Shown one piece after another: positions 1 through 55,232 of a DNA stretch of 55,232 bases. The stretch spans positions 1-55,232 of the forward strand of contig CAIYMN010000014.1 of assembly GCA_903927295.1 (NCBI GenBank). Reading direction: 5' to 3'. Within the stretch, counting starts at the first letter, position 1. Each line of letters starts with the position of its first letter. Source of the DNA: an uncultured beta proteobacterium. GTDB taxonomy: Bacteria > Pseudomonadota > Gammaproteobacteria > Burkholderiales > Burkholderiaceae_C. The notes under the pieces are model-generated. The model had not been told where the DNA came from. It saw nothing but the letters and a program-made list of their open reading frames with translations, and did not search any database. Position numbers and translations under genes: made by a program.

Positions 1-842
1 ACTTCGGCTGCTGTCAGTCTGGCCAACAGCGTGTCATAAAAGACAACGCGCTTGGCCGCTCCGAATCCCGTAAAGTAGGCGTTGGCGTGGGCACTGCGCT
101 TGCTCCCGTCCATCACAAAGAGTCCTTTGGCTGCAAAACCGCACCGTTTCATAAGAGCGGTCACACGAGATTTAAGTGCCTCGTCCGTCATTGGGGAAAA
201 TTTGTTGAATAGGGGTGCAATGAACGCCGGATATATCAACAAGAGAAGGAGATTGAATCCGATCCAAAAGCCCCAAGCCCACAGCCACCAGTTGCTGCCA
301 GCTGCACCCATTAACCATAAAACAACGGTCACAACGGGCAATCCGACTATCAGGCCAATGATGCCCGATTTAGCCAAATCGATGAGCCAAAGTTCAATGG
401 TCATCGTGTTGAAACCAAAACGTGCCTCGATAACAAACGTTTTGTAAAGGGAAAGTGGTGCGTCAAGTATTCCATTGACGACTGAAAAACTTGCCAACAG
501 TGCCACTTGTTGCACCAGGCCGCCACTGAGCCAATCGAACAGCACTTGATTGAGGATCGAAAGTCCGCCTAAAAATGTCCAGCTTACAAGGATGATCGAG
601 CCAACTGCCAGTTCCAGCAGGTCAGTGCCAGCCTTCGCGACCGTGTAGTCAGCAGCCTTTTGATGAGCGGCCAGCGTGACGGTCTGGACAAAGGCGCCGG
701 GTACTGTGCTGCGATGCAGCGCTACATGCCGGACTTGTCGGACAGTGAGCCAAATCTTCAGCAGGATGCTGATCGCCAGGGCCAGCGCAAAGGAGATGGT
801 TAGCATCCATGCGGGGGAGAGAGAAGAATGTAAATCAGACAT
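1..842 (-). CDS. M48 (Ste24/CAAX prenyl protease-type) membrane metallopeptidase, cut by the window edge
   Basis: An open frame runs leftward from an ATG at 842 to the window edge, giving about 280 N-terminal residues. It begins [14 protein letters not shown] and has several hydrophobic segments, the layout of the Ste24 N-terminal membrane domain that precedes the M48 peptidase domain. Toward the edge it reads [21 protein letters not shown] and then LTAAEV, which matches the conserved stretch just before the HExxH zinc site of this family; the site itself lies outside the window. By family this is an integral inner-membrane zinc endopeptidase acting in membrane or envelope protein quality control. 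Its start almost touches the divergent oligoribonuclease gene, so their promoters must overlap the opposite coding starts. Confidence 0.85.
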
Positions 843-879
843 GGCGACCAAGTTTAGGTCATCAGCGACAATTCGGCCT

Positions 880-1467
880 ATGAACACGCAGAACAATCTC
901 GCGCCGATTGTGACTCTTGGGAAATCCGATCAAAATCTGATCTGGCTTGATTGCGAAATGACGGGTCTGGACCCGCAACTTGACCGGATTCTCGAAATTG
1001 CAGTTATTGTTACCGGGCCGAAGCTTGAATGCCGCACCGAGGGTCCGGTTTTGGTTGTTCACCAGAGCACGGAACAACTCGACAGGATGGATGCATGGAA
1101 CAAGGGTACGCACGGGAAGAGTGGATTGATTGAAAAGGTCAAGCTGTCAGTGCTTTCCGAGGAGGAAGCGGAAAGGCATTTGATTTCATTTCTCTCAGAG
1201 TATGTACCCAAGAACAGTTCTCCCATGTGTGGCAACAGCATAGGTCAGGATCGACGCTTTCTGGTCAAGTACATGCCCAAGCTCGAGGCATTCTTTCACT
1301 ACCGAAATCTGGACGTGAGCACTCTCAAGGAGTTGTCCAAGCGCTGGCGCCCGGAAGTCTACGGGTCGTTCAAGAAGCAACAACGACATACGGCGCTGGC
1401 CGACGTGCACGAGTCAATTGACGAGCTGGAGCACTATCGCAAGCATTTCCTCAATTTGGCCAATTAG
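880..1467 (+). CDS. orn: Oligoribonuclease
   Basis: DEDDh-family 3'-5' exoribonuclease that degrades 2-5 nt RNA oligomers, including pGpG from c-di-GMP turnover, to mononucleotides in the cytoplasm. The DEDD residues are visible: IWLDCEMTG (D, E) near the N-terminus, [11 protein letters not shown] in the middle, and [14 protein letters not shown] at the C-terminus (H and D). At 195 aa it fits the family (about 180-200). An in-frame ATG at 841 would give 208 aa. That start has a weak purine run upstream (GAGAGAAGAA), whereas the ATG at 880 has no obvious Shine-Dalgarno but gives a more typical N-terminus, so the start is uncertain. The gene is divergent from the M48 protease, the two start regions lying within about 40 bp. 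Confidence 0.95.
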
Positions 1468-1499
1468 GTAGAAACCCGAATTTGTGCAATAATCCAAGG

Positions 1500-1526
1500 C
1501 TGCACTGAAAACAGCGGTGCAGTTTG
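1500..1526 (+). terminator. Weak hairpin after orn
   Basis: CTGCAC (1500-1505) pairs with GTGCAG (1517-1522) around an 11-nt A-rich loop and is followed by TTTGT. The stem is only 6 bp and the U run is short, so this is at best a weak intrinsic terminator for orn. The rest of the 1468-1703 gap shows no gene that I can support. Confidence 0.3.
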
Positions 1527-1703
1527 TACATCTCCTTCATTCACAGGGTCCAAAGCGGTTTCATTGTTGAAATCCCGCAGCAAAGGACCCCCCGTGCTGA
1601 TTGACTCATTCTGGGTTGGCGCAGGTTCCGTTTGATGGTTGATGTTTTTTAACCATTGACGGAGCAGTTGCATACCCTGCAACACTCGCGTGTGAGTAAA
1701 TTC

Positions 1704-3461
1704 ATGACTGACGCTATTCAAGCGACAGGCGATATATCGCCTGTCGAAAACATTTCCAATCAAACGGCAGCACTGCCGGCCACAGTAGACACGACTGTGC
1801 CGGTTGCTGATCAGATCCCCAATGGGTTTCTGATCTTTGGCCTGGCTCCCGAGTTGCTTCATGCAGTGAAAGACCTGGGATTCACTCAGCCGACAACGGT
1901 ACAGCAGAAGACCATCCCTCTGGCTATGCAAGGCCACGCTGTGCCTGACGAAGCCGCACGCTTTATCGACTTGATGGTGTCCAGTCAAACCGGTAGCGGT
2001 AAAACGGCGGCTTTCTTGTTGCCGGTCTTGCACACGTTGCTGACACAGCAGGCACAGGCCGAGGCAAAAGAACGTGCGGACTTTGAGCACGCAGTGGCGC
2101 AAGCCGCTGCCAGGGGCGAGGCGCCGCCAAAGCGTGCCAAGCGCAAGGATCCAACCAATCCGCGGAATTTTTCTGCGGCAGCCCCAGGCGCGCTGGTTGT
2201 CTGCCCCACGCGCGAACTTGCTCAACAGGTTGCACATGATGCCATTGATCTGGTTCAGCATTGCCGGGGTTTGCGGATCGCCAACATTGTGGGAGGTATG
2301 CCATACCAGTTGCAGATCGCCAAACTACAGAATGCCAATCTCGTGGTCGCCACGCCAGGCCGACTGCTTGACCTTCAGCGTTCCATGCAAATCAAGTTGG
2401 ACCAGGTTCAATTCCTCGTGGTTGATGAAGCCGACCGGATGCTTGATCTGGGTTTTTCGGATGATTTGGCCGAAATCAACCAGTTGACCATAGCCCGCAA
2501 GCAGACCATGATGTTCAGCGCAACTTTTGCGCCACGCATCCAACAGCTTGCTTCCCGAGTGATGCGTGAACCTCAGCGTTTGCAGATTGACAGCCCGCAG
2601 GAAAAACATCAAAACATCGAGCAAAAGCTTTTCTGGGCCGATAACGCTCAGCACAAGCGTAAGCTGCTGGATCACTGGTTGCGCGACAGCAGCATCAATC
2701 AGGCTATCGTTTTTGCCAGTACGCAAATTGAATGCGACGGCTTGGCCAATGATTTACAGCAGGAGGGATTCTCCGCTGTCGCTTTGCATGGTGCGTTGAG
2801 CCAGGGGCTGCGAAATCGTCGTTTGATGGCCTTACGGCAAGGGCAGGTCCAGATTCTGGTGGCAACTGATGTTGCTGCACGCGGTATCGATGTACCCACT
2901 GTCAGTCACGTGTTCAATTTTGGTTTGCCCATGAAGGCTGAAGACTACACGCACCGTATCGGCCGGACTGGCCGCGCTGGACGCGATGGTCTGGCGGTGA
3001 CTTTCGCGGAGTTCCGTGATCGCCGCAAGATCATGGATATCGAGTTTTACAGTCGCCATCAATTCAAGGGCGAAACAATTGCCGGCCTGGAGCCACAACA
3101 GCGTTTTCTGGATTCACGTCCCAATTCCAACTTTGGGGGCCGTGATGGTCGTGGAAACAGCACCACGCATCCCTCCCGCGAACGCAATTTCGGCGGCTCT
3201 GGGCGACCATCGGGCTTTGCCGGGAATCGCGGAGGTTTCCCGGACGGAAATGCGGCTGGTAACCGCGAAGCCTTCAGCTATGAACGCAAAGGTGGTTTTA
3301 ACGACCGATTTTCCAGCGCGCGAAATGACAGTGCTGCGCCGCGCGGCGATTTTGGCCCACGCAAACCGTCCTTTGGCAAGCCGATAGGCGTGAAGCCAGG
3401 TAACGCTGGGAAGGTCTTCGTACCTCGCGATGCCAAAAAGAGATTGACACGAAGTGCGTGA
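1704..3461 (+). CDS. DEAD-box ATP-dependent RNA helicase, RhlE-like
   Basis: All superfamily-2 helicase motifs are readable in order: Q motif GFTQPTTVQ, motif I TGSGKTA, PTRELAQQ, TPGRLLD, VDEADRML, FSATF, ARGIDVP and HRIGRTGRAG. The C-terminal 120 residues form a disordered Gly/Asn/Arg/Phe-rich tail (repeated GGR, NRGG, RNDS), typical of RhlE-type helicases acting in ribosome assembly and RNA decay. Between motif I and PTREL there is a roughly 35-residue charged insertion (EAKERADFEHAV... PPKRAKRK) that many DEAD-box proteins lack. The ATG at 1704 was chosen over a TTG at 1656, which would add 16 unconserved residues. It is 585 aa long and monocistronic. It could equally be labelled DbpA/SrmB-like; the RhlE call rests on tail composition only. 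Confidence 0.9.
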   Translation: MTDAIQATGDISPVENISNQTAALPATVDTTVPVADQIPNGFLIFGLAPELLHAVKDLGFTQPTTVQQKTIPLAMQGHAVPDEAARFIDLMVSSQTGSGKTAAFLLPVLHTLLTQQAQAEAKERADFEHAVAQAAARGEAPPKRAKRKDPTNPRNFSAAAPGALVVCPTRELAQQVAHDAIDLVQHCRGLRIANIVGGMPYQLQIAKLQNANLVVATPGRLLDLQRSMQIKLDQVQFLVVDEADRMLDLGFSDDLAEINQLTIARKQTMMFSATFAPRIQQLASRVMREPQRLQIDSPQEKHQNIEQKLFWADNAQHKRKLLDHWLRDSSINQAIVFASTQIECDGLANDLQQEGFSAVALHGALSQGLRNRRLMALRQGQVQILVATDVAARGIDVPTVSHVFNFGLPMKAEDYTHRIGRTGRAGRDGLAVTFAEFRDRRKIMDIEFYSRHQFKGETIAGLEPQQRFLDSRPNSNFGGRDGRGNSTTHPSRERNFGGSGRPSGFAGNRGGFPDGNAAGNREAFSYERKGGFNDRFSSARNDSAAPRGDFGPRKPSFGKPIGVKPGNAGKVFVPRDAKKRLTRSA

Positions 3462-3507
3462 CCGTTAACTATCGAATTTGGAGTACGGAGTTGCCACCTT
3501 CTTGCTC

Positions 3508-3513
3508 TATAAT
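3508..3513 (+). promoter_or_regulatory. Candidate -10 element for the small lipoprotein gene
   Basis: A perfect TATAAT lies 107 bp upstream of the lipoprotein ATG in the gap after the helicase. I see no convincing -35 hexamer at 16-18 bp, so it is only a candidate. Confidence 0.4.
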
Positions 3514-3619
3514 CGACCGCTGAGCAGAAAGATCTCGAGTCATTTTTGCTTGGTCGTTGCAGTCCAACTGCAGTGACAATTTCCGGAAATTGTTTTATTA
3601 ACTCACTAGGTATTTTCAA

Positions 3620-3829
3620 ATGAAAAAAACGCTCATTTTGGCTGCGATTATTGCTGCAGCTGCTTTGGTTGCTTGTGGTAAGAAAGAGGAAGCTCCTGCA
3701 CCTGCACCCGCTCCCGCACCTGCTGCGGCTCCCGCACCTGCGGCTTCCGCACCTGAGGCTGCTGCTTCCAGCGCTGCTGCTCCCGCTTCCGCTGCTGCTC
3801 CCGAAGCTGCTGCTAGCGCCAAGAAGTAA
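3620..3829 (+). CDS. Small Ala/Pro-rich lipoprotein
   Basis: A 69-residue protein with a lipoprotein signal peptide: MKKTLILAA, a hydrophobic run, then the lipobox LVAC with Cys19 as predicted lipid anchor. The mature part opens with a charged GKKEE and is otherwise almost only Ala, Pro, Ser and Glu (repeated AP, then PEAAAS blocks), with no globular domain. Such lipid-anchored low-complexity peptides are common in Burkholderiales and have no established function; a flexible envelope spacer is one possibility. A weak Shine-Dalgarno (AGG) lies 9-11 nt before the ATG. The gene has its own candidate -10 (3508) and a strong terminator, so it is probably a separate, possibly abundant, transcript. 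Confidence 0.8.
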   Translation: MKKTLILAAIIAAAALVACGKKEEAPAPAPAPAPAAAPAPAASAPEAAASSAAAPASAAAPEAAASAKK

Positions 3830-3861
3830 GTAGTCTGCCTTTCCGCTCAACCCAGGTTGAG

Positions 3862-3891
3862 AAAAAAAGCCACCGCATGGTGGCTTTTTTA
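3862..3891. terminator. Bidirectional intrinsic terminator between the lipoprotein gene and bamC
   Basis: The stem GCCACC (3869-3874)/GGTGGC (3879-3884) with loop GCAT is flanked by an A run on the left and a T run on the right, so it works as a Rho-independent terminator on both strands. It serves the lipoprotein gene and the converging bamC transcript. Confidence 0.9.
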
Positions 3892-3914
3892 TTGTCTGCG
3901 CAATTTGTGACGGA

Positions 3915-3940
3915 GGTGCCCCGGAATTTCGCGGGGCACC
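3915..3940 (-). terminator. GC hairpin downstream of bamC
   Basis: Perfect 8-bp inverted repeat GGTGCCCC/GGGGCACC with a 10-nt loop, 19 bp past the bamC stop. There is no U tract, so it may act as an mRNA 3'-end stabiliser ahead of the terminator at 3862-3891. Confidence 0.45.
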
Positions 3941-3958
3941 GTAGTTGCCCGGTTTGGA

Positions 3959-5038
3959 TTACTTCAGGTCGTCTGCGATCACTTTGACGATTCGCTGCGC
4001 ATTGGCTGATGTGTCGGCGGAACCGCTCCCGCTGAGGACCGACACCGTTGTCGATTCGCCCTGGCTGACTAATTTGATGCGGTATTTCAAGGGGGCAACA
4101 TTGTCTTTGGATGTGCCGAAGAGGGTTCCAAACAGACCTGGTTCCGATTTCTCTGACGAAGAGTCAACATATCGGACAAAGTAAATGCCTTGGCTGCGGT
4201 CCCGGTCCTCGACGGTGAAGTTTGCCCGATCAAGCGCCAGGCCAACTCGTCGCCAGGCTCGGTCAAAGGGCTCATCAATTTGAACTACCGTAGCCCCGTC
4301 AACCACGGCCGTGCGAGCAACGCTCTTGGCGGGGGCAACCGCGATCAGGGCTTTCGATTGTTCCTTGGTTGCTCCGAGTTTGGTCATCAATCGGCTTAGA
4401 AACTCCGCTTCAAGTTCGGGGTCAGGTGCCTTCGGTTGCCAGACGGTGGAATCTTTTTCTTTGCTTCTGTAAACCTCCATCATGCCACGGTGGCTGATGT
4501 AAATTTCAGTTCCACCGCTTGCGTTGCGCTCAAACCGAGTGCGAAATTTGTCGCGTTCGCCGGTGGAATACAGTGAATCAAATACTCGTCCCAGCGTGCT
4601 TCGGATGAAGTCCTGGGGGAGCTTGGCGCGGTTCTCCGCCCATTCAGTCTCCATGATGCCGAGATTGGCCTGGTCGAGGATCAAAAGGAAGCCATTTTCC
4701 TGCCAGAAATCGCGAACTGTGTCCCAAAGTTTGTCAGCCGGCCGACCGATGACCAGCCAACGCTGGTTGCCCGCTCGTTCAATGCGCGCGTCACCCAACT
4801 CTGTGAGTGCGGTAGGCGCGGATTGTGTGCCTTGTCCGAGCTGGAAGCTTGACGCCGTGACCACTCCACCCGGGACAGCATACCTCGTGTTACGTGCGAG
4901 TTGCGTCAAGTCAGGCGGGACGTCCAGTGACGGACCCTTGCCTGCGCTTTTGTAGTTGATCTTGTCACTATCGAGAACCGAGCATGCCGCCAATGTCAGC
5001 GCGAGGCCCAGTAGTACGAGTTTGCAGAAATGATTCAC
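3959..5038 (-). CDS. bamC: Outer membrane assembly lipoprotein BamC (NlpB)
   Basis: BAM-complex lipoprotein that assists BamA in inserting beta-barrel proteins into the outer membrane. The GTG at 5038 gives a clear lipoprotein signal: NHFCKLVLLGLALTLAAC with lipobox LAAC (Cys19), followed by the family's N-terminal segment with YKSAGKGPSLDVPPDL, the stretch that contacts BamD in E. coli. Two helix-grip-like repeats follow, the second ending VKVIADDLK. It is 359 aa, near the usual 340-380. A Shine-Dalgarno AAGGGA sits 9 nt before the GTG, which decides this start over upstream ones. It lies 44 bp after dapA on the same strand, the dapA-bamC order also found in E. coli. Confidence 0.92.
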   Translation of the reverse strand: MNHFCKLVLLGLALTLAACSVLDSDKINYKSAGKGPSLDVPPDLTQLARNTRYAVPGGVVTASSFQLGQGTQSAPTALTELGDARIERAGNQRWLVIGRPADKLWDTVRDFWQENGFLLILDQANLGIMETEWAENRAKLPQDFIRSTLGRVFDSLYSTGERDKFRTRFERNASGGTEIYISHRGMMEVYRSKEKDSTVWQPKAPDPELEAEFLSRLMTKLGATKEQSKALIAVAPAKSVARTAVVDGATVVQIDEPFDRAWRRVGLALDRANFTVEDRDRSQGIYFVRYVDSSSEKSEPGLFGTLFGTSKDNVAPLKYRIKLVSQGESTTVSVLSGSGSADTSANAQRIVKVIADDLK

Positions 5039-5082
5039 AAAAAATGTTCCCTTAGGGTGATGAAAAAGTAGGGCAATATCTG

Positions 5083-5976
5083 TTAGATCAGACCGGTTGC
5101 GCGCAAAGCGCTTTCCACTGTCGCTTCGTTGGCCTGCGTCAAACGGGTCATTGGCAGACGCATCGTTCCCCCACACAGCTTCATTCTCGCCATGGCCCAT
5201 TTCACCGGAATCGGGTTGGCTTCGACAAACAGGTGCTTATGCAAGGGCAACAACCTGAATTGAATTTCCATTGCCTTTGCTCTGTCACCAGCGATGGCGG
5301 CCATACACATTTCATGCATCAGCCTGGGCGCCAAATTGGCCGAAACGCTGACGTTGCCCTGACCGCCGCATAGCATCAGGGCGACGGCCGTTCCGTCATC
5401 ACCAGAGTAAATGGCAAAGCCCGCTGGCGCTTCGCGGATAAGCCACTGGGCCCGTTCAATATTTCCGGTTGCTTCCTTGATTCCAACAATACCGTCGAGC
5501 TGCGCCAGACGCAGTACCGTGTCATGCGCCAGATCAGCGACCGAGCGACCCGGGACGTTGTAGAGCACCATTGGCAGGTCAACCGCCTCTGCGATGGCCT
5601 TGAAGTGCAGATACTGGCCCTCCTGTGTCGGCTTGTTGTAGTAGGGAACAACCTGAAGTTGACAGTCGGCGCCAACTGCTTTGGCGAAACTGGCCAATTC
5701 GATCGCTTCGGCTGTGGAATTGGCACCGCATCCAGCCATGATCGGTATGCGCCCCGCTGCTTGTTCGACTGCAACACGGATGATTTCGCAGTGCTCCTGG
5801 ACATTGACCGTGGGCGATTCACCCGTGGTGCCAACGACACCGACACAGTCAGTTCCCTCTGCAATGTGCCAATCGATCAGTTTACGCAAGGAGGGATAAT
5901 CCACCTTGCCGTCTTCATGCATGGGTGTAACGAGCGCCACGATGCTGCCGGTGATCTGGCTGAATGAGGAAGTCAT
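5083..5976 (-). CDS. dapA: 4-hydroxy-tetrahydrodipicolinate synthase
   Basis: Condenses pyruvate with aspartate semialdehyde, the first committed step of lysine and meso-diaminopimelate synthesis. Family residues are visible: the GTTGES phosphate/pyruvate loop (near residues 49-54), Tyr139 in LYNVPGRS, and the Schiff-base Lys167 in GIKEATG. It has 297 aa (family about 290-300). The ATG at 5976 ([11 protein letters not shown]) was preferred to one at 6009 because the extra 11 residues are not part of the family N-terminus. It sits between a methyltransferase gene (38 bp upstream) and bamC in a minus-strand operon. Confidence 0.96.
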
Positions 5977-6014
5977 GTCCAAGTGCTCTTTATCGTCGTA
6001 AAGACGCATTCTAA

Positions 6015-6602
6015 CTAGAGAGCAAGGCGCCTTGGCAACCGCAAGTCGGGATTCGGTGAATCCGGTTTCACGGCGGCAATTCTCTGCAGAAAGCGCGCTG
6101 GTTGATCAAGAAAACCTTCTTCAAAGGCGACGATGCGCAAACTCGCAAAGGCGCCCAGCAATTCCGCCGGCTGTAGCAGAAAATCTGAACGGCTTGGTTT
6201 GCCGACAGTTTCATTGCCGGCAGAGAACGTTTCATAAATGAGCAGACCGCCAGGAGCCAGACTCGCCGCGATGAGCGGGAAGATCGGCCGCCAAAGATAG
6301 TTCGTTACAACGACGGCTCCAAACTGCTGCGTGTGCTTCCCGTTCTGGAGTGGCCAGGGGGCATTCTCGAGATCCGCCAGAATTGCTCGGCCGAACCTTG
6401 CGGCCGTGTCCAATGCCTCGGCGGAGCGATCAATGCCGGTGACCTTGTGACCCTGTTCGGCAAACCATTTCATATGGCGTCCTTGGCCGCAGGCGACGTC
6501 AAGTACCGATTCTCCCGGTGCAAGCAAGTGAGACCAGCGTTTGACCCAGGCCGATGCCGAAGCGAGGTCGCGCAAGAGGTGTCTTTCCGTATCCTGTGAC
6601 AT
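6015..6602 (-). CDS. Class I SAM-dependent methyltransferase, substrate unknown
   Basis: Rossmann-fold methyltransferase of 195 aa. Motif I is [11 protein letters not shown], motif II acidic residue VTGIDRS, post-[12 protein letters not shown], and motif [11 protein letters not shown] in place of the usual D-x-F/Y. This is the layout of TehB/UbiE-like small-molecule methyltransferases. The ATG at 6602 is preceded by AAGACGG; a TTG at 6650 would overlap the small peptide gene upstream. It lies between that peptide and dapA in one minus-strand unit. Nothing in the sequence identifies the substrate. Confidence 0.85.
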
Positions 6603-6612
6603 ACCGTCTTGT

Positions 6613-6738
6613 CTAGAAACAGCCCCAAACCTGATTTGCCAGCGTGACAAGAAAGTCGGGCCGTGCGTAGAGCGAAAACACTGCCAGTAACAGCGCCGCC
6701 GCGCCGATGTAGAGCAGTATTTCTTTGCCGTGTTTCAC
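6613..6738 (-). CDS. Predicted 41-residue single-pass membrane peptide
   Basis: A GTG at 6738, 4 nt past the MFS stop codon, opens a 41-codon frame ending in TAG (6613-6615), 10 nt before the methyltransferase ATG. It reads MKHGKEILLYIG, then an Ala/Leu-rich hydrophobic helix (AAALLLAVFSLY) and a hydrophilic tail ARPDF...ANQVWGCF: positive N-terminus, one membrane segment, terminal Cys-Phe. It fits exactly between two genes of the operon, with spacing typical of translational coupling. I vaguely recall similar short proteins in Burkholderiales but cannot confirm homologues. Function unknown. Confidence 0.6.
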   Translation of the reverse strand: MKHGKEILLYIGAAALLLAVFSLYARPDFLVTLANQVWGCF

Positions 6739-6742
6739 GATT

Positions 6743-7969
6743 TCAGGTCGTCCGAAGCGCCGTTTCCCGGACGATGGAGGCTTCCTTGATGGGCAGGTTT
6801 ACCAGCGCGGCCAGCAGCCCCAACGCGATGGAGATATACCAGACAAGATCGTAGCTGCCGGTTCGATCGTACAGGTATCCGCCAAGCCAGACTCCGATAA
6901 ATGAGCCGATCTGATGGCTGAAAAATACAAAGCCGCTGAGCATGGAAAGATGCGACACACCGAAGATTTGTGCGACAGTCGCGTTCGTAGGGGGCACGGT
7001 CGATAGCCAAAGCAAACCCATGACGCTGGAAAATACATATACGCTCCAGGGCGATAGTGGTGCCAACAGAAACAGGCTGATGGCAATGGAACGAGCGAAA
7101 TAGATGAAGGCCAGAATGTTCTTCTTCTGTAGTTTTTGTCCCAACGCACCCGCTGCGTAGGTGCCAAATACATTGAACAGGCCGATCAGTGCCAAGGCGT
7201 AGCTTGCTACTTGCGGAGACACACCTTTGTCTTTCAGGTAGCTCGGCATATGGACGCCAATGAAGACGACCTGAAAGCCGCAAACGAAAAAACCGGCCAT
7301 CAGCAATTGGAAACTTGGGTGCTTGAAAGCCTCGCGCAAGGCTTGAACAATGGATTGTTGATGTCGGCTGGTCAAGCCGCCGGTGAGACCCGGCTCGCGC
7401 AGTCCCCACGCGACAGGAACTGCCATCAAGGTGGAGACGCCAAGGACGATCAGTGCTGCCTGCCATCCCAGGCTGCCAATCAGGAATCCCTCGGTCGGCA
7501 CCATCAGGAATTGACCGAAGGAACCGGCTGCTGCTGCCACACCCATGGCCCAGGAGCGCTTCTGCGCTGACACGTTGCGACCAATGACACCGTAAATGAC
7601 GGCGTAGGTTGTGCCGGCCTGCGCCATGCCGATGAGCACTCCCGCAGCCATTGAAAACAGCAGTGGCGTGTTGGCAAAGGCCATGCCGATGAGTCCGATG
7701 GCATACAAAATGGCACCTCCAACAATCACCCGGAAGGCGCCAAACCGGTCAGCCAGCATACCGGCAAATATGCCGGAAAACCCCCACACCAGGTTTTGCA
7801 GAGCAATGGCAAAGGCGAAGGTTTCACGACTCCAACCCTGACTTTGCGTTACGGGTTGAAGCCACAGGCCAAAGCCGTGCCGGATGCCCATGGATAGCGT
7901 CACGACGGTGGCGCCACACAGAAGGACCTGCAGCATGGGTAGTGGTTTTGTGGATGGATTGCCAGGCAT
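6743..7969 (-). CDS. MFS transporter, monocarboxylate/oxalate-formate-antiporter-like
   Basis: A 408-residue inner-membrane carrier with about 12 hydrophobic segments in two halves and a central cytoplasmic loop (GLREPGLTGGLTSRHQQ). The N-terminal half has TLSMGIRHGFGLWLQPV and, after TM2, the MFS motif A-like GMLADRFGAFRV. This N-terminus resembles the MCT/OFA branch that moves organic acids, but the substrate cannot be read. It is the first gene of a minus-strand unit continuing into the 41-aa peptide, the methyltransferase, dapA and bamC. The gap to the divergent slyD-like gene (about 150 bp) holds no recognisable gene. Confidence 0.88.
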   Translation of the reverse strand: MPGNPSTKPLPMLQVLLCGATVVTLSMGIRHGFGLWLQPVTQSQGWSRETFAFAIALQNLVWGFSGIFAGMLADRFGAFRVIVGGAILYAIGLIGMAFANTPLLFSMAAGVLIGMAQAGTTYAVIYGVIGRNVSAQKRSWAMGVAAAAGSFGQFLMVPTEGFLIGSLGWQAALIVLGVSTLMAVPVAWGLREPGLTGGLTSRHQQSIVQALREAFKHPSFQLLMAGFFVCGFQVVFIGVHMPSYLKDKGVSPQVASYALALIGLFNVFGTYAAGALGQKLQKKNILAFIYFARSIAISLFLLAPLSPWSVYVFSSVMGLLWLSTVPPTNATVAQIFGVSHLSMLSGFVFFSHQIGSFIGVWLGGYLYDRTGSYDLVWYISIALGLLAALVNLPIKEASIVRETALRTT

Positions 7970-8118
7970 GCCAGGTGGAGTTCAGAGTTGCAGGGGGAGG
8001 TCGGCGCCTTGACCGCGGAGCGATGGGCAGGTAGATCATTTTACGTAGTAGCGATGACGTGCGGCGTCAATGCGCGAAAATGACACATGGATAAACAGGC
8101 ATTAAGGTGAGTCAGCAC

Positions 8119-8598
8119 ATGAAGATCGAAAAAAACAGCGCCGTCACATTGCACTACAAATTGAGCGATGTCGCCGGCAAAGTACTGGAACGAAGCGAAG
8201 AACCAATGACGTATCTTCATGGTGGCTATGGCAATCTGTTTGTCAAGGTGGAGCAGGCGCTGGAAGGGAAAACTGCAGGCTGTCAGACAACACTCGAACT
8301 GGCCGCGCAGGATGCTTTTGGTGAGCGCGATGAGAGCCTGGTACAGGTCATCCCAAAATCGGAATTTCCACCCGGCGTCAAGGTCGGCGGACAACTTCAG
8401 GCACAAGGTCGGGATGGACGTGCGCGGATGTTTTCCGTGGCGAAGATCAAGGGCCAGTCTGTCATGCTTGATGGAAACCATCCGCTTGCCGGCAAGGCTT
8501 TGCGGTTTTCACTGACCGTGACTGAAGTTCGGCCTGCGACTGACGACGAGATCGCCCACGGTCATGCGCATGGGGCGCATGGCCATCATCACTCTTAG
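8119..8598 (+). CDS. slyD: SlyD-like FKBP-type peptidyl-prolyl cis-trans isomerase
   Basis: 159-residue cytoplasmic prolyl isomerase/chaperone. The FKBP domain is split by the insert-in-flap domain characteristic of SlyD: VTLHYKLSD..G..LERS, then GYGNLFVKVEQALEGKTAGCQTTLELAAQDAFGERD, and finally LDGNHPLAGKALRFSLTV. The C-terminus is a short His-rich tail (HGHAHGAHGHHHS), consistent with the nickel-binding tail of SlyD though shorter and without its Cys residues. The ATG at 8119 follows AAGGTGAG at good spacing; a GTG at 8107 is less likely. It converges with argH, 19 bp away. Confidence 0.9.
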   Translation: MKIEKNSAVTLHYKLSDVAGKVLERSEEPMTYLHGGYGNLFVKVEQALEGKTAGCQTTLELAAQDAFGERDESLVQVIPKSEFPPGVKVGGQLQAQGRDGRARMFSVAKIKGQSVMLDGNHPLAGKALRFSLTVTEVRPATDDEIAHGHAHGAHGHHHS

Positions 8599-8617
8599 CG
8601 AAAGTGAGCGTGCTCCA

Positions 8618-10069
8618 TCATTGCAGCCTGGCACGGTGTGACTCAATTTGCAGCTTCACTTGATCGGGAGCCGTACCGCCAGTTACTTCCCTGGATTCAA
8701 GTGATCCGCGCAACGACAGTACATTGAACACGTCGGTTTCAATCAGCGGGTTGAACTGTTGCAATATTTCCAGTGGCAATGCGGACAATTCGACTTCCCT
8801 TGAAATCGCCATCTTGACAGCGTGAGCGACGGTCTCGTGGGCGTCACGAAAAGGTACGCCCTTCTTTACGAGGTAGTCAGCGAGGTCGGTGGCTGTGGCG
8901 TAACCAAGGGAGGTCGCGCGTTCCATGGCCTTTGCGTTGACCGAGATGCCGCCGTCGATCAGACCAGTCTGCGGATTGACTTGACCGCCGATCATTTCGG
9001 CAAATATGCGCAGTGTGTCCTTCAGTGTGTCGACCGTGTCAAACAAGGGTTCCTTGTCTTCCTGATTGTCCTTGTTGTAGGCCAAAGGCTGGCCCTTCAT
9101 CAGGGTGAGGAGACCCATCAAATGACCAACCACGCGGCCGGTCTTTCCGCGTGCCAGTTCCGGCACGTCAGGATTCTTCTTCTGCGGCATGATGGAACTG
9201 CCGGTCGTGAATCGATCCGCGATCTTGATGAAAGAAAAATTCTGACTCATCCACAAGACGAGTTCCTCACTCAAACGACTGATATGCACCATGCACAGAG
9301 CGGCGGCCGCAGAAAACTCGATGGCGAAATCCCGGTCACTGACGGCGTCGAGCGAGTTTTGGCAAATCTGCGCCTGCCCACGGTCATCAACCATGCCCAG
9401 GGTCCTGGCGACCCGTTCGCGGTCCAGCGGATAGCTGGTGCCGGCCAGCGCTGCGGCCCCTAATGGCAGACGGTTGGTACGGCGGCGAACTTCGCACATG
9501 CGTTCGTGGTCGCGACTGAACATTTCGACGTAGGCTAGCAAATGGTGACCAAAACTGATCGGTTGTGCCACCTGAAGGTGAGTGAAACCGGGCAGGATCA
9601 CGTCTATGTTCCGATCGGCAACATCGAGCAGTGCGCCTTGCAGGTCGCGCAGCAACTCAGTGAGTATGTCAATTTCTCCACGCAGCCAGAGGCGTACGTC
9701 GGTCGCGACCTGGTCGTTGCGGGAGCGTCCTGTGTGCAGGCGTTTGCCAGCATCGCCCGCCAGTTGCGTGAGCCGTGCCTCGATGTTGAGGTGCACATCC
9801 TCCAGATCAAGCTTCCATTCGAACTTTCCGCTTTCGATTTCCACTGCGACCGTGTTCAAGCCCTGCTCGATGGCCGCGTGATCTTTGCGTGAGATGATGT
9901 TCTGGGCGCACAGCATCTCCGCGTGGGCCAGGGAGCCGGCAATGTCGGCGCGCCAAAGTCGCTTGTCGAAGAAGACGCTCGCGGTATATCGCTTGACCAG
10001 GTCGCTCATGGGCTCGGAGAACAGCGCTGACCACGCCTGGGACTTGTTGTCGAACTGGTTGTGTGTCAT
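8618..10069 (-). CDS. argH: Argininosuccinate lyase
   Basis: Cleaves argininosuccinate to arginine and fumarate, the last step of arginine synthesis. Fumarase/aspartase-superfamily signatures are clear: [13 protein letters not shown], the TH pair in [11 protein letters not shown], and the mobile-loop signature [12 protein letters not shown] with the catalytic Ser. Length is 483 aa; a few extra residues precede the usual start near WSALFSEP. The ATG at 10069 (MTHNQFDNK) was chosen over an upstream one at 10126. It is divergent from the LytS-type kinase, the same argH-algZ-algR-hem neighbourhood known from Pseudomonas. Confidence 0.97.
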
Positions 10070-10103
10070 GCGGTTGGAACCTGGTTTTGAATGGCTGGCC
10101 TTT

Positions 10104-10165
10104 GGGGTCAACTGGGCTGGTGGCACGAGATCATCAATAATTGGGTGTCCAAATCAAGTGACCCC
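10104..10165. promoter_or_regulatory. Spaced inverted repeat in the argH/algZ divergent region
   Basis: GGGGTCA (10104-10110) and its exact complement TGACCCC (10159-10165) are 48 bp apart in the 107-bp divergent intergenic region. They could be a two-site operator or chance; no promoter hexamers stand out. Confidence 0.3.
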
Positions 10166-10176
10166 TCAAATATTGA

Positions 10177-11214
10177 ATGAAAGACTTGCAAATTTTATCG
10201 ACGTTCCAGGAACTGGGGCCTGAGTCTGACAGATCGGCGTCAGCGCGAGCTTTGGTATTTGATGCCTGTCAGCTTGGTGTGGCACTGCGAGCCGTGCTTT
10301 TTGTGGAGATCGTTGTAGGGGTTGGCGCGATGTTCGGTGCGGACACGTTTTCCGGTTGGGTTGCTCATTTTTCGGTCTTCACCGGCGCAGCCTTGCCCGG
10401 AACCCTGGTCTGGCTTATTGCTGCCTGTGGCTTGAAGAATTTGCTCGCTCAGATGCGTTCGGGCCTTCAGCATGCCGCAGCGGTGGCGCTAGGTGCAGCA
10501 GCAGGTGCTGGAGGTTGCGCCATGTTGTATGTCGCCGGTTGGCAGGAGCCTGTGCCGTGGCTGGCCAGCGCCTGCGCTGGGGCGTTGTTGGCAGCGCTGT
10601 TGGTGTTGGCGCTGCTGTGGCGGCAGCGCAGCAAAGCGCCGGCACAGACCAGAGCACGATTGAATGAACTGCAGTCGCGCATTCGACCGCACTTCCTGTT
10701 CAATACCTTGAACAGTGCGATTGCACTTGTGCGCGCAGAACCAGCCAAAGCCGAGGCGCTGCTGGAAGATTTGAGCGATCTGTTTCGTCACGCGCTGATT
10801 GAACAGGGGGAATTCGTGACCTTGGCCGATGAAATTGCTCTTGCTCAACGATATCTGGCGATAGAGCATGTCCGTTTCGGCGATCGAATCCAGGTTGAGT
10901 GGTCGCTCGATGCTGCGGCGGCGGCAGCCAGGCTGCCACCTCTGTTGTTACAACCTCTGGTGGAGAACGCCGTGAAACATGGTGTTGAGCCCAGCGCCAG
11001 TGGTGCCCAGATCAGAATCTCGACGCAACGTCGTGGTTCGCGCGTCGTCATCAAAGTCACCAATACCGTACCGGGTGGTCAGGGCGAGTCCGGCGCCGGA
11101 TTGGCGCTGGATAATGTAGGGGGCCGCCTGAGACTCTTGCATGACGTCCAATGCCGGTTCGGCTACGTCATGCGAGACGGTATTTTCCAGGTCAGGATTG
11201 AGGTGCCGCTGTGA
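10177..11214 (+). CDS. algZ: LytS/YehU-family sensor histidine kinase, AlgZ (FimS)-like
   Basis: A 345-residue membrane kinase: four hydrophobic segments in the first ~150 residues with no large periplasmic sensor, then a His_kinase domain with IRPHFLFNTLNS (phospho-acceptor His near residue 172) and a GHKL ATPase with LVENAVKHG (N box) and ALDNVGGRLRLL (G box). It is the membrane half of a two-component pair with the LytTR regulator 10 bp downstream. Pairing and position next to argH and the hem genes match AlgZ/FimS-AlgR of Pseudomonas, which controls alginate and type IV pili; I infer the family, not that output here. Confidence 0.85.
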   Translation: MKDLQILSTFQELGPESDRSASARALVFDACQLGVALRAVLFVEIVVGVGAMFGADTFSGWVAHFSVFTGAALPGTLVWLIAACGLKNLLAQMRSGLQHAAAVALGAAAGAGGCAMLYVAGWQEPVPWLASACAGALLAALLVLALLWRQRSKAPAQTRARLNELQSRIRPHFLFNTLNSAIALVRAEPAKAEALLEDLSDLFRHALIEQGEFVTLADEIALAQRYLAIEHVRFGDRIQVEWSLDAAAAAARLPPLLLQPLVENAVKHGVEPSASGAQIRISTQRRGSRVVIKVTNTVPGGQGESGAGLALDNVGGRLRLLHDVQCRFGYVMRDGIFQVRIEVPL

Positions 11215-11224
11215 ACTCGGGAAC

Positions 11225-11983
11225 ATGTCTTTCATGCGCTTGAAGGTGTTGCTGGTTGATGACGAGCAACTTGCGCGCGCGCGTTTGCGCACCTTGCTGG
11301 CAGATTGCAAAGCACCGCAAGCCAGTGTTGAGGCAGAGGCTGCCAATGCGACCCAGGCATTGGAATGGTTGCAACGTCAATCGTTTGACCTGGCCTTGAT
11401 TGACATTCACATGCCCGGGGCCGACGGCTTGGTGTTGGCCCAGGCATTGCGGGCGCTGCCCGATCCCCCTGCGCTGGTGTTTGTCACGGCACACGCTGAA
11501 CACGCAGTAAGAGCCTTTGAACTCGAAGCGCTCGATTACCTGACCAAGCCGGTGCGCCTTGAGCGATTGCAGATGGCACTGGAAAAGGCAGCACGCCTCG
11601 TGCAATCGCGGGGCGACGCTGAAACGGGTTCGCCAGACGATGTTCTGATCATCCAGGAGCGTGGTCGAACCGAGCGCGTACTACTCTCCGAAGTCCTGTA
11701 TTTCAAGGCGGAATTGAAGTACATCACGGTGCGAACCCAATCCGCGAGTTACCTTTTGGAGGGTTCGCTGAGTGAGTTGGAGACAAAATATGTGGACCGC
11801 TTTCTGCGCATTCACCGAAACGCCTTGGTGAGCAGACCTGGTGTGCGAGCCTTAGAGAGGCAGCACGATACTCCGGACGGCGAGGCCTGGGCGGTGCGAA
11901 TTCATGGCATTGAGGAGTTGTTGCTGGTATCTCGGCGACAACTGGCTGTGGTGCGTGAACTGGTGGCTAACCCGTGTTCCTGA
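11225..11983 (+). CDS. algR: LytTR-family response regulator, AlgR-like
   Basis: 252-residue transcription regulator. The receiver domain has the acidic pair in VLLVDDEQ, the phospho-acceptor Asp60 in [10 protein letters not shown], Thr in FVTAH and Lys in YLTKPVRLE. The C-terminal LytTR DNA-binding domain reads [15 protein letters not shown] and [11 protein letters not shown]. The start MSFMRLKV at 11225 follows CGGGA closely; the ATG at 11234 is an alternative. Partner of the upstream kinase, whose stop is 10 bp away. Its last 17 bp overlap the end of the converging ppc gene. Confidence 0.9.
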
Positions 11984-14810
11984 GTCCCGCGGCGATTCCG
12001 TTAATCGAGATGTGGATGCCACGTTGAATCCGAGCATCGGTCTGTCCGGCGCGGAATCGCCGCACCAATTCGACCTGGAGATGATGCAGCGGATCGATGT
12101 AGGGAAAGCGATGGCGAATGGAACGTTGCAGCGCGGTGTTATGGGTTAGTCGCTGCCTGTCGCCGGTGACGAGTGCGAGCGCATCGGCTGTCAAGTGCCA
12201 TTCCCGCTCAATGATTTTGAAAATTGCCCTGCGCAGTCGCGCATTCGCTACCAGTTCAGCGTAGCGGCGCGCAAGTGTCAAGTCGCTTTTGGCCATCACC
12301 ATGTCGATGTTCGACAGCAGCGTATTGAAGAAGGGCCAATCGCGGTACATTTGTTGCAATAACCGCAGCCGTTCTTTTCTGTTCGCCGTACCTGGCTGAT
12401 GAAGAAATTCGTCCACGGCGGAACCGAAGCCGAACCAGCCAGGAAGTGTCAGTCGACACTGACCCCAACTAAAGCCCCATGGAATCGCACGCAAGTCTTC
12501 AATGCGTTGGGTTCCTTTGCGTGATGCCGGGCGCGAACCGATGTTGAGTTCTGCAATTTCACGAATCGGAGTGGAGTCAAAAAAATACTGCGTGAATCCA
12601 GGGGTTTCGTAGACGAGCTTGCGGTAGGCCGCCATGCTGCTTCGGGAAAGTTCGGCGGCCGTCTCCAGAAAGGACGTGCTGGCTGATTTTGTCGGCTGCA
12701 GCAAGGTGGCCTCAAGCGTGGCAGCAACCAGCGTCTCCAAATTGCGTCGACCAATTTCCGGGTTGGCATACTTCGAGCCAATGACTTCGCCTTGCTCGGT
12801 CAGGCGGATCTGACCACGTACCGTGCCTGGTGGTTGGGCGAGAATGGCCTCGTAACTTGGACCACCACCCCGCCCGACGGTGCCACCTCGGCCATGGAAC
12901 ATGCGTAACCGAATGTGCTTTGTCTGTCCATCGTTGTTGAGTTCGTCAAACAGCTCTACCAGGTCCGTTTCCGCCCTGTAGAGTTCCCAGTTGCTCGTGA
13001 AGATGCCACCGTCCTTGTTGCTGTCAGAATAACCAAGCATAATGTCCTGCTCGCTGTACTGGTCGGAACGGCCATGCTGCACCATGGTTCGGACTCCGGG
13101 CATGGCATAGAACCCGCGCATGATGGGCGCCGCATTGCGCAGGTCGTCGATGGTTTCGAACAATGGAACCACAATCAGGTCGCAACTGGCGCCGGCGTCA
13201 AGCGTTCCCCGCAGCAGGCCGACTTCTTTTTGCAGCAACAGGACTTCCAGCAGATCGCTGACGGTTTCAGTATGGCTGATGATGTAGTGGCGTATTGCTT
13301 CGGTGCCGAAGCGTTGACGCACAACTTTGGCTGCCTCGAAAATGGCAAGTTCGCTTTGGGTGGCGGCGCAATAGGTAGCGCCGACAACTCTTAGCGGGCG
13401 GGCGTCGTTGAGTAAACTCATCAGCAATTGGCGTTTAGCCGCCTCATTGAGCTCGGCGTAACTGGATTCCACACGCGCCACCGCCAGCAACTCGGCCACC
13501 ACGTCCTGGTGTTGGTCAGAACTTTGGCGCAAATCGACTGTGGCCAGGTGAAATCCAAAAACATCCAGAGTGCGAATCAGGGGTCGCAGGCGCTGCGTCA
13601 CCAATGCCGCGCCATGCTGCGCCAGCAACGATGCTTCGATGGTGCGCAGGTCGGCCAACAAAGCTTGTGCATGGGGGTAAGGATTTTGTGGCGCGACCGC
13701 ATGGCGCGCCGCTTCGCCGCCTGTGAGTTCCTTCAGGGTAGCCGCCAACCGGGCGTAGACGCCAATCAAGGCTCGCCGGTATGGTTCGTCTTGTCGGTGC
13801 TGGTTCCTGTCGGGCGATTGATCGGCGAGCAACTGCATCTCAGGCTGGCAAGCCACGAGCATCGATGAAAGCGACAGTTCACCGCCCAGGTAGTGCACTT
13901 CGGTCAAGTAGTGGCGCAGCGCCACTTCGGCCTGCCGGCGCACTGCGTGCAGCAGCGTCGCTTCGTTCACATTGGGATTGCCATCACGGTCGCCGCCAAT
14001 CCACTGCCCCATGCGCAGGAAACTGTGTACAGGGTAATGTCCCAACTCGCGCTCCAGACTGGCATAAACCTTTGGAATCTCCCGCAAAAACGTCAATTCA
14101 TAATAGCTCAGCGCGTTCTCGACTTCATCAGCGACCGTGAGTTTCGAGTAGCGCAGGAGGCGGGTTTGCCACAACTGCAAGATGCGGGCTCGCATGTGGT
14201 CCTCGTTGCTGGTCAGTTCCCGTGGCGTCAGCGCATCTTTTCGCTTGTGCGACCAGGCGGCATGAAGTCTTATGTCGTCCCGCGCTTCGAGCAATCCGGC
14301 AATGTCGCGCTCCGCGTCCAGAATACTCTTTCGCTGCACCTCCGTCGGGTGCGCAGTCAGCACCGGTGAGACAAAACTGCTGCTCAGCGCAGCGGCAATT
14401 CTGGTCGAACTTATTCCGGCCTGATGACAGCGTAGCAGGGCGGCTTCCATACTGCCGGTCTGGGTCTGGCCGGAGCGTTCATGAATGGCGCGACGTCGGA
14501 TGTGGTGACGATCTTCTGCCAGATTGACCAGATGACTGAAATAGCTGAAGGCCCGAACCACACTGACGGTTTGATCATTGCTTAGACCTTTGAGCAGTTT
14601 TTTCAGTGCCTTGTCAGCGCTGGTATCGGCGTCACGGCGAAAAGCGATGGATAACTGGCGGATCCGTTCGATCAGCTCAAAGGTCATGTGACCTTCCTGT
14701 TCGCGAATGACATCGCCCAGAATTCGACCCAACAACCGAATGTCATCCTGCAATGGACGTTCATTGAGTTTGATGGCCTGGGTCGATCCGGATTCGGGCT
14801 TCTTGATCAT
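11967..14810 (-). CDS. ppc: Phosphoenolpyruvate carboxylase
   Basis: Anaplerotic enzyme carboxylating PEP to oxaloacetate. At 947 aa it is somewhat longer than the usual 880-930. Signature regions are visible: [12 protein letters not shown] around the catalytic His, [11 protein letters not shown], the second catalytic region [11 protein letters not shown], and the glycine loop [13 protein letters not shown]. The C-terminus ends in [11 protein letters not shown], the conserved allosteric-site end. It lies convergent with algR (17-bp overlap) and divergent from hemC, inserted between two blocks that are adjacent in Pseudomonas. Confidence 0.97.
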
Positions 14811-14910
14811 GGCATTTCAACAGTTTTGGCGCGAGATTGCTGCTTCGACCATGCTAGCATCCTGCGTTCACACTGGATTACCAGTCAGTTACAACCAAGA
14901 AGTACCGCTT

Positions 14911-15837
14911 ATGAGCAGTTTGACGATAGCAACACGAGAGAGCCGTCTGGCGCTTTGGCAGGCAGAGCACGTGAAATCCCTGCTGGAACAGCGTGGACAT
15001 CAGGTCAGCCTGCTCGGGATGACGACTCTGGGGGACCAGATATTGGACCGGGCGCTTAGCAAGGTTGGTGGCAAGGGACTGTTTGTCAAGGAACTGGAAG
15101 TGGCATTGGCTGACGGGCGTGCTGATCTGGCAGTGCATTCCTTGAAAGACGTTCCGATGGAACTGCCCGACGGTTTCAGTTTGGGTTGCGTCATGGAGCG
15201 CGAGGATCCGCGTGACGCATTTGTGTCCAATCGCTATGCCGGATTGGCGAGCTTGCCACACGCGGCGGTGGTTGGTAGTTCGAGTCTGCGACGGATGGCG
15301 CTATTGCGTGCGGCTCGACCGGACCTGCGAATCGAGCCGTTGCGCGGCAACCTTGATACGAGACTGCGCAAGCTTGATGACGGCTTGTACGACGCGATTG
15401 TGCTGGCCGCCGCTGGTCTGAAAAGGCTGGGGCTCAAGGACAGAATTCGTGCAACTTTCGAACCAGTTGAGATGTTGCCTGCGGCCGGACAGGGAGCGCT
15501 CGGGATTGAGGTGCTGAGTACCCGCCAGGACGTGATTGATGCACTGGCGCCCTTGGTGCACCAGAACACCTGGCTGGCGGTTTCGGCTGAGCGTGCGGTA
15601 AGCAGGGCGATGGGCGGGAGTTGCTCCATGCCGCTGGCGGCATTTGCCACGTTGAATGCAGGGACGTTGACCATCGATGCAGCTTGGGGCGATCCCGAGG
15701 GCGTGCTTGAACTGGTCAGTGTCCGCGCCAGTGCACCAGTAGTCGATCTGAGCAGTGCTGCAACTCTGGGAACATTGGTCGCTGCCGACTTGCGAGCCCG
15801 CGTGCTGGCCAAAGGTGGGTCCATTGCCAGTGCCTGA
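14911..15837 (+). CDS. hemC: Porphobilinogen deaminase (hydroxymethylbilane synthase)
   Basis: Polymerises four porphobilinogens into hydroxymethylbilane for heme and siroheme. It begins [19 protein letters not shown], contains SLKDVPM (catalytic Asp region), [17 protein letters not shown], and the dipyrromethane-cofactor Cys248 in [10 protein letters not shown]. Length 308 aa fits the family. The upstream in-frame region from 14707 overlaps ppc antisense and is not coding. First gene of hemC-hemD-hemX-hemY; hemD begins 12 bp later. Confidence 0.97.
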
Positions 15838-15849
15838 CCTTCGCTGAAC

Positions 15850-16671
15850 ATGCCCATCATCGTTACTCGTCCTGAGCGTGAAGCAAAGCGTTGGGTGGTG
15901 GATCTTTGTGCGCAAGGATTCAAGGCGCTGGCGCTGCCCTTGATCCAGATTGGTCCGGTTCATGATCAGCGAAATTTGATTGCGACCGGGCAGAAACTTG
16001 ACAGTTATGTTGGCGTCATGTTTGTCAGCGCCAATGCTGTGGACCATTTTTTTGCCTGCAACGCTGCGCTGGCGAGCGGCCTGGGCGCGAGCGGCGCTGC
16101 CAATGACAAAGGCAGGGTTTGGGCCACCGGGCCTGGTACTGTCAGAGCCCTGCAGCGGGCTGGTGTTGCGCGAGGGCGAATCGACGCGCCACCCAGCGAC
16201 GCCGTTCAATTCGATTCTGAAGCCCTATGGCAGACCGTAGGTGTACAGGTGCACTCAGGTGATTGTGTCCTGATTGTCCGAGGTGTCGATGCAAATGAAG
16301 GTACCGAACTCGCCAGTGGCAGTGGCCGCGAATGGTTCGCACAGAAGGTTGCGGCAACTGGTGCGAGCGTGGAATATGCCGTGTCCTACCAACGGCTGGT
16401 CCCGCAACTCAACGCTGCCGAGCGCGAACTGGCGCTTCAGGCGGCGAATGATCGATCGATCTGGTTGTTTAGCAGTGTGCAGGCCGTGCGCAATCTTCAA
16501 GCAGTTTTTCCCAAGCAATCATGGCGTCAGGCACGCGCACTTGCGACCCACGCACGGATTGCGGTTGAGGCAAAAAGCGCTGGATTTGGTGTTGTTTTGG
16601 AGTCTCGGCCGACATTGTCAGACGTGTTGGCAGCGCTAAAATCGATCGATGAACTCCGAAGCCAAGGCTGA
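15850..16671 (+). CDS. hemD: Uroporphyrinogen-III synthase
   Basis: Cyclises hydroxymethylbilane with D-ring inversion to uroporphyrinogen III. It begins MPIIVTRPEREAKRWV and has the family's two Rossmann-like lobes, with FVSANAVDHFF, ATGPGTVRALQRAG, and LFSSVQAVRNLQ, the poorly conserved but recognisable HEM4 pattern. Length 273 aa. Its last 23 bp overlap hemX, indicating translational coupling. Confidence 0.93.
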   Translation: MPIIVTRPEREAKRWVVDLCAQGFKALALPLIQIGPVHDQRNLIATGQKLDSYVGVMFVSANAVDHFFACNAALASGLGASGAANDKGRVWATGPGTVRALQRAGVARGRIDAPPSDAVQFDSEALWQTVGVQVHSGDCVLIVRGVDANEGTELASGSGREWFAQKVAATGASVEYAVSYQRLVPQLNAAERELALQAANDRSIWLFSSVQAVRNLQAVFPKQSWRQARALATHARIAVEAKSAGFGVVLESRPTLSDVLAALKSIDELRSQG

Positions 16672-17713
16672 GACTACCGACCTGCCGGCAGTGTCCGGCG
16701 CTGTCGATCAGCAGTTGGCCCCCGCTGGACGCGTCAGTGCATCGCGCTGGCTGATTGCGGGCCTGATCGTGTTGTCCGCACTCGGCCTGCTTTCGAGCGC
16801 GTTTCTCTGGCAAAAGCTGTCATCCATCCAGGAACACTTGGCACGTCAAAGTGCCGATGCCGGGGTTCAATCGGCCGAGGCCCGCGCCGTGGCGAAGCAG
16901 GCACAGGAAATGGCCCGTGAGGCGGCGGTCCGGGTGGCGGTTTTTGACGCCCGACTCAGCGAAGTCGCACTGCAGCGAACACAGCTTGAGGAACTGATGC
17001 AAAGTTTGTCGCGTTCACGCGATGAAAATCTGGTCGTGGATATTGACTCGGCCATCCGTCTGGCGCAGCAACAGGCCCAGCTTACAGGCAGCGTGGAACC
17101 ACTGCTGGCCGCCTTGAAAAGCGCTGATCAAAGAGTATCCCGGGCGGCACAGCCGCGTTTGACATCGCTGCAACGGGCCATAGCACGCGACATTGACCGG
17201 ATCAAATCCGCGGCGATCAGCGATACACCTGGCCTGCTGGTGAAACTCGACGAATTGGTGCATTTGACCGATGAACTGGCGCTGATCAACGCTGTGCCAG
17301 CTGTGCGTGCAGCAGGCGTTATCAAGCACGGATCGTCAGATGCTGCATCCAGTTGGTGGTTGCGCAGTTTGCAGGTACTGAGAGACCAGACCATATCGCT
17401 GCTGCGGGTGAGCCGGATCGAGCAGCCGGAAGCTGCGCTGCTGTCACCGGAACAATCCTTCTTTCTGCGTGAAAACCTGAAACTGAAGTTGCTCAATGCC
17501 AGACTTGGATTGCTGGCGCGCCAACTCGAATCGGCGCGCACGGATTTGGCTGCCGCCGCAGTGTCACTAAACCGGTATTTTGATCCAGCGTCGCGCAAAA
17601 CCCAAATCATGGCTTCCATGCTGCAACAGGTTCAAATGCAGATGAAAACACTGCAGATCCCGCGCGTCGACGAGACACTTGCTGCGCTTGCCACCGCAGC
17701 GGCTGGGCGGTAG
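16649..17713 (+). CDS. hemX: HemX-type membrane protein of the hem operon
   Basis: 354 aa with a short cytoplasmic N-terminus, one transmembrane helix (WLIAGLIVLSALGLLSSAFLW, about residues 31-51), then a long Ala/Gln/Glu-rich coiled coil (AEARAVAKQAQEMAREAAVR) and a helical periplasmic domain containing the conserved DIDSAIRLAQQQAQLTG-like stretch. HemX proteins are often named uroporphyrinogen-III methyltransferases, but there is no SAM-binding domain here and the role is not established. It lies between hemD (overlapping) and hemY (2-bp gap). Confidence 0.88.
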   Translation: MNSEAKAETTDLPAVSGAVDQQLAPAGRVSASRWLIAGLIVLSALGLLSSAFLWQKLSSIQEHLARQSADAGVQSAEARAVAKQAQEMAREAAVRVAVFDARLSEVALQRTQLEELMQSLSRSRDENLVVDIDSAIRLAQQQAQLTGSVEPLLAALKSADQRVSRAAQPRLTSLQRAIARDIDRIKSAAISDTPGLLVKLDELVHLTDELALINAVPAVRAAGVIKHGSSDAASSWWLRSLQVLRDQTISLLRVSRIEQPEAALLSPEQSFFLRENLKLKLLNARLGLLARQLESARTDLAAAAVSLNRYFDPASRKTQIMASMLQQVQMQMKTLQIPRVDETLAALATAAAGR

Positions 17714-17715
17714 CT

Positions 17716-19005
17716 ATGCGCTTGGCCCTGTGGTTTTTAGGACTGTTTGGTGTGGCGACTGCAGTGGCGCTGTTCGCTGGCAACAACCAAGGGACGATAA
17801 CGATTTTTTGGCCACCTTACCGCGTCGACTTGTCGCTCAATCTTGTTCTGTTGCTGACTGCATTATTGTTTTTCTTCCTGCATCTGGCCATGCGAGCGCT
17901 GGCAGCACTTTTTGCCATGCCAGGTCTGGCGCTGCGCTGGCGCATTCAACATCAGGAGCGCGTGATTACGCTGGCCCTGCTGGACGCGATATCACATTTG
18001 ATTGCGGGACGCTTCATTCGGGCCCGAAAAGCGGCCGAACTCGCATTGGATAGAGACCGCGCGATGACAGGCAGCGGCGAGTCGCTGAGCTATTCCACGC
18101 GGGTTCGCGCACTTGCACACCTGTTAGCGGCCGAAAGTGCTCAAGTGCTGCAAGACAAGTCGGCACGCGAAACCCATTTTCGCAGTGCGCTGGCGCAGAG
18201 CTCGAGCCGCGACGCACAGGAAATGCGTGACGGTATCCAATTGCGAGCGGCGCGCTGGGCACTCGAGGATAGAGACGCTGCCGGGGCATTGACTTGGCTC
18301 GATGATCTGTCCCAGGGAGCCTCGCGGCGCACACTCGCCTTGCGGCTGCGACTGAAGGCCGCACGGCTCGCGCGCCAACCGCGGCTGGCGCTGGAAACGG
18401 CGCGACTGCTTGCCAAGCATAGAGCATTTTCGGAGATGGCGGCGCTGGGCTTGTTGCGCAGTCTCGCTTTGGAACTGGTCGCGACGGCACACGACCCCGA
18501 ACAACTGATGACGGTGTGGCGACTGCTTGATGGTACCGAGAGAACAACACCTGAAGTGGCGATGGAGGCGTGCCGTTGCCTGTTGCAGATGGGCGGCGAT
18601 GTCGATATTGGTCTGGGCTGGTTGTTGCCGGTGTGGGAACGTATGGTCGAACGAGAGAACTCGCTGACTGAAGCTCAGCGTATCAAACTTGTTTTGGGGC
18701 TGGAGAGTGCGTTTGCATTGACCTCGGGGCCGCCCCAGACACTTTGGCTGCAGCGGATCGAACACGCACAAATGACCAATCCGGGCGATCCAGTTTTGCA
18801 GTATTTGGCAGGAGTTACCTGCTTGCGACTGCAGTTGTGGGGCAAGGCACAGCAGTTGCTCAAGCAGTCACTGCCACGGTTGCAGCATGCAGGTCTGGAG
18901 CGGAGCGCGTGGGCAGCATTGGCTGAACTGGAAGAACAGCGCAGCGATACGGTTGGAGCGGCGCAGGCTTGGAAAAGAGCTGCAACAACGGGAGTGTTGT
19001 TGTGA
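17716..19005 (+). CDS. hemY: HemY-type TPR membrane protein of the hem operon
   Basis: 429 aa with two N-terminal membrane helices (LALWFLGLFGVATAVALFAG and NLVLLLTALLFFFLHLAM) separated by the HemY_N hallmark NNQGTITIFWPPYRVDLS, followed by a long all-alpha, TPR-like domain. Gammaproteobacterial HemY is proposed to help late heme assembly; it is unrelated to the Bacillus protoporphyrinogen oxidase of the same name. Last gene of the hem operon, followed 21 bp later by a terminator shared with rne. Confidence 0.88.
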   Translation: MRLALWFLGLFGVATAVALFAGNNQGTITIFWPPYRVDLSLNLVLLLTALLFFFLHLAMRALAALFAMPGLALRWRIQHQERVITLALLDAISHLIAGRFIRARKAAELALDRDRAMTGSGESLSYSTRVRALAHLLAAESAQVLQDKSARETHFRSALAQSSSRDAQEMRDGIQLRAARWALEDRDAAGALTWLDDLSQGASRRTLALRLRLKAARLARQPRLALETARLLAKHRAFSEMAALGLLRSLALELVATAHDPEQLMTVWRLLDGTERTTPEVAMEACRCLLQMGGDVDIGLGWLLPVWERMVERENSLTEAQRIKLVLGLESAFALTSGPPQTLWLQRIEHAQMTNPGDPVLQYLAGVTCLRLQLWGKAQQLLKQSLPRLQHAGLERSAWAALAELEEQRSDTVGAAQAWKRAATTGVLL

Positions 19006-19026
19006 CTGGAGTGTGGTCAGACTGAG

Positions 19027-19053
19027 AAAAAAGGGCGCCTCTGGCGCCCTTTT
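19027..19053. terminator. Bidirectional terminator between hemY and rne
   Basis: GGGCGCC (19033-19039) pairs with GGCGCCC (19043-19049) around a TCT loop, with an A run before and a T run after. The minus strand reads the hairpin followed by six T, so it ends both the hem operon and rne. Confidence 0.92.
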
Positions 19054-19083
19054 CTTAGCTGTTGCAAGGCGTTGCCAAGTCTG

Positions 19084-21891
19084 TCACGGCGCTTCAAATG
19101 GCAATTCCATGTTGCGCAGGTCGCGCTTTGTCTCGACCAGAATCAGCGGTCCGGTGTCAAGTTGAACTGGTGCGGGACGCTCTCTGGGTACGTGAATTTG
19201 CTTGGGCTCGGCAGCAATGGTTGCCTGCACTGCGGCGATCTTTGTGGGATCTGAATTCACCCATGTCAGGCCCGAACTTTCGGCGATTTGGGCCAAGTCT
19301 TCCACGGGCAGCGAAAACGCCTGCATCTTTGGCATGGCTGCGGTCCCGGTTGTGGCAATTGACGCAGTGGCAACCGGTGCCGCCAGCGGCACCTCAGTTG
19401 TGCTCTCAGGGGTCACAGCCACGGGTACAGCGGCAACTGCTGGAACTGCAGCTTTGTCGTCCACCGTGAAATAGGACCGCCTCGGCTCGTCGATAGACTC
19501 GGGCGCCGGAGCAACTTGCTCCGGTCGATCGCCTTGCTCGGCACGGGGACCACGATCACGTCCGTAACGATCACGCGGACGTCTTTCGCGCGTGGGAGTC
19601 GCTTCCGGCAGGGTCGCTGAATCTGCCAGACCCTCAACACGCTGTGCTGCGGTATCGGAGTTTGGCAATTCGGAGCGCAGACTTTCCTCGGGGCGCCGAT
19701 TTCTGTCGGGCCGACGGTCGCCGCGTGTCTCTGCTCTGGGCTCGTTGCGGTCGTTCGAATTTGCGGACTCCGTGTGCTCGCTTCGTTCATTTCGACCACG
19801 CTCACCCCGGTTGCTGCGATCGCGGGAATTGCGCGCAGGACGATCTGGAGCGCCTTGGTCCGGTCTGATGGTGTCCGGTACCGATGGGCTCGTGGATTGC
19901 GGTGCTGCACTGGCATTGGCGTCACCTGAGCCGAACCGGCCCTCCGCATCCAGGCGTTCGCGCTGCCCTTGCGCTGGCCGATCTGATCGACCACCTCTAT
20001 TGCCACGGCCTCCTGGGCGACCACCCCGGCCAGAACGAGCCTCGTCACGACCTTCGCCGCGAGTCTCGCTTCGACGCGCGCCATCGCGGCCTGGCCGCCC
20101 CTCGCGCTTGTCCTCCGTCGCGCTGGGTTGGACCGGTGTTGCCGGTGTCGAAACCGGTGCAAAAAGTTTCTTCAACCAACCGAAAAAGCCGCTTTCTGCT
20201 GCCACAGGGACTGCCGGCCTGACTGGCGCGATGGGTGCTGCAACCACGGGCTTGGGCAACTCCGGCTTCGGGATTGCAATCGGTGCAGGGGCGTCGGGCA
20301 GGACGCCCTTAATGATAGGAGTCTGCTTGTTGGTTGGCTCCTGCGAGCGGCGCGTCACCGCAACGGGATCCTCCATTTCTTCCGCCATCTTGTAACTGGC
20401 TTCGACGTTATCCAGGCGCGGATCGTCGTGCTTGAGACGCTCAAGTTTGTAATTTGGAGTCTCGAGGGTCTTGTTCGGAACCATCAGCACATTGATGCGT
20501 TGCTTGATTTCAATTTTTGCAATCTCTGCCCGCTTTTCATTGAGCAGGAACGAAGCGACTTCAACTGGCACCTGACACAGCACGGAGGCTGTGTTGTCCT
20601 TCAGGGACTCCTCCTGAATGATGCGCAGGATCTGCAGTGCGCTCGACTCTGTGTCGCGGATATGTCCGGAGCCGCCGCAGCGTGGGCACGGGATTGATGC
20701 ACCTTCGGACAGAGCCGGGCGCAGGCGCTGGCGACTCATTTCCATCAGGCCGAACTTGCTGATGGTGCCAAACTGAACGCGGGCCCGGTCTTGCCGCAAC
20801 GCGTCGCGCAATCGATTTTCAACGTCGCGACGATTGCGGCTTTCTTCCATGTCGATAAAGTCGATCACGATCAGGCCACCCAGATCACGCAGACGCATCT
20901 GGCGCGCCACTTCGTCAGCAGCTTCCAGATTCGTGCGAGTCGCCGTTTCCTCGATGTCGCCACCCTTGATCGCGCGTGCCGAGTTGACATCGACGCTGAC
21001 CAGGGCCTCGGTATGGTCGATCACGATCGCGCCGCCACTGGGCAACTGCACCGTGCGGGCATAGGCCGACTCAATCTGGTGTTCGATCTGGAAGCGACTG
21101 AACAGGGGTGCATCGTCACGATAGCGCTTGACCCGCGCGGCATGCTCAGGCATGACATGAGCCATGAATTGCTGAGCTTGCTCAAAGACATCGTCGGTGT
21201 CGATCAGAATATCGCCAATGTCATTGTTGAAATAGTCCCGGATCGCGCGGATGACCAGACTCGATTCCTGGTAGATCAGGAAGGCGCCCTTGGCGCCCTT
21301 GGCCGCACCGTCAATGGCTGCCCAAAGTTTGAGCAGGTAGTTCAAATCCCACTGCAGTTCCGGAGCGCTGCGGCCAATTCCGGCAGTACGCGCGATGATG
21401 CTCATGCCGTTGGGGTATTCCAGCTGATCCAGGGCTTCCTTGAGTTCAGCGCGGTCTTCACCTTCAATGCGCCGCGAGACGCCGCCGCCGCGTGGATTGT
21501 TGGGCATCAGCACAACGTAGCGGCCGGCCAGCGAGACAAAGGTGGTCAGCGCAGCACCTTTGTTGCCGCGCTCTTCTTTTTCTACTTGTACCAGCAACTC
21601 CTGCCCTTCACGGATCGCATCCTGGATGCGCGCCTGACTGACAGATACGCCTTGCTGAAAATATTGCCGGGAAATTTCCTTGAATGGTAGAAAGCCGTGC
21701 CGGTCCTCACCATAATCTACAAAACAGGCTTCCAGTGATGGCTCGACGCGTGTGACGACAGCCTTGTAAATGTTGCCCTTGCGCTGTTCGCGTCCTTCAA
21801 TTTCAATTTCATAGTCGAGCAGTTTTTGTCCGTCAACAATGGCCAGCCGGCGTTCTTCAGCCTGCGTAGCGTTGATCAGCATCCGTTTCAT
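19084..21891 (-). CDS. rne: Ribonuclease E
   Basis: Main endoribonuclease for mRNA decay and for rRNA/tRNA processing, organiser of the degradosome. The 935-aa protein begins [10 protein letters not shown] and has the S1 RNA-binding domain ([24 protein letters not shown]), the DNase I-like catalytic region with the magnesium-binding Asp residues in [10 protein letters not shown] and [11 protein letters not shown], and the Zn-link CPRCGGSG that joins dimers. After residue ~540 it becomes a disordered Arg/Asp/Gly-rich scaffold ([25 protein letters not shown]) with a Pro/Val/Ala-rich stretch and a final block ending ELPFEAP. Divergent from rluC across a 524-bp gap that forms its leader. Confidence 0.97.
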
Positions 21892-22415
21892 GATGAGCGT
21901 TCCTTCAATTCAAACAACAACATAGCTCGTGAAGAGCCATTGATATCAGAACTGACGCTTTGAAATGAGGAGGAAAAAGCCGGAGAACCGGGACTTAAAC
22001 AATAAGTCTCGGTATAGGCGCGTGGAGGGGAGCGAGGAGTCCGGGTTGTGGAAGTGCTACTTGATAAATAGCTGTTTGCGACCGTCTCGCGGTCGCCGAT
22101 AAGTGATCCATGCCAAACAGCGGGGCGAATACGCACCGCAGGCAACTGAAGATCAAACTCATCAACACAAACATCTCGCTTCATTCCGCTCACAGACCAG
22201 AGTCTGTGAACTTGGGGTATTCCGTATCTGTTTTTCAAGGCGTCGTCTTGACCGTTGGTCTGGCATGCCACTGCAAGCATTCGGCTTGTAGTCTGCGTGC
22301 GCTGGCAAACGGCGATATCGACTTACTAGAGGGGCTGGTGCTGGTGGGTGAACTAAACTCCACCTAAACTATGACTTGACTTGTCGTCAAATCAACCACT
22401 TACAGCGCATCGCTA
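21892..22415 (-). promoter_or_regulatory. Long structured 5' leader of rne and rluC/rne divergent promoter region
   Basis: The 524 bp hold no convincing gene. Read toward rne there are at least three hairpins: TCACAGAC/GTCTGTGA with a 4-nt loop (22190-22209), GACCG/CGGTC (22080-22094), and an imperfect 10-bp stem around 21989-22013, separated by AU-rich stretches. In enterobacteria rne is feedback-regulated through hairpins in a long 5' UTR that RNase E itself cleaves; this leader has the right length and position for the same logic, but homology of the hairpins is not shown. The promoters of both genes must also lie here; no clear hexamer pair stood out. Confidence 0.5.
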
Positions 22416-23456
22416 GTGAAACACATTATAGGGGGCAATGAAGCCCCGCCGCTGCCTCAGGCTAAAACGGTCGTCGTCAGCGAAGACTGCGCAGGGCAGC
22501 GACTGGACAATTTTCTGTTACGGCAACTAAAGGGAGTGCCGAAAACCCATGTCTATCGAATTATCCGCAGTGGCGAAGTCAGAATCAACAAGGGCAGGGT
22601 GTCAGCTGACTCCCGGGTTCAGTCAGGCGATACCGTGCGCCTTCCGCCAGTACGGACTTCGCAGCGAGTCGCTGAAAAAGCGCTTGCTATGGCCAATGAC
22701 GCCATAGCTTACATACCGCAGCGCGATTTCTCCGTCCTGTTTGAAGATGACTATTTGGTGGCCATCGACAAGCCGGCGGGACTGGCGGTTCATGGTGGCT
22801 CTGGTGTCAGCTTTGGCGCGATTGAACAATTGCGCATGGCCAGACCGGACGCAAGATTCCTTGAGTTGGTGCATCGCCTTGACCGGGACACCAGCGGCAT
22901 CCTGTTGATTGCCAAGAAAAGGAGCGCCTTGAAACACTTGCAGGATCAGTTTCGCGAGCGCGAGACCGGCAAGACTTACCTGGCCATGGTTGCTGGAGCA
23001 TGGCCGGCGAACAAGAAGGTGCTTGACAAGCACCTGCACAAGTACCTGCTCCCTGACGGCGAGCGTCGCGTCAAGGTAGTAGCGAACGACCATCCGGATG
23101 GAATGCCCTCTGTTACCTTGGTCAAGGTGCTGCGGCGAGGGGCCACTGGACCAACTACCGACGGGGGCACTGACGGCAAGGTCAGTTTGCTTGAGGTCAC
23201 GCTGAAGACCGGGCGCACGCATCAAATCCGTGTTCATCTCGCGACCGAGGGCCATCCGATTCTGGGTGACGATAAGTACGGCGATTTTGAATTGAACAGG
23301 GCGTTGTCGCGCAGTCAAAAGCTGCCGGGTCTGAAAAGAATGTTTCTGCATGCGTGGCGCCTGCAATTCAACCATCCCGTCAGTAGCGATCGAATCGAAC
23401 TGCTGGCGCCATTGCCACCTGAGCTTGAAAAATTTGTACACCATGCTGCACTGTGA
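22416..23456 (+). CDS. rluC: 23S rRNA pseudouridine synthase RluC
   Basis: Makes pseudouridines at 955, 2504 and 2580 of 23S rRNA (E. coli numbering). N-terminal S4 RNA-binding domain (GQRLDNFLLRQLKGVPKTHVYRIIRSGEVRINKGR) as in E. coli RluC, then the RsuA/RluA catalytic domain with the active-site Asp156 in HRLDRDTSG and the RTHQIRVHL motif. 346 aa. The start is a GTG at 22416. Its 3' end overlaps the HAD phosphatase start by 14 bp, and the two are probably translated in coupling. Confidence 0.94.
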   Translation: MKHIIGGNEAPPLPQAKTVVVSEDCAGQRLDNFLLRQLKGVPKTHVYRIIRSGEVRINKGRVSADSRVQSGDTVRLPPVRTSQRVAEKALAMANDAIAYIPQRDFSVLFEDDYLVAIDKPAGLAVHGGSGVSFGAIEQLRMARPDARFLELVHRLDRDTSGILLIAKKRSALKHLQDQFRERETGKTYLAMVAGAWPANKKVLDKHLHKYLLPDGERRVKVVANDHPDGMPSVTLVKVLRRGATGPTTDGGTDGKVSLLEVTLKTGRTHQIRVHLATEGHPILGDDKYGDFELNRALSRSQKLPGLKRMFLHAWRLQFNHPVSSDRIELLAPLPPELEKFVHHAAL

Positions 23457-24120
23457 TCGATCGACCGTCCGACGCTTTGACTTGATTGCTTTTGATTGGG
23501 ACGGCACGTTGTTTGATTCGACCGCTCTGATTGCGCGGTGCATTCAGGAAGCTGTGCGTGATGTCGGGGGCGCGGTTCCGAGCGATCGCGATGCGTCTTA
23601 TGTCATCGGCATGGGTTTGATGCAGGCTCTGGCGCACGCCGCGCCAGATGTGCCGGTCGAACGCTATCCAGAGCTTGGAGCACGTTACCGTCATCATTAC
23701 ATCGCCCACAAGCACGACATCAGCCTTTTTGGTGGAATCCTGGACATGTTGAACGCGTTGAAAACGCGTCAACACTGGTTGGTAGTAGCAACAGGCAAAA
23801 CCCGACAGGGACTCGATGACGCCTTGCTAAGCTCTGAACTCAAGGGGATGTTCGACGGTTCGCGAACAGTGGACGAAACTGCTGGCAAACCTCATCCTCG
23901 AATGTTATTGGAGTTGATGAGTGAATTCGGTGTCGATCCAGGGCGAACACTGATGATCGGTGATACCACGCACGACTTGCAGATGGCGGCCAATGCCGGG
24001 TGTCCAAGTGTCGCGGTGAGTTATGGCGCCCATGAGCCGGATGCATTTCATTCGCTGCACCCCTTGTTTGTTGCCCATTCGGTGCGCCAGTTGCATGACT
24101 GGCTCCTGGCCAATGCATGA
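23443..24120 (+). CDS. HAD-family hydrolase, phosphoglycolate phosphatase-like
   Basis: 225-aa HAD superfamily phosphatase: motif I FDWDGTLFDS (nucleophile and general acid Asp), motif II VVATGKTRQG, motif III Lys in ETAGKPHPRM and motif IV MIGDTTHDLQMA, with a helical cap of subfamily IA type. The closest familiar group is Gph, but the substrate cannot be read. The start at 23443 lies inside rluC, with the Rieske gene 18 bp downstream. Confidence 0.88.
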   Translation: MLHCDRSTVRRFDLIAFDWDGTLFDSTALIARCIQEAVRDVGGAVPSDRDASYVIGMGLMQALAHAAPDVPVERYPELGARYRHHYIAHKHDISLFGGILDMLNALKTRQHWLVVATGKTRQGLDDALLSSELKGMFDGSRTVDETAGKPHPRMLLELMSEFGVDPGRTLMIGDTTHDLQMAANAGCPSVAVSYGAHEPDAFHSLHPLFVAHSVRQLHDWLLANA

Positions 24121-24138
24121 CCATGGCGAGTCTGCCCC

Positions 24139-24504
24139 ATGACAGAACGTATTGCGTTGTGCGAATCGAGTGCTTTGATCAATAGTGAGCATGCGGTGCC
24201 ATTTGAGGTCAGCTACGACGGTCGGAACTGTGCTGCTTTTGCCATTCGATACCTGGATCACGTGTACGCGTACCTGAATCGGTGTGCGCATATACCGATG
24301 GAGATGGATTACCAGCCCGATCGTTTTTTTGACAGCACTGGGCAACTATTGATGTGTGCCACGCATGGCGCGACTTACCAGCCGCAGACAGGCGCTTGTC
24401 GCAGCGGTCCATGCCGTGGTGGACTGATCAAAATTGCCACAACCGAGCACGAGGGCATCGTCTACTGGCATACTGCCTCCAATTTGAACCTTCCGATATC
24501 GTGA
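24139..24504 (+). CDS. Rieske [2Fe-2S] domain protein
   Basis: 121-aa stand-alone Rieske ferredoxin-like protein. Cluster ligands are visible as Cys49-x-His51 in NRCAHIPM and Cys73-x2-His76 in MCATHGATY. It has no signal peptide or membrane segment, so it should be a cytoplasmic electron carrier or oxygenase-type ferredoxin. It lies between the HAD gene and sppA (1-bp gap), an arrangement I know from other Burkholderiales; its partner is unknown. Confidence 0.88.
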   Translation: MTERIALCESSALINSEHAVPFEVSYDGRNCAAFAIRYLDHVYAYLNRCAHIPMEMDYQPDRFFDSTGQLLMCATHGATYQPQTGACRSGPCRGGLIKIATTEHEGIVYWHTASNLNLPIS

Positions 24505-24505
24505 T

Positions 24506-25564
24506 ATGACACCATCCGACATTCCAGAGCCACCCAGCGCCGCGCGGCAGGCTGACTTGTTACACGTACAGGATCCGGCAAACGCACCCGCACAAAGTGA
24601 AATGAGCAAGGGTCCAGGTGGAGCAGAGCAAAGTGCTGGTCAGAACTGGGAGCGGAAAACCCTGGAAAAACTGGCCTTTGCAGCGCTGACAGAACAACGT
24701 CTGGCGCGTCGCTGGCGCAACTTTATCCGTCTGGCGTGGCTGGCATTCTTTATTCTCATTGCCTGGGCTGTCATGTCTCGCAGCGGACCAGCCAAGGATA
24801 GTGCAACGCCGCACACCGCACTGGTCGAGATCAAGGGTGAAATCGCCTCTGGTGCCGACGCGAGTGCCGAACTGATTGTGGCTGCCTTGCGGGGCGCGTT
24901 TGAGGACGAAGGTGCGCAGGCCGTTGTCATGCTGATCAATTCGCCTGGAGGCAGCCCGGTACAGGCCGGCATCATCAATGATGAAATAAAGCGACTCAAG
25001 CTCAAGCACAAGAAGCCAATCTACGCGGTGGTCGAAGAGTCTTGCGCATCAGCCGCTTATTACATAGCCGTAGCCGCTGACAAGATTTTCGTGGACAAGG
25101 CCAGCATTGTGGGCAGCATCGGGGTCTTGATGGACGGCTTTGGCTTTACCGGATTGATGGACAAACTGGGCGTAGAACGTCGACTCATGACCGCGGGTGA
25201 AAACAAGGGGTTTTTGGACCCCTTCAGTCCGCAGACCGAACGGCAGCGTGCTTTTGCGCAGACGATGCTGGACCAGATTCACAAGCAGTTCATCGATGTG
25301 GTCAAGGCCGGGCGCGGCAATCGTCTGAAGGAAACACCTGAAACCTTCAGTGGCCTGTTCTGGAGCGGCCAGCAGGCGATCGAACTGGGACTGGCTGATC
25401 AGCTGGGCAATCTTGATTTCGTGGCGCGCGAAATTGTCAAGGCCGAAGAAATTGTTGACTACACACGACGTGAAAATGTGGCCGAACGCCTGGTCAAGCG
25501 CTTTGGAGCGGCCATGGGTGCGGGCGCTGTGCACGCCCTTCAATCGATTCCGGCACTGCGCTGA
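24506..25564 (+). CDS. sppA: Signal peptide peptidase SppA (S49 family)
   Basis: 352-aa inner-membrane serine protease that degrades cleaved signal peptides. A ~70-residue hydrophilic, Pro/Ala/Gln-rich N-terminus precedes one membrane helix (RLAWLAFFILIAWAVM), then a single S49 domain as in the short SppA type: AVVMLINSPGGSPVQAG, nucleophile Ser in ESCASAAYYIA, and GSIGVLMDGFG. The catalytic Lys is probably the one in ENKGFLDPF. It converges with the RsmI-like gene, 20 bp away. Confidence 0.92.
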   Translation: MTPSDIPEPPSAARQADLLHVQDPANAPAQSEMSKGPGGAEQSAGQNWERKTLEKLAFAALTEQRLARRWRNFIRLAWLAFFILIAWAVMSRSGPAKDSATPHTALVEIKGEIASGADASAELIVAALRGAFEDEGAQAVVMLINSPGGSPVQAGIINDEIKRLKLKHKKPIYAVVEESCASAAYYIAVAADKIFVDKASIVGSIGVLMDGFGFTGLMDKLGVERRLMTAGENKGFLDPFSPQTERQRAFAQTMLDQIHKQFIDVVKAGRGNRLKETPETFSGLFWSGQQAIELGLADQLGNLDFVAREIVKAEEIVDYTRRENVAERLVKRFGAAMGAGAVHALQSIPALR

Positions 25565-25584
25565 CCTGCCGTTCGGTAAAGAAT

Positions 25585-26379
25585 TCAACGACCCAAAGCG
25601 AACACGGCTGGCGTTGAATTGTCCAGGGGCGATTGTTTCTTTCGCCAGTTCTTGATGCTGTCACTGCAGCAGACGCCACGCTCCAGCGTCAGTCCGCTGG
25701 CTACGGCCAAGCGTGTGTTGTGTTGCAGCGTCTGTAGCAATGTCTGCAGCATCGCGGCATTGCGATAAGGGGTTTCGATGAACAGCTGGGTCTGTCCGGT
25801 CTTCAAGGCCAGAGATTCAAGTTCGCGGATGCGCTGACTGCGTTCACTCGAATCTTGCGGCAGGTAACCTGCAAAGGCGAATTGTTGACCGTTCATGCCG
25901 CTGGCAGCCAACGCCAGCAAGAGCGAAACAGGACCAGTCAACGGGATCACAGCAATTCCCAGGTCATGGGCAGCGCGCACGACCGAGGAGCCAGGGTCGG
26001 CTACGGCTGGCATCCCGGCTTCGCAAACCAGGCCCATGTCATGACCCTCCAGCGCCTGAGCCAGCAAAGGACGGGCGTCAAAGTTGCCGACGTGATCACC
26101 CTTCTTGTGTACTTCCCTCGGCAGTTCGTCAATGTGCAGCGCTTGCAGGGAGTTGCTTAAAGTGGCGATGGAGTCGACACGCTTGAGGTAGGCGCGCGTC
26201 GATTTGGCGTTTTCGCAGATCCAGTATTGCAATCGAGCCGCCACCTTCAGCGTTCCCTGGGGCATCGTGTCCTGCAGGTCGGACTGGCTGCTACAGCCGA
26301 AATCAAGAGGGGCCGGAACGAGATACAGCTTACCCCTTGGCGTCGGGTCAGTTGCGTTGCCTGGTGTGCCGGAAGTCAT
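25585..26379 (-). CDS. RsmI-like tetrapyrrole-methylase-family SAM methyltransferase
   Basis: 264 aa. It begins GKLYLVPAPLDFG, where classical RsmI has a LYVVATPIGN-type start, and keeps LVCEAGMPAVADPGSSVVRAAH and IPLTGPVSLLLALAASGMNGQQFAFAGYLP from the RsmI family. By remembered family lore this is the RsmI paralogue common next to maf in betaproteobacteria; true RsmI 2'-O-methylates C1402 of 16S rRNA, and the target of this paralogue is not established. ATG at 26379 lies 2 nt after the maf stop, so the pair is translationally coupled. Confidence 0.88.
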   Translation of the reverse strand: MTSGTPGNATDPTPRGKLYLVPAPLDFGCSSQSDLQDTMPQGTLKVAARLQYWICENAKSTRAYLKRVDSIATLSNSLQALHIDELPREVHKKGDHVGNFDARPLLAQALEGHDMGLVCEAGMPAVADPGSSVVRAAHDLGIAVIPLTGPVSLLLALAASGMNGQQFAFAGYLPQDSSERSQRIRELESLALKTGQTQLFIETPYRNAAMLQTLLQTLQHNTRLAVASGLTLERGVCCSDSIKNWRKKQSPLDNSTPAVFALGR

Positions 26380-26381
26380 GG

Positions 26382-26975
26382 TCACAGGACTTTGATGCCG
26401 GCTGCGCGAATCATCCGGCAAGTGCGGATCAATGGCAGTCCAACCAGAGCGCTAGGGTCGTCGTTGTCGATCGAATCGAGCAACGCGATACCCAGGCCCT
26501 CGCTCTTGGCGCTGCCAGCGCAGTCATAGGGTTTTTCTGCGCGCAAATATGCTTCGATCTCGGCATCCTCCAGTTGGCGGAACCTTACTCGTATTTGGGC
26601 CAGATCCATTTGGGCAAAACCGCTGTCCTGACATACCACTGCCACGGCAGTTTGAAAAATCACGGTCTTGCCGCGCATTTGCTGCAGTTGCGCCGTGGCG
26701 CGTGCGTGATTGCCGGGCTTGCCCAGCGCCATCCCATCCAGATCGGCCACCTGGTCCGAACCAATGACGACACAGGCCGGAAACTGGGCGGCCACTGCTC
26801 GGGCCTTGCTTATCGCAAGCCGGCAGGCCAGCTGCTTTGGCGTCTCGGCCGCGAGCGGCGTCTCGTCTACTTCGGGCGCCACGACCTGAAATTCGACGCG
26901 CAGTCGCGCCAGCAGTTCGCGGCGGTAGGGAGAACTGGACCCCAGCACAAGTTTTCTGGTAACAAATTCAGACAT
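26382..26975 (-). CDS. Maf/YceF-type nucleoside triphosphate pyrophosphatase
   Basis: 197-aa Maf-fold house-cleaning enzyme. Motifs: LGSSSPYRRELL at the N-terminus, EVDET, CRLAISKARAV, and VIGSDQVADLDG with the catalytic Asp, then GKPGNHARA. The SDQV-x-x-LDG form points to the YceF subfamily, which hydrolyses m7GTP in E. coli, rather than dTTP/UTP-type Maf. It is divergent from yceD with 25 bp between starts, as yceF and yceD are in E. coli. Confidence 0.92.
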   Translation of the reverse strand: MSEFVTRKLVLGSSSPYRRELLARLRVEFQVVAPEVDETPLAAETPKQLACRLAISKARAVAAQFPACVVIGSDQVADLDGMALGKPGNHARATAQLQQMRGKTVIFQTAVAVVCQDSGFAQMDLAQIRVRFRQLEDAEIEAYLRAEKPYDCAGSAKSEGLGIALLDSIDNDDPSALVGLPLIRTCRMIRAAGIKVL

Positions 26976-27000
26976 GCTGCGATTCTCTTACACTGCAGCG

Positions 27001-27549
27001 ATGAAACAGGATTTTTTGAACAAGCATCTGGATGTCAGGATATTTGCGCAGTCGTCGGGTAGCCTCGCCGGAGAAAATCAGCTTGCAATGTTTGGGCGCC
27101 TGATGCAGGAGACGCAGGGGTTAGGGGCGGAAAATGCGCTGAAGTGGTCGGCGCGGGGTGAGTCGCGGCATGATTCTGCCGGTGCCGAGCAAATTTGGTT
27201 GCATTTGAAGATTGATGCCCTGGTGCCATTGACCTGCCAGCGCTGCCTGTTGCCGGCCGATATGGCGATTGCCATCAATCAGTCCTATCGCTTTGTGGAT
27301 AGCGAGGAGATGGCCGAACTGCAGGATGCACAGGCCGAGGAAGATGTGCTCGCCTTGGGTCCGGATTTCAGTTTGACTGAGCTCATTGAAGACGAAGTAC
27401 TGATGGCTTTGCCATTGATACCTCTGCACGATCGATGCCCGGTTCCTGTCAAACTGGAAGCAGTGGATCCCGGATTTGATGCAGCATTCGAGGAAAAGCG
27501 TCAGCCTTTTGCCGTTTTGGCAAAGCTAAAAATCCAGAAGCCGGACTGA
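27001..27549 (+). CDS. yceD: YceD (DUF177) 23S rRNA accumulation protein
   Basis: 182 aa. The DUF177 signature is present: LTCQRCLLPADM with a Cys pair, then an acidic segment (SEEMAELQDAQAEEDVLAL) and LIEDEVLMALPLIPLHD. YceD is needed for normal 23S rRNA levels in E. coli and is almost always upstream of rpmF, as here (109-bp gap). ATG at 27001 was chosen over one at 26974, which overlaps the maf start. Confidence 0.92.
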   Translation: MKQDFLNKHLDVRIFAQSSGSLAGENQLAMFGRLMQETQGLGAENALKWSARGESRHDSAGAEQIWLHLKIDALVPLTCQRCLLPADMAIAINQSYRFVDSEEMAELQDAQAEEDVLALGPDFSLTELIEDEVLMALPLIPLHDRCPVPVKLEAVDPGFDAAFEEKRQPFAVLAKLKIQKPD

Positions 27550-27564
27550 ACTGGCGACTTGCCC

Positions 27565-27570
27565 TATAAT
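27565..27570 (+). promoter_or_regulatory. Candidate rpmF promoter -10 element
   Basis: A perfect TATAAT in the yceD-rpmF gap, 89 bp before rpmF. The region 17 bp upstream (CGGACT) is a poor -35, so strength is uncertain. Confidence 0.5.
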
Positions 27571-27618
27571 GGCAGGCTTCATGCGGGCCTGAGGCGCCGC
27601 AGTTTTCACCAACCCAAG

Positions 27619-27639
27619 GTGCTGCATTGACTGCAGCAC
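27619..27639 (+). promoter_or_regulatory. Perfect hairpin just before the rpmF ribosome binding site
   Basis: GTGCTGCA (27619-27626) pairs with TGCAGCAC (27632-27639) around a TTGAC loop, ending 7 nt before the strong Shine-Dalgarno AAGGAG (27647-27652). It has no U tract, so it is not a terminator; a ribosomal-protein leader or mRNA stabiliser is plausible. Confidence 0.45.
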
Positions 27640-27658
27640 GCACGACAAGGAGCGGATC

Positions 27659-27841
27659 ATGGCCGTCCAGCAGAACAAAAAATCACCTTCCAAGCGCGGT
27701 ATGCATCGTTCACACAATGCACTGGTCGTCCCAGGTATCGCGGTTGAGGCCACCACGGGTGAAACCCACCTTCGGCATCACATCAGCCCGACAGGCTTTT
27801 ATCGGGGTCGCAAGGTCATCAAGACCAAGTCTGAAGCCTGA
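27659..27841 (+). CDS. rpmF: 50S ribosomal protein L32
   Basis: 60-residue basic ribosomal protein: [22 protein letters not shown], then [21 protein letters not shown]. It lacks the Cys4 zinc site seen in some L32 proteins, as in other proteobacteria. An AAGGAG Shine-Dalgarno sits 6 nt before the ATG. Followed by a terminator-like hairpin and plsX, the conserved link between ribosome and fatty-acid genes. Confidence 0.98.
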
Positions 27842-27858
27842 TTTCTCATAAAACGAAG

Positions 27859-27893
27859 GCCCGAGGCTACTGTGTCTGTAGCGTCGGGCTTTG
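27859..27893 (+). terminator. Terminator or attenuator between rpmF and plsX
   Basis: A 12-bp stem with one mismatch, GCCCGAGGCTAC (27859-27870)/GTAGCGTCGGGC (27878-27889), 7-nt loop, followed by TTTGTC. The short U run suggests partial termination that would lower transcription into plsX-fab relative to rpmF. Confidence 0.65.
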
Positions 27894-27947
27894 TCATTTA
27901 TGCCGTCCGCTAACCCAGTACGCCCTGTCCGGTCGAACTGAACGCCC

Positions 27948-28997
27948 ATGATCACTATCGCTGTTGACTGCATGGGGGGTGATCACGGTCTTGTCGTGAC
28001 GCTTCCTGCTTGCAGCAATTTTCTGGAAAAGCATCCGGATGCGCGCCTGATCCTGGTCGCTTTGCCCCATAGTACGGGTACTTTTTCGCACGGACGCGCA
28101 GCGATCGTCGCCGCTGCCGAAGTGGTTGGTATGGATGATTCCCTGGAAGTGGCTCTGCGTCGAAAGAAGGACTCATCGATGCGTATTGCCATCCAGCAAG
28201 TCAAGGATGGTAGAGCGCAGGCAGCCGTATCTGCTGGCAATACTGCCGCTTTGATGGCTATCTCGCGCTATTTGCTCAAGACGTTGGACGGCATCGACCG
28301 GCCGGCCATTGCCGGGCAGATTCCCAATGCAAAGGGGCAGGCCACGACGGTACTTGACATGGGGGCCAACGTTGACTGTTCCGCCGAGCACCTGTTGCAG
28401 TTTGCGATCATGGGATCCGCCCTGGTTTCGGTACTCAACGGCGTAGAGAATCCTACGGTTGGCCTGCTCAACATTGGCGAAGAGTCGATCAAAGGAAATG
28501 AAGTTATCAAGAAGGCAGGGGAACTGCTGCGGGCTGCAGCCCAAGCTGGCGATTTCAATTTCTATGGCAATGTCGAAGGAAATGACATTTTCAAAGGGAC
28601 GTCAGACATTGTCGTTTGTGACGGCTTCGTCGGTAATGTCGCTTTGAAAGCCAGCGAGGGCCTGGCTACCATGATTGTTGATTTTTTGAAGATCGAATTT
28701 TCGCGCAATATCTTCACCAAGCTGGCCGCCGTCGTTGCTTATCCGGTTATATCGGCACTCAAGAAGCGCATGGATCACAGGCGCTACAACGGTGGGGCAC
28801 TGTTGGGTCTGCGAGGTCTCGTTTTCAAGAGCCATGGATCGGCCGATGAACTGGCGTTTGAGTACGCGTTGACACGGGCTTACGATGCCGCCAGACATGA
28901 ATTGCTGGATCGCGTTCAGGCTCGAATTTCGCACGTAGCGCCGCTCATTGGCGGTCCTGCACCATCGATACAATCCGGCACTGCCTCCCTTGCCTGA
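27948..28997 (+). CDS. plsX: Phosphate acyltransferase PlsX
   Basis: Converts acyl-ACP to acyl-phosphate for phospholipid synthesis (partner PlsY). It begins [13 protein letters not shown], with [49 protein letters not shown] and [14 protein letters not shown], all family signatures. 349 aa. fabH starts 3 bp after its stop. Confidence 0.96.
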
Positions 28998-29000
28998 TTC

Positions 29001-29978
29001 ATGAAGCTCTATTCACGCATCATCGGTACTGGCAGCTACCTGCCGCCGCGCCGATTGACCAATGCCGAACTGGTAACAGACCTTGCCAGTCGCGGGGTCG
29101 AAAGCTCGGATCAGTGGATTGTCGAGCGCACCGGAATTCGGGCCAGGCACTTTGCTGCACCCGGTGTTTGCAGCAGTGATTTGGGTCTGGAGGCCGCACG
29201 AAACGCTTTGCAGGCGGCCCGATGTCAGCCCCAGGACATTGACCTGATCATTGTCGCGACATCCACGCCGGACATGGTGTTCCCATCCACGGCCTGCATT
29301 CTGCAGAACAAATTGGGGGCCAACGGCTGTCCCGCCTTTGACGTACAGGCGGTATGCAGCGGCTTTATATATGCCCTGACAGTCGCCGACGCGATGATCA
29401 GGACCGGTGGGGCGAGCAAAGCCCTCGTGGTGGGCGCCGAGGTTTTTTCTCGCATTCTCGATTTCAGGGATCGGGCGACTTGTGTGTTGTTTGGGGATGG
29501 GGCTGGCGCTGTAGTGTTGCAAGCGGCTGACTCCCCCGGAATACTGGCCAGTGATCTGCACGCAGATGGCAAGCACGCAGGCATTTTGTGTGTTCCTGGA
29601 TACCTCTCCGGTGGCAATGTGAGCGGCGATCCCTTGCTCAAGATGGATGGCAAGGCCGTGTTTAAGCTGGCGGTCAACGTGCTTGACGAGTCCGCGCGCG
29701 CCACTTTGGCGAAGGCGGGCAGAGCGGCGTCTGAAATTGATTGGCTAATTCCGCATCAGGCCAACATACGCATCATGCAGAGCACAGCCAGAAAGCTCGC
29801 GCTGTCGATGGACAAGGTTATCGTCACGGTGGATCAGCATGGCAATACCTCTGCAGCGTCCATTCCGCTGGCACTGGACACGGCGGTCCGTGCAGGAAAG
29901 ATCAAACCCGGTGAACTGCTGCTGTTGGAAGGTGTAGGCGGCGGCTTCACTTGGGGTGCGGTGCTATTACAACTGTAA
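29001..29978 (+). CDS. fabH: Beta-ketoacyl-ACP synthase III
   Basis: Starts fatty-acid elongation by condensing acetyl-CoA with malonyl-ACP. Catalytic triad visible: Cys119 in [10 protein letters not shown], His in [10 protein letters not shown] and Asn in [13 protein letters not shown]; the C-terminus ends [15 protein letters not shown]. 325 aa. fabD begins 20 bp later. Confidence 0.97.
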
Positions 29979-29998
29979 TTAGTGAGTGCATAAGCGGT

Positions 29999-30964
29999 AT
30001 GAAATCTTTTGCTTTTGTTTTCCCCGGTCAAGGCTCTCAGTCCGTAGGGATGCTGGATGCGTGGGGCGATCATCCGGTAGTGCTGGAAGTCCTTCGGGAG
30101 GCATCTGATGCGCTGCACGAAGACATTGCCGGGTTGATCCGCAATGGGCCCAAGGAGGCGCTGGCACTCACAACCAACACACAGCCTGTGATGCTGGTGG
30201 CTGGGCTGGCCGCCTATCGGGTCTGGATGGCGGAAACCGGCGTGGTGCCGGCTGCAGTAGCTGGGCACTCACTGGGAGAGTATTCAGCTTTGGTGGCCGC
30301 CGGCGTACTGACGCTCAGTCAGGCGGCACCGCTGGTGCGCTTGCGAGCCCAGGCGATGCAGGAAGCGGTACCCGTCGGCGTGGGCGCGATGGCCGCCATT
30401 TTGGGCATGGACGCCGCTAGGGTCGCAGCGCTGTGCGCCGACGTGACACTCGGCTTTGGAGAAATTTCGTGCGAAGTGGTAGAAGCGGTCAATTTCAATG
30501 ACCCGATGCAAACCGTGATTGCTGGCAGCAAGATGGCGGTCGAAAAGGCTTGCCTCGAATTGAAGGCCGCCGGCGCCAAGAGGGCGCTGCCGCTGCCAGT
30601 TTCGGCACCCTTTCACTCCAGTTTGATGAAGCCGGCAGCCGAAAAGCTTCTCGTCAGACTTCAGGAAGTCAAGTTTCTTCCGCCACAAATCGACTTGATA
30701 AACAATATTGATGTCAGCGTGGAGGTTGATGCCAATCGCATCCGGGATGCCTTGTATCGTCAGGCGTTTGGGCCTGTGCGCTGGGTCGAATGCGTGCTGG
30801 CGCTCAAGGCACGGGGTTTAGGATGTCTGGTGGAATGCGGTCCTGGCAAGGTGCTGGCCGGATTGGTGAAGCGCATAGATCCGGAACTCAATGGGCTCGC
30901 GTTGCTTGATCCGGCCTCCCTGGCGCTTGTGAGAAAAGAATTGTTGAGTATTGATCATGAGTGA
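29999..30964 (+). CDS. fabD: Malonyl-CoA:ACP transacylase
   Basis: Loads malonyl groups on ACP. It begins FAFVFPGQGSQSVGM; the nucleophilic Ser is in VAGHSLGEYSAL, the acyl-binding Arg in VRLRAQAMQ, the His in VSAPFHSSLM, and GPGKVLAGLVKRI lies near the end. 321 aa; ATG at 29999. Its 3' end overlaps fabG by 8 bp. Confidence 0.97.
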   Translation: MKSFAFVFPGQGSQSVGMLDAWGDHPVVLEVLREASDALHEDIAGLIRNGPKEALALTTNTQPVMLVAGLAAYRVWMAETGVVPAAVAGHSLGEYSALVAAGVLTLSQAAPLVRLRAQAMQEAVPVGVGAMAAILGMDAARVAALCADVTLGFGEISCEVVEAVNFNDPMQTVIAGSKMAVEKACLELKAAGAKRALPLPVSAPFHSSLMKPAAEKLLVRLQEVKFLPPQIDLINNIDVSVEVDANRIRDALYRQAFGPVRWVECVLALKARGLGCLVECGPGKVLAGLVKRIDPELNGLALLDPASLALVRKELLSIDHE

Positions 30965-31703
30965 AGTCACATTTGAAGGTCAGGTTGCCCTCGTCACTGG
31001 AGCGTCGCGGGGCATCGGTGCAGCCATTGCACTGGAGTTGGCGAAGCGTGGGCTCAAAGTGATTGGCACAGCTACAACCGGCCTCGGAGCGGACAACATT
31101 TCGCAGGTACTTTCTGCCTTTGCCGGTTGTAGTGGCCGGATGCTGGATGTCAACGATGCACAGGCTGCCGAAAGCCTGATTGGCGCCATCATCAAGGAGC
31201 ACGGGGGATTGCAGGTTCTGGTCAACAACGCCGGAATCACACGTGACAATCTGGCGATGCGGATGAAAGATGAAGAGTGGGATGCGGTGCTGAACACCAA
31301 CCTCAAGGCCGTATTTCGCATGAGTCGCGCTGTGATGCGGATCATGATGAAGCAGCGTTATGGTCGCATCATCAGTATTACGTCGGTGGTCGGCGCTTCG
31401 GGCAATCCGGGGCAGGCCAACTATGCGGCAGCCAAGGCAGGAGTTGCCGGCATGACCCGCGCTTTGGCGCGTGAACTTGGTTCACGCAACATCACAGTCA
31501 ATTGTGTGGCGCCAGGTTTTATTGAAACCGACATGACCGCAAGTCTGCTGGAAGACCAGCAGAAAGCCTTGCTCAGTCAGATTCCCCTGGGACATCTTGG
31601 CAAACCATCGGATGTTGCACATGCTGTTGCGTACTTGGCTTCGCCGCAGGCCGGCTATGTAACCGGACAGGAATTGCATGTGAACGGTGGTATGTTGATG
31701 TAA
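30957..31703 (+). CDS. fabG: 3-oxoacyl-ACP reductase
   Basis: NADPH-dependent short-chain dehydrogenase reducing 3-ketoacyl-ACP. Cofactor site TGASRGIGAAIA, NNAG in VLVNNAGITRDNL, the catalytic Ser in ISITSVVGASG, and the Y-x3-K in NYAAAKAGVAG; it ends GYVTGQELHVNGGMLM. 248 aa from the ATG at 30957, which sits inside the end of fabD. Confidence 0.97.
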   Translation: MSEVTFEGQVALVTGASRGIGAAIALELAKRGLKVIGTATTGLGADNISQVLSAFAGCSGRMLDVNDAQAAESLIGAIIKEHGGLQVLVNNAGITRDNLAMRMKDEEWDAVLNTNLKAVFRMSRAVMRIMMKQRYGRIISITSVVGASGNPGQANYAAAKAGVAGMTRALARELGSRNITVNCVAPGFIETDMTASLLEDQQKALLSQIPLGHLGKPSDVAHAVAYLASPQAGYVTGQELHVNGGMLM

Positions 31704-31729
31704 GCCGATTGATCCGTTCGGCAGTCTGA

Positions 31730-31747
31730 TTAGGGAATCATCCCTAA
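31730..31747. promoter_or_regulatory. Palindrome upstream of acpP
   Basis: TTAGGGA (31730-31736) and TCCCTAA (31741-31747) form a perfect 7-bp inverted repeat around ATCA. A -10-like TAAAAT (31755-31760) follows at once. The position suits an operator at an acpP-specific promoter; a short RNA hairpin is the alternative. Confidence 0.4.
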
Positions 31748-31757
31748 GCACGGCTAA

Positions 31758-32033
<276 letters not shown>

Positions 32034-32043
32034 GTAAGTTGCC

Positions 32044-33291
32044 ATGTCGCGCCGTCGCGTTGTTGTAACAGGGTTGGGATGCGTCAGTCCCGTGGGTAAC
32101 ACGGTAGCCGACGCTTGGGCCAATGTCATTGCTGGCAAGTCCGGGATAGACCTGATCACCAAGTTCGACGCGTCGACCTTCTCCTGCAAGATTGCAGGTG
32201 AAGTGAAGAATTTTCAGTTGGATACCTACGTTGGCGCCAAAGAGGCGCGCACGATGGATACCTTCATTCATTTTGGCGTTGCCGCCGCCGCGCAGGCGAT
32301 CGCCGATGCCAATCTGCCGACGCAGGATGCGCTGACTGACGAGTTTTCAACCCGCATTGGTTGCCTGATCGGCTCGGGTATCGGCGGCTTACCGATGATC
32401 GAAAACGTGCACGCAGAGTTCTTGCAACGAGGCGCACGTCGTATTTCGCCATTTTTTGTGCCAGCTACCATCGTCAATATGATCGCCGGTCAGGTGGCTA
32501 TCCGGTTTGGCTTCAAGGGGCCGAACATCGCGATCGTTTCTGCCTGTACCACCGGACTGCACTGCATCGGTGAGGCCGGGCGCATGATTGAATACGGCGA
32601 TGCCGATGTGATGGTGGCAGGTGGTTCTGAGGCCACAGTTTCACCTTTGGGTATCGGGGGGTTTGCCGCCATGCGTGCCCTGAGTACACGTAACGATGAT
32701 CCGCAGACTGCCTCGCGCCCGTGGGATCGGGATCGTGATGGTTTTGTGTTGGGAGAAGGCGCTGGCGTGATGGTTCTGGAGGAGTTCGAGCATGCCAAGG
32801 CCCGCGGCGCCACCATTTACGCCGAATTGGCTGGTTTTGGCATGAGTGCGGATGCTGGTCACATGACGGCCCCCAATCTTGATGGTCCTCGTCGCGCCAT
32901 GCTTGGTGCAATGCGCAACGCCGGCGTCAATGCGGATCAGGTCGACTACCTCAATGCACACGGAACTTCGACCCCACTAGGTGACTTGAACGAATCCAAC
33001 GCCATCAAAGCTGCTCTTGGAGATCACGCAAGGAAGATCGTTGTCAATTCCACGAAGTCCATGACTGGACATCTGTTGGGCGGAGCTGGCGGCATTGAAT
33101 CAGTGTTCACCGTATTGGCACTGCATCATCAGAAGAGTCCTCCGACAATCAACATCTTCAATCAGGATCCAGAATGTGATCTTGACTATTGCGCCAACAC
33201 TGCACGTGACATGAAGATTGACGTTGCCTTGAAGAACAACTTCGGCTTTGGCGGCACCAACGGGTCGCTTGTGTTCAAGCGGGCTCCTTGA
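32044..33291 (+). CDS. fabF: Beta-ketoacyl-ACP synthase II
   Basis: Elongating condensing enzyme. It begins RRVVVTGLGCVSPVGN; catalytic Cys in VSACTTGLHC, the two His in NAHGTSTPLGD and KSMTGHLLGGAGG, and the C-terminal NNFGFGGTNGSLVFKR. 415 aa. Last gene of the fab cluster; the YgfX-like gene starts 43 bp downstream. Confidence 0.97.
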   Translation: MSRRRVVVTGLGCVSPVGNTVADAWANVIAGKSGIDLITKFDASTFSCKIAGEVKNFQLDTYVGAKEARTMDTFIHFGVAAAAQAIADANLPTQDALTDEFSTRIGCLIGSGIGGLPMIENVHAEFLQRGARRISPFFVPATIVNMIAGQVAIRFGFKGPNIAIVSACTTGLHCIGEAGRMIEYGDADVMVAGGSEATVSPLGIGGFAAMRALSTRNDDPQTASRPWDRDRDGFVLGEGAGVMVLEEFEHAKARGATIYAELAGFGMSADAGHMTAPNLDGPRRAMLGAMRNAGVNADQVDYLNAHGTSTPLGDLNESNAIKAALGDHARKIVVNSTKSMTGHLLGGAGGIESVFTVLALHHQKSPPTINIFNQDPECDLDYCANTARDMKIDVALKNNFGFGGTNGSLVFKRAP

Positions 33292-33334
33292 ACCAATCTT
33301 CGGTTTTTCGCTATCAAGATCGACTCAGGTTGGC

Positions 33335-33778
33335 ATGCACAGGGCTCCAGCGGTTACCTACCCTGTTGTGGGGCGTTCAGTCTGTTACGGCTGGCTGCTC
33401 GGACTAAGCACGGTGTTTGGGATCGTCGCCGGAATGCTGTGGAGTCTTCAGGTCGCACCCAGCCTTTGGCTGCAATTGCTCTTTGCAGCTGTTTTGTTTC
33501 TCTGCAGTCTGACTGCTTTTCGGGTCTGGCAGCGTTCTCCACACGGAAACTTGCAGTGGGATGGTCACGCATGGAAGTTCAATATGGCGAATCGGTCTTG
33601 GACTGGGCCAGTCACAGTGCATCTGGATTTGCAATGGTGCCTGCTATTGCGCATGCGCGTGCAAGGCGACAGTCGACGATGGCTCTGGCTTGAGCGTGGC
33701 AGGGACGCTCTTGCGTGGCCTGCGTTGCGCAGGGCAGTGTTCTCTGCAGGCCTTGTGAATGAAACGACTGTTGGGTAA
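33335..33778 (+). CDS. YgfX-like small membrane protein
   Basis: 147 aa with two adjacent membrane helices (about residues 15-55), then a cytoplasmic domain with WQRSPHGNLQWDGHAWKF and LLRMRVQGDSRRWLWLERGRDALAWPALRRAVF. This two-helix plus L-x-W-x-G / W-x-x-LRR pattern resembles E. coli YgfX (CptA), which partners SdhE and has been described as a membrane toxin. No sdhE-like gene is adjacent here. Burkholderiales often carry such a gene between fabF and rpoE; here rpoE is missing and mucD comes next. Start ATG 33335; function inferred only from resemblance. Confidence 0.65.
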   Translation: MHRAPAVTYPVVGRSVCYGWLLGLSTVFGIVAGMLWSLQVAPSLWLQLLFAAVLFLCSLTAFRVWQRSPHGNLQWDGHAWKFNMANRSWTGPVTVHLDLQWCLLLRMRVQGDSRRWLWLERGRDALAWPALRRAVFSAGLVNETTVG

Positions 33779-33863
33779 GGTATCGGTCAATCGGGTCTTG
33801 AGCGCGGCCAATGCGTCCCCAATTTGTGCTCTTGTCAAATATTTTCTTGGAGAAAGGTCGATC

Positions 33864-35336
33864 ATGGTTCAATTTGGTTTGAAAAGACGGCAGGTCTGGT
33901 CTCTGTTGGCTGCGAGCAGCATGGGGGCTTTGCTTGCCATGGTTCCTCTGGGTGCAGTGCAGGCACAGCAACGGACCTTGCCGGACTTTACGGACCTGGT
34001 CGAGCAGGTGGGCCCGTCCGTGGTGAATATCCGCACACTTGAAAAGGTTGTCCCCAGAGGTGGGCCTGACGGCGCCGGCCAGGACGAGATGTATGAGTTC
34101 TTCCGCCGTTTTGGCCTGCCGATTCCGAACCTGCCGCGTCAGCTACCTTCGCCGCATCCGAAGCGTCCGGACCAGCAGGAGGAGGAGCAACCACGCGGTG
34201 TTGGTTCCGGCTTTGTACTTTCATCCGATGGTCTGATCATGACCAATGCACACGTGATCGAAGGGGCAGACGAGGTTCTTGTAACACTGACCGACAAGAG
34301 GGAATTCAAGGCGAGGATCGTGGGGTCGGACAAGCGCAGCGACATCGCGCTTGTCAAGATAGATGCGAGCGGGTTGCCGGCCGTGAAGGTTGGAGACGTA
34401 AACCGGCTCAAGGTGGGTGAATGGGTCATGGCCATTGGCTCCCCATTTGGTCTGGACAATACGGTGACGGCTGGCATCGTGAGTGCCAAACAGCGCGACA
34501 CCGGCGACTACCTGCCCTTTATTCAGACTGACGTCGCCATCAATCCCGGCAACTCGGGCGGTCCTTTGATCAATATGCGCGGAGAAGTGGTGGGGGTCAA
34601 CAGTCAGATCTACTCGCGTTCCGGCGGCTCGATGGGTATCTCTTTTGCGATCCCGATGGATGAGGCGGTTCGTGTCAGTGAGCAACTGCGCGCCAGCGGT
34701 CGCGTCTCGCGTGGTCGTATCGGTGTCCAGATCGATCAAGTCACGAAAGAGGTCGCGGAGTCCATAGGACTCGGCAAGCCGCAAGGGGCCTTGGTGCGAT
34801 CAGTGGAGAGCGGGTCGCCGGCCGAGAAGGCTGGCGTTGAAGCCGGTGACATCATTACCAGGTTCGATGGGAAACTGGTTGAAAAGTCGAGCGATCTGCC
34901 GCGCATGGTCGGTTCAACCAAACCTGGGACCCGCAGTTCTCTGACCGTATTCCGGCGCGGTGGCTCCAAGGAACTTATGGTCACCATAGCTGAAATTGAT
35001 GCTGACAAGCCAATCAAAAAACCGACGGAGAAGGAAGAGAAGACAAAGGGTTCAAGCGCAGGTCAGGCCCTGGGACTGTCAGTGAGCGAGGTGAGCGAAG
35101 CGATCAAGAAGGAACTCAAGATCAAAGGTGGTGTCAAGGTAGACGCTGCTGTCGAGGCAGCAGCCCGTGCCGGTCTGCGCGAGGGTGATGTGATTATTCA
35201 AATCGGCAATCTGGAAGTGACCGGTGTCCGGGAGTTCGAAACGGCAATTTCGAAACTGGACAAGAACAAGGCGGTCAATGTCCTGTTTCGACGTGGAGAG
35301 TGGGCGCAGTATGTGGTGATTCGACCTGGTCGTTGA
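33864..35336 (+). CDS. mucD: DegP/MucD-type periplasmic serine protease
   Basis: 490 aa HtrA-family protease/chaperone. Signal peptide (KRRQVWSLLAASSMGALLAM...AVQAQ), trypsin-like domain with catalytic His in TNAHVIEGAD, Asp in RSDIALVKID and Ser in NPGNSGGPLIN, then two PDZ domains (GRIGVQIDQVTKEVAES and ...ALGLSVSEVSEAIKKEL). A Gln/Pro-rich loop (PNLPRQLPSPHPKRPDQQEEEQPRG) precedes the His region. Start ATG 33864 follows GGAGAAAGG; the in-frame extension upstream to 33759 overlaps the YgfX-like gene and is unlikely. MucD normally closes the rpoE-rseA-rseB-mucD operon; those three regulators are absent. Confidence 0.95.
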   Translation: MVQFGLKRRQVWSLLAASSMGALLAMVPLGAVQAQQRTLPDFTDLVEQVGPSVVNIRTLEKVVPRGGPDGAGQDEMYEFFRRFGLPIPNLPRQLPSPHPKRPDQQEEEQPRGVGSGFVLSSDGLIMTNAHVIEGADEVLVTLTDKREFKARIVGSDKRSDIALVKIDASGLPAVKVGDVNRLKVGEWVMAIGSPFGLDNTVTAGIVSAKQRDTGDYLPFIQTDVAINPGNSGGPLINMRGEVVGVNSQIYSRSGGSMGISFAIPMDEAVRVSEQLRASGRVSRGRIGVQIDQVTKEVAESIGLGKPQGALVRSVESGSPAEKAGVEAGDIITRFDGKLVEKSSDLPRMVGSTKPGTRSSLTVFRRGGSKELMVTIAEIDADKPIKKPTEKEEKTKGSSAGQALGLSVSEVSEAIKKELKIKGGVKVDAAVEAAARAGLREGDVIIQIGNLEVTGVREFETAISKLDKNKAVNVLFRRGEWAQYVVIRPGR

Positions 35337-35391
35337 GCACTCCTGAGGTATGGCAAGGTTTTGAACGGATCCCTGATCGACCATTTGCTTG

Positions 35392-35430
35392 AAAAAAGAC
35401 AGGTGAAAAAATATTTTTTCCTGTCTTTTT
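35392..35430 (+). terminator. Intrinsic terminator after mucD
   Basis: AAAAAGACAGG pairs with CCTGTCTTTTT, with a further AAAAAAT/ATTTTTT pairing inside the loop, ending in a T run. It ends the mucD transcript, so lepA downstream needs its own promoter. Confidence 0.85.
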
Positions 35431-35711
35431 GATCATACATATGTTTGTCATCACTAACTTGCGGGACCGATCAGCTCCGATGTTGGTTAGAATGCGACCA
35501 GGTGATCATCGATTTTTGGCATATCAGACGCTTTGTACTCCACGATACGAGATGAATTCGATGGATTAACTGGCGGTCCACAGTTCACCCACAAGTTGTC
35601 CATGTGATGACGAATCAAAATTGTTAATAAGCTGTGCATAAAAATCATGTTGCGATACTGCAACGACTTCTGATCGTGCTTACTGGGGCTGTACGTAGCT
35701 GGCTTTTTGCC
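35431..35711. other. Intergenic region with DnaA-box-like sites upstream of lepA
   Basis: No gene is supported here. Around 35570-35645 an AT-rich stretch carries one exact match to the DnaA-box consensus TTATNCACA on the minus strand (TGTGCATAA at 35633-35641) and nearby degenerate sites (for example TTGTCCATG at 35596). A single exact site may be chance. Confidence 0.3.
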
Positions 35712-35788
35712 TACAATGAAGTTCCAACCTTCGCAGTTGCCAATGATTGTTGGTTCAGGGCGCGTCACAACTCGACGCGCCCTTTTTT
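35712..35788 (+). ncRNA. Candidate short RNA or lepA leader ending in a strong terminator
   Basis: A -10-like TACAAT (35712-35717, no good -35) precedes about 65 nt that end in a perfect terminator. An upstream pairing CCAAC/GTTGG (about 35724-35753) lies before it. No gene precedes this terminator after the mucD terminator at 35392-35430, so it must end either a small RNA or an attenuated lepA leader. Confidence 0.4.
35758..35788 (+). terminator. Strong intrinsic terminator 45 bp before lepA
   Basis: Perfect 9-bp stem GGGCGCGTC (35758-35766)/GACGCGCCC (35774-35782), 7-nt loop ACAACTC, then six T. It is oriented toward lepA. No promoter is evident in the 45 bp between it and lepA. Confidence 0.88.
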
Positions 35789-35833
35789 CTTTGCGCTCAT
35801 CTTTCTAATTCAACCACTTAAGTGCTCTCGTTG

Positions 35834-37645
35834 ATGAATCACATCAGAAATTTTTCGATCATTGCTCACATCGATCATGGCAAGTCGACATTGGCGGATC
35901 GGCTGATTCAGCGTTGCGGTGGCTTGCAGGACAGAGAGATGCAGGCGCAAGTGCTGGACTCGATGGACATTGAGAAAGAGCGTGGGATAACCATCAAGGC
36001 GCAGACCGCTTCATTGAAATACAAGGCGCTCGACGGACAGACCTACAACCTCAATTTGATTGATACGCCAGGCCACGTCGACTTCTCGTACGAGGTGAGT
36101 CGCTCACTCTCCGCCTGCGAAGGTGCACTGCTGGTGGTTGATGCCAGTCAGGGCGTGGAAGCTCAGACCGTTGCCAATTGCTACACAGCTCTTGAGTTGG
36201 GTGTCGAGGTTGTGCCGGTGCTCAACAAGATGGATCTGCCTAATGCCGATCCCGATAACGCCAAAATTGAGATCGAAGATGTGATTGGCATTGACGCGTC
36301 CGACGCAATTGCCTGCTCGGCAAAGACGGGTATGGGGATTGAGGACATTCTCGAAGCGGTAGTGGCCAGAATTCCAGCGCCCAAGGGCAACCCTGACGCT
36401 GCGCTGCGCGCCATGATCGTCGACAGCTGGTTTGACAACTACGTGGGAGTTGTGATGCTCGTGCGCGTCGTCGACGGGAGGCTGGCCAAGGGCGAGCGCA
36501 TCAAGCTCATGGCCACCGACACGACCTACAACGCCGATAGCCTGGGCGTCTTCACGCCCGCCAACGAATCACGCGACTCACTCGAAGCTGGCGAAGTCGG
36601 CTACGTCATTGCCGGTATTCGTGAACTGCAGGCGGCAAAAGTGGGTGACACCATCACCTTGATCAAGCCTGGAACAGGCGGCGCCGCATTCACGGCCACC
36701 GAGCCGCTCCCCGGTTTCAAGGAAATTCAGCCACAGGTGTTTGCCGGCCTGTACCCGACCGAAGCCAATCAGTACGAAGGCCTGCGCGACAGTCTGGAGA
36801 AACTCAAGCTCAACGACTCATCACTGCAATATGTCCCCGAAGTGTCGCAAGCATTGGGCTTTGGCTTTCGTTGTGGATTTCTGGGGCTGCTGCATATGGA
36901 GATCGTGCAGGAAAGGCTCGAGCGTGAATTTGATCAGGACCTTATCACCACTGCGCCCAGTGTCGAATACCAGGTGGTGCAGGTTGACGGGACTGTGAGA
37001 ATGGTGGAGAACCCTTCGAAGATGCCTGATCAGGGTCGACTTGATGAAGTGCGCGAGCCCATTGTCACGGTGCACCTGTACATGCCGCAGGACTACGTCG
37101 GCGCCGTGATGACTCTGGCCAATCAGAAGCGCGGAGTCCAGATGAACATGGCCTACCATGGGCGACAGGTCATGCTCACCTACGAGATGCCGCTGGCTGA
37201 AATCGTGATGGATTTCTTTGACAAGCTGAAGTCTGTCTCCCGCGGCTACGCTTCAATGGACTACGAATTCAAGGAGTACCGCACTGCCGATGTGGTGAAA
37301 GTGGACATCCTGCTCAACGGCGAGAAGGTTGATGCCCTGTCCATCATCGTGCACCGCTCCCAATCGCAGTACCGCGGGCGGGCCGTGGTGGCGAAGATGC
37401 GCGAAATCATTTCGCGCCAGATGTACGACGTTGCCATTCAGGCGGCTATCGGCGCGAATATCATCGCCCGTGAGACAATCAAAGCGCTGCGCAAGAACGT
37501 GATCGCCAAGTGCTATGGCGGTGATATTTCACGCAAACGCAAACTTCTCGACAAGCAAAAGCAAGGCAAGAAACGCATGAAGCAGATTGGTTCGGTTGAA
37601 GTGCCACAGGAAGCCTTCCTGGCAATACTGCAGGTGGAAGACTGA
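35834..37645 (+). CDS. lepA: Elongation factor 4 (LepA)
   Basis: Ribosome-associated GTPase that back-translocates or rescues stalled ribosomes and assists 30S assembly. G motifs: [13 protein letters not shown] (P-loop), DTPGHVDF (G3), NKMDLP (G4), and SAKTG (G5); the LepA-specific C-terminal domain ends with [28 protein letters not shown]. 603 aa from the ATG at 35834; a GTG at 35822 is in frame but unneeded. Its stop overlaps the lepB start by one base, as in the classic lep operon. Confidence 0.97.
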
Positions 37646-38610
37646 TGCAGGCCCTGACATCATTCGTGCTGGCCGCGTTTGTCGGATACATAGGTGCCTG
37701 GTACTTCGGTATCGTTGAAGGCAACTTTGCACTCTTGCTGTTTTTGGCAACGGTTGTAACCGGCATTTACTGGGTTCTCGAGCGTTTCCATTTCCTGCCG
37801 CAGCGGCAAAAGGCAGCGGCACAGCTCGAAACACAAACGCTGAAGCGCCGCGAGGAACTTGGCAAATTGGGGATCAACCAGATCGATGACAACATCGCTG
37901 ATGCCCGCTCCCGCATCCTGGCGCAACCTTGGTGGCTGGACTGGACTGCGGGTCTGTTCCCGGTGATCATTGCTGTCTTCTTTCTGCGTTCGTTCCTGTT
38001 TGAGCCTTTCAAGATTCCTTCAGGCTCCATGATCCCGACTCTGCTGGTGGGAGACCTCATTCTGGTCAACAAGTTCCACTATGGGTTACGTCTGCCGGTG
38101 ATTAACACCAAGATCACCGATGGAACCGCGCCACAGCGCGGTGACGTCATGGTGTTCCGTTATCCGCCCAAACCCAGCCTTGACTACATCAAGCGGGTGG
38201 TTGGAACGCCGGGTGACGAAGTAGCTTACCTCAACAAGCGGTTGACCATCAACGGGCAACCGATCGAGACGACAGCGGTGCCTGAATTCTTTGATGAGGA
38301 TGCCATGCGCTACTTCAAACAATATGAAGAGTCGCTGGGCCAGCACAAGCACCGCTTGCTGAACGACGATGACCGCCCGGCGTTTGTGCCCGGTGCGGAC
38401 GACTTTGTTTTCAAGCAAAACTGCCGCTATAGTGTTGAGGGAGTGGTATGCAAAGTACCGCAAGGCCACTATTTCATGATGGGGGATAACCGTGATAATT
38501 CACTCGATTCCCGCTATTGGGGTTTTGTTCCTGACAAGAATATTGTGGGGAAAGCATTTTTCGTCTGGATGAATTTCAGCAGTTTGAAACGCATCGGGTC
38601 ATTTGATTGA
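37645..38610 (+). CDS. lepB: Signal peptidase I
   Basis: Inner-membrane serine protease removing Sec and Tat signal peptides. Three N-terminal hydrophobic segments (residues 5-45 and ~98-120), nucleophile Ser128 in IPSGSMIPTLL, general-base Lys183 in SLDYIKRVVG, and box E MMGDNRDNSLDSRYWGFV. 321 aa. Coupled to lepA upstream; a DUF4845 gene starts 13 bp downstream. Confidence 0.96.
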   Translation: MQALTSFVLAAFVGYIGAWYFGIVEGNFALLLFLATVVTGIYWVLERFHFLPQRQKAAAQLETQTLKRREELGKLGINQIDDNIADARSRILAQPWWLDWTAGLFPVIIAVFFLRSFLFEPFKIPSGSMIPTLLVGDLILVNKFHYGLRLPVINTKITDGTAPQRGDVMVFRYPPKPSLDYIKRVVGTPGDEVAYLNKRLTINGQPIETTAVPEFFDEDAMRYFKQYEESLGQHKHRLLNDDDRPAFVPGADDFVFKQNCRYSVEGVVCKVPQGHYFMMGDNRDNSLDSRYWGFVPDKNIVGKAFFVWMNFSSLKRIGSFD

Positions 38611-38623
38611 ATTTGGGGAATGT

Positions 38624-38977
38624 ATGACGATTCAGTTCAGATCCAGACAACGTGGTTTGTCGTTCCTGGGGCTCCTGGTGGTCGGCGGCTTGCTGGCAGC
38701 CTGCGGCGTCATCATCGCTGAAGTTGTGCCAACCGCGATTGAATATCAGGGCATTCGCCGAGCCGCTGACAAAGCTCAGGAAGGCACGTCGGTAGCGGAA
38801 GTGCGTGCTATTTTTGACAAAGTTGCTTCAGTGGATAACATCAAATCCATCAGTGGCAAGGACCTTGAGGTAAGCAAGGAAGGCGAAAGAATTGTCGTCA
38901 GTTTTGCTTATCAGCGTGAAATTCACATGTTTGGCCCGGCCTACTTGACGCTCAAGTACAGCGGGCGCTCCAAGTAA
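38624..38977 (+). CDS. DUF4845 membrane protein
   Basis: 117 aa with a pilin-like N-terminus: RQRGLSFLGLLVVGGLLAACGVIIAEVVPTAIEY, one hydrophobic helix after a short basic segment, then a small periplasmic domain (VRAIFDKVASVDNIKSISGKDLEV, ERIVVSFAYQREIHM). This is the DUF4845 family, nearly always between lepB and rnc in betaproteobacteria, with no known function. ATG at 38624 follows GGGGAA, deciding the start over one at 38603. Confidence 0.85.
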   Translation: MTIQFRSRQRGLSFLGLLVVGGLLAACGVIIAEVVPTAIEYQGIRRAADKAQEGTSVAEVRAIFDKVASVDNIKSISGKDLEVSKEGERIVVSFAYQREIHMFGPAYLTLKYSGRSK

Positions 38978-39004
38978 TGCTGCCAAGTCAAGAGGTACGA
39001 GCGT

Positions 39005-39691
39005 GTGAATGAAGCGCTGACAGCATTGCAGGTTCGCCTGCAGCACAGGTTCACGGACACTCAACTTCTGTTACGGTCAATTACGCACCGCAGTTTTTCG
39101 CTCGATCACAATGAGCGACTCGAATTTTTGGGTGATTCCGTTTTGAATCTGGCCGTGGCCGATTTACTGTTTCAACGACTGAGTGCATTGCCCGAAGGTG
39201 ATTTGTCCCGAGTGCGGGCCAACCTCGTGAAACAGGATACGCTGCATCGCCTTGCGGTTGAACTGGGCCTGCCGGAAGTCATTCGCCTTGGCGAAGGAGA
39301 AGCTCGCTCGGGCGGACAAAAAAGACCATCCATCCTGGCTGATGCGCTGGAAGCTGTTATCGGTGCAGTTTATCTGGACGCCGGCTTCCCGGCGGCACAA
39401 AGTCTGGTGCATCGACTTTTTCAGGCGGTCGAAATAAACCCCGAAATGCAGGCCATTGGCAAAGATCCGAAGACCGAGTTGCAGGAATGGTTGCAGGCGC
39501 GCAAAATGAGCCTGCCGCTGTACCGTGTCGTCGGCACGCTCGGAGCGGCACACAAGCAGACCTTCGATGTCGAATGTGAAGTCATCGAACTCAATATTTC
39601 AGAGCGTGGTATTGGCGCGTCGCGCCGTGCTGGTGAACAGGCAGCGGCCGGCGCCATGCTGCAGACCATCAAGGCCAAGACGACGATATGA
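39005..39691 (+). CDS. rnc: Ribonuclease III
   Basis: Double-strand-specific endoribonuclease processing rRNA and structured mRNAs. Signature [21 protein letters not shown] with the catalytic Glu/Asp, second acidic site [18 protein letters not shown], and a C-terminal dsRNA-binding domain ([24 protein letters not shown]...[18 protein letters not shown]). 228 aa, GTG start at 39005. Overlaps era by 4 bp (ATGA), as expected for the rnc-era pair. Confidence 0.96.
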
Positions 39692-40704
39692 CAGACACAA
39701 AGTCTCCGAAAGCAATGCAAGATGCAGTTGCCCCCGAGGGTCAGGATGATCTCGAAAGCATGCTCAAGGGGTTGCATCGCCGGGCAGCGGCAGGAACTCC
39801 CGCTGCGGACCAGCGCTGCGGCCTGATCGCCATCGTTGGCAAACCGAATGTTGGAAAGTCGACGCTACTCAATGCACTGGTGGGTCAAAAAATCAGCATC
39901 ACCTCGCGCAAGGCGCAAACCACGCGCCATCGCATTACCGGCATCCACACCTTGGGCAAGACCCAGTTTGTGTTTGTCGATACACCCGGTTTCCAGACCC
40001 GCCACAACAATGCGCTGAATCGTTCTCTCAACAAGACCGTACTTGGCGCCGTTGGCGATGTTGACCTGATTCTGTTTGTAGTGGAAGCGGGCATGTTCAA
40101 TCAGGCCGATGCCAAGGTGCTCGAACTGTTGAGCAAAGAAGTGCCGACCTTGTTGGTGGCCAACAAGTTGGATCAAGTGACACGCCGCTCGGACATTGCG
40201 CCCTGGCTGCAGCAGATGCAGCAGCGCCACGCTTTTGCCGAGTTTGTTCCGATGTCAGCCAAGAATGCCAAAGACATTGAGCGCCTGCTTGGCATCTGTG
40301 AGCGCTTCTTGCCCGAGCAGGCATGGTGGTATGCGCAGGACGAGTTGACGGACCGCAGCGAGAAGTTTCTTGCCAGCGAGACGGTGCGGGAAAAACTGTT
40401 TCGTCTCACCGGTGATGAGTTACCTTACACCTCGACGGTTGTGATCGACAAATTCGAGGAAGAACCCGGGCGCGGCAAGCAAAAACGCCTGCTTAGAATC
40501 GCCGCCACCATTGTGGTGGAGCGCGACACGCACAAAGCCATGGTGATTGGTGACAAGGGTGAGCGGATCAAGCGCATAGGGACCGAAACCCGGGTTGAAC
40601 TCGAAAGGGCGCTGGACGCCAAGGTTTTCATCGAGTTGTGGGTCAAAGTGCGTTCCGGTTGGGCCGACGATGAAGCGCGGGTGCGCAGCTTTGGCTACCA
40701 ATGA
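39688..40704 (+). CDS. era: GTPase Era
   Basis: Essential GTPase that binds the 3' end of 16S rRNA during 30S maturation. P-loop [12 protein letters not shown], switch region [10 protein letters not shown]3 DTPGFQ, G4 ANKLDQV, and the C-terminal KH domain with the signature [13 protein letters not shown]. 338 aa, with a ~40-residue unconserved N-terminal extension before [10 protein letters not shown] repeat-like intergenic element separates it from recO. Confidence 0.97.
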
Positions 40705-40708
40705 AATG

Positions 40709-40795
40709 TTGACCCCCACTCTTGTCACTGCGTGTACTGCGCCGCCCCCCAAGGGGTCCATGCCTTGCTTGGGGCGGCCCGTCGCGGCGGCATAC
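40709..40795. repeat. GC-rich interspersed-type intergenic element
   Basis: The era-recO gap begins TTGACCCCCACTC and holds a hairpin: GCCGCCCC (40741-40748) and GGGGCGGC (40771-40778), with an inner AAGG/CCTT pairing. I remember closely similar modules (TTGACCCCCAC... then CCCCAAGGGG...CTTGCTTGGGGCGGC) scattered between genes in Comamonadaceae genomes. Only one copy lies in this window, so its repetitive nature is from memory. Confidence 0.55.
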
Positions 40796-40816
40796 TTCGT
40801 TTGATCGACATGCTAC

Positions 40817-41566
40817 GTGGCTACCAAACGCATTTCAGATGAACCTGCCTATGTGCTGCACCGCTATGACTGGAGCGAGTCAAGCCTGATCCTTGAAGTG
40901 TTCACGCGCCATCACGGGCGCATCGCGCTGGTGGCCAAAGGGGCGAAGCGGCCCAGTTCGAGTTTTCGTCCCATCCTGCTGCCGCTGCAGCCTCTGCACC
41001 TGGCTTTTGGTGGGGATGGTGAAATCCGGTCCCTCAAAGGGGCCGAATGGCAGGGTGGACACATCATGCCCAGCGGCGAGGCCTTGCTGTCGGGCTACTA
41101 CCTGAATGAATTGCTGCTGTTGTTGTTGGCACGTGACGACCCGCACCCGGGCTTGTTTGATGTCTACGCTAACGTTGTTCAGGTGATCGCGTCGGAACAT
41201 GGCGAAGCTTTGCAGTCCGCACTTCGCGCTTTTGAGTTGCTCTTGTTGCGCGAGATTGGCTTGCTGCCGTTGCTCGATGCCCAGACGATGACGCTGCGCT
41301 CGCTTGACGCTCAGTCCCGCTATTGCCTGGTACCGGAAGGCGGTCTGCGTCAGTGCGGTGAAGCGGACCGCAGCAGCCTTAGCGGTGCCCAGTGGCTGGC
41401 ATTACAGGAATCGCTGAGCAACGCTGCACCTTTTACCGCTACCTTGCGTGCCTGTTCGCAAGTGATGGCGGAACTCAAGCCGCAACTGCGCACGCTCCTG
41501 AATTACCATTGTGGGGTCAGCACTTTGCGTACCCGGCAGATGATGATGGATCTGCAATCGCTATGA
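40817..41566 (+). CDS. recO: DNA repair protein RecO
   Basis: Recombination mediator of the RecFOR pathway that loads RecA on SSB-coated DNA. It begins with the OB fold ([41 protein letters not shown]), the RecO hallmark, then a helical domain with [16 protein letters not shown]. 249 aa with a GTG start at 40817. Its stop overlaps pdxJ (ATGA). Confidence 0.94.
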
Positions 41567-42324
41567 ACAAAACTTCTCTTTCCGTCAACCTCAACAAGGT
41601 GGCGCTGGTGCGCAACACGCGTCACCTCGGCATTCCCAGTGTGAAGCGCGCGGCGACCCTGTGTTTGCAGGCAGGTGCCAGTGGCATCACGGTTCATCCT
41701 CGACCCGACGAACGGCATATTCGTGCCACCGATGTGCGGGATCTGGCCGAGCTATTGCGCGCCTGGCCCGAGCGCGAATTCAACGTTGAAGGCAATCCCT
41801 TGCACAACCTGATGGATTGCGTGCGCGACTTGCGTGAGCGCGGCCTGCCCGTGCACCAGGTCACTTTTGTGCCCGACAGCGAAGGTCAGTTCACCAGCGA
41901 CCATGGCTGGAATTTTCCGGCCGATGCAGATCGACTTCGTCCCCTGATCGCTCAGGCCCATGCTTTGGGTGTTCGCGTCAGTCTGTTCATGGATGCCGAG
42001 CCACAACTCATGGCTGCAGCCCGGGCGGTTGGTGCAGACCGCGTCGAACTCTACACCGAACCCTACGCCGCTGCCTGGGGTACGGTGCAGCAAGAGACCC
42101 AGTTGGCGCGTTTTGCCAGCGCGGCGCATTCGGCGCTGGATGCCGGGCTGGCGGTCAACGCTGGTCATGACCTGAACCGCGACAATCTTGCCACGTTCAT
42201 CCGTCAGGTCAAAGGTGTCAGCGAGGTGTCGATTGGGCACGCCCTGATCTCCGATGCGCTGGAACGGGGATACGCCGCCACCGTTGCCGACTACTTGCGC
42301 TGCATCGACGAAGGCTTGTCGTGA
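41563..42324 (+). CDS. pdxJ: Pyridoxine 5'-phosphate synthase
   Basis: Final ring-closing step of DXP-dependent vitamin B6 synthesis. It begins [15 protein letters not shown] and has [43 protein letters not shown] and [14 protein letters not shown], all PdxJ signatures. 253 aa. Overlaps recO by 4 bp upstream and acpS by 4 bp downstream. Confidence 0.97.
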
Positions 42325-42713
42325 TATTTGGCATTGGCACTGACATCTGCGACGTGCGCCGGATCCGCCAGAGCCTTGTGCGCCATGGTGATCGTTTTGC
42401 CAGAAAGATTCTGAGCGAGGCTGAATTCAACACCTGGCAGGCGCGCAGCGCGCGCTGGCCTGAGCGCGGTGTACGCTATCTGGCGAGTCGCTTCAGCGCC
42501 AAGGAGGCGTTCAGCAAGGCGATCGGTCTGGGCATGGTCTGGCCGATGCATTGGCGTCAGTGCGAGATTGGTAAACTTTCCAGCGGCAAGCCGACCATCG
42601 TCCTGCATGGTGAACTGAAAGAATGGTTTGAATCGCGTCAACTGGCCGCGCACGTCAGCCTGACCGACGAGACCGACTACGCCGCCAGCTTCTGCGTGGT
42701 CGAGAAAATTTGA
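42321..42713 (+). CDS. acpS: Holo-[acyl-carrier-protein] synthase
   Basis: Transfers 4'-phosphopantetheine from CoA to the ACP serine. Motifs [14 protein letters not shown] and [20 protein letters not shown] hold the Mg-binding Asp and Glu. 130 aa; GTG start inside the pdxJ stop (GTGA). nagZ follows after 21 bp. Confidence 0.96.
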
Positions 42714-42734
42714 TACCCATCAGCGAGACAACCC

Positions 42735-43829
42735 ATGGCACAGCACGCGCCCCTCATCATCGACATTGCAGCCCTGAGCCTGAGCAAAATTGACCGCCAG
42801 CGGCTCATGCACCCGCTGGTTGGCGGTGTCATCCTGTTTGGCCGCAACTGGCAGGATCGCCATCAGTTGACCCGGCTGTGCCGCGACATCAAGGCGTTGC
42901 GACGCGACCTGCTGATTTGCGTGGATCACGAGGGCGGTCGGGTTCAGCGTTTCAAGACCGACGGCTTTACGCATCTGCCTCCCATGCGTGCCCTGGGTGA
43001 TATGTGGCTGCGAGATGGCAAAGCCGGTGCTGGTAGCGGCGCGCTCAAGGCCACCAACGCGGCCACCGCCTGCGGTTTTGTGTTGGGGTCCGAATTACGT
43101 GCTTGTGGTGTGGACTTGAGCTTCACCCCGGTACTTGATCTTGATTACGGTGGCAGCAGCGTCATTGGCGACCGCGCCTTTGCGCGCGACCCACGGGTCG
43201 TCAGTGTGCTTGCCAAGAGTCTGATGCACGGTTTGCTGCAAAGCGGCATGGCCAATTGTGGCAAGCACTTCCCCGGTCACGGCTTTGTGAAGGCCGACTC
43301 TCATACCGACATTCCGGTTGACCGGCGCAGTCTGAAGGCCATCCTGTCGGATGACGCCGCACCCTATGGCTGGCTGAATACCACGCTGTCGAGCGTGATG
43401 CCGGCGCACGTGATCTACCCTCAAGTGGACGATCGTGCGGCCGGCTTTTCCTCGCGTTGGCTGAACGACATCCTGCGCGGCCAGCTCGGTTTTGGTGGTG
43501 CCATCTTCAGTGATGATCTGTCCATGGCTGGAGCCCGTCGGCTTGATGGCAAGACGCTCACTTACACGCAGGCCGCCATTCTGGCCTTGAATGCGGGCTG
43601 CGACATGGTGCTGCTTTGCAATCAGACTCTGGTCGATAGTGAAGGCGGCGGTCTTGCGGTCGATGTTCTGCTGGATGGCTTGACCGAGGCATTGCTCAAA
43701 GGGCTCTGGCAGTCAAATGAAGCCAGTGACGAGCGACGTCGTGCACTCCTGCCTTGTGCACCGGCACCGGTATGGGAAGATTTGATGCGGCAGCGCGACT
43801 ACATGCACGCGCTTGATTGGGTACCGTGA
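42735..43829 (+). CDS. nagZ: Beta-N-acetylhexosaminidase NagZ
   Basis: Cytoplasmic GH3 enzyme removing GlcNAc from recycled muropeptides. Visible: GVILFGRNWQD, CVDHEGGRVQRFK, GKHFPGHGFVKADSHTDIP with the general acid/base His/Asp loop, and the nucleophile Asp in IFSDDLSMAGA. 364 aa, slightly longer than the E. coli enzyme (341). End of the conserved lep-to-nagZ block. Confidence 0.95.
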   Translation: MAQHAPLIIDIAALSLSKIDRQRLMHPLVGGVILFGRNWQDRHQLTRLCRDIKALRRDLLICVDHEGGRVQRFKTDGFTHLPPMRALGDMWLRDGKAGAGSGALKATNAATACGFVLGSELRACGVDLSFTPVLDLDYGGSSVIGDRAFARDPRVVSVLAKSLMHGLLQSGMANCGKHFPGHGFVKADSHTDIPVDRRSLKAILSDDAAPYGWLNTTLSSVMPAHVIYPQVDDRAAGFSSRWLNDILRGQLGFGGAIFSDDLSMAGARRLDGKTLTYTQAAILALNAGCDMVLLCNQTLVDSEGGGLAVDVLLDGLTEALLKGLWQSNEASDERRRALLPCAPAPVWEDLMRQRDYMHALDWVP

Positions 43830-43865
43830 GCGCGGCTTTTGCGTGTTGATGAACGGGAGTAACAA

Positions 43866-44537
43866 ATGAAATATCTGAACGTAGTGGCCGGGTTGGTTGT
43901 GGGACTGGCTGCCTTGCCAGGGTTTTCGCAGCCGCAACTGGCTTATGCCGCCAAGCAGGTGAATTTGCGCGCCGGACCTGGCATGGAGTACCCCGTCATA
44001 GCCATCCTGCTGGCCGGCGTGCCAGTCACGGTTCAGGGTTGTGTGGCCGACTATCACTGGTGTGATGTGGAGGCGGGACCGAGCCGGGGTTGGGTCTACG
44101 GCGCCAACATTGTCTACCCGTATCAGGGCACCAATGTTCCGGTCATCAGCTATGGAGCCATGATCGGCATCGGCATCCTGGCCTTCAGCGTGGCCGGCTA
44201 CTGGGATCAGCACTATGTTGGTCGACCATGGTACCCGCAGCGCCAGCGCTGGATCAACCGACCACCTCCCGCAGCACTGCCACATGCGCCTCCAGTGCAA
44301 AGGCCAGCGCCGCCAGAACACCGGGTGCCCTCTGGTCACCCCGCAGTGCAACCGCAACATCGTGCGCCGGGTGGTCAGCGGCCAGAGCAACGCGTCGAGC
44401 CGCCAGAGGGCAGGCCGCACGCAGTGCCACCCTCCGTGCCGCCACAGCACGAGCAACGTCCGCCGCAGCGCGCGCAGGAGCCCAGGGAGGTACACAAGGG
44501 GCCCAGGGAAAAAGAGCAAGGACTACCCAGCCGATGA
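43866..44537 (+). CDS. Periplasmic SH3-domain protein with Pro/Gln/Arg-rich tail
   Basis: 223 aa. Signal peptide (KYLNVVAGLVVGLAALPGFSQPQLAYA), then a bacterial SH3 domain (QVNLRAGPGMEYPVIAILLAGVPVTVQGC...WCDVEAGPSRGWVYG) with two Cys that could pair, a hydrophobic stretch (YGAMIGIGILAFSVAGYW), and about 90 residues rich in Pro, Gln, His, Arg and Glu without repeats. The SH3-plus-short-hydrophobic layout is common in proteobacterial envelope proteins of unknown role, possibly cell-wall binding. Its stop overlaps the next start by 4 bp. Confidence 0.78.
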   Translation: MKYLNVVAGLVVGLAALPGFSQPQLAYAAKQVNLRAGPGMEYPVIAILLAGVPVTVQGCVADYHWCDVEAGPSRGWVYGANIVYPYQGTNVPVISYGAMIGIGILAFSVAGYWDQHYVGRPWYPQRQRWINRPPPAALPHAPPVQRPAPPEHRVPSGHPAVQPQHRAPGGQRPEQRVEPPEGRPHAVPPSVPPQHEQRPPQRAQEPREVHKGPREKEQGLPSR

Positions 44538-44896
44538 AATCGAAGTCACCCCAGGGTGGCCTGGTTTACTCGACCGAAGTCGGGCGCACGTGCCCCAAGT
44601 GTCGCCAGGCCCTTGCCAGTTGTCGCTGCAGCGCCGCAAACGTACGACCCGCCACCGATGGCGTGCTGCGCGTGTCCCTTGAAACCAAGGGCCGTGCCGG
44701 CAAGGGCGTTACGGTGCTACGTGGGTTGGCGCTTGACGATACAGCCATCGCTGCACTGGGCAAACAGCTCCGGACGTCCTGCGGCAGCGGTGGTACCGTG
44801 AAAGATGGTGTGGTCGAAGTGCAGGGCGATCACCGCGACCGCGTTATCAAGATGCTGAGTGACCAGGGCCACGTCGTCAAACGGGCAGGTGGTTAA
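44534..44896 (+). CDS. yciH: SUI1/YciH-family translation factor-like protein
   Basis: 120 aa resembling eIF1/SUI1: VLRVSLETKGRAGKGVTVLRGLALDD, then KQLRTSCGSGGTVKDGVVEVQGDHRDRVIKML, the SUI1 core. An N-terminal CPKCRQALASCRC gives two Cys pairs, a zinc-ribbon-like addition also seen in other YciH proteins. YciH is proposed to affect initiation fidelity and is not essential in E. coli. ATGA overlap with the SH3 gene upstream suggests coupling. Confidence 0.9.
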   Translation: MKSKSPQGGLVYSTEVGRTCPKCRQALASCRCSAANVRPATDGVLRVSLETKGRAGKGVTVLRGLALDDTAIAALGKQLRTSCGSGGTVKDGVVEVQGDHRDRVIKMLSDQGHVVKRAGG

Positions 44897-44975
44897 GGAG
44901 AAGGGAGCCTCTGAACTGGCTCTCATGACCATCCAGCTTCTCGTCACTACCCGCGAAGTTGAAGTGTGCACGGGC

Positions 44976-45003
44976 TTGCGCAGGATGATGAAGAATCTAG
45001 AAT
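44976..45003 (+). promoter_or_regulatory. Candidate sigma70 promoter for the Bug receptor gene
   Basis: TTGCGC (44976-44981), a 16-bp spacer, then TAGAAT (44998-45003). The predicted transcript starts about 45 nt before the receptor ATG at 45056, which supports that start over longer in-frame ones. Confidence 0.6.
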
Positions 45004-45055
45004 GAACGCCTCACCGCCGCCCCGTGCTCGACTCAAAATGCTGGAGACTGAAACC

Positions 45056-46024
45056 ATGAAACGAACCGAGTTAAATCGCCGCGAACTGCTCATGGGTCTG
45101 ATCGCGGGCCTGGCCGCCCCGGCCTTCGCGCAACTCGACAAGAGCATCCGTTTCATCCTGCCCAACGCCACCGGCTCGGGTGTTGACACCATCATGCGCG
45201 CTGCGCAGCCGGCATTGAGCAAGGCGCTGGGGCACGCAGTTGTCGTTGACAACCAGCCTGGAGCAGGCGGCATCGTCGGATTGCAGGCGCTGACGCGTTC
45301 GCAGCCAGACGGCTTCACGCTCAGCGTGGTGTCCAACAATGTGGTGATCTTTCCAAGTGTCTACAAGTCGCTGTCCTTTGACATGCCGGGCGACTTCACG
45401 CCAATCGCGGTGGTCGGCTACACACCGGTGGTACTTGTCGTCAACGCCAAGGTGCCGGCCAACAATTCGAAAGAACTGATCGCTCTGCTCAAGAGTCGGG
45501 GTGGTGAAATGAACTTTGCCTCTGGCGGCAATGGCACCATCTTGCACCTTGCTACTGAAATGTTCCTCGACGAAGCTGGCGTCAGGGCGCGCCACATTCC
45601 CTACAAAGGCGTCGGTCCAATGCTGACCGACCTGATGGGTGGCCAGGTCGAGTTCGCCACCGTCGCCCTGCCCAGCGTGCAAGCGCACATCAAAGCAGGT
45701 TCCTTGCGTGCCATTGGCGTTGCCACTTCGCAGCGAGTTGCCGCAGCGCCCGAGATCCCGACCTTCGTTGAGCAGGGGCTACCGAATTACGTTGTGGAAG
45801 CCTGGTTCGCGGTGCTGGGCCCCAAGGGTCTGCCGCCGGCCGAAGTGCAACGGGTGCACGCCGCGCTGGTCACGGCCTTCAACGACCCCGTGGTCAAGGA
45901 CGCGATGAGCAAGCAGGGCAACGTGATCAACGTCGGGCCGGCTGATCAGGCGATGCAGTTCTTCCGCAGCGAAAGGGCCAAGTACGCCGCTCTGGTCAAG
46001 AAGGCCGGCATCGAACAGCAGTGA
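45056..46024 (+). CDS. Bug-family tripartite tricarboxylate transporter substrate-binding protein
   Basis: 322 aa periplasmic receptor. N-terminal RTELNRRELLMGLIAGLAAPAFAQ is a signal peptide with an Arg pair that could direct Tat export. Bug signatures: IRFILPNATGSGVDTIMRAAQPALSKALGHAVVVDNQPGAGG, then FASGGNGTILHLATEMF and PYKGVGPMLTDLMGGQVEF. Bug proteins bind small carboxylates; large numbers of orphan copies occur in Burkholderiales. No TctA/TctB membrane partners lie nearby, so this is an orphan receptor. Start ATG 45056 has a GGAG upstream. Confidence 0.92.
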   Translation: MKRTELNRRELLMGLIAGLAAPAFAQLDKSIRFILPNATGSGVDTIMRAAQPALSKALGHAVVVDNQPGAGGIVGLQALTRSQPDGFTLSVVSNNVVIFPSVYKSLSFDMPGDFTPIAVVGYTPVVLVVNAKVPANNSKELIALLKSRGGEMNFASGGNGTILHLATEMFLDEAGVRARHIPYKGVGPMLTDLMGGQVEFATVALPSVQAHIKAGSLRAIGVATSQRVAAAPEIPTFVEQGLPNYVVEAWFAVLGPKGLPPAEVQRVHAALVTAFNDPVVKDAMSKQGNVINVGPADQAMQFFRSERAKYAALVKKAGIEQQ

Positions 46025-46067
46025 TGCAGTTTGGCAGACTTCTGCCCATTCGCTTCGATCCGGCGCC

Positions 46068-46286
46068 TCAGTTCATGCCACAGCCACCCGGGCCACTTGC
46101 GTGACTGCAGGACTCGCAAGGGCTGGTCATCGCTGGCGCGGATTGCGAGGTCGTTGTCGCGAAGACCGACAGCAATTTGTCGAGTTCGGCTGACTGGCAT
46201 TGTGGGCACTTCGGCTCTGTGCCGGAGCGCACCAAGGCTTCAAATTTGTGGCCACACGCACTGCAGGCGTATTCATAAATCGGCAT
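46068..46286 (-). CDS. FmdB-family zinc ribbon protein
   Basis: 72 aa. [21 protein letters not shown] followed by [18 protein letters not shown], the typical two-CxxC zinc ribbon of the FmdB putative regulators, then a Ser/Cys-rich tail ending GPGGCGMN. Start ATG 46286; the longer in-frame reading to 46466 lacks family similarity and overlaps the divergent yebC-like gene. Function unknown. Confidence 0.88.
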
Positions 46287-46385
46287 AGCTACTCCAGGTT
46301 CATGACCAATTATCGGCGGAATCTTTTCACTCGCACTGCGCCCAGAACTGCTTGTTCGACGATGGGTGTATAACCGAGGCGCTCT

Positions 46386-46401
46386 GGCGCGATAGCGCGC
46401 C
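46386..46401 (+). other. Short GC hairpin in the yebC-like leader
   Basis: GGCGCG/CGCGCC with an ATAG loop, 22 nt before the yebC-like ATG and about 8 nt upstream of its AAGGAAG Shine-Dalgarno. Significance unknown. Confidence 0.3.
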
Positions 46402-46423
46402 ATATCAACAAGGAAGAATCGAC

Positions 46424-47137
46424 ATGGGCGCACAGTGGAAAGCAAAAGGCAAGGAACTGGCGGCAAACGCCAAAGGCCGGCTGTTTGGAAGATTGGCCAA
46501 GGACATCATGATTGCAGCGCGTAGCGGGGCCGACCCTGCGTCGAACGCGCGCTTGCGCCTGCTTGTGGAGCAGGCACGCAAGGTTTCCATGCCCAAGGAA
46601 ACACTGGACCGTGCCATCAAGAAGGGCGCAGGCCTGACGGGTGATGCCGTTAATTTCGAGCGCGTCATCTACGAAGGTTTTGCGCCGCACCGTGTTGCGC
46701 TCATGGTTGAATGTTTGACCGACAACGTGAACCGTACTGCCCCGGAGATGCGCGTGCTTTTTCGCAAAGGGCAACTCGGCACTTCCGGCTCGGTCGCATG
46801 GGATTTTGACCATATTGGCATGATAGAAGCGGAGCCGGCCGTCGCCGGCGCCGACGCGGAAGTCGCGGCCATTGAAGCCGGCGCACAGGACCTCGAGGTC
46901 GGTGATGAGGAGGGCTCAGTGACCTTCCTCACCGATCCGGCCGATCTGGACCTGGTGAGCCGCGCGTTACCAACTCACGGCTTTCGAGTCAATTCCGCCA
47001 AGCTTGGTTACAAACCAAAGAACCCGGTCAGCTCAGCTGGATTGAGCGCCGAGCAACTCGAAGAAGTTGAATCCTTCCTGGCCGCCATCGATGCACATGA
47101 CGACGTGCAAAATGTGTTTGTGGGTCTGTCCGGTTAA
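46424..47137 (+). CDS. YebC/PmpR-family protein
   Basis: 237 aa. [39 protein letters not shown]-like [76 protein letters not shown] are family signatures. The N-terminus differs from canonical YebC (AGHSKW), placing this in the second, YeeN-like branch. YebC proteins are described as DNA-binding regulators and, more recently, as factors helping translation of proline stretches. AAGGAAG precedes the ATG at 46424. Confidence 0.9.
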
Positions 47138-47166
47138 GGCGTGCTGCGTTTTGCCAACTGCACAGA

Positions 47167-47850
47167 CTATTCACAGCGCCAGTTGGTAAACGCATCTTCA
47201 GGACTTTCAGCGGTGACAACCACCAGATAGTCCTTCGGTCCCCTCTGGGCGACAAGCACACCATAGTCGAGCAGGCCCTTGGCTGCGGCACTCTGTTGGG
47301 CGCTAGCCCAAACCTTATCCAGATCGTTAACGAAATTGGGTTCATGTTTTGCAAGCTGCTGCCGCCCATCCTTGCTCAATCGCAAGAGGTGTACATGCAA
47401 CTGGTTCTGGCTGCGATGGAACTGTGGATTGACCACCAGAGCAAGTGACTCGGTCTCGATGCGACTGGCCGCCACGTCCCAGGCAAATTGCCAGATGCCA
47501 TCAGGCCGCTTCGGGTCTTCAACGCCCCGCACTGTGTTGATGGGCAACGCCAGGCCGTGCACAAAACTGCTTGGGCAGCCGCACATCTTGATGTCACGAA
47601 TCGCCGTGTAACTGGCGTTGAGCGCCCAGACATCGGTGCTCTTCTTGCACTCGAGTGGAGCGCCGCAGGCGGCGTCGTTTCTTGGGGCACGGCATTGCGT
47701 GCAATAGTTGGCCTGCGCCGGATCGACGCAGTGATTGACGATGTCGAGCAGAATATCGCTTCGCTCGATCGCCAGCGCGGGCTGGTGAAACAGTCCGCTG
47801 AGCGCTGCGGCTACTCCAAGTACGAGGAATGTTGATCTGGCAGCGGTCAT
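47167..47850 (-). CDS. cdh: CDP-diacylglycerol pyrophosphatase
   Basis: Hydrolyses CDP-diacylglycerol to phosphatidate and CMP. 227 aa with a signal peptide (TFLVLGVAAALSGLFHQPALA), a Cys-rich first part (HCVDPAQANYCTQC), WQFAWDVAAS, and the HIT-like His motif RSQNQLHVHL, matching the TQNHFHIH motif of E. coli Cdh; the C-terminus ends WRCE near the family's QCE end. ATG 47850 was chosen over a longer in-frame reading. Located 120 bp after the LTxxQ gene on the same strand. Confidence 0.88.
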   Translation of the reverse strand: MTAARSTFLVLGVAAALSGLFHQPALAIERSDILLDIVNHCVDPAQANYCTQCRAPRNDAACGAPLECKKSTDVWALNASYTAIRDIKMCGCPSSFVHGLALPINTVRGVEDPKRPDGIWQFAWDVAASRIETESLALVVNPQFHRSQNQLHVHLLRLSKDGRQQLAKHEPNFVNDLDKVWASAQQSAAAKGLLDYGVLVAQRGPKDYLVVVTAESPEDAFTNWRCE

Positions 47851-47970
47851 CGCATATTTTCCAAGATTGAGAAAATCAATTCCTCGATTATCCGACTTAC
47901 ATCGAATCCGCTTCGGATCAGGCTCGCGATGGTGGGAACTTCGCCTTTGTCTTAGCAAGCCGCACGAATC

Positions 47971-48534
47971 CTACTGGCTTCCCAGCCCTGATCCGGTCGC
48001 ACTGCGATGCGATTTCTTGCTGCCATCGAGTTTGCCATCCTTGCGACGCGCTTCAGGCGATGTGTTAGTCGATCCATCACCTGAGTTGGTAAATGACGGA
48101 ATCACCAGAATCAGCATTTGGTTCGCAGTTTTTTGTTGCTCCGATGTCAGATTGGCGTAGAGGGTTTTGGCAGCATCCTCCACTTCCTCCAGTGCTGCCA
48201 GACGGTTTTGCAGGTTGTCAACCATGCGGCCAATCTGATGCGGTGCAGCGTCGTCTGGTGATGGGTCGATCGGTTTTTGCCGGTAGTACGCACTGGTGTA
48301 TGAGTCCACCCGGCTCTCAAAGACACTCCACAGACCTTGCTGCGGATCAGACAATCCGAGGCGATCATGAAGCTGCTGCAATGTGACTTCGCGTGTTCCG
48401 GTCGCACGTGCTGGTGTGACTCCTCTGTTTGTCTCCAAGCGCGTGACCGGATCGGTGGTGAAACCCTTGCCATCTGATTGCGCCCAACTTAACTGGGGCA
48501 CCACAGCGATCAGGAGCCAGGCTAGTTTGTTCAT
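47971..48534 (-). CDS. LTxxQ-type (Spy/CpxP-like) periplasmic protein
   Basis: 187 aa. Signal peptide NKLAWLLIAVVPQLSWAQ, then a helical domain with VTLQQLHDRLGLSDPQQGLWSVFESRVDSYTSAYY and AAKTLYANLTSEQQKTANQML; LTSEQQ fits the LTxxQ motif of Spy/CpxP chaperones. The C-terminus is a charged Ser/Lys/Gly tail. ATG 48534 has GGGAA 7 nt upstream, favouring it over the ATG at 48540. It starts 20 bp after the S-layer-like gene. Assignment is by motif only. Confidence 0.65.
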   Translation of the reverse strand: MNKLAWLLIAVVPQLSWAQSDGKGFTTDPVTRLETNRGVTPARATGTREVTLQQLHDRLGLSDPQQGLWSVFESRVDSYTSAYYRQKPIDPSPDDAAPHQIGRMVDNLQNRLAALEEVEDAAKTLYANLTSEQQKTANQMLILVIPSFTNSGDGSTNTSPEARRKDGKLDGSKKSHRSATGSGLGSQ

Positions 48535-48554
48535 GCACATTTCCCGAAAGTCAA

Positions 48555-49985
48555 TCAAACGACATGACTCAATTCCACGCCAATCAGTGAAACGATCAGA
48601 TCGGGCGTCGAAACGTCTGTCGTTGCAGTCACATCACCGACGACAGCCTTGAGTGTCGACATATCGGTTGTGACGTTATGCAACACCTCGGTGAAGTACT
48701 TCGCTACGGCTGTTTGGTTCTGAAACTGTAGCGCCGTGCCGCCCCAGGTTGCATCATTGGGTGACATGTTCGCCAGATTGCCAAAGACCTGGTAGATCAT
48801 GTCACCACGAGTCCAGCCAGCGTCGAGTGCGCCGGTAATGTCTTTGACCGCTTGAACCTTCGTTGTATCGGATGCACTGTTTTTGACGACATTGGCAACC
48901 AACAAGGTGGCCAAGTCTGCATTCGACATGGATTCAGGATAAGTCAACGTGAACTGCGGCTTGGTCGCGAAGATTTCCACAATCTGTTTGACCGTCAGAC
49001 CTGCGTTGTAGGCGTCGGCCATCTGGCCCATGAAGGTGGCGCCGGGCGCTGCACTGAAGGCAACGACCGAGAAGTGATACAGGCTGTCCAGAGTTTGGGT
49101 TGTGAAGTTGTAACTGCTCAAACCTGCGTAGGAGTTGCCCGCCAGATCATGGACTGCACCGGCGTCAATGCCAATTCCGTAGGTGGAAAAGATGCCGAGG
49201 TCTGTCGTTGGGTTGATTGTCAGCGTGTTACCGACAATGCTGACGTTGCCACTGGTGGCCACGTTGTACGTTGCCACTGTGACGCCAGTAGACGATGTCA
49301 AAGTGATGTTGCCTGTGCCTTTTGCGACGGCTTCACTGAATGTGAACACGATGTCACTGCCCACCGCCACGCCTGCACTTTGGTTGGCTGGGGTAATGGA
49401 GTTGACGATAGGTGGCTTGGTGTCTATGGGCTGCGCGGCGGCAGTGGTTGCCGCGTTGGGGTTGCCGTAGGCATCAGTCACAGACGCTGCATTCAGCGTC
49501 AAGCTCATGGTTCCCTCGGTATTGGCTGCTGGCCCAGCAACCACGCTATAGGAGGTGCCACTGCCCGACACAGAAACGACACTACCGTTGGAAACCGTGA
49601 AGTCGTTCGTCGTCAGTCCGGTAACAACCTCGCTGAATGTCAATAAATAGGTCACATTGCCGGTTGCTGTGCCTGCCGTGTTGTCTGCGATGCTGACGGT
49701 CGGCGGTACTTTGGAGCCAAAAAGGATACGGAGATCGAGCACATCCCGCCCGCTGTTGAAGGTCAGCACCTCCATGTTGTACAAGGTGGCGTGCAGCGCG
49801 GCGCTGGCGCCGGAGATCGAATCAATGTGCACGGCGCCATCGCTGGCCTGGGTGATGTTGTAGGAGGAACGCAAGGACGTGCCCAGGTTCAGCGTATCGA
49901 CGCCTGCCAGACCATCGAGCGTGAAGGTGCCTGGCGTAATGAGGTTCCAGGAATTGTCGCCTGTAGTTCCGGTATAGGTGGGCAT
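48555..49985 (-). CDS. Secreted Ig-like repeat / S-layer-like protein
   Basis: 476 aa with no Sec signal peptide and very Thr/Ser/Asn/Val-rich. Layout: N-terminal MPTYTGTTGDNSWNLITPG and GVDTLNLG, like the start of RTX/S-layer proteins; an SbsA-type Ig domain around 85-190 (VTYLLTFSEVVTGLTTNDF...); a second Big_5-like Ig domain 190-290 (PPIVNSITPANQSAGVAVGSDIVFTFSEAV); and a ~170-residue helical C-terminus (FMGQMADAYNAGLTVKQIVEIFA, NQTAVAKYFTEVL) of a type I recognise from S-layer-like proteins of proteobacteria. Export by type I secretion is likely but no transporter is nearby. GGAG precedes the ATG. It is 58 bp downstream of apbE with no visible terminator. Confidence 0.75.
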   Translation of the reverse strand: MPTYTGTTGDNSWNLITPGTFTLDGLAGVDTLNLGTSLRSSYNITQASDGAVHIDSISGASAALHATLYNMEVLTFNSGRDVLDLRILFGSKVPPTVSIADNTAGTATGNVTYLLTFSEVVTGLTTNDFTVSNGSVVSVSGSGTSYSVVAGPAANTEGTMSLTLNAASVTDAYGNPNAATTAAAQPIDTKPPIVNSITPANQSAGVAVGSDIVFTFSEAVAKGTGNITLTSSTGVTVATYNVATSGNVSIVGNTLTINPTTDLGIFSTYGIGIDAGAVHDLAGNSYAGLSSYNFTTQTLDSLYHFSVVAFSAAPGATFMGQMADAYNAGLTVKQIVEIFATKPQFTLTYPESMSNADLATLLVANVVKNSASDTTKVQAVKDITGALDAGWTRGDMIYQVFGNLANMSPNDATWGGTALQFQNQTAVAKYFTEVLHNVTTDMSTLKAVVGDVTATTDVSTPDLIVSLIGVELSHVV

Positions 49986-50043
49986 GGTCAGGTGTCTCCG
50001 AGTGCAATAGGGTGGTGGACGTAGTGTTGAGGGAACGAAGACC

Positions 50044-50943
50044 TCAGGCCTTGGCCGGATTCTTCAGGTGAATGTTGCCAATCTGATCGACTGCTAGGTA
50101 GTCCATGCCGCTGGATTCAAGAAATTCCAGTCCGTCGGACTGCTTGAGCATGGCGATAGTGCTGCAGTTGCCAGCCACCACGGCCAGCGGCGCCACGACG
50201 CTGACCGTGCGCCAGTGCGTTACCGGCTGACCGGACTTCGGGTCCAGAACGTGGCAGTAACGATGGCCATCGAGTTCAAAGAATCGCTCATAGTCGCCGC
50301 TGGTGGCCAAGCCTCCATGGGTCATGGGCATCGTGGCCAGGATCTTGCCCTTTTGGCGCGGATCCTGGATGCCAATCATCCAGGGTTGACCGTCCGGCTT
50401 GGGACCGAACACGCGCATGTCGCCAGCCAGATTCACATACCCGTGCCGCGCGCCAAGTTCCGTGAGCAGGGCGCCGGCGCGATCGGCGGCATATTCTTTG
50501 CCAAAGCCACCGAAGTCAATCTCCATGCCCTGCTGTGGCAAGCGCACTTTGCCTTGTTCACGCTCCACCCGCGACCAGCCAATCAGGGCTCGCAATTGCG
50601 CGAGCTCTGGCTCTGATGGGACCCTTGGCACACGAAAATTCCAGGCCCGACGCAACACACCGCAGGTGATGTCAAACAATTCGCCGCTGTTCCGGTACAA
50701 GGTGTCAGCGTAGCCCAGTAAGGCCCAGGTCTCGTCATCACACTCGATCGGCTGCTGCCCCGCTGCCGCGTTGATGCGTGAAACGATGCTGTCGCTGGAA
50801 TAGCGTGAATATTTTTCCTCAATGCGCTTTACCTCGGCCACTGCCGATTGCGCCAGCTCTTGGGCTTGCTGCTCATCGTCCGTCGCCACCACGAGTTCGC
50901 AGGCGCTGGCCATCGCATCGAAAGGAATACGGAAAACGCGCAT
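50044..50943 (-). CDS. apbE: ApbE-type FAD:protein FMN transferase
   Basis: Transfers FMN from FAD onto a Thr/Ser of a target protein with consensus Dxx(S/T)GA(S/T). 299 aa. Family motifs: FDAMASACELVV near the start, IDFGGFGKEYAADRAGALL, YVNLAGDMRVFG, GGLATSGDYERFF and YCHVLDPKSGQPV. The start MRVFRIPFDAMA leaves no room for a signal peptide or lipobox, whereas most ApbE proteins are exported; no earlier in-frame start exists. It follows the DUF3570 gene by 3 bp, and that product carries a matching DSISGAS motif, the likely substrate. Confidence 0.92.
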   Translation of the reverse strand: MRVFRIPFDAMASACELVVATDDEQQAQELAQSAVAEVKRIEEKYSRYSSDSIVSRINAAAGQQPIECDDETWALLGYADTLYRNSGELFDITCGVLRRAWNFRVPRVPSEPELAQLRALIGWSRVEREQGKVRLPQQGMEIDFGGFGKEYAADRAGALLTELGARHGYVNLAGDMRVFGPKPDGQPWMIGIQDPRQKGKILATMPMTHGGLATSGDYERFFELDGHRYCHVLDPKSGQPVTHWRTVSVVAPLAVVAGNCSTIAMLKQSDGLEFLESSGMDYLAVDQIGNIHLKNPAKA

Positions 50944-50946
50944 GCT

Positions 50947-52092
50947 TCAGAACGGATGCGACAGACCCAGTTGAATGCTTCGGGCGTAGAACGGCAATTG
51001 CGATGGGCTGCCGCTGCCAAAGAGGCGCCAGGAGGCACGCTGCTCGTAATTCTCATACTTCATGTCCATGAGCCAGCCGGCATCCAGTTGCTTGGCCACC
51101 TTCAAGCCCAGCGTATGCGCACCAAAGGCCGATACACGTTGATCTTCTGAATAATTGTCACTGCTGCCGGGAGCAAACGGGAAAGAACTGGCGTCAGGGT
51201 TCACGTAGAAGCTGGCAGCACTTTGCGAGTAAAGACGCGCCAGCGGCGTCACGGTCCAACCCTGTGGCAAGGGCTGCACATACTCAAATCCCAAGGTATG
51301 TGAGTCTATGCCCCACGAGTCGGTGTAGTACCGGTAACTCAGACGTGTCGTCCCCTGCGTGGATTCAAGGTGGTGATTCCAGCGCAGCATGGCAGTGTGG
51401 CTGTCCCTTGTGCTGGGACGGCTGTCGGCAAATTTGTACGGGTCCGAGAAGTCGCCTCGACCCAGAGACAGACTCAGGTTCAGTTGGACGATGTCGTCCG
51501 TGGTAAGAACCTGGGTCACACCTAATAGCAGGCCAGTCACTTGCTTGGTCGCATCCACGACGGCAAAGTTCGTCGGATTAATGACGTCGCTGTTGTATCC
51601 CAGCCCCGCAGTCCAAGTCGTATTCTTGTCTTCGCTCGATCGCGTTGCCTGCAGTGACAGCCCCCTGGACAGGTAGTCGGATTCGCTGGAAACGTTGGCA
51701 CCCAGGGTCAGCGTGCCGTTGGGAAAATAGCGAGTCACATTGGCCTCAAGCGCACGTCGGTGGTCGTGCATCGGCGTAATGGATGAGCTTTGGTACAGCG
51801 GCGACGCTCCTGAAATGCTGTCGGACGTGACGGTGCCGCCAAACGACCATTCGCCTGAAATAGGTGCAAGAATGCTGAGCGCGGAAGCCTGTACCTTGAT
51901 GCGCGACGTGTCCGGCTGACTGTCTTGGTAGTCCAGATACTTGAAGGCGATAAGACCGCGCTCAGGCGCACTCTCGGCATGGACAACCCCCGTCAGAGGC
52001 AATGCCAGTGCGGCGGTCATCAGGGCTGTTCCGACGGTTCGACGAGGTGCAGACTCGATCGGCTGACGAGAAGCGTTTTGAAGTTTGTCCAT
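50947..52092 (-). CDS. DUF3570 outer-membrane beta-barrel protein with a flavinylation-like motif
   Basis: 381 aa. Long N-terminal signal: 19 hydrophilic residues with an Arg pair (APRRTVGTALM), hydrophobic core, and AHA-type cleavage site near VVHA/ES. The rest is alternating polar/aromatic strands and ends in SIQLGLSHPF, a classic BAM-recognised C-terminal Phe; this is the DUF3570 family. At residues 91-97 it has DSISGAS, matching Dxx(S/T)GA(S/T), the motif where ApbE attaches FMN (Ser97 would be the acceptor). Directly upstream of apbE, downstream of the DUF4266 gene by 28 bp. Role unknown; an outer-membrane flavoprotein in extracytoplasmic electron transfer is my inference. Confidence 0.82.
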   Translation of the reverse strand: MDKLQNASRQPIESAPRRTVGTALMTAALALPLTGVVHAESAPERGLIAFKYLDYQDSQPDTSRIKVQASALSILAPISGEWSFGGTVTSDSISGASPLYQSSSITPMHDHRRALEANVTRYFPNGTLTLGANVSSESDYLSRGLSLQATRSSEDKNTTWTAGLGYNSDVINPTNFAVVDATKQVTGLLLGVTQVLTTDDIVQLNLSLSLGRGDFSDPYKFADSRPSTRDSHTAMLRWNHHLESTQGTTRLSYRYYTDSWGIDSHTLGFEYVQPLPQGWTVTPLARLYSQSAASFYVNPDASSFPFAPGSSDNYSEDQRVSAFGAHTLGLKVAKQLDAGWLMDMKYENYEQRASWRLFGSGSPSQLPFYARSIQLGLSHPF

Positions 52093-52120
52093 TGTCTTGG
52101 TCTTGTGTTAACAGGTAATT

Positions 52121-52345
52121 TCAATTGCAGCCGCAGCCACCGCCGCCGACGCCCGATCCGCCAGAGGAACCTTCCTTGCTGCCGTACACATGCTCGGTGA
52201 ATGCTGCGTCCAAACGGTCGCCGTCAAATGTCATTTCCGGCTTCGCCAGATTTCCCTTTTCCCAGGGGCTGACCTGAACAACACCAGCGCAACCGCTTAA
52301 CAGCAACGCGGTTGCAGTCAGAAGGCTCAATGCAAGTGGCTTCAT
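52121..52345 (-). CDS. DUF4266 lipoprotein with Gly/Cys-rich C-terminus
   Basis: 74 aa. Lipoprotein signal with lipobox LLSGC (Cys19), then VQVSPWEKGNLAKPEMTFDGDRLDAAFTEHVYGSKE and a Ser/Gly tail ending GGGGCGCN, all typical of DUF4266. The terminal Cys-Gly-Cys suggests a disulfide or metal site that the upstream thioredoxin could reduce. The start overlaps the stop of the TlpA-like gene (ATGA); DUF3570 follows after 28 bp. Function unknown. Confidence 0.85.
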   Translation of the reverse strand: MKPLALSLLTATALLLSGCAGVVQVSPWEKGNLAKPEMTFDGDRLDAAFTEHVYGSKEGSSGGSGVGGGGCGCN

Positions 52346-52848
52346 CAGTGATCCTTGATGTTCAGTGCCAGTTTGATCTGGCGTTCCAGTTCGACGCGGT
52401 TTTCGTCGCGAAAGCCGCTGTGCACCAACAGCACCTTTCCGTCTGGTCCGATCAAGATGGAGGTGGGCATGCCTTTGACAGCGTAGCTGCGCGGCGTCTT
52501 TCCGGTCTGGTCAAAGGCGACATCAAAGGCTGCAGGGGTTTCTTTCAAGAAGGCTCTCGCGTCGTCGGGTTTCTGGTCGACGTTGACTGCTACCACGCGC
52601 AGACCTTTGCCGCCGTAACGAGCATGCATTTCGTTCATCCACGGGAACGACTGCTTGCAAGGGCCGCACCAGGAGGCCCAGAAGTCCAGATAGATTGTCT
52701 TTCCCTTGTAATCGCTGAGTTTGACGTTCCCCATTCGTCCCGTAAGATCAAACTCGGGTGCGGTCTGGCCGCTCTCGACGGCAAGGGCTGGTAAGCCCGC
52801 TAGCAGGCTCATAAGCAGCACTGCGGTTTGAGAATAAATGTTTTTCAT
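52345..52848 (-). CDS. TlpA/ResA-like periplasmic thioredoxin
   Basis: 167 aa. Signal peptide (AVLLMSLLAGLPALA), thioredoxin fold with redox-active Cys61/Cys64 in FWASWCGPCKQSFPWMNEM, and the cis-Pro in VKGMPTSILIGPDGK. The layout (APEFDLTGRMGNVKLSDYKGKTIYLDFWA) fits TlpA/ResA-type reductants. First gene of the DUF4266-DUF3570-apbE unit, so it probably keeps Cys of an envelope partner reduced; the CGC of the DUF4266 lipoprotein is the obvious candidate. Confidence 0.9.
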   Translation of the reverse strand: MKNIYSQTAVLLMSLLAGLPALAVESGQTAPEFDLTGRMGNVKLSDYKGKTIYLDFWASWCGPCKQSFPWMNEMHARYGGKGLRVVAVNVDQKPDDARAFLKETPAAFDVAFDQTGKTPRSYAVKGMPTSILIGPDGKVLLVHSGFRDENRVELERQIKLALNIKDH

Positions 52849-53034
52849 AAGTCAGGCCAAAATGTGATTAAAGAAAGTGGGCTGCGTTGACATTGTGGGA
52901 ATTTTTCCCGATAATATCACTGACTTTAAAAGTGCGTGCGCGCCCAACTTGTAAAAACTTGTAAAGATGCTCAAGACACCCATCCTCAATGTTTCAGCTG
53001 CTTTGCCGCACAGGCGGGGTAGTTCGGTTAAGCA
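52849..53034. promoter_or_regulatory. Divergent control region between the flavinylation-type operon and the DUF6502-DUF5666 pair
   Basis: This 186-bp region serves both directions. A strong plus-strand promoter lies at 52887-52915; on the minus strand only a -10-like TATTAT is seen, without a clear -35. A tandem ACTTGTAAA repeat lies near 52948-52966. Confidence 0.45.
52887..52915 (+). promoter_or_regulatory. Strong sigma70-type promoter for DUF6502-DUF5666
   Basis: Perfect TTGACA (52887-52892), 17-bp spacer, GATAAT (52910-52915). The spacer contains GGGAA-TTT-TTCCC, a perfect inverted repeat that could be an operator. The predicted 5' UTR is about 110 nt. Confidence 0.8.
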
Positions 53035-53970
53035 ATGACCAAACTCACTCGACCTGCAGCCAGTTCACGTTTGCACAAGGTGGCGGGTTTGCCCGAGCCT
53101 GCACTGGCGGCGCAGGCCATTTCACTGGTGTTGCAACCACTGGCACGCCTGATGATTGATCACGGTCTGCAGTTGCCCTCGCTCGTTGAATTGTTGAAGC
53201 AGGCGCTGGTTCAGGAAGCTGTGGCCGCCTATGGTCTGGCCGACAAGGGAAGTTCGGACACGCGCATCGCCTTGCTCACGGGGGTTCATCGCAAGGACGT
53301 GAGAAGGCTGCGTGCGGAACCTGACACAGCTGAAGGCGACAGCCCGATGATTCCAGTGGCTGCATCGGTGGTGGCGCGCTGGATCAGCGAACCGCGTTAT
53401 CTGAATGCAGACCAGACTGCCAGAGCCTTGGCGCGTACGCCGGGTCGTGGCAGCGAAGGCGAATTTGACTTCACTACGCTGGTGGCCGAGGTTAGCCGTG
53501 ACGTTGGCGCGCGGGCCGTTCTCGACGAGTTGGAGCGTCTGGGCGTGGTCGAACTGCGCGATGATGGCTATGTGGCCCTCAAGTCAACTGCCTTCGTGCC
53601 GCACGAAGGACTGCGTGAGTCCTTTCATTTTCTGGCTGCCAACGTCAGCGATCACCTCGGTGCTGCAGTCCACAACCTCAAGCCTGGCCGACAAAGTCCT
53701 GCCATGCTTGACCAGAGTGCCTTTTCACAGGATTTGTCGGCTGCACAAGCGCAACAGTTACAGCAGCAGGCAAGGCGCCTTTGGGCCAGCGCGCTGCAGC
53801 AGTTTTTGCAGACAGCGACCGTCGCTGAACAGCGCAGTCAGAATACGAAAGGACCAAGGCACCGGGTGCGCTTTGGTGTTTATTTTCAGGATGCGCTGCA
53901 GACTGCGCCACTGTTGGAATCATCGGTCGGGACGACAAAGACAAAAAGCAAAAGGAAGAAAGTGCAATGA
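53035..53970 (+). CDS. DUF6502 family protein
   Basis: 311 aa, soluble, no signal peptide. The N-terminal third (QAISLVLQPLARLMIDHGLQLPSLVELLKQALVQEAV) and the region TRIALLTGVHRKDVRRLRAEP look like helix-turn-helix elements, and a second winged-helix-like part follows (LVAEVSRDVGARAVLDELERLGVVELRDDGYVALKS). The C-terminus is Gln/Lys-rich. I recognise the DUF6502 family; a DNA-binding role is inferred from the fold pattern. It overlaps the DUF5666 lipoprotein gene by 4 bp, a pairing I remember from other Burkholderiales. Confidence 0.75.
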   Translation: MTKLTRPAASSRLHKVAGLPEPALAAQAISLVLQPLARLMIDHGLQLPSLVELLKQALVQEAVAAYGLADKGSSDTRIALLTGVHRKDVRRLRAEPDTAEGDSPMIPVAASVVARWISEPRYLNADQTARALARTPGRGSEGEFDFTTLVAEVSRDVGARAVLDELERLGVVELRDDGYVALKSTAFVPHEGLRESFHFLAANVSDHLGAAVHNLKPGRQSPAMLDQSAFSQDLSAAQAQQLQQQARRLWASALQQFLQTATVAEQRSQNTKGPRHRVRFGVYFQDALQTAPLLESSVGTTKTKSKRKKVQ

Positions 53971-55121
53971 GTCAGCATGACAAGCTCAATACGTGTCTGA
54001 CACGGCGCCAGTGGATCGTGCTCGCAGCATCTGCGGTGACTTCAGGCTGTGGCGGCGGTGTGAGCACCGCCGGGTTGCCCGGAACCGGCGGTACCGGCAT
54101 TTTTGCGCAGGGTGCCATTTCCGGCTTTGGCAGTGTCATCATCAACGCGGTCAGGTTTGATGACACCAAAGCAGTCATACAGCTCGATGGCCACAGCGCC
54201 AGCTCAGCAGATTTGCGCCTGGGAATGGTGGCCAGTGTACAGGGCCAACTTGCTGCGGACATCACATCAGGCACGGCCAGCAATATCGATGTGTGGTCGA
54301 TTGCCCAAGGCATGGTGACGCAGGCTCGGCCCAGCGTGGCGGGCCAATTCATTGTTTGCGGCATGACAGTGCAGGTCGACAACACGACGGTCCTGGATGG
54401 GATTGCCAGCGCAGCGGCAATAGCGCCTGGTATGCGGGTTGTCGTCTGGGGGCTGCAGGCAGGCGCAGACGGTGCGAGTTGGACTGCAACACGCGTGGCA
54501 GTTTCAACCGATGCCACCATCGCGTGTACTGGGGTGGTCGGCCTTGCAGAAAAGCAGATCTCGCTTAACGGTTACGTTCTCAAGGGGTCGGCTGTTGCCA
54601 GTCTGGTTGGCGGAGAGTTGGTCAGGGTCCAAGGTGTCGCTTCCAGTTCTGGGGGCGTATTGGATGTAAGCAATATCTACGTGTTGGGGGCAGGGCTTGC
54701 CAGTCACACCGAAGGAGGAGTCGAGATTGAGGGGCTTGTCACTGCCATGCTGCCAAATGGGCGGTTCATGCTGGGCAATGTCGAGGTTGATGCCAGCGGC
54801 GCCAGTTATATTCCGGCCGCCGCCCAAGTCGTGCTGGGTACGCGACTGGAGGTAGAAGGAACCTGGCGGGCCGGTACATTGGTGGCCACCCTGGTTGAAG
54901 TCGGAGAACAGCAGGCGCTGCTCGCCGTCGAAATCAGTGCCCGTATTGATCAATTCACCAGCGTGGCAAATTTTGTCGTGCGCGGGCAACGCTGTGATGC
55001 ATCTGGCGTAACCCTTGTCGGCAATGGCACCCTGGCTGACCTGAAGGTGGGTACTTCGGTCAAGCTTACTGGTACCAAAGCTGGAGATGTGCTGAAGGTG
55101 ACTGCGCTGGCAATTCTCTAG
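53967..55121 (+). CDS. DUF5666 repeat lipoprotein
   Basis: 384 aa. N-terminus LTRRQWIVLAASAVTSGC combines an Arg pair with a lipobox-like end (Cys28), then a Gly-rich linker (GGGVSTAGLPGTGGTG). The rest is four to five beta-rich OB-like repeats of the DUF5666 type (GAISGFGSVIINAVRFD; GLVTAMLPNGRFMLGNVEVDAS; ARIDQFTSVANFVVRGQRCDAS), each giving a small barrel with a G-x-V-x-x-h core. Probably an exported lipoprotein of unknown ligand. ATGA overlap with the DUF6502 gene. Confidence 0.8.
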   Translation: MSQHDKLNTCLTRRQWIVLAASAVTSGCGGGVSTAGLPGTGGTGIFAQGAISGFGSVIINAVRFDDTKAVIQLDGHSASSADLRLGMVASVQGQLAADITSGTASNIDVWSIAQGMVTQARPSVAGQFIVCGMTVQVDNTTVLDGIASAAAIAPGMRVVVWGLQAGADGASWTATRVAVSTDATIACTGVVGLAEKQISLNGYVLKGSAVASLVGGELVRVQGVASSSGGVLDVSNIYVLGAGLASHTEGGVEIEGLVTAMLPNGRFMLGNVEVDASGASYIPAAAQVVLGTRLEVEGTWRAGTLVATLVEVGEQQALLAVEISARIDQFTSVANFVVRGQRCDASGVTLVGNGTLADLKVGTSVKLTGTKAGDVLKVTALAIL

Positions 55122-55126
55122 TGCCT

Positions 55127-55232
55127 TCAGCGGATGGCTGCCCGGCTTAGCGAAGCAATAAATTCAGTTGCATTTTGATATCCGACTATCTTGTGCGTGA
55201 CACGAGGCGCTGTGGGGCCATCGAAGAAGACG
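55127..55232 (-). CDS. C-terminal end of a thioredoxin-like protein, cut by the window edge
   Basis: A minus-strand frame enters from the right edge and stops at 55127. The visible end reads VFFDGPTAPRVTHKIVGYQNATEFIASLSRAAIR. FFDG... followed by h-x-GY-x-x-x-x-EF is the usual last strand and helix of thioredoxin-fold proteins (SoxW/DsbD-C type). It converges on the DUF5666 gene, 5 bp apart. With 34 residues the family call is tentative. Confidence 0.5.
   Translation of the reverse strand, partial: VFFDGPTAPRVTHKIVGYQNATEFIASLSRAAIR

Follow-up and report, generated by a model that had tools for sequence, protein, structure and literature searches.

The closest described relatives of the locus analysed here are clusters that combine an ApbE-family FMN transferase with DUF3570, a thioredoxin and DUF4266, of which 316 without DsbD were catalogued alongside 227 DsbD clusters with DUF3570 (Meheust et al., 2021; PMC8238504). 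In that work the ApbE of Chlorobium luteolum flavinylated DUF3570 of the same organism at two [ST]GA[ST] sites, in an E. coli assay that left out signal peptides and in which DUF3570 was insoluble. The main text of that paper uses 'outer membrane' once, for TonB receptors, and 'beta-barrel' never, and its passages on the cluster are silent on an outer-membrane barrel, on relaxed motifs, on an ApbE without a signal and on a fifth, RTX-like gene (PMC8238504). A 2024 follow-up, in the passages concerned, mentions the outer membrane a single time among the sites of flavinylation substrates and leaves DUF3570 unnamed; the DUF2271 and FMN-bind substrates that it treats carry covalent FMN on a Ser/Thr of an exported protein, as predicted here, but are small soluble domains, unlike the barrel and the RTX-like protein described below (PMC11334425). 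Most characterised ApbEs are exported lipoproteins, although a cytosolic ApbE is known in Klebsiella pneumoniae, where it acts on a soluble fumarate reductase and likewise has no signal peptide; that substrate, however, remains in the cytosol, in contrast to the predicted substrates of our locus, which are exported (PMC12052999 and work cited there).

The window, by which we mean the whole stretch of 55,232 nucleotides that was analysed, is DNA of a freshwater bacterium and carries the same four families in an operon on its minus strand, with gaps of -1, 28 and 3 bp. The first gene (52345-52848, 167 aa) encodes a TlpA/ResA-like secreted thioredoxin with a WCGPC motif (Pfam Redoxin 9.3e-23, AhpC-TSA 1.4e-22). 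It is followed by a small DUF4266 lipoprotein ending in GGGCGCN (52121-52345, 74 aa; PF14086 5.4e-23, 82.1 bits), by DUF3570 (50947-52092, 381 aa; PF12094 1e-61, 209.5 bits, cut-off 25), which contains DSISGAS at residues 91-97 (51802-51822) with Ser97 as the predicted FMN acceptor, and by an ApbE-family FAD:protein FMN transferase (50044-50943, 299 aa; PF02424 1.4e-74, 251.4 bits, cut-off 25.6). On the same strand, 58 bp downstream of apbE and with GGAGA preceding its ATG, starts a gene for an RTX-like protein (48555-49985), which has an N-terminal RTX-associated domain, Big_12 and Big_5, no signal peptide, and a second DSISGAS at residues 55-61 (49803-49823). The two heptapeptides are identical, with all seven codons different. 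They are the only two matches to D..[ST]GA[ST] in the called genes of the whole window (12,122 residues in 55 genes from a simple gene caller), where shuffling the residues 500 times gives a mean of 0.094 matches, with at least two in 0.4% of the shuffles. The first-pass annotation had listed the four genes with their gaps and families and the position of DSISGAS in DUF3570, all of which agree with the coordinates and the Pfam matches; its operon, however, stopped short of the fifth gene, in which the heptapeptide recurs. Its reading of an ApbE-type motif beside apbE in a barrel protein also stands. Its idea that DUF3570 is an ApbE substrate is not new, as both the cluster and this role of DUF3570 were published in 2021 (PMC8238504). 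What is new here is the barrel model with its vestibule, the relaxed motif, the signal-less ApbE and the extension of the operon to the RTX-like gene, whose product is a new candidate substrate.

DUF3570 occurs in 41 of 200 genomes sampled from the family and 29 of 398 from the phylum, and a search for related loci returned 68, from Undibacterium, Limnohabitans and uncultured Betaproteobacteria through to Bacteroidota and Elusimicrobia. Among 148 partly redundant DUF3570 loci, some of them clipped by the ends of the locus, DUF4266 is present in 146, the thioredoxin in 138 and ApbE in 116. The genome of the window (87% complete, 400 contigs) yielded one DUF3570 and one ApbE.

We propose, tentatively and with a little less than even confidence, that the locus encodes a surface flavoprotein module, in which a cytosolic ApbE would flavinylate the barrel and the RTX-like protein before export and the two would feed surface electron transfer. 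In such a scheme ApbE would add FMN to Ser97 of DUF3570 and Ser61 of the RTX-like protein; the flavinylated DUF3570 would then reach the outer membrane via Sec and BAM, and the flavinylated RTX-like protein would come to the cell surface by a route that needs no signal peptide, for instance type I secretion. Electrons would pass from the inner membrane (DsbD) to the TlpA-like thioredoxin, the CxC tail of DUF4266 and the barrel FMN, which would hand them on either to an acceptor outside the cell or to the RTX-like protein and its FMN. The fuller statement, that a cytosolic ApbE modifies the precursors of both exported proteins and that a heme-free relay carries electrons across the outer membrane, is possible, if rather doubtful.

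The motif was followed in an alignment of 131 DUF3570 proteins, which comprises the window protein and 130 of the 132 that passed a filter on redundancy and length (330-500 aa, which excludes fusions of 873 and 912 aa as well as short fragments). Position 97 is Ser or Thr in 131/131, so the conservation that the first-pass annotation had named as a test of its idea is borne out, and D91 (125/131), S/T94 (130/131) and A96 (126/131) are nearly as constant. Position 95 is Gly in 68 proteins, Ser in 35, Asn in 24 and Ala in 4, so that the motif glycine is replaced in 63/131. The strict [ST]GA[ST] is present in the hairpin of 90/131 proteins, and searches restricted to it overlook the other 41; our own earlier estimate that a strict search misses half of the family was rejected on this recount. 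Sites of the relaxed form [ST]xA[ST] number two in 87 hairpins, one in 43 and three in one. The window DUF3570 has a single [ST]GA[ST] in the entire protein, near the N-terminus and with apbE in cis 3 bp downstream, compared with the two sites published for the cluster (PMC8238504).

In the SNAS-type DUF3570 of Burkholderiaceae the motif region reads DAVSNASIDVVTTAS. A DUF3570 loop that we had taken as motif-less retains the relaxed motif after all, and the idea that such proteins belong to operons without ApbE, which came from short flanks, proved wrong, as wider flanks and whole genomes show apbE about 7 kb upstream. In seven SNAS-type genomes this is the sole ApbE, and neither FMN_bind nor DUF2271 was found there (the search for other substrates covered these two families). 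Since in the genomes that have a lone ApbE (15 of 42 DUF3570 genomes) it stands at the DUF3570 locus in 15/15, the relaxed motif is, judging from sequence, a likely ApbE target. SNAS operons may also have a different substrate: in a protein of about 1000 aa resembling hydrazine synthase alpha (HZS-alpha), TGAT occurs at locus L208 and SGAT twice at L212, and an unrelated gene carries the strict motif in each of L210 and L218, but no called gene of L209, L217, L172 or L179 has it.

The AF2 model of DUF3570 (pLDDT 89) is a 16-strand outer-membrane barrel, which supports the fold given in the first-pass annotation; an even number of strands, a signal peptide and a C-terminal aromatic residue are all in place, and a sequence search returned no solved DUF3570 structure. 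Twin arginines in the N-terminus of the window protein had suggested Tat export, which was dropped as close relatives such as L063-L066 have none. Burial of the motif in a membrane strand, which would have spoken against flavinylation, is not what the model indicates: going by strand order, the motif lies on an outer extension of a strand, outside the membrane part. By the rules for outer-membrane proteins, the predicted FMN serine would sit in an extracellular vestibule and face the lumen, a topology that follows from the order of strands rather than from coordinates and whose lumen parity a beta-bulge would flip. This vestibule holds 36 of the 40 most conserved DUF3570 residues, with 24 expected, and the barrel FMN would be placed there amid invariant Tyr, Arg, Asp, Glu, Gln and Trp.

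The window ApbE matches FMN transferases in the PDB (down to 8.9e-39) but differs from the usual extracytosolic lipoprotein with an N-terminal signal. Its longest possible reading frame begins MRVFRIPFDAMAS, only nine residues ahead of the core, and therefore leaves no room for a signal. The first-pass annotation had identified the enzyme and the motif correctly, but overlooked the absent signal peptide, as well as the absent catalytic Asp and the single remaining site of the usual two. By a crude rule (an uncharged 11-mer with a mean hydropathy of at least 2.0), which detects only 62/135 DUF4266 proteins, a signal-like stretch is found in 11/110 same-strand DUF3570-linked ApbEs, one of them (L072) within a long overhang, compared with 107/120 thioredoxins, 114/142 DUF3570 proteins and 7/7 lipoprotein ApbEs from elsewhere. 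Signal-less ApbEs away from DUF3570 also exist in Burkholderiaceae (L235, L237, L241, L243 and L256). Because the window ApbE has no signal peptide, we suggest that flavinylation precedes export. Flavinylation in the periplasm after export, which is how classical ApbE systems work and for which this ApbE would need an unrecognised way out of the cytosol, would fit the lipoprotein nature of most characterised ApbEs and the 11 linked enzymes with a signal-like stretch, which include Bacteroidota and gammaproteobacterial ones; in view of the short frame and the cytosolic precedent in K. pneumoniae (PMC12052999) we consider it improbable.

Of the proposed catalytic triad, the window ApbE has the Ser and the His (TSG and HVLDP), which are kept in 102/102 ungapped sequences and in 92/93, respectively. 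In the place of the expected catalytic Asp (the conserved Asp285 of Vibrio ApbE, a member of the proposed triad, its column assigned by counting from the His) stands a Gly, which on sequence counts against ordinary ApbE activity. In this column the 93 signal-less DUF3570-linked ApbEs have Gly in 63, Asp in 22, Asn in 6, Glu in 1 and a gap in 1, 13 ApbEs with a signal have Asp in 11 and Gly in 2, and the ApbEs of SNAS operons have Glu in 7/7. The residue co-varies with position 95 of the DUF3570 motif (Gly with Gly in 61 cases; Ser with Asp in 21, Asn in 6 and Gly in 1), a pattern that tracks phyla and proves nothing. Could this branch of ApbE have lost or changed its activity, in which case the conserved S/T-x-A-S/T would serve structure or binding in the barrel? 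The Gly and Glu substitutions and the frequent replacement of the motif glycine would both be explained in this way, but the Ser and His are retained, ApbE is kept in single-ApbE genomes without the other substrates searched for, Chlorobium DUF3570 is flavinylated (PMC8238504), and a Gly to Ala change in the motif of another substrate leaves about half of its flavinylation (PMC12052999). We regard a loss or change of activity as quite improbable.

The RTX-like protein is a candidate second substrate on the basis of its motif. Its N-terminal domain resembles RTX-associated domains, and its homologues carry HemolysinCabind, DUF4214 and Big_5; the nonapeptide repeats of PF00353 are matched in 7/9 homologues scanned but not in the window protein, which matches Big_12 and Big_5 only. 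Proteins of the RTX/type I secreted class with DUF4214 have no signal peptide either, but the family of the fifth gene differs from them by D..S[GS]AS in the N-terminal domain. One HlyD above the cut-off is found in the genome, on a different contig. The AF2 model is good for this domain, with blocks over residues 1-90 at 87-95 (whole protein 77, pTM 0.47), and places the end of the motif in a loop. A close homologue is found in 3/60 relatives (the genome of the window and two near-identical copies). At L059, which has an identical DUF3570, the RTX-like protein agrees with that of the window throughout its first 95 residues, but over their full lengths (476 and 638 aa) the two are 61% identical.

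It is unlikely, though a serious contender, that DUF3570 is the sole flavinylated protein, the gene an unrelated neighbour and its motif a chance drift of a common RTX-associated sequence. Generic copies of the domain read like DKTGAEG, with the near-miss TGAE, and at hand-picked DUF3570 loci, where motif-bearing N-terminal domains were seen at 13, motif-less RTX-domain proteins stand at seven (L070, L071, L077, L080, L152, L154 and L155), in G181/L154, and also L080, directly after apbE. Against chance drift stands the association of motif and locus. A domain profile, itself built from motif-bearing proteins, which favours the rival reading, matched in 20 of 399 family genomes; from its 32 rows two without a locus and four second copies from the same protein were dropped. 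Of 11 motif-bearing copies, 10 have DUF3570 no more than 10 kb away, and the eleventh is still in a DUF3570 genome, compared with one (G181) of 15 motif-less proteins; two motif-less copies in G087 are 12-13 kb away, just past the limit. In addition, D55, S58, A60 and S61 are each conserved at 90% or more in 22 RTX-like proteins whose identity to the first ranges from 19 to 61%, and second copies of the domain within the same proteins do not have the strict motif (one reads DAFTAAS). We therefore keep the RTX-like protein as a candidate substrate alongside the barrel. Within the literature searched, where DUF3570 and DUF4266 are each named in a single paper, neither a flavinylated RTX-like surface protein nor a combination of ApbE, RTX and type I secretion is reported.

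Our proposal for how electrons would reach the barrel draws on the first two genes. The operonic thioredoxins retain WCxxC in 120/120 cases examined, and DUF4266 ends in CxC in the window protein and in 135/135 non-redundant homologues (GGGCGCN in 126), a count that is partly circular as the tail is in the search model. One DsbD is encoded in the genome of the window, and a DsbD-like ORF lies downstream at L061, where DUF3570 is 79% identical. Such ORFs are found at only 15/148 DUF3570 loci, however, which weighs against the proposed path. In porin-cytochrome conduits such as MtrCAB, electrons cross the outer membrane by way of a barrel that has a cytochrome threaded into it. Our system would likewise use a barrel, but with the predicted FMN on the barrel itself and no threaded cytochrome, and no heme protein is encoded in the operon. 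Both the electron flow and the physiological role are our inference. There might instead be no electron export, the thioredoxin and DUF4266 acting as maturation or repair factors, or the flow running inwards from an external reductant, with the FMN barrel as an external flavoenzyme. A pocket-like cluster of invariant residues at the outer mouth and the link of the SNAS branch to a cytochrome resembling hydrazine synthase alpha would suit an enzyme, but the DsbD-like ORFs near DUF3570 loci and the 227 published DsbD clusters (PMC8238504) favour the reducing direction, and we hold the absence of export to be unlikely.

If the proposed export of electrons through a flavinylated barrel is correct, this would be the first outer-membrane barrel conduit bearing a flavin, and no earlier example of flavinylation before export would precede it. 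ApbE flavinylation would then extend to the cell surface, may precede export and would gain a further class of substrate. The function of DUF3570 clusters would become directly testable, with two named serines, one ApbE and a genome in which the search for the other substrate families came up empty.

The ApbE of the window (50044-50943) carries Gly at the catalytic-Asp position (by counting from the His, the column of the conserved Asp285 in the proposed triad of Vibrio ApbE), a substitution common to most proteobacterial ApbEs linked to DUF3570; the SNAS-type ApbE has Glu there, together with Lys at the Thr position. The SNAS-type DUF3570, with Asn for Gly in its motif, lies within a longer operon (L209:1-9535; likewise in the related loci L208, L210-L212 and L217-L220). 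This operon opens with ApbE and a ~1030-aa lipoprotein, continues with a small protein that has CxxCH, a pair of OMP-like proteins, a thioredoxin, DUF4266 and DUF3570, and closes with a protein of ~200 aa followed by a TPR protein. The lipoprotein contains an HZS_alpha domain in its middle as well as CxxCH motifs, and it is possible that DUF3570 is partnered here by a surface cytochrome. At L127 and L191 the DUF3570 ORFs are about twice the usual length (873 and 912 aa), and DTWSGAT is present in both.

In the window, an LTXXQ (Spy/CpxP-like) gene (47971-48558) sits on the same strand as the RTX-like gene, overlaps its end by 4 bp and may extend the operon. Motif-less RTX-like proteins directly behind apbE are found at L154:4193-5092 (genome G181) and L080:7048-7884, and these are exceptions to the reading of the RTX-like protein as a second ApbE substrate. 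The RTX-like proteins of the window (48555-49985) and L059:7108-9024 share the same N-terminal 95 residues and differ in length and C-terminal part; the two organisms are near-identical. The pair looks like a constant, putative flavin domain with a surface protein diversifying behind it.
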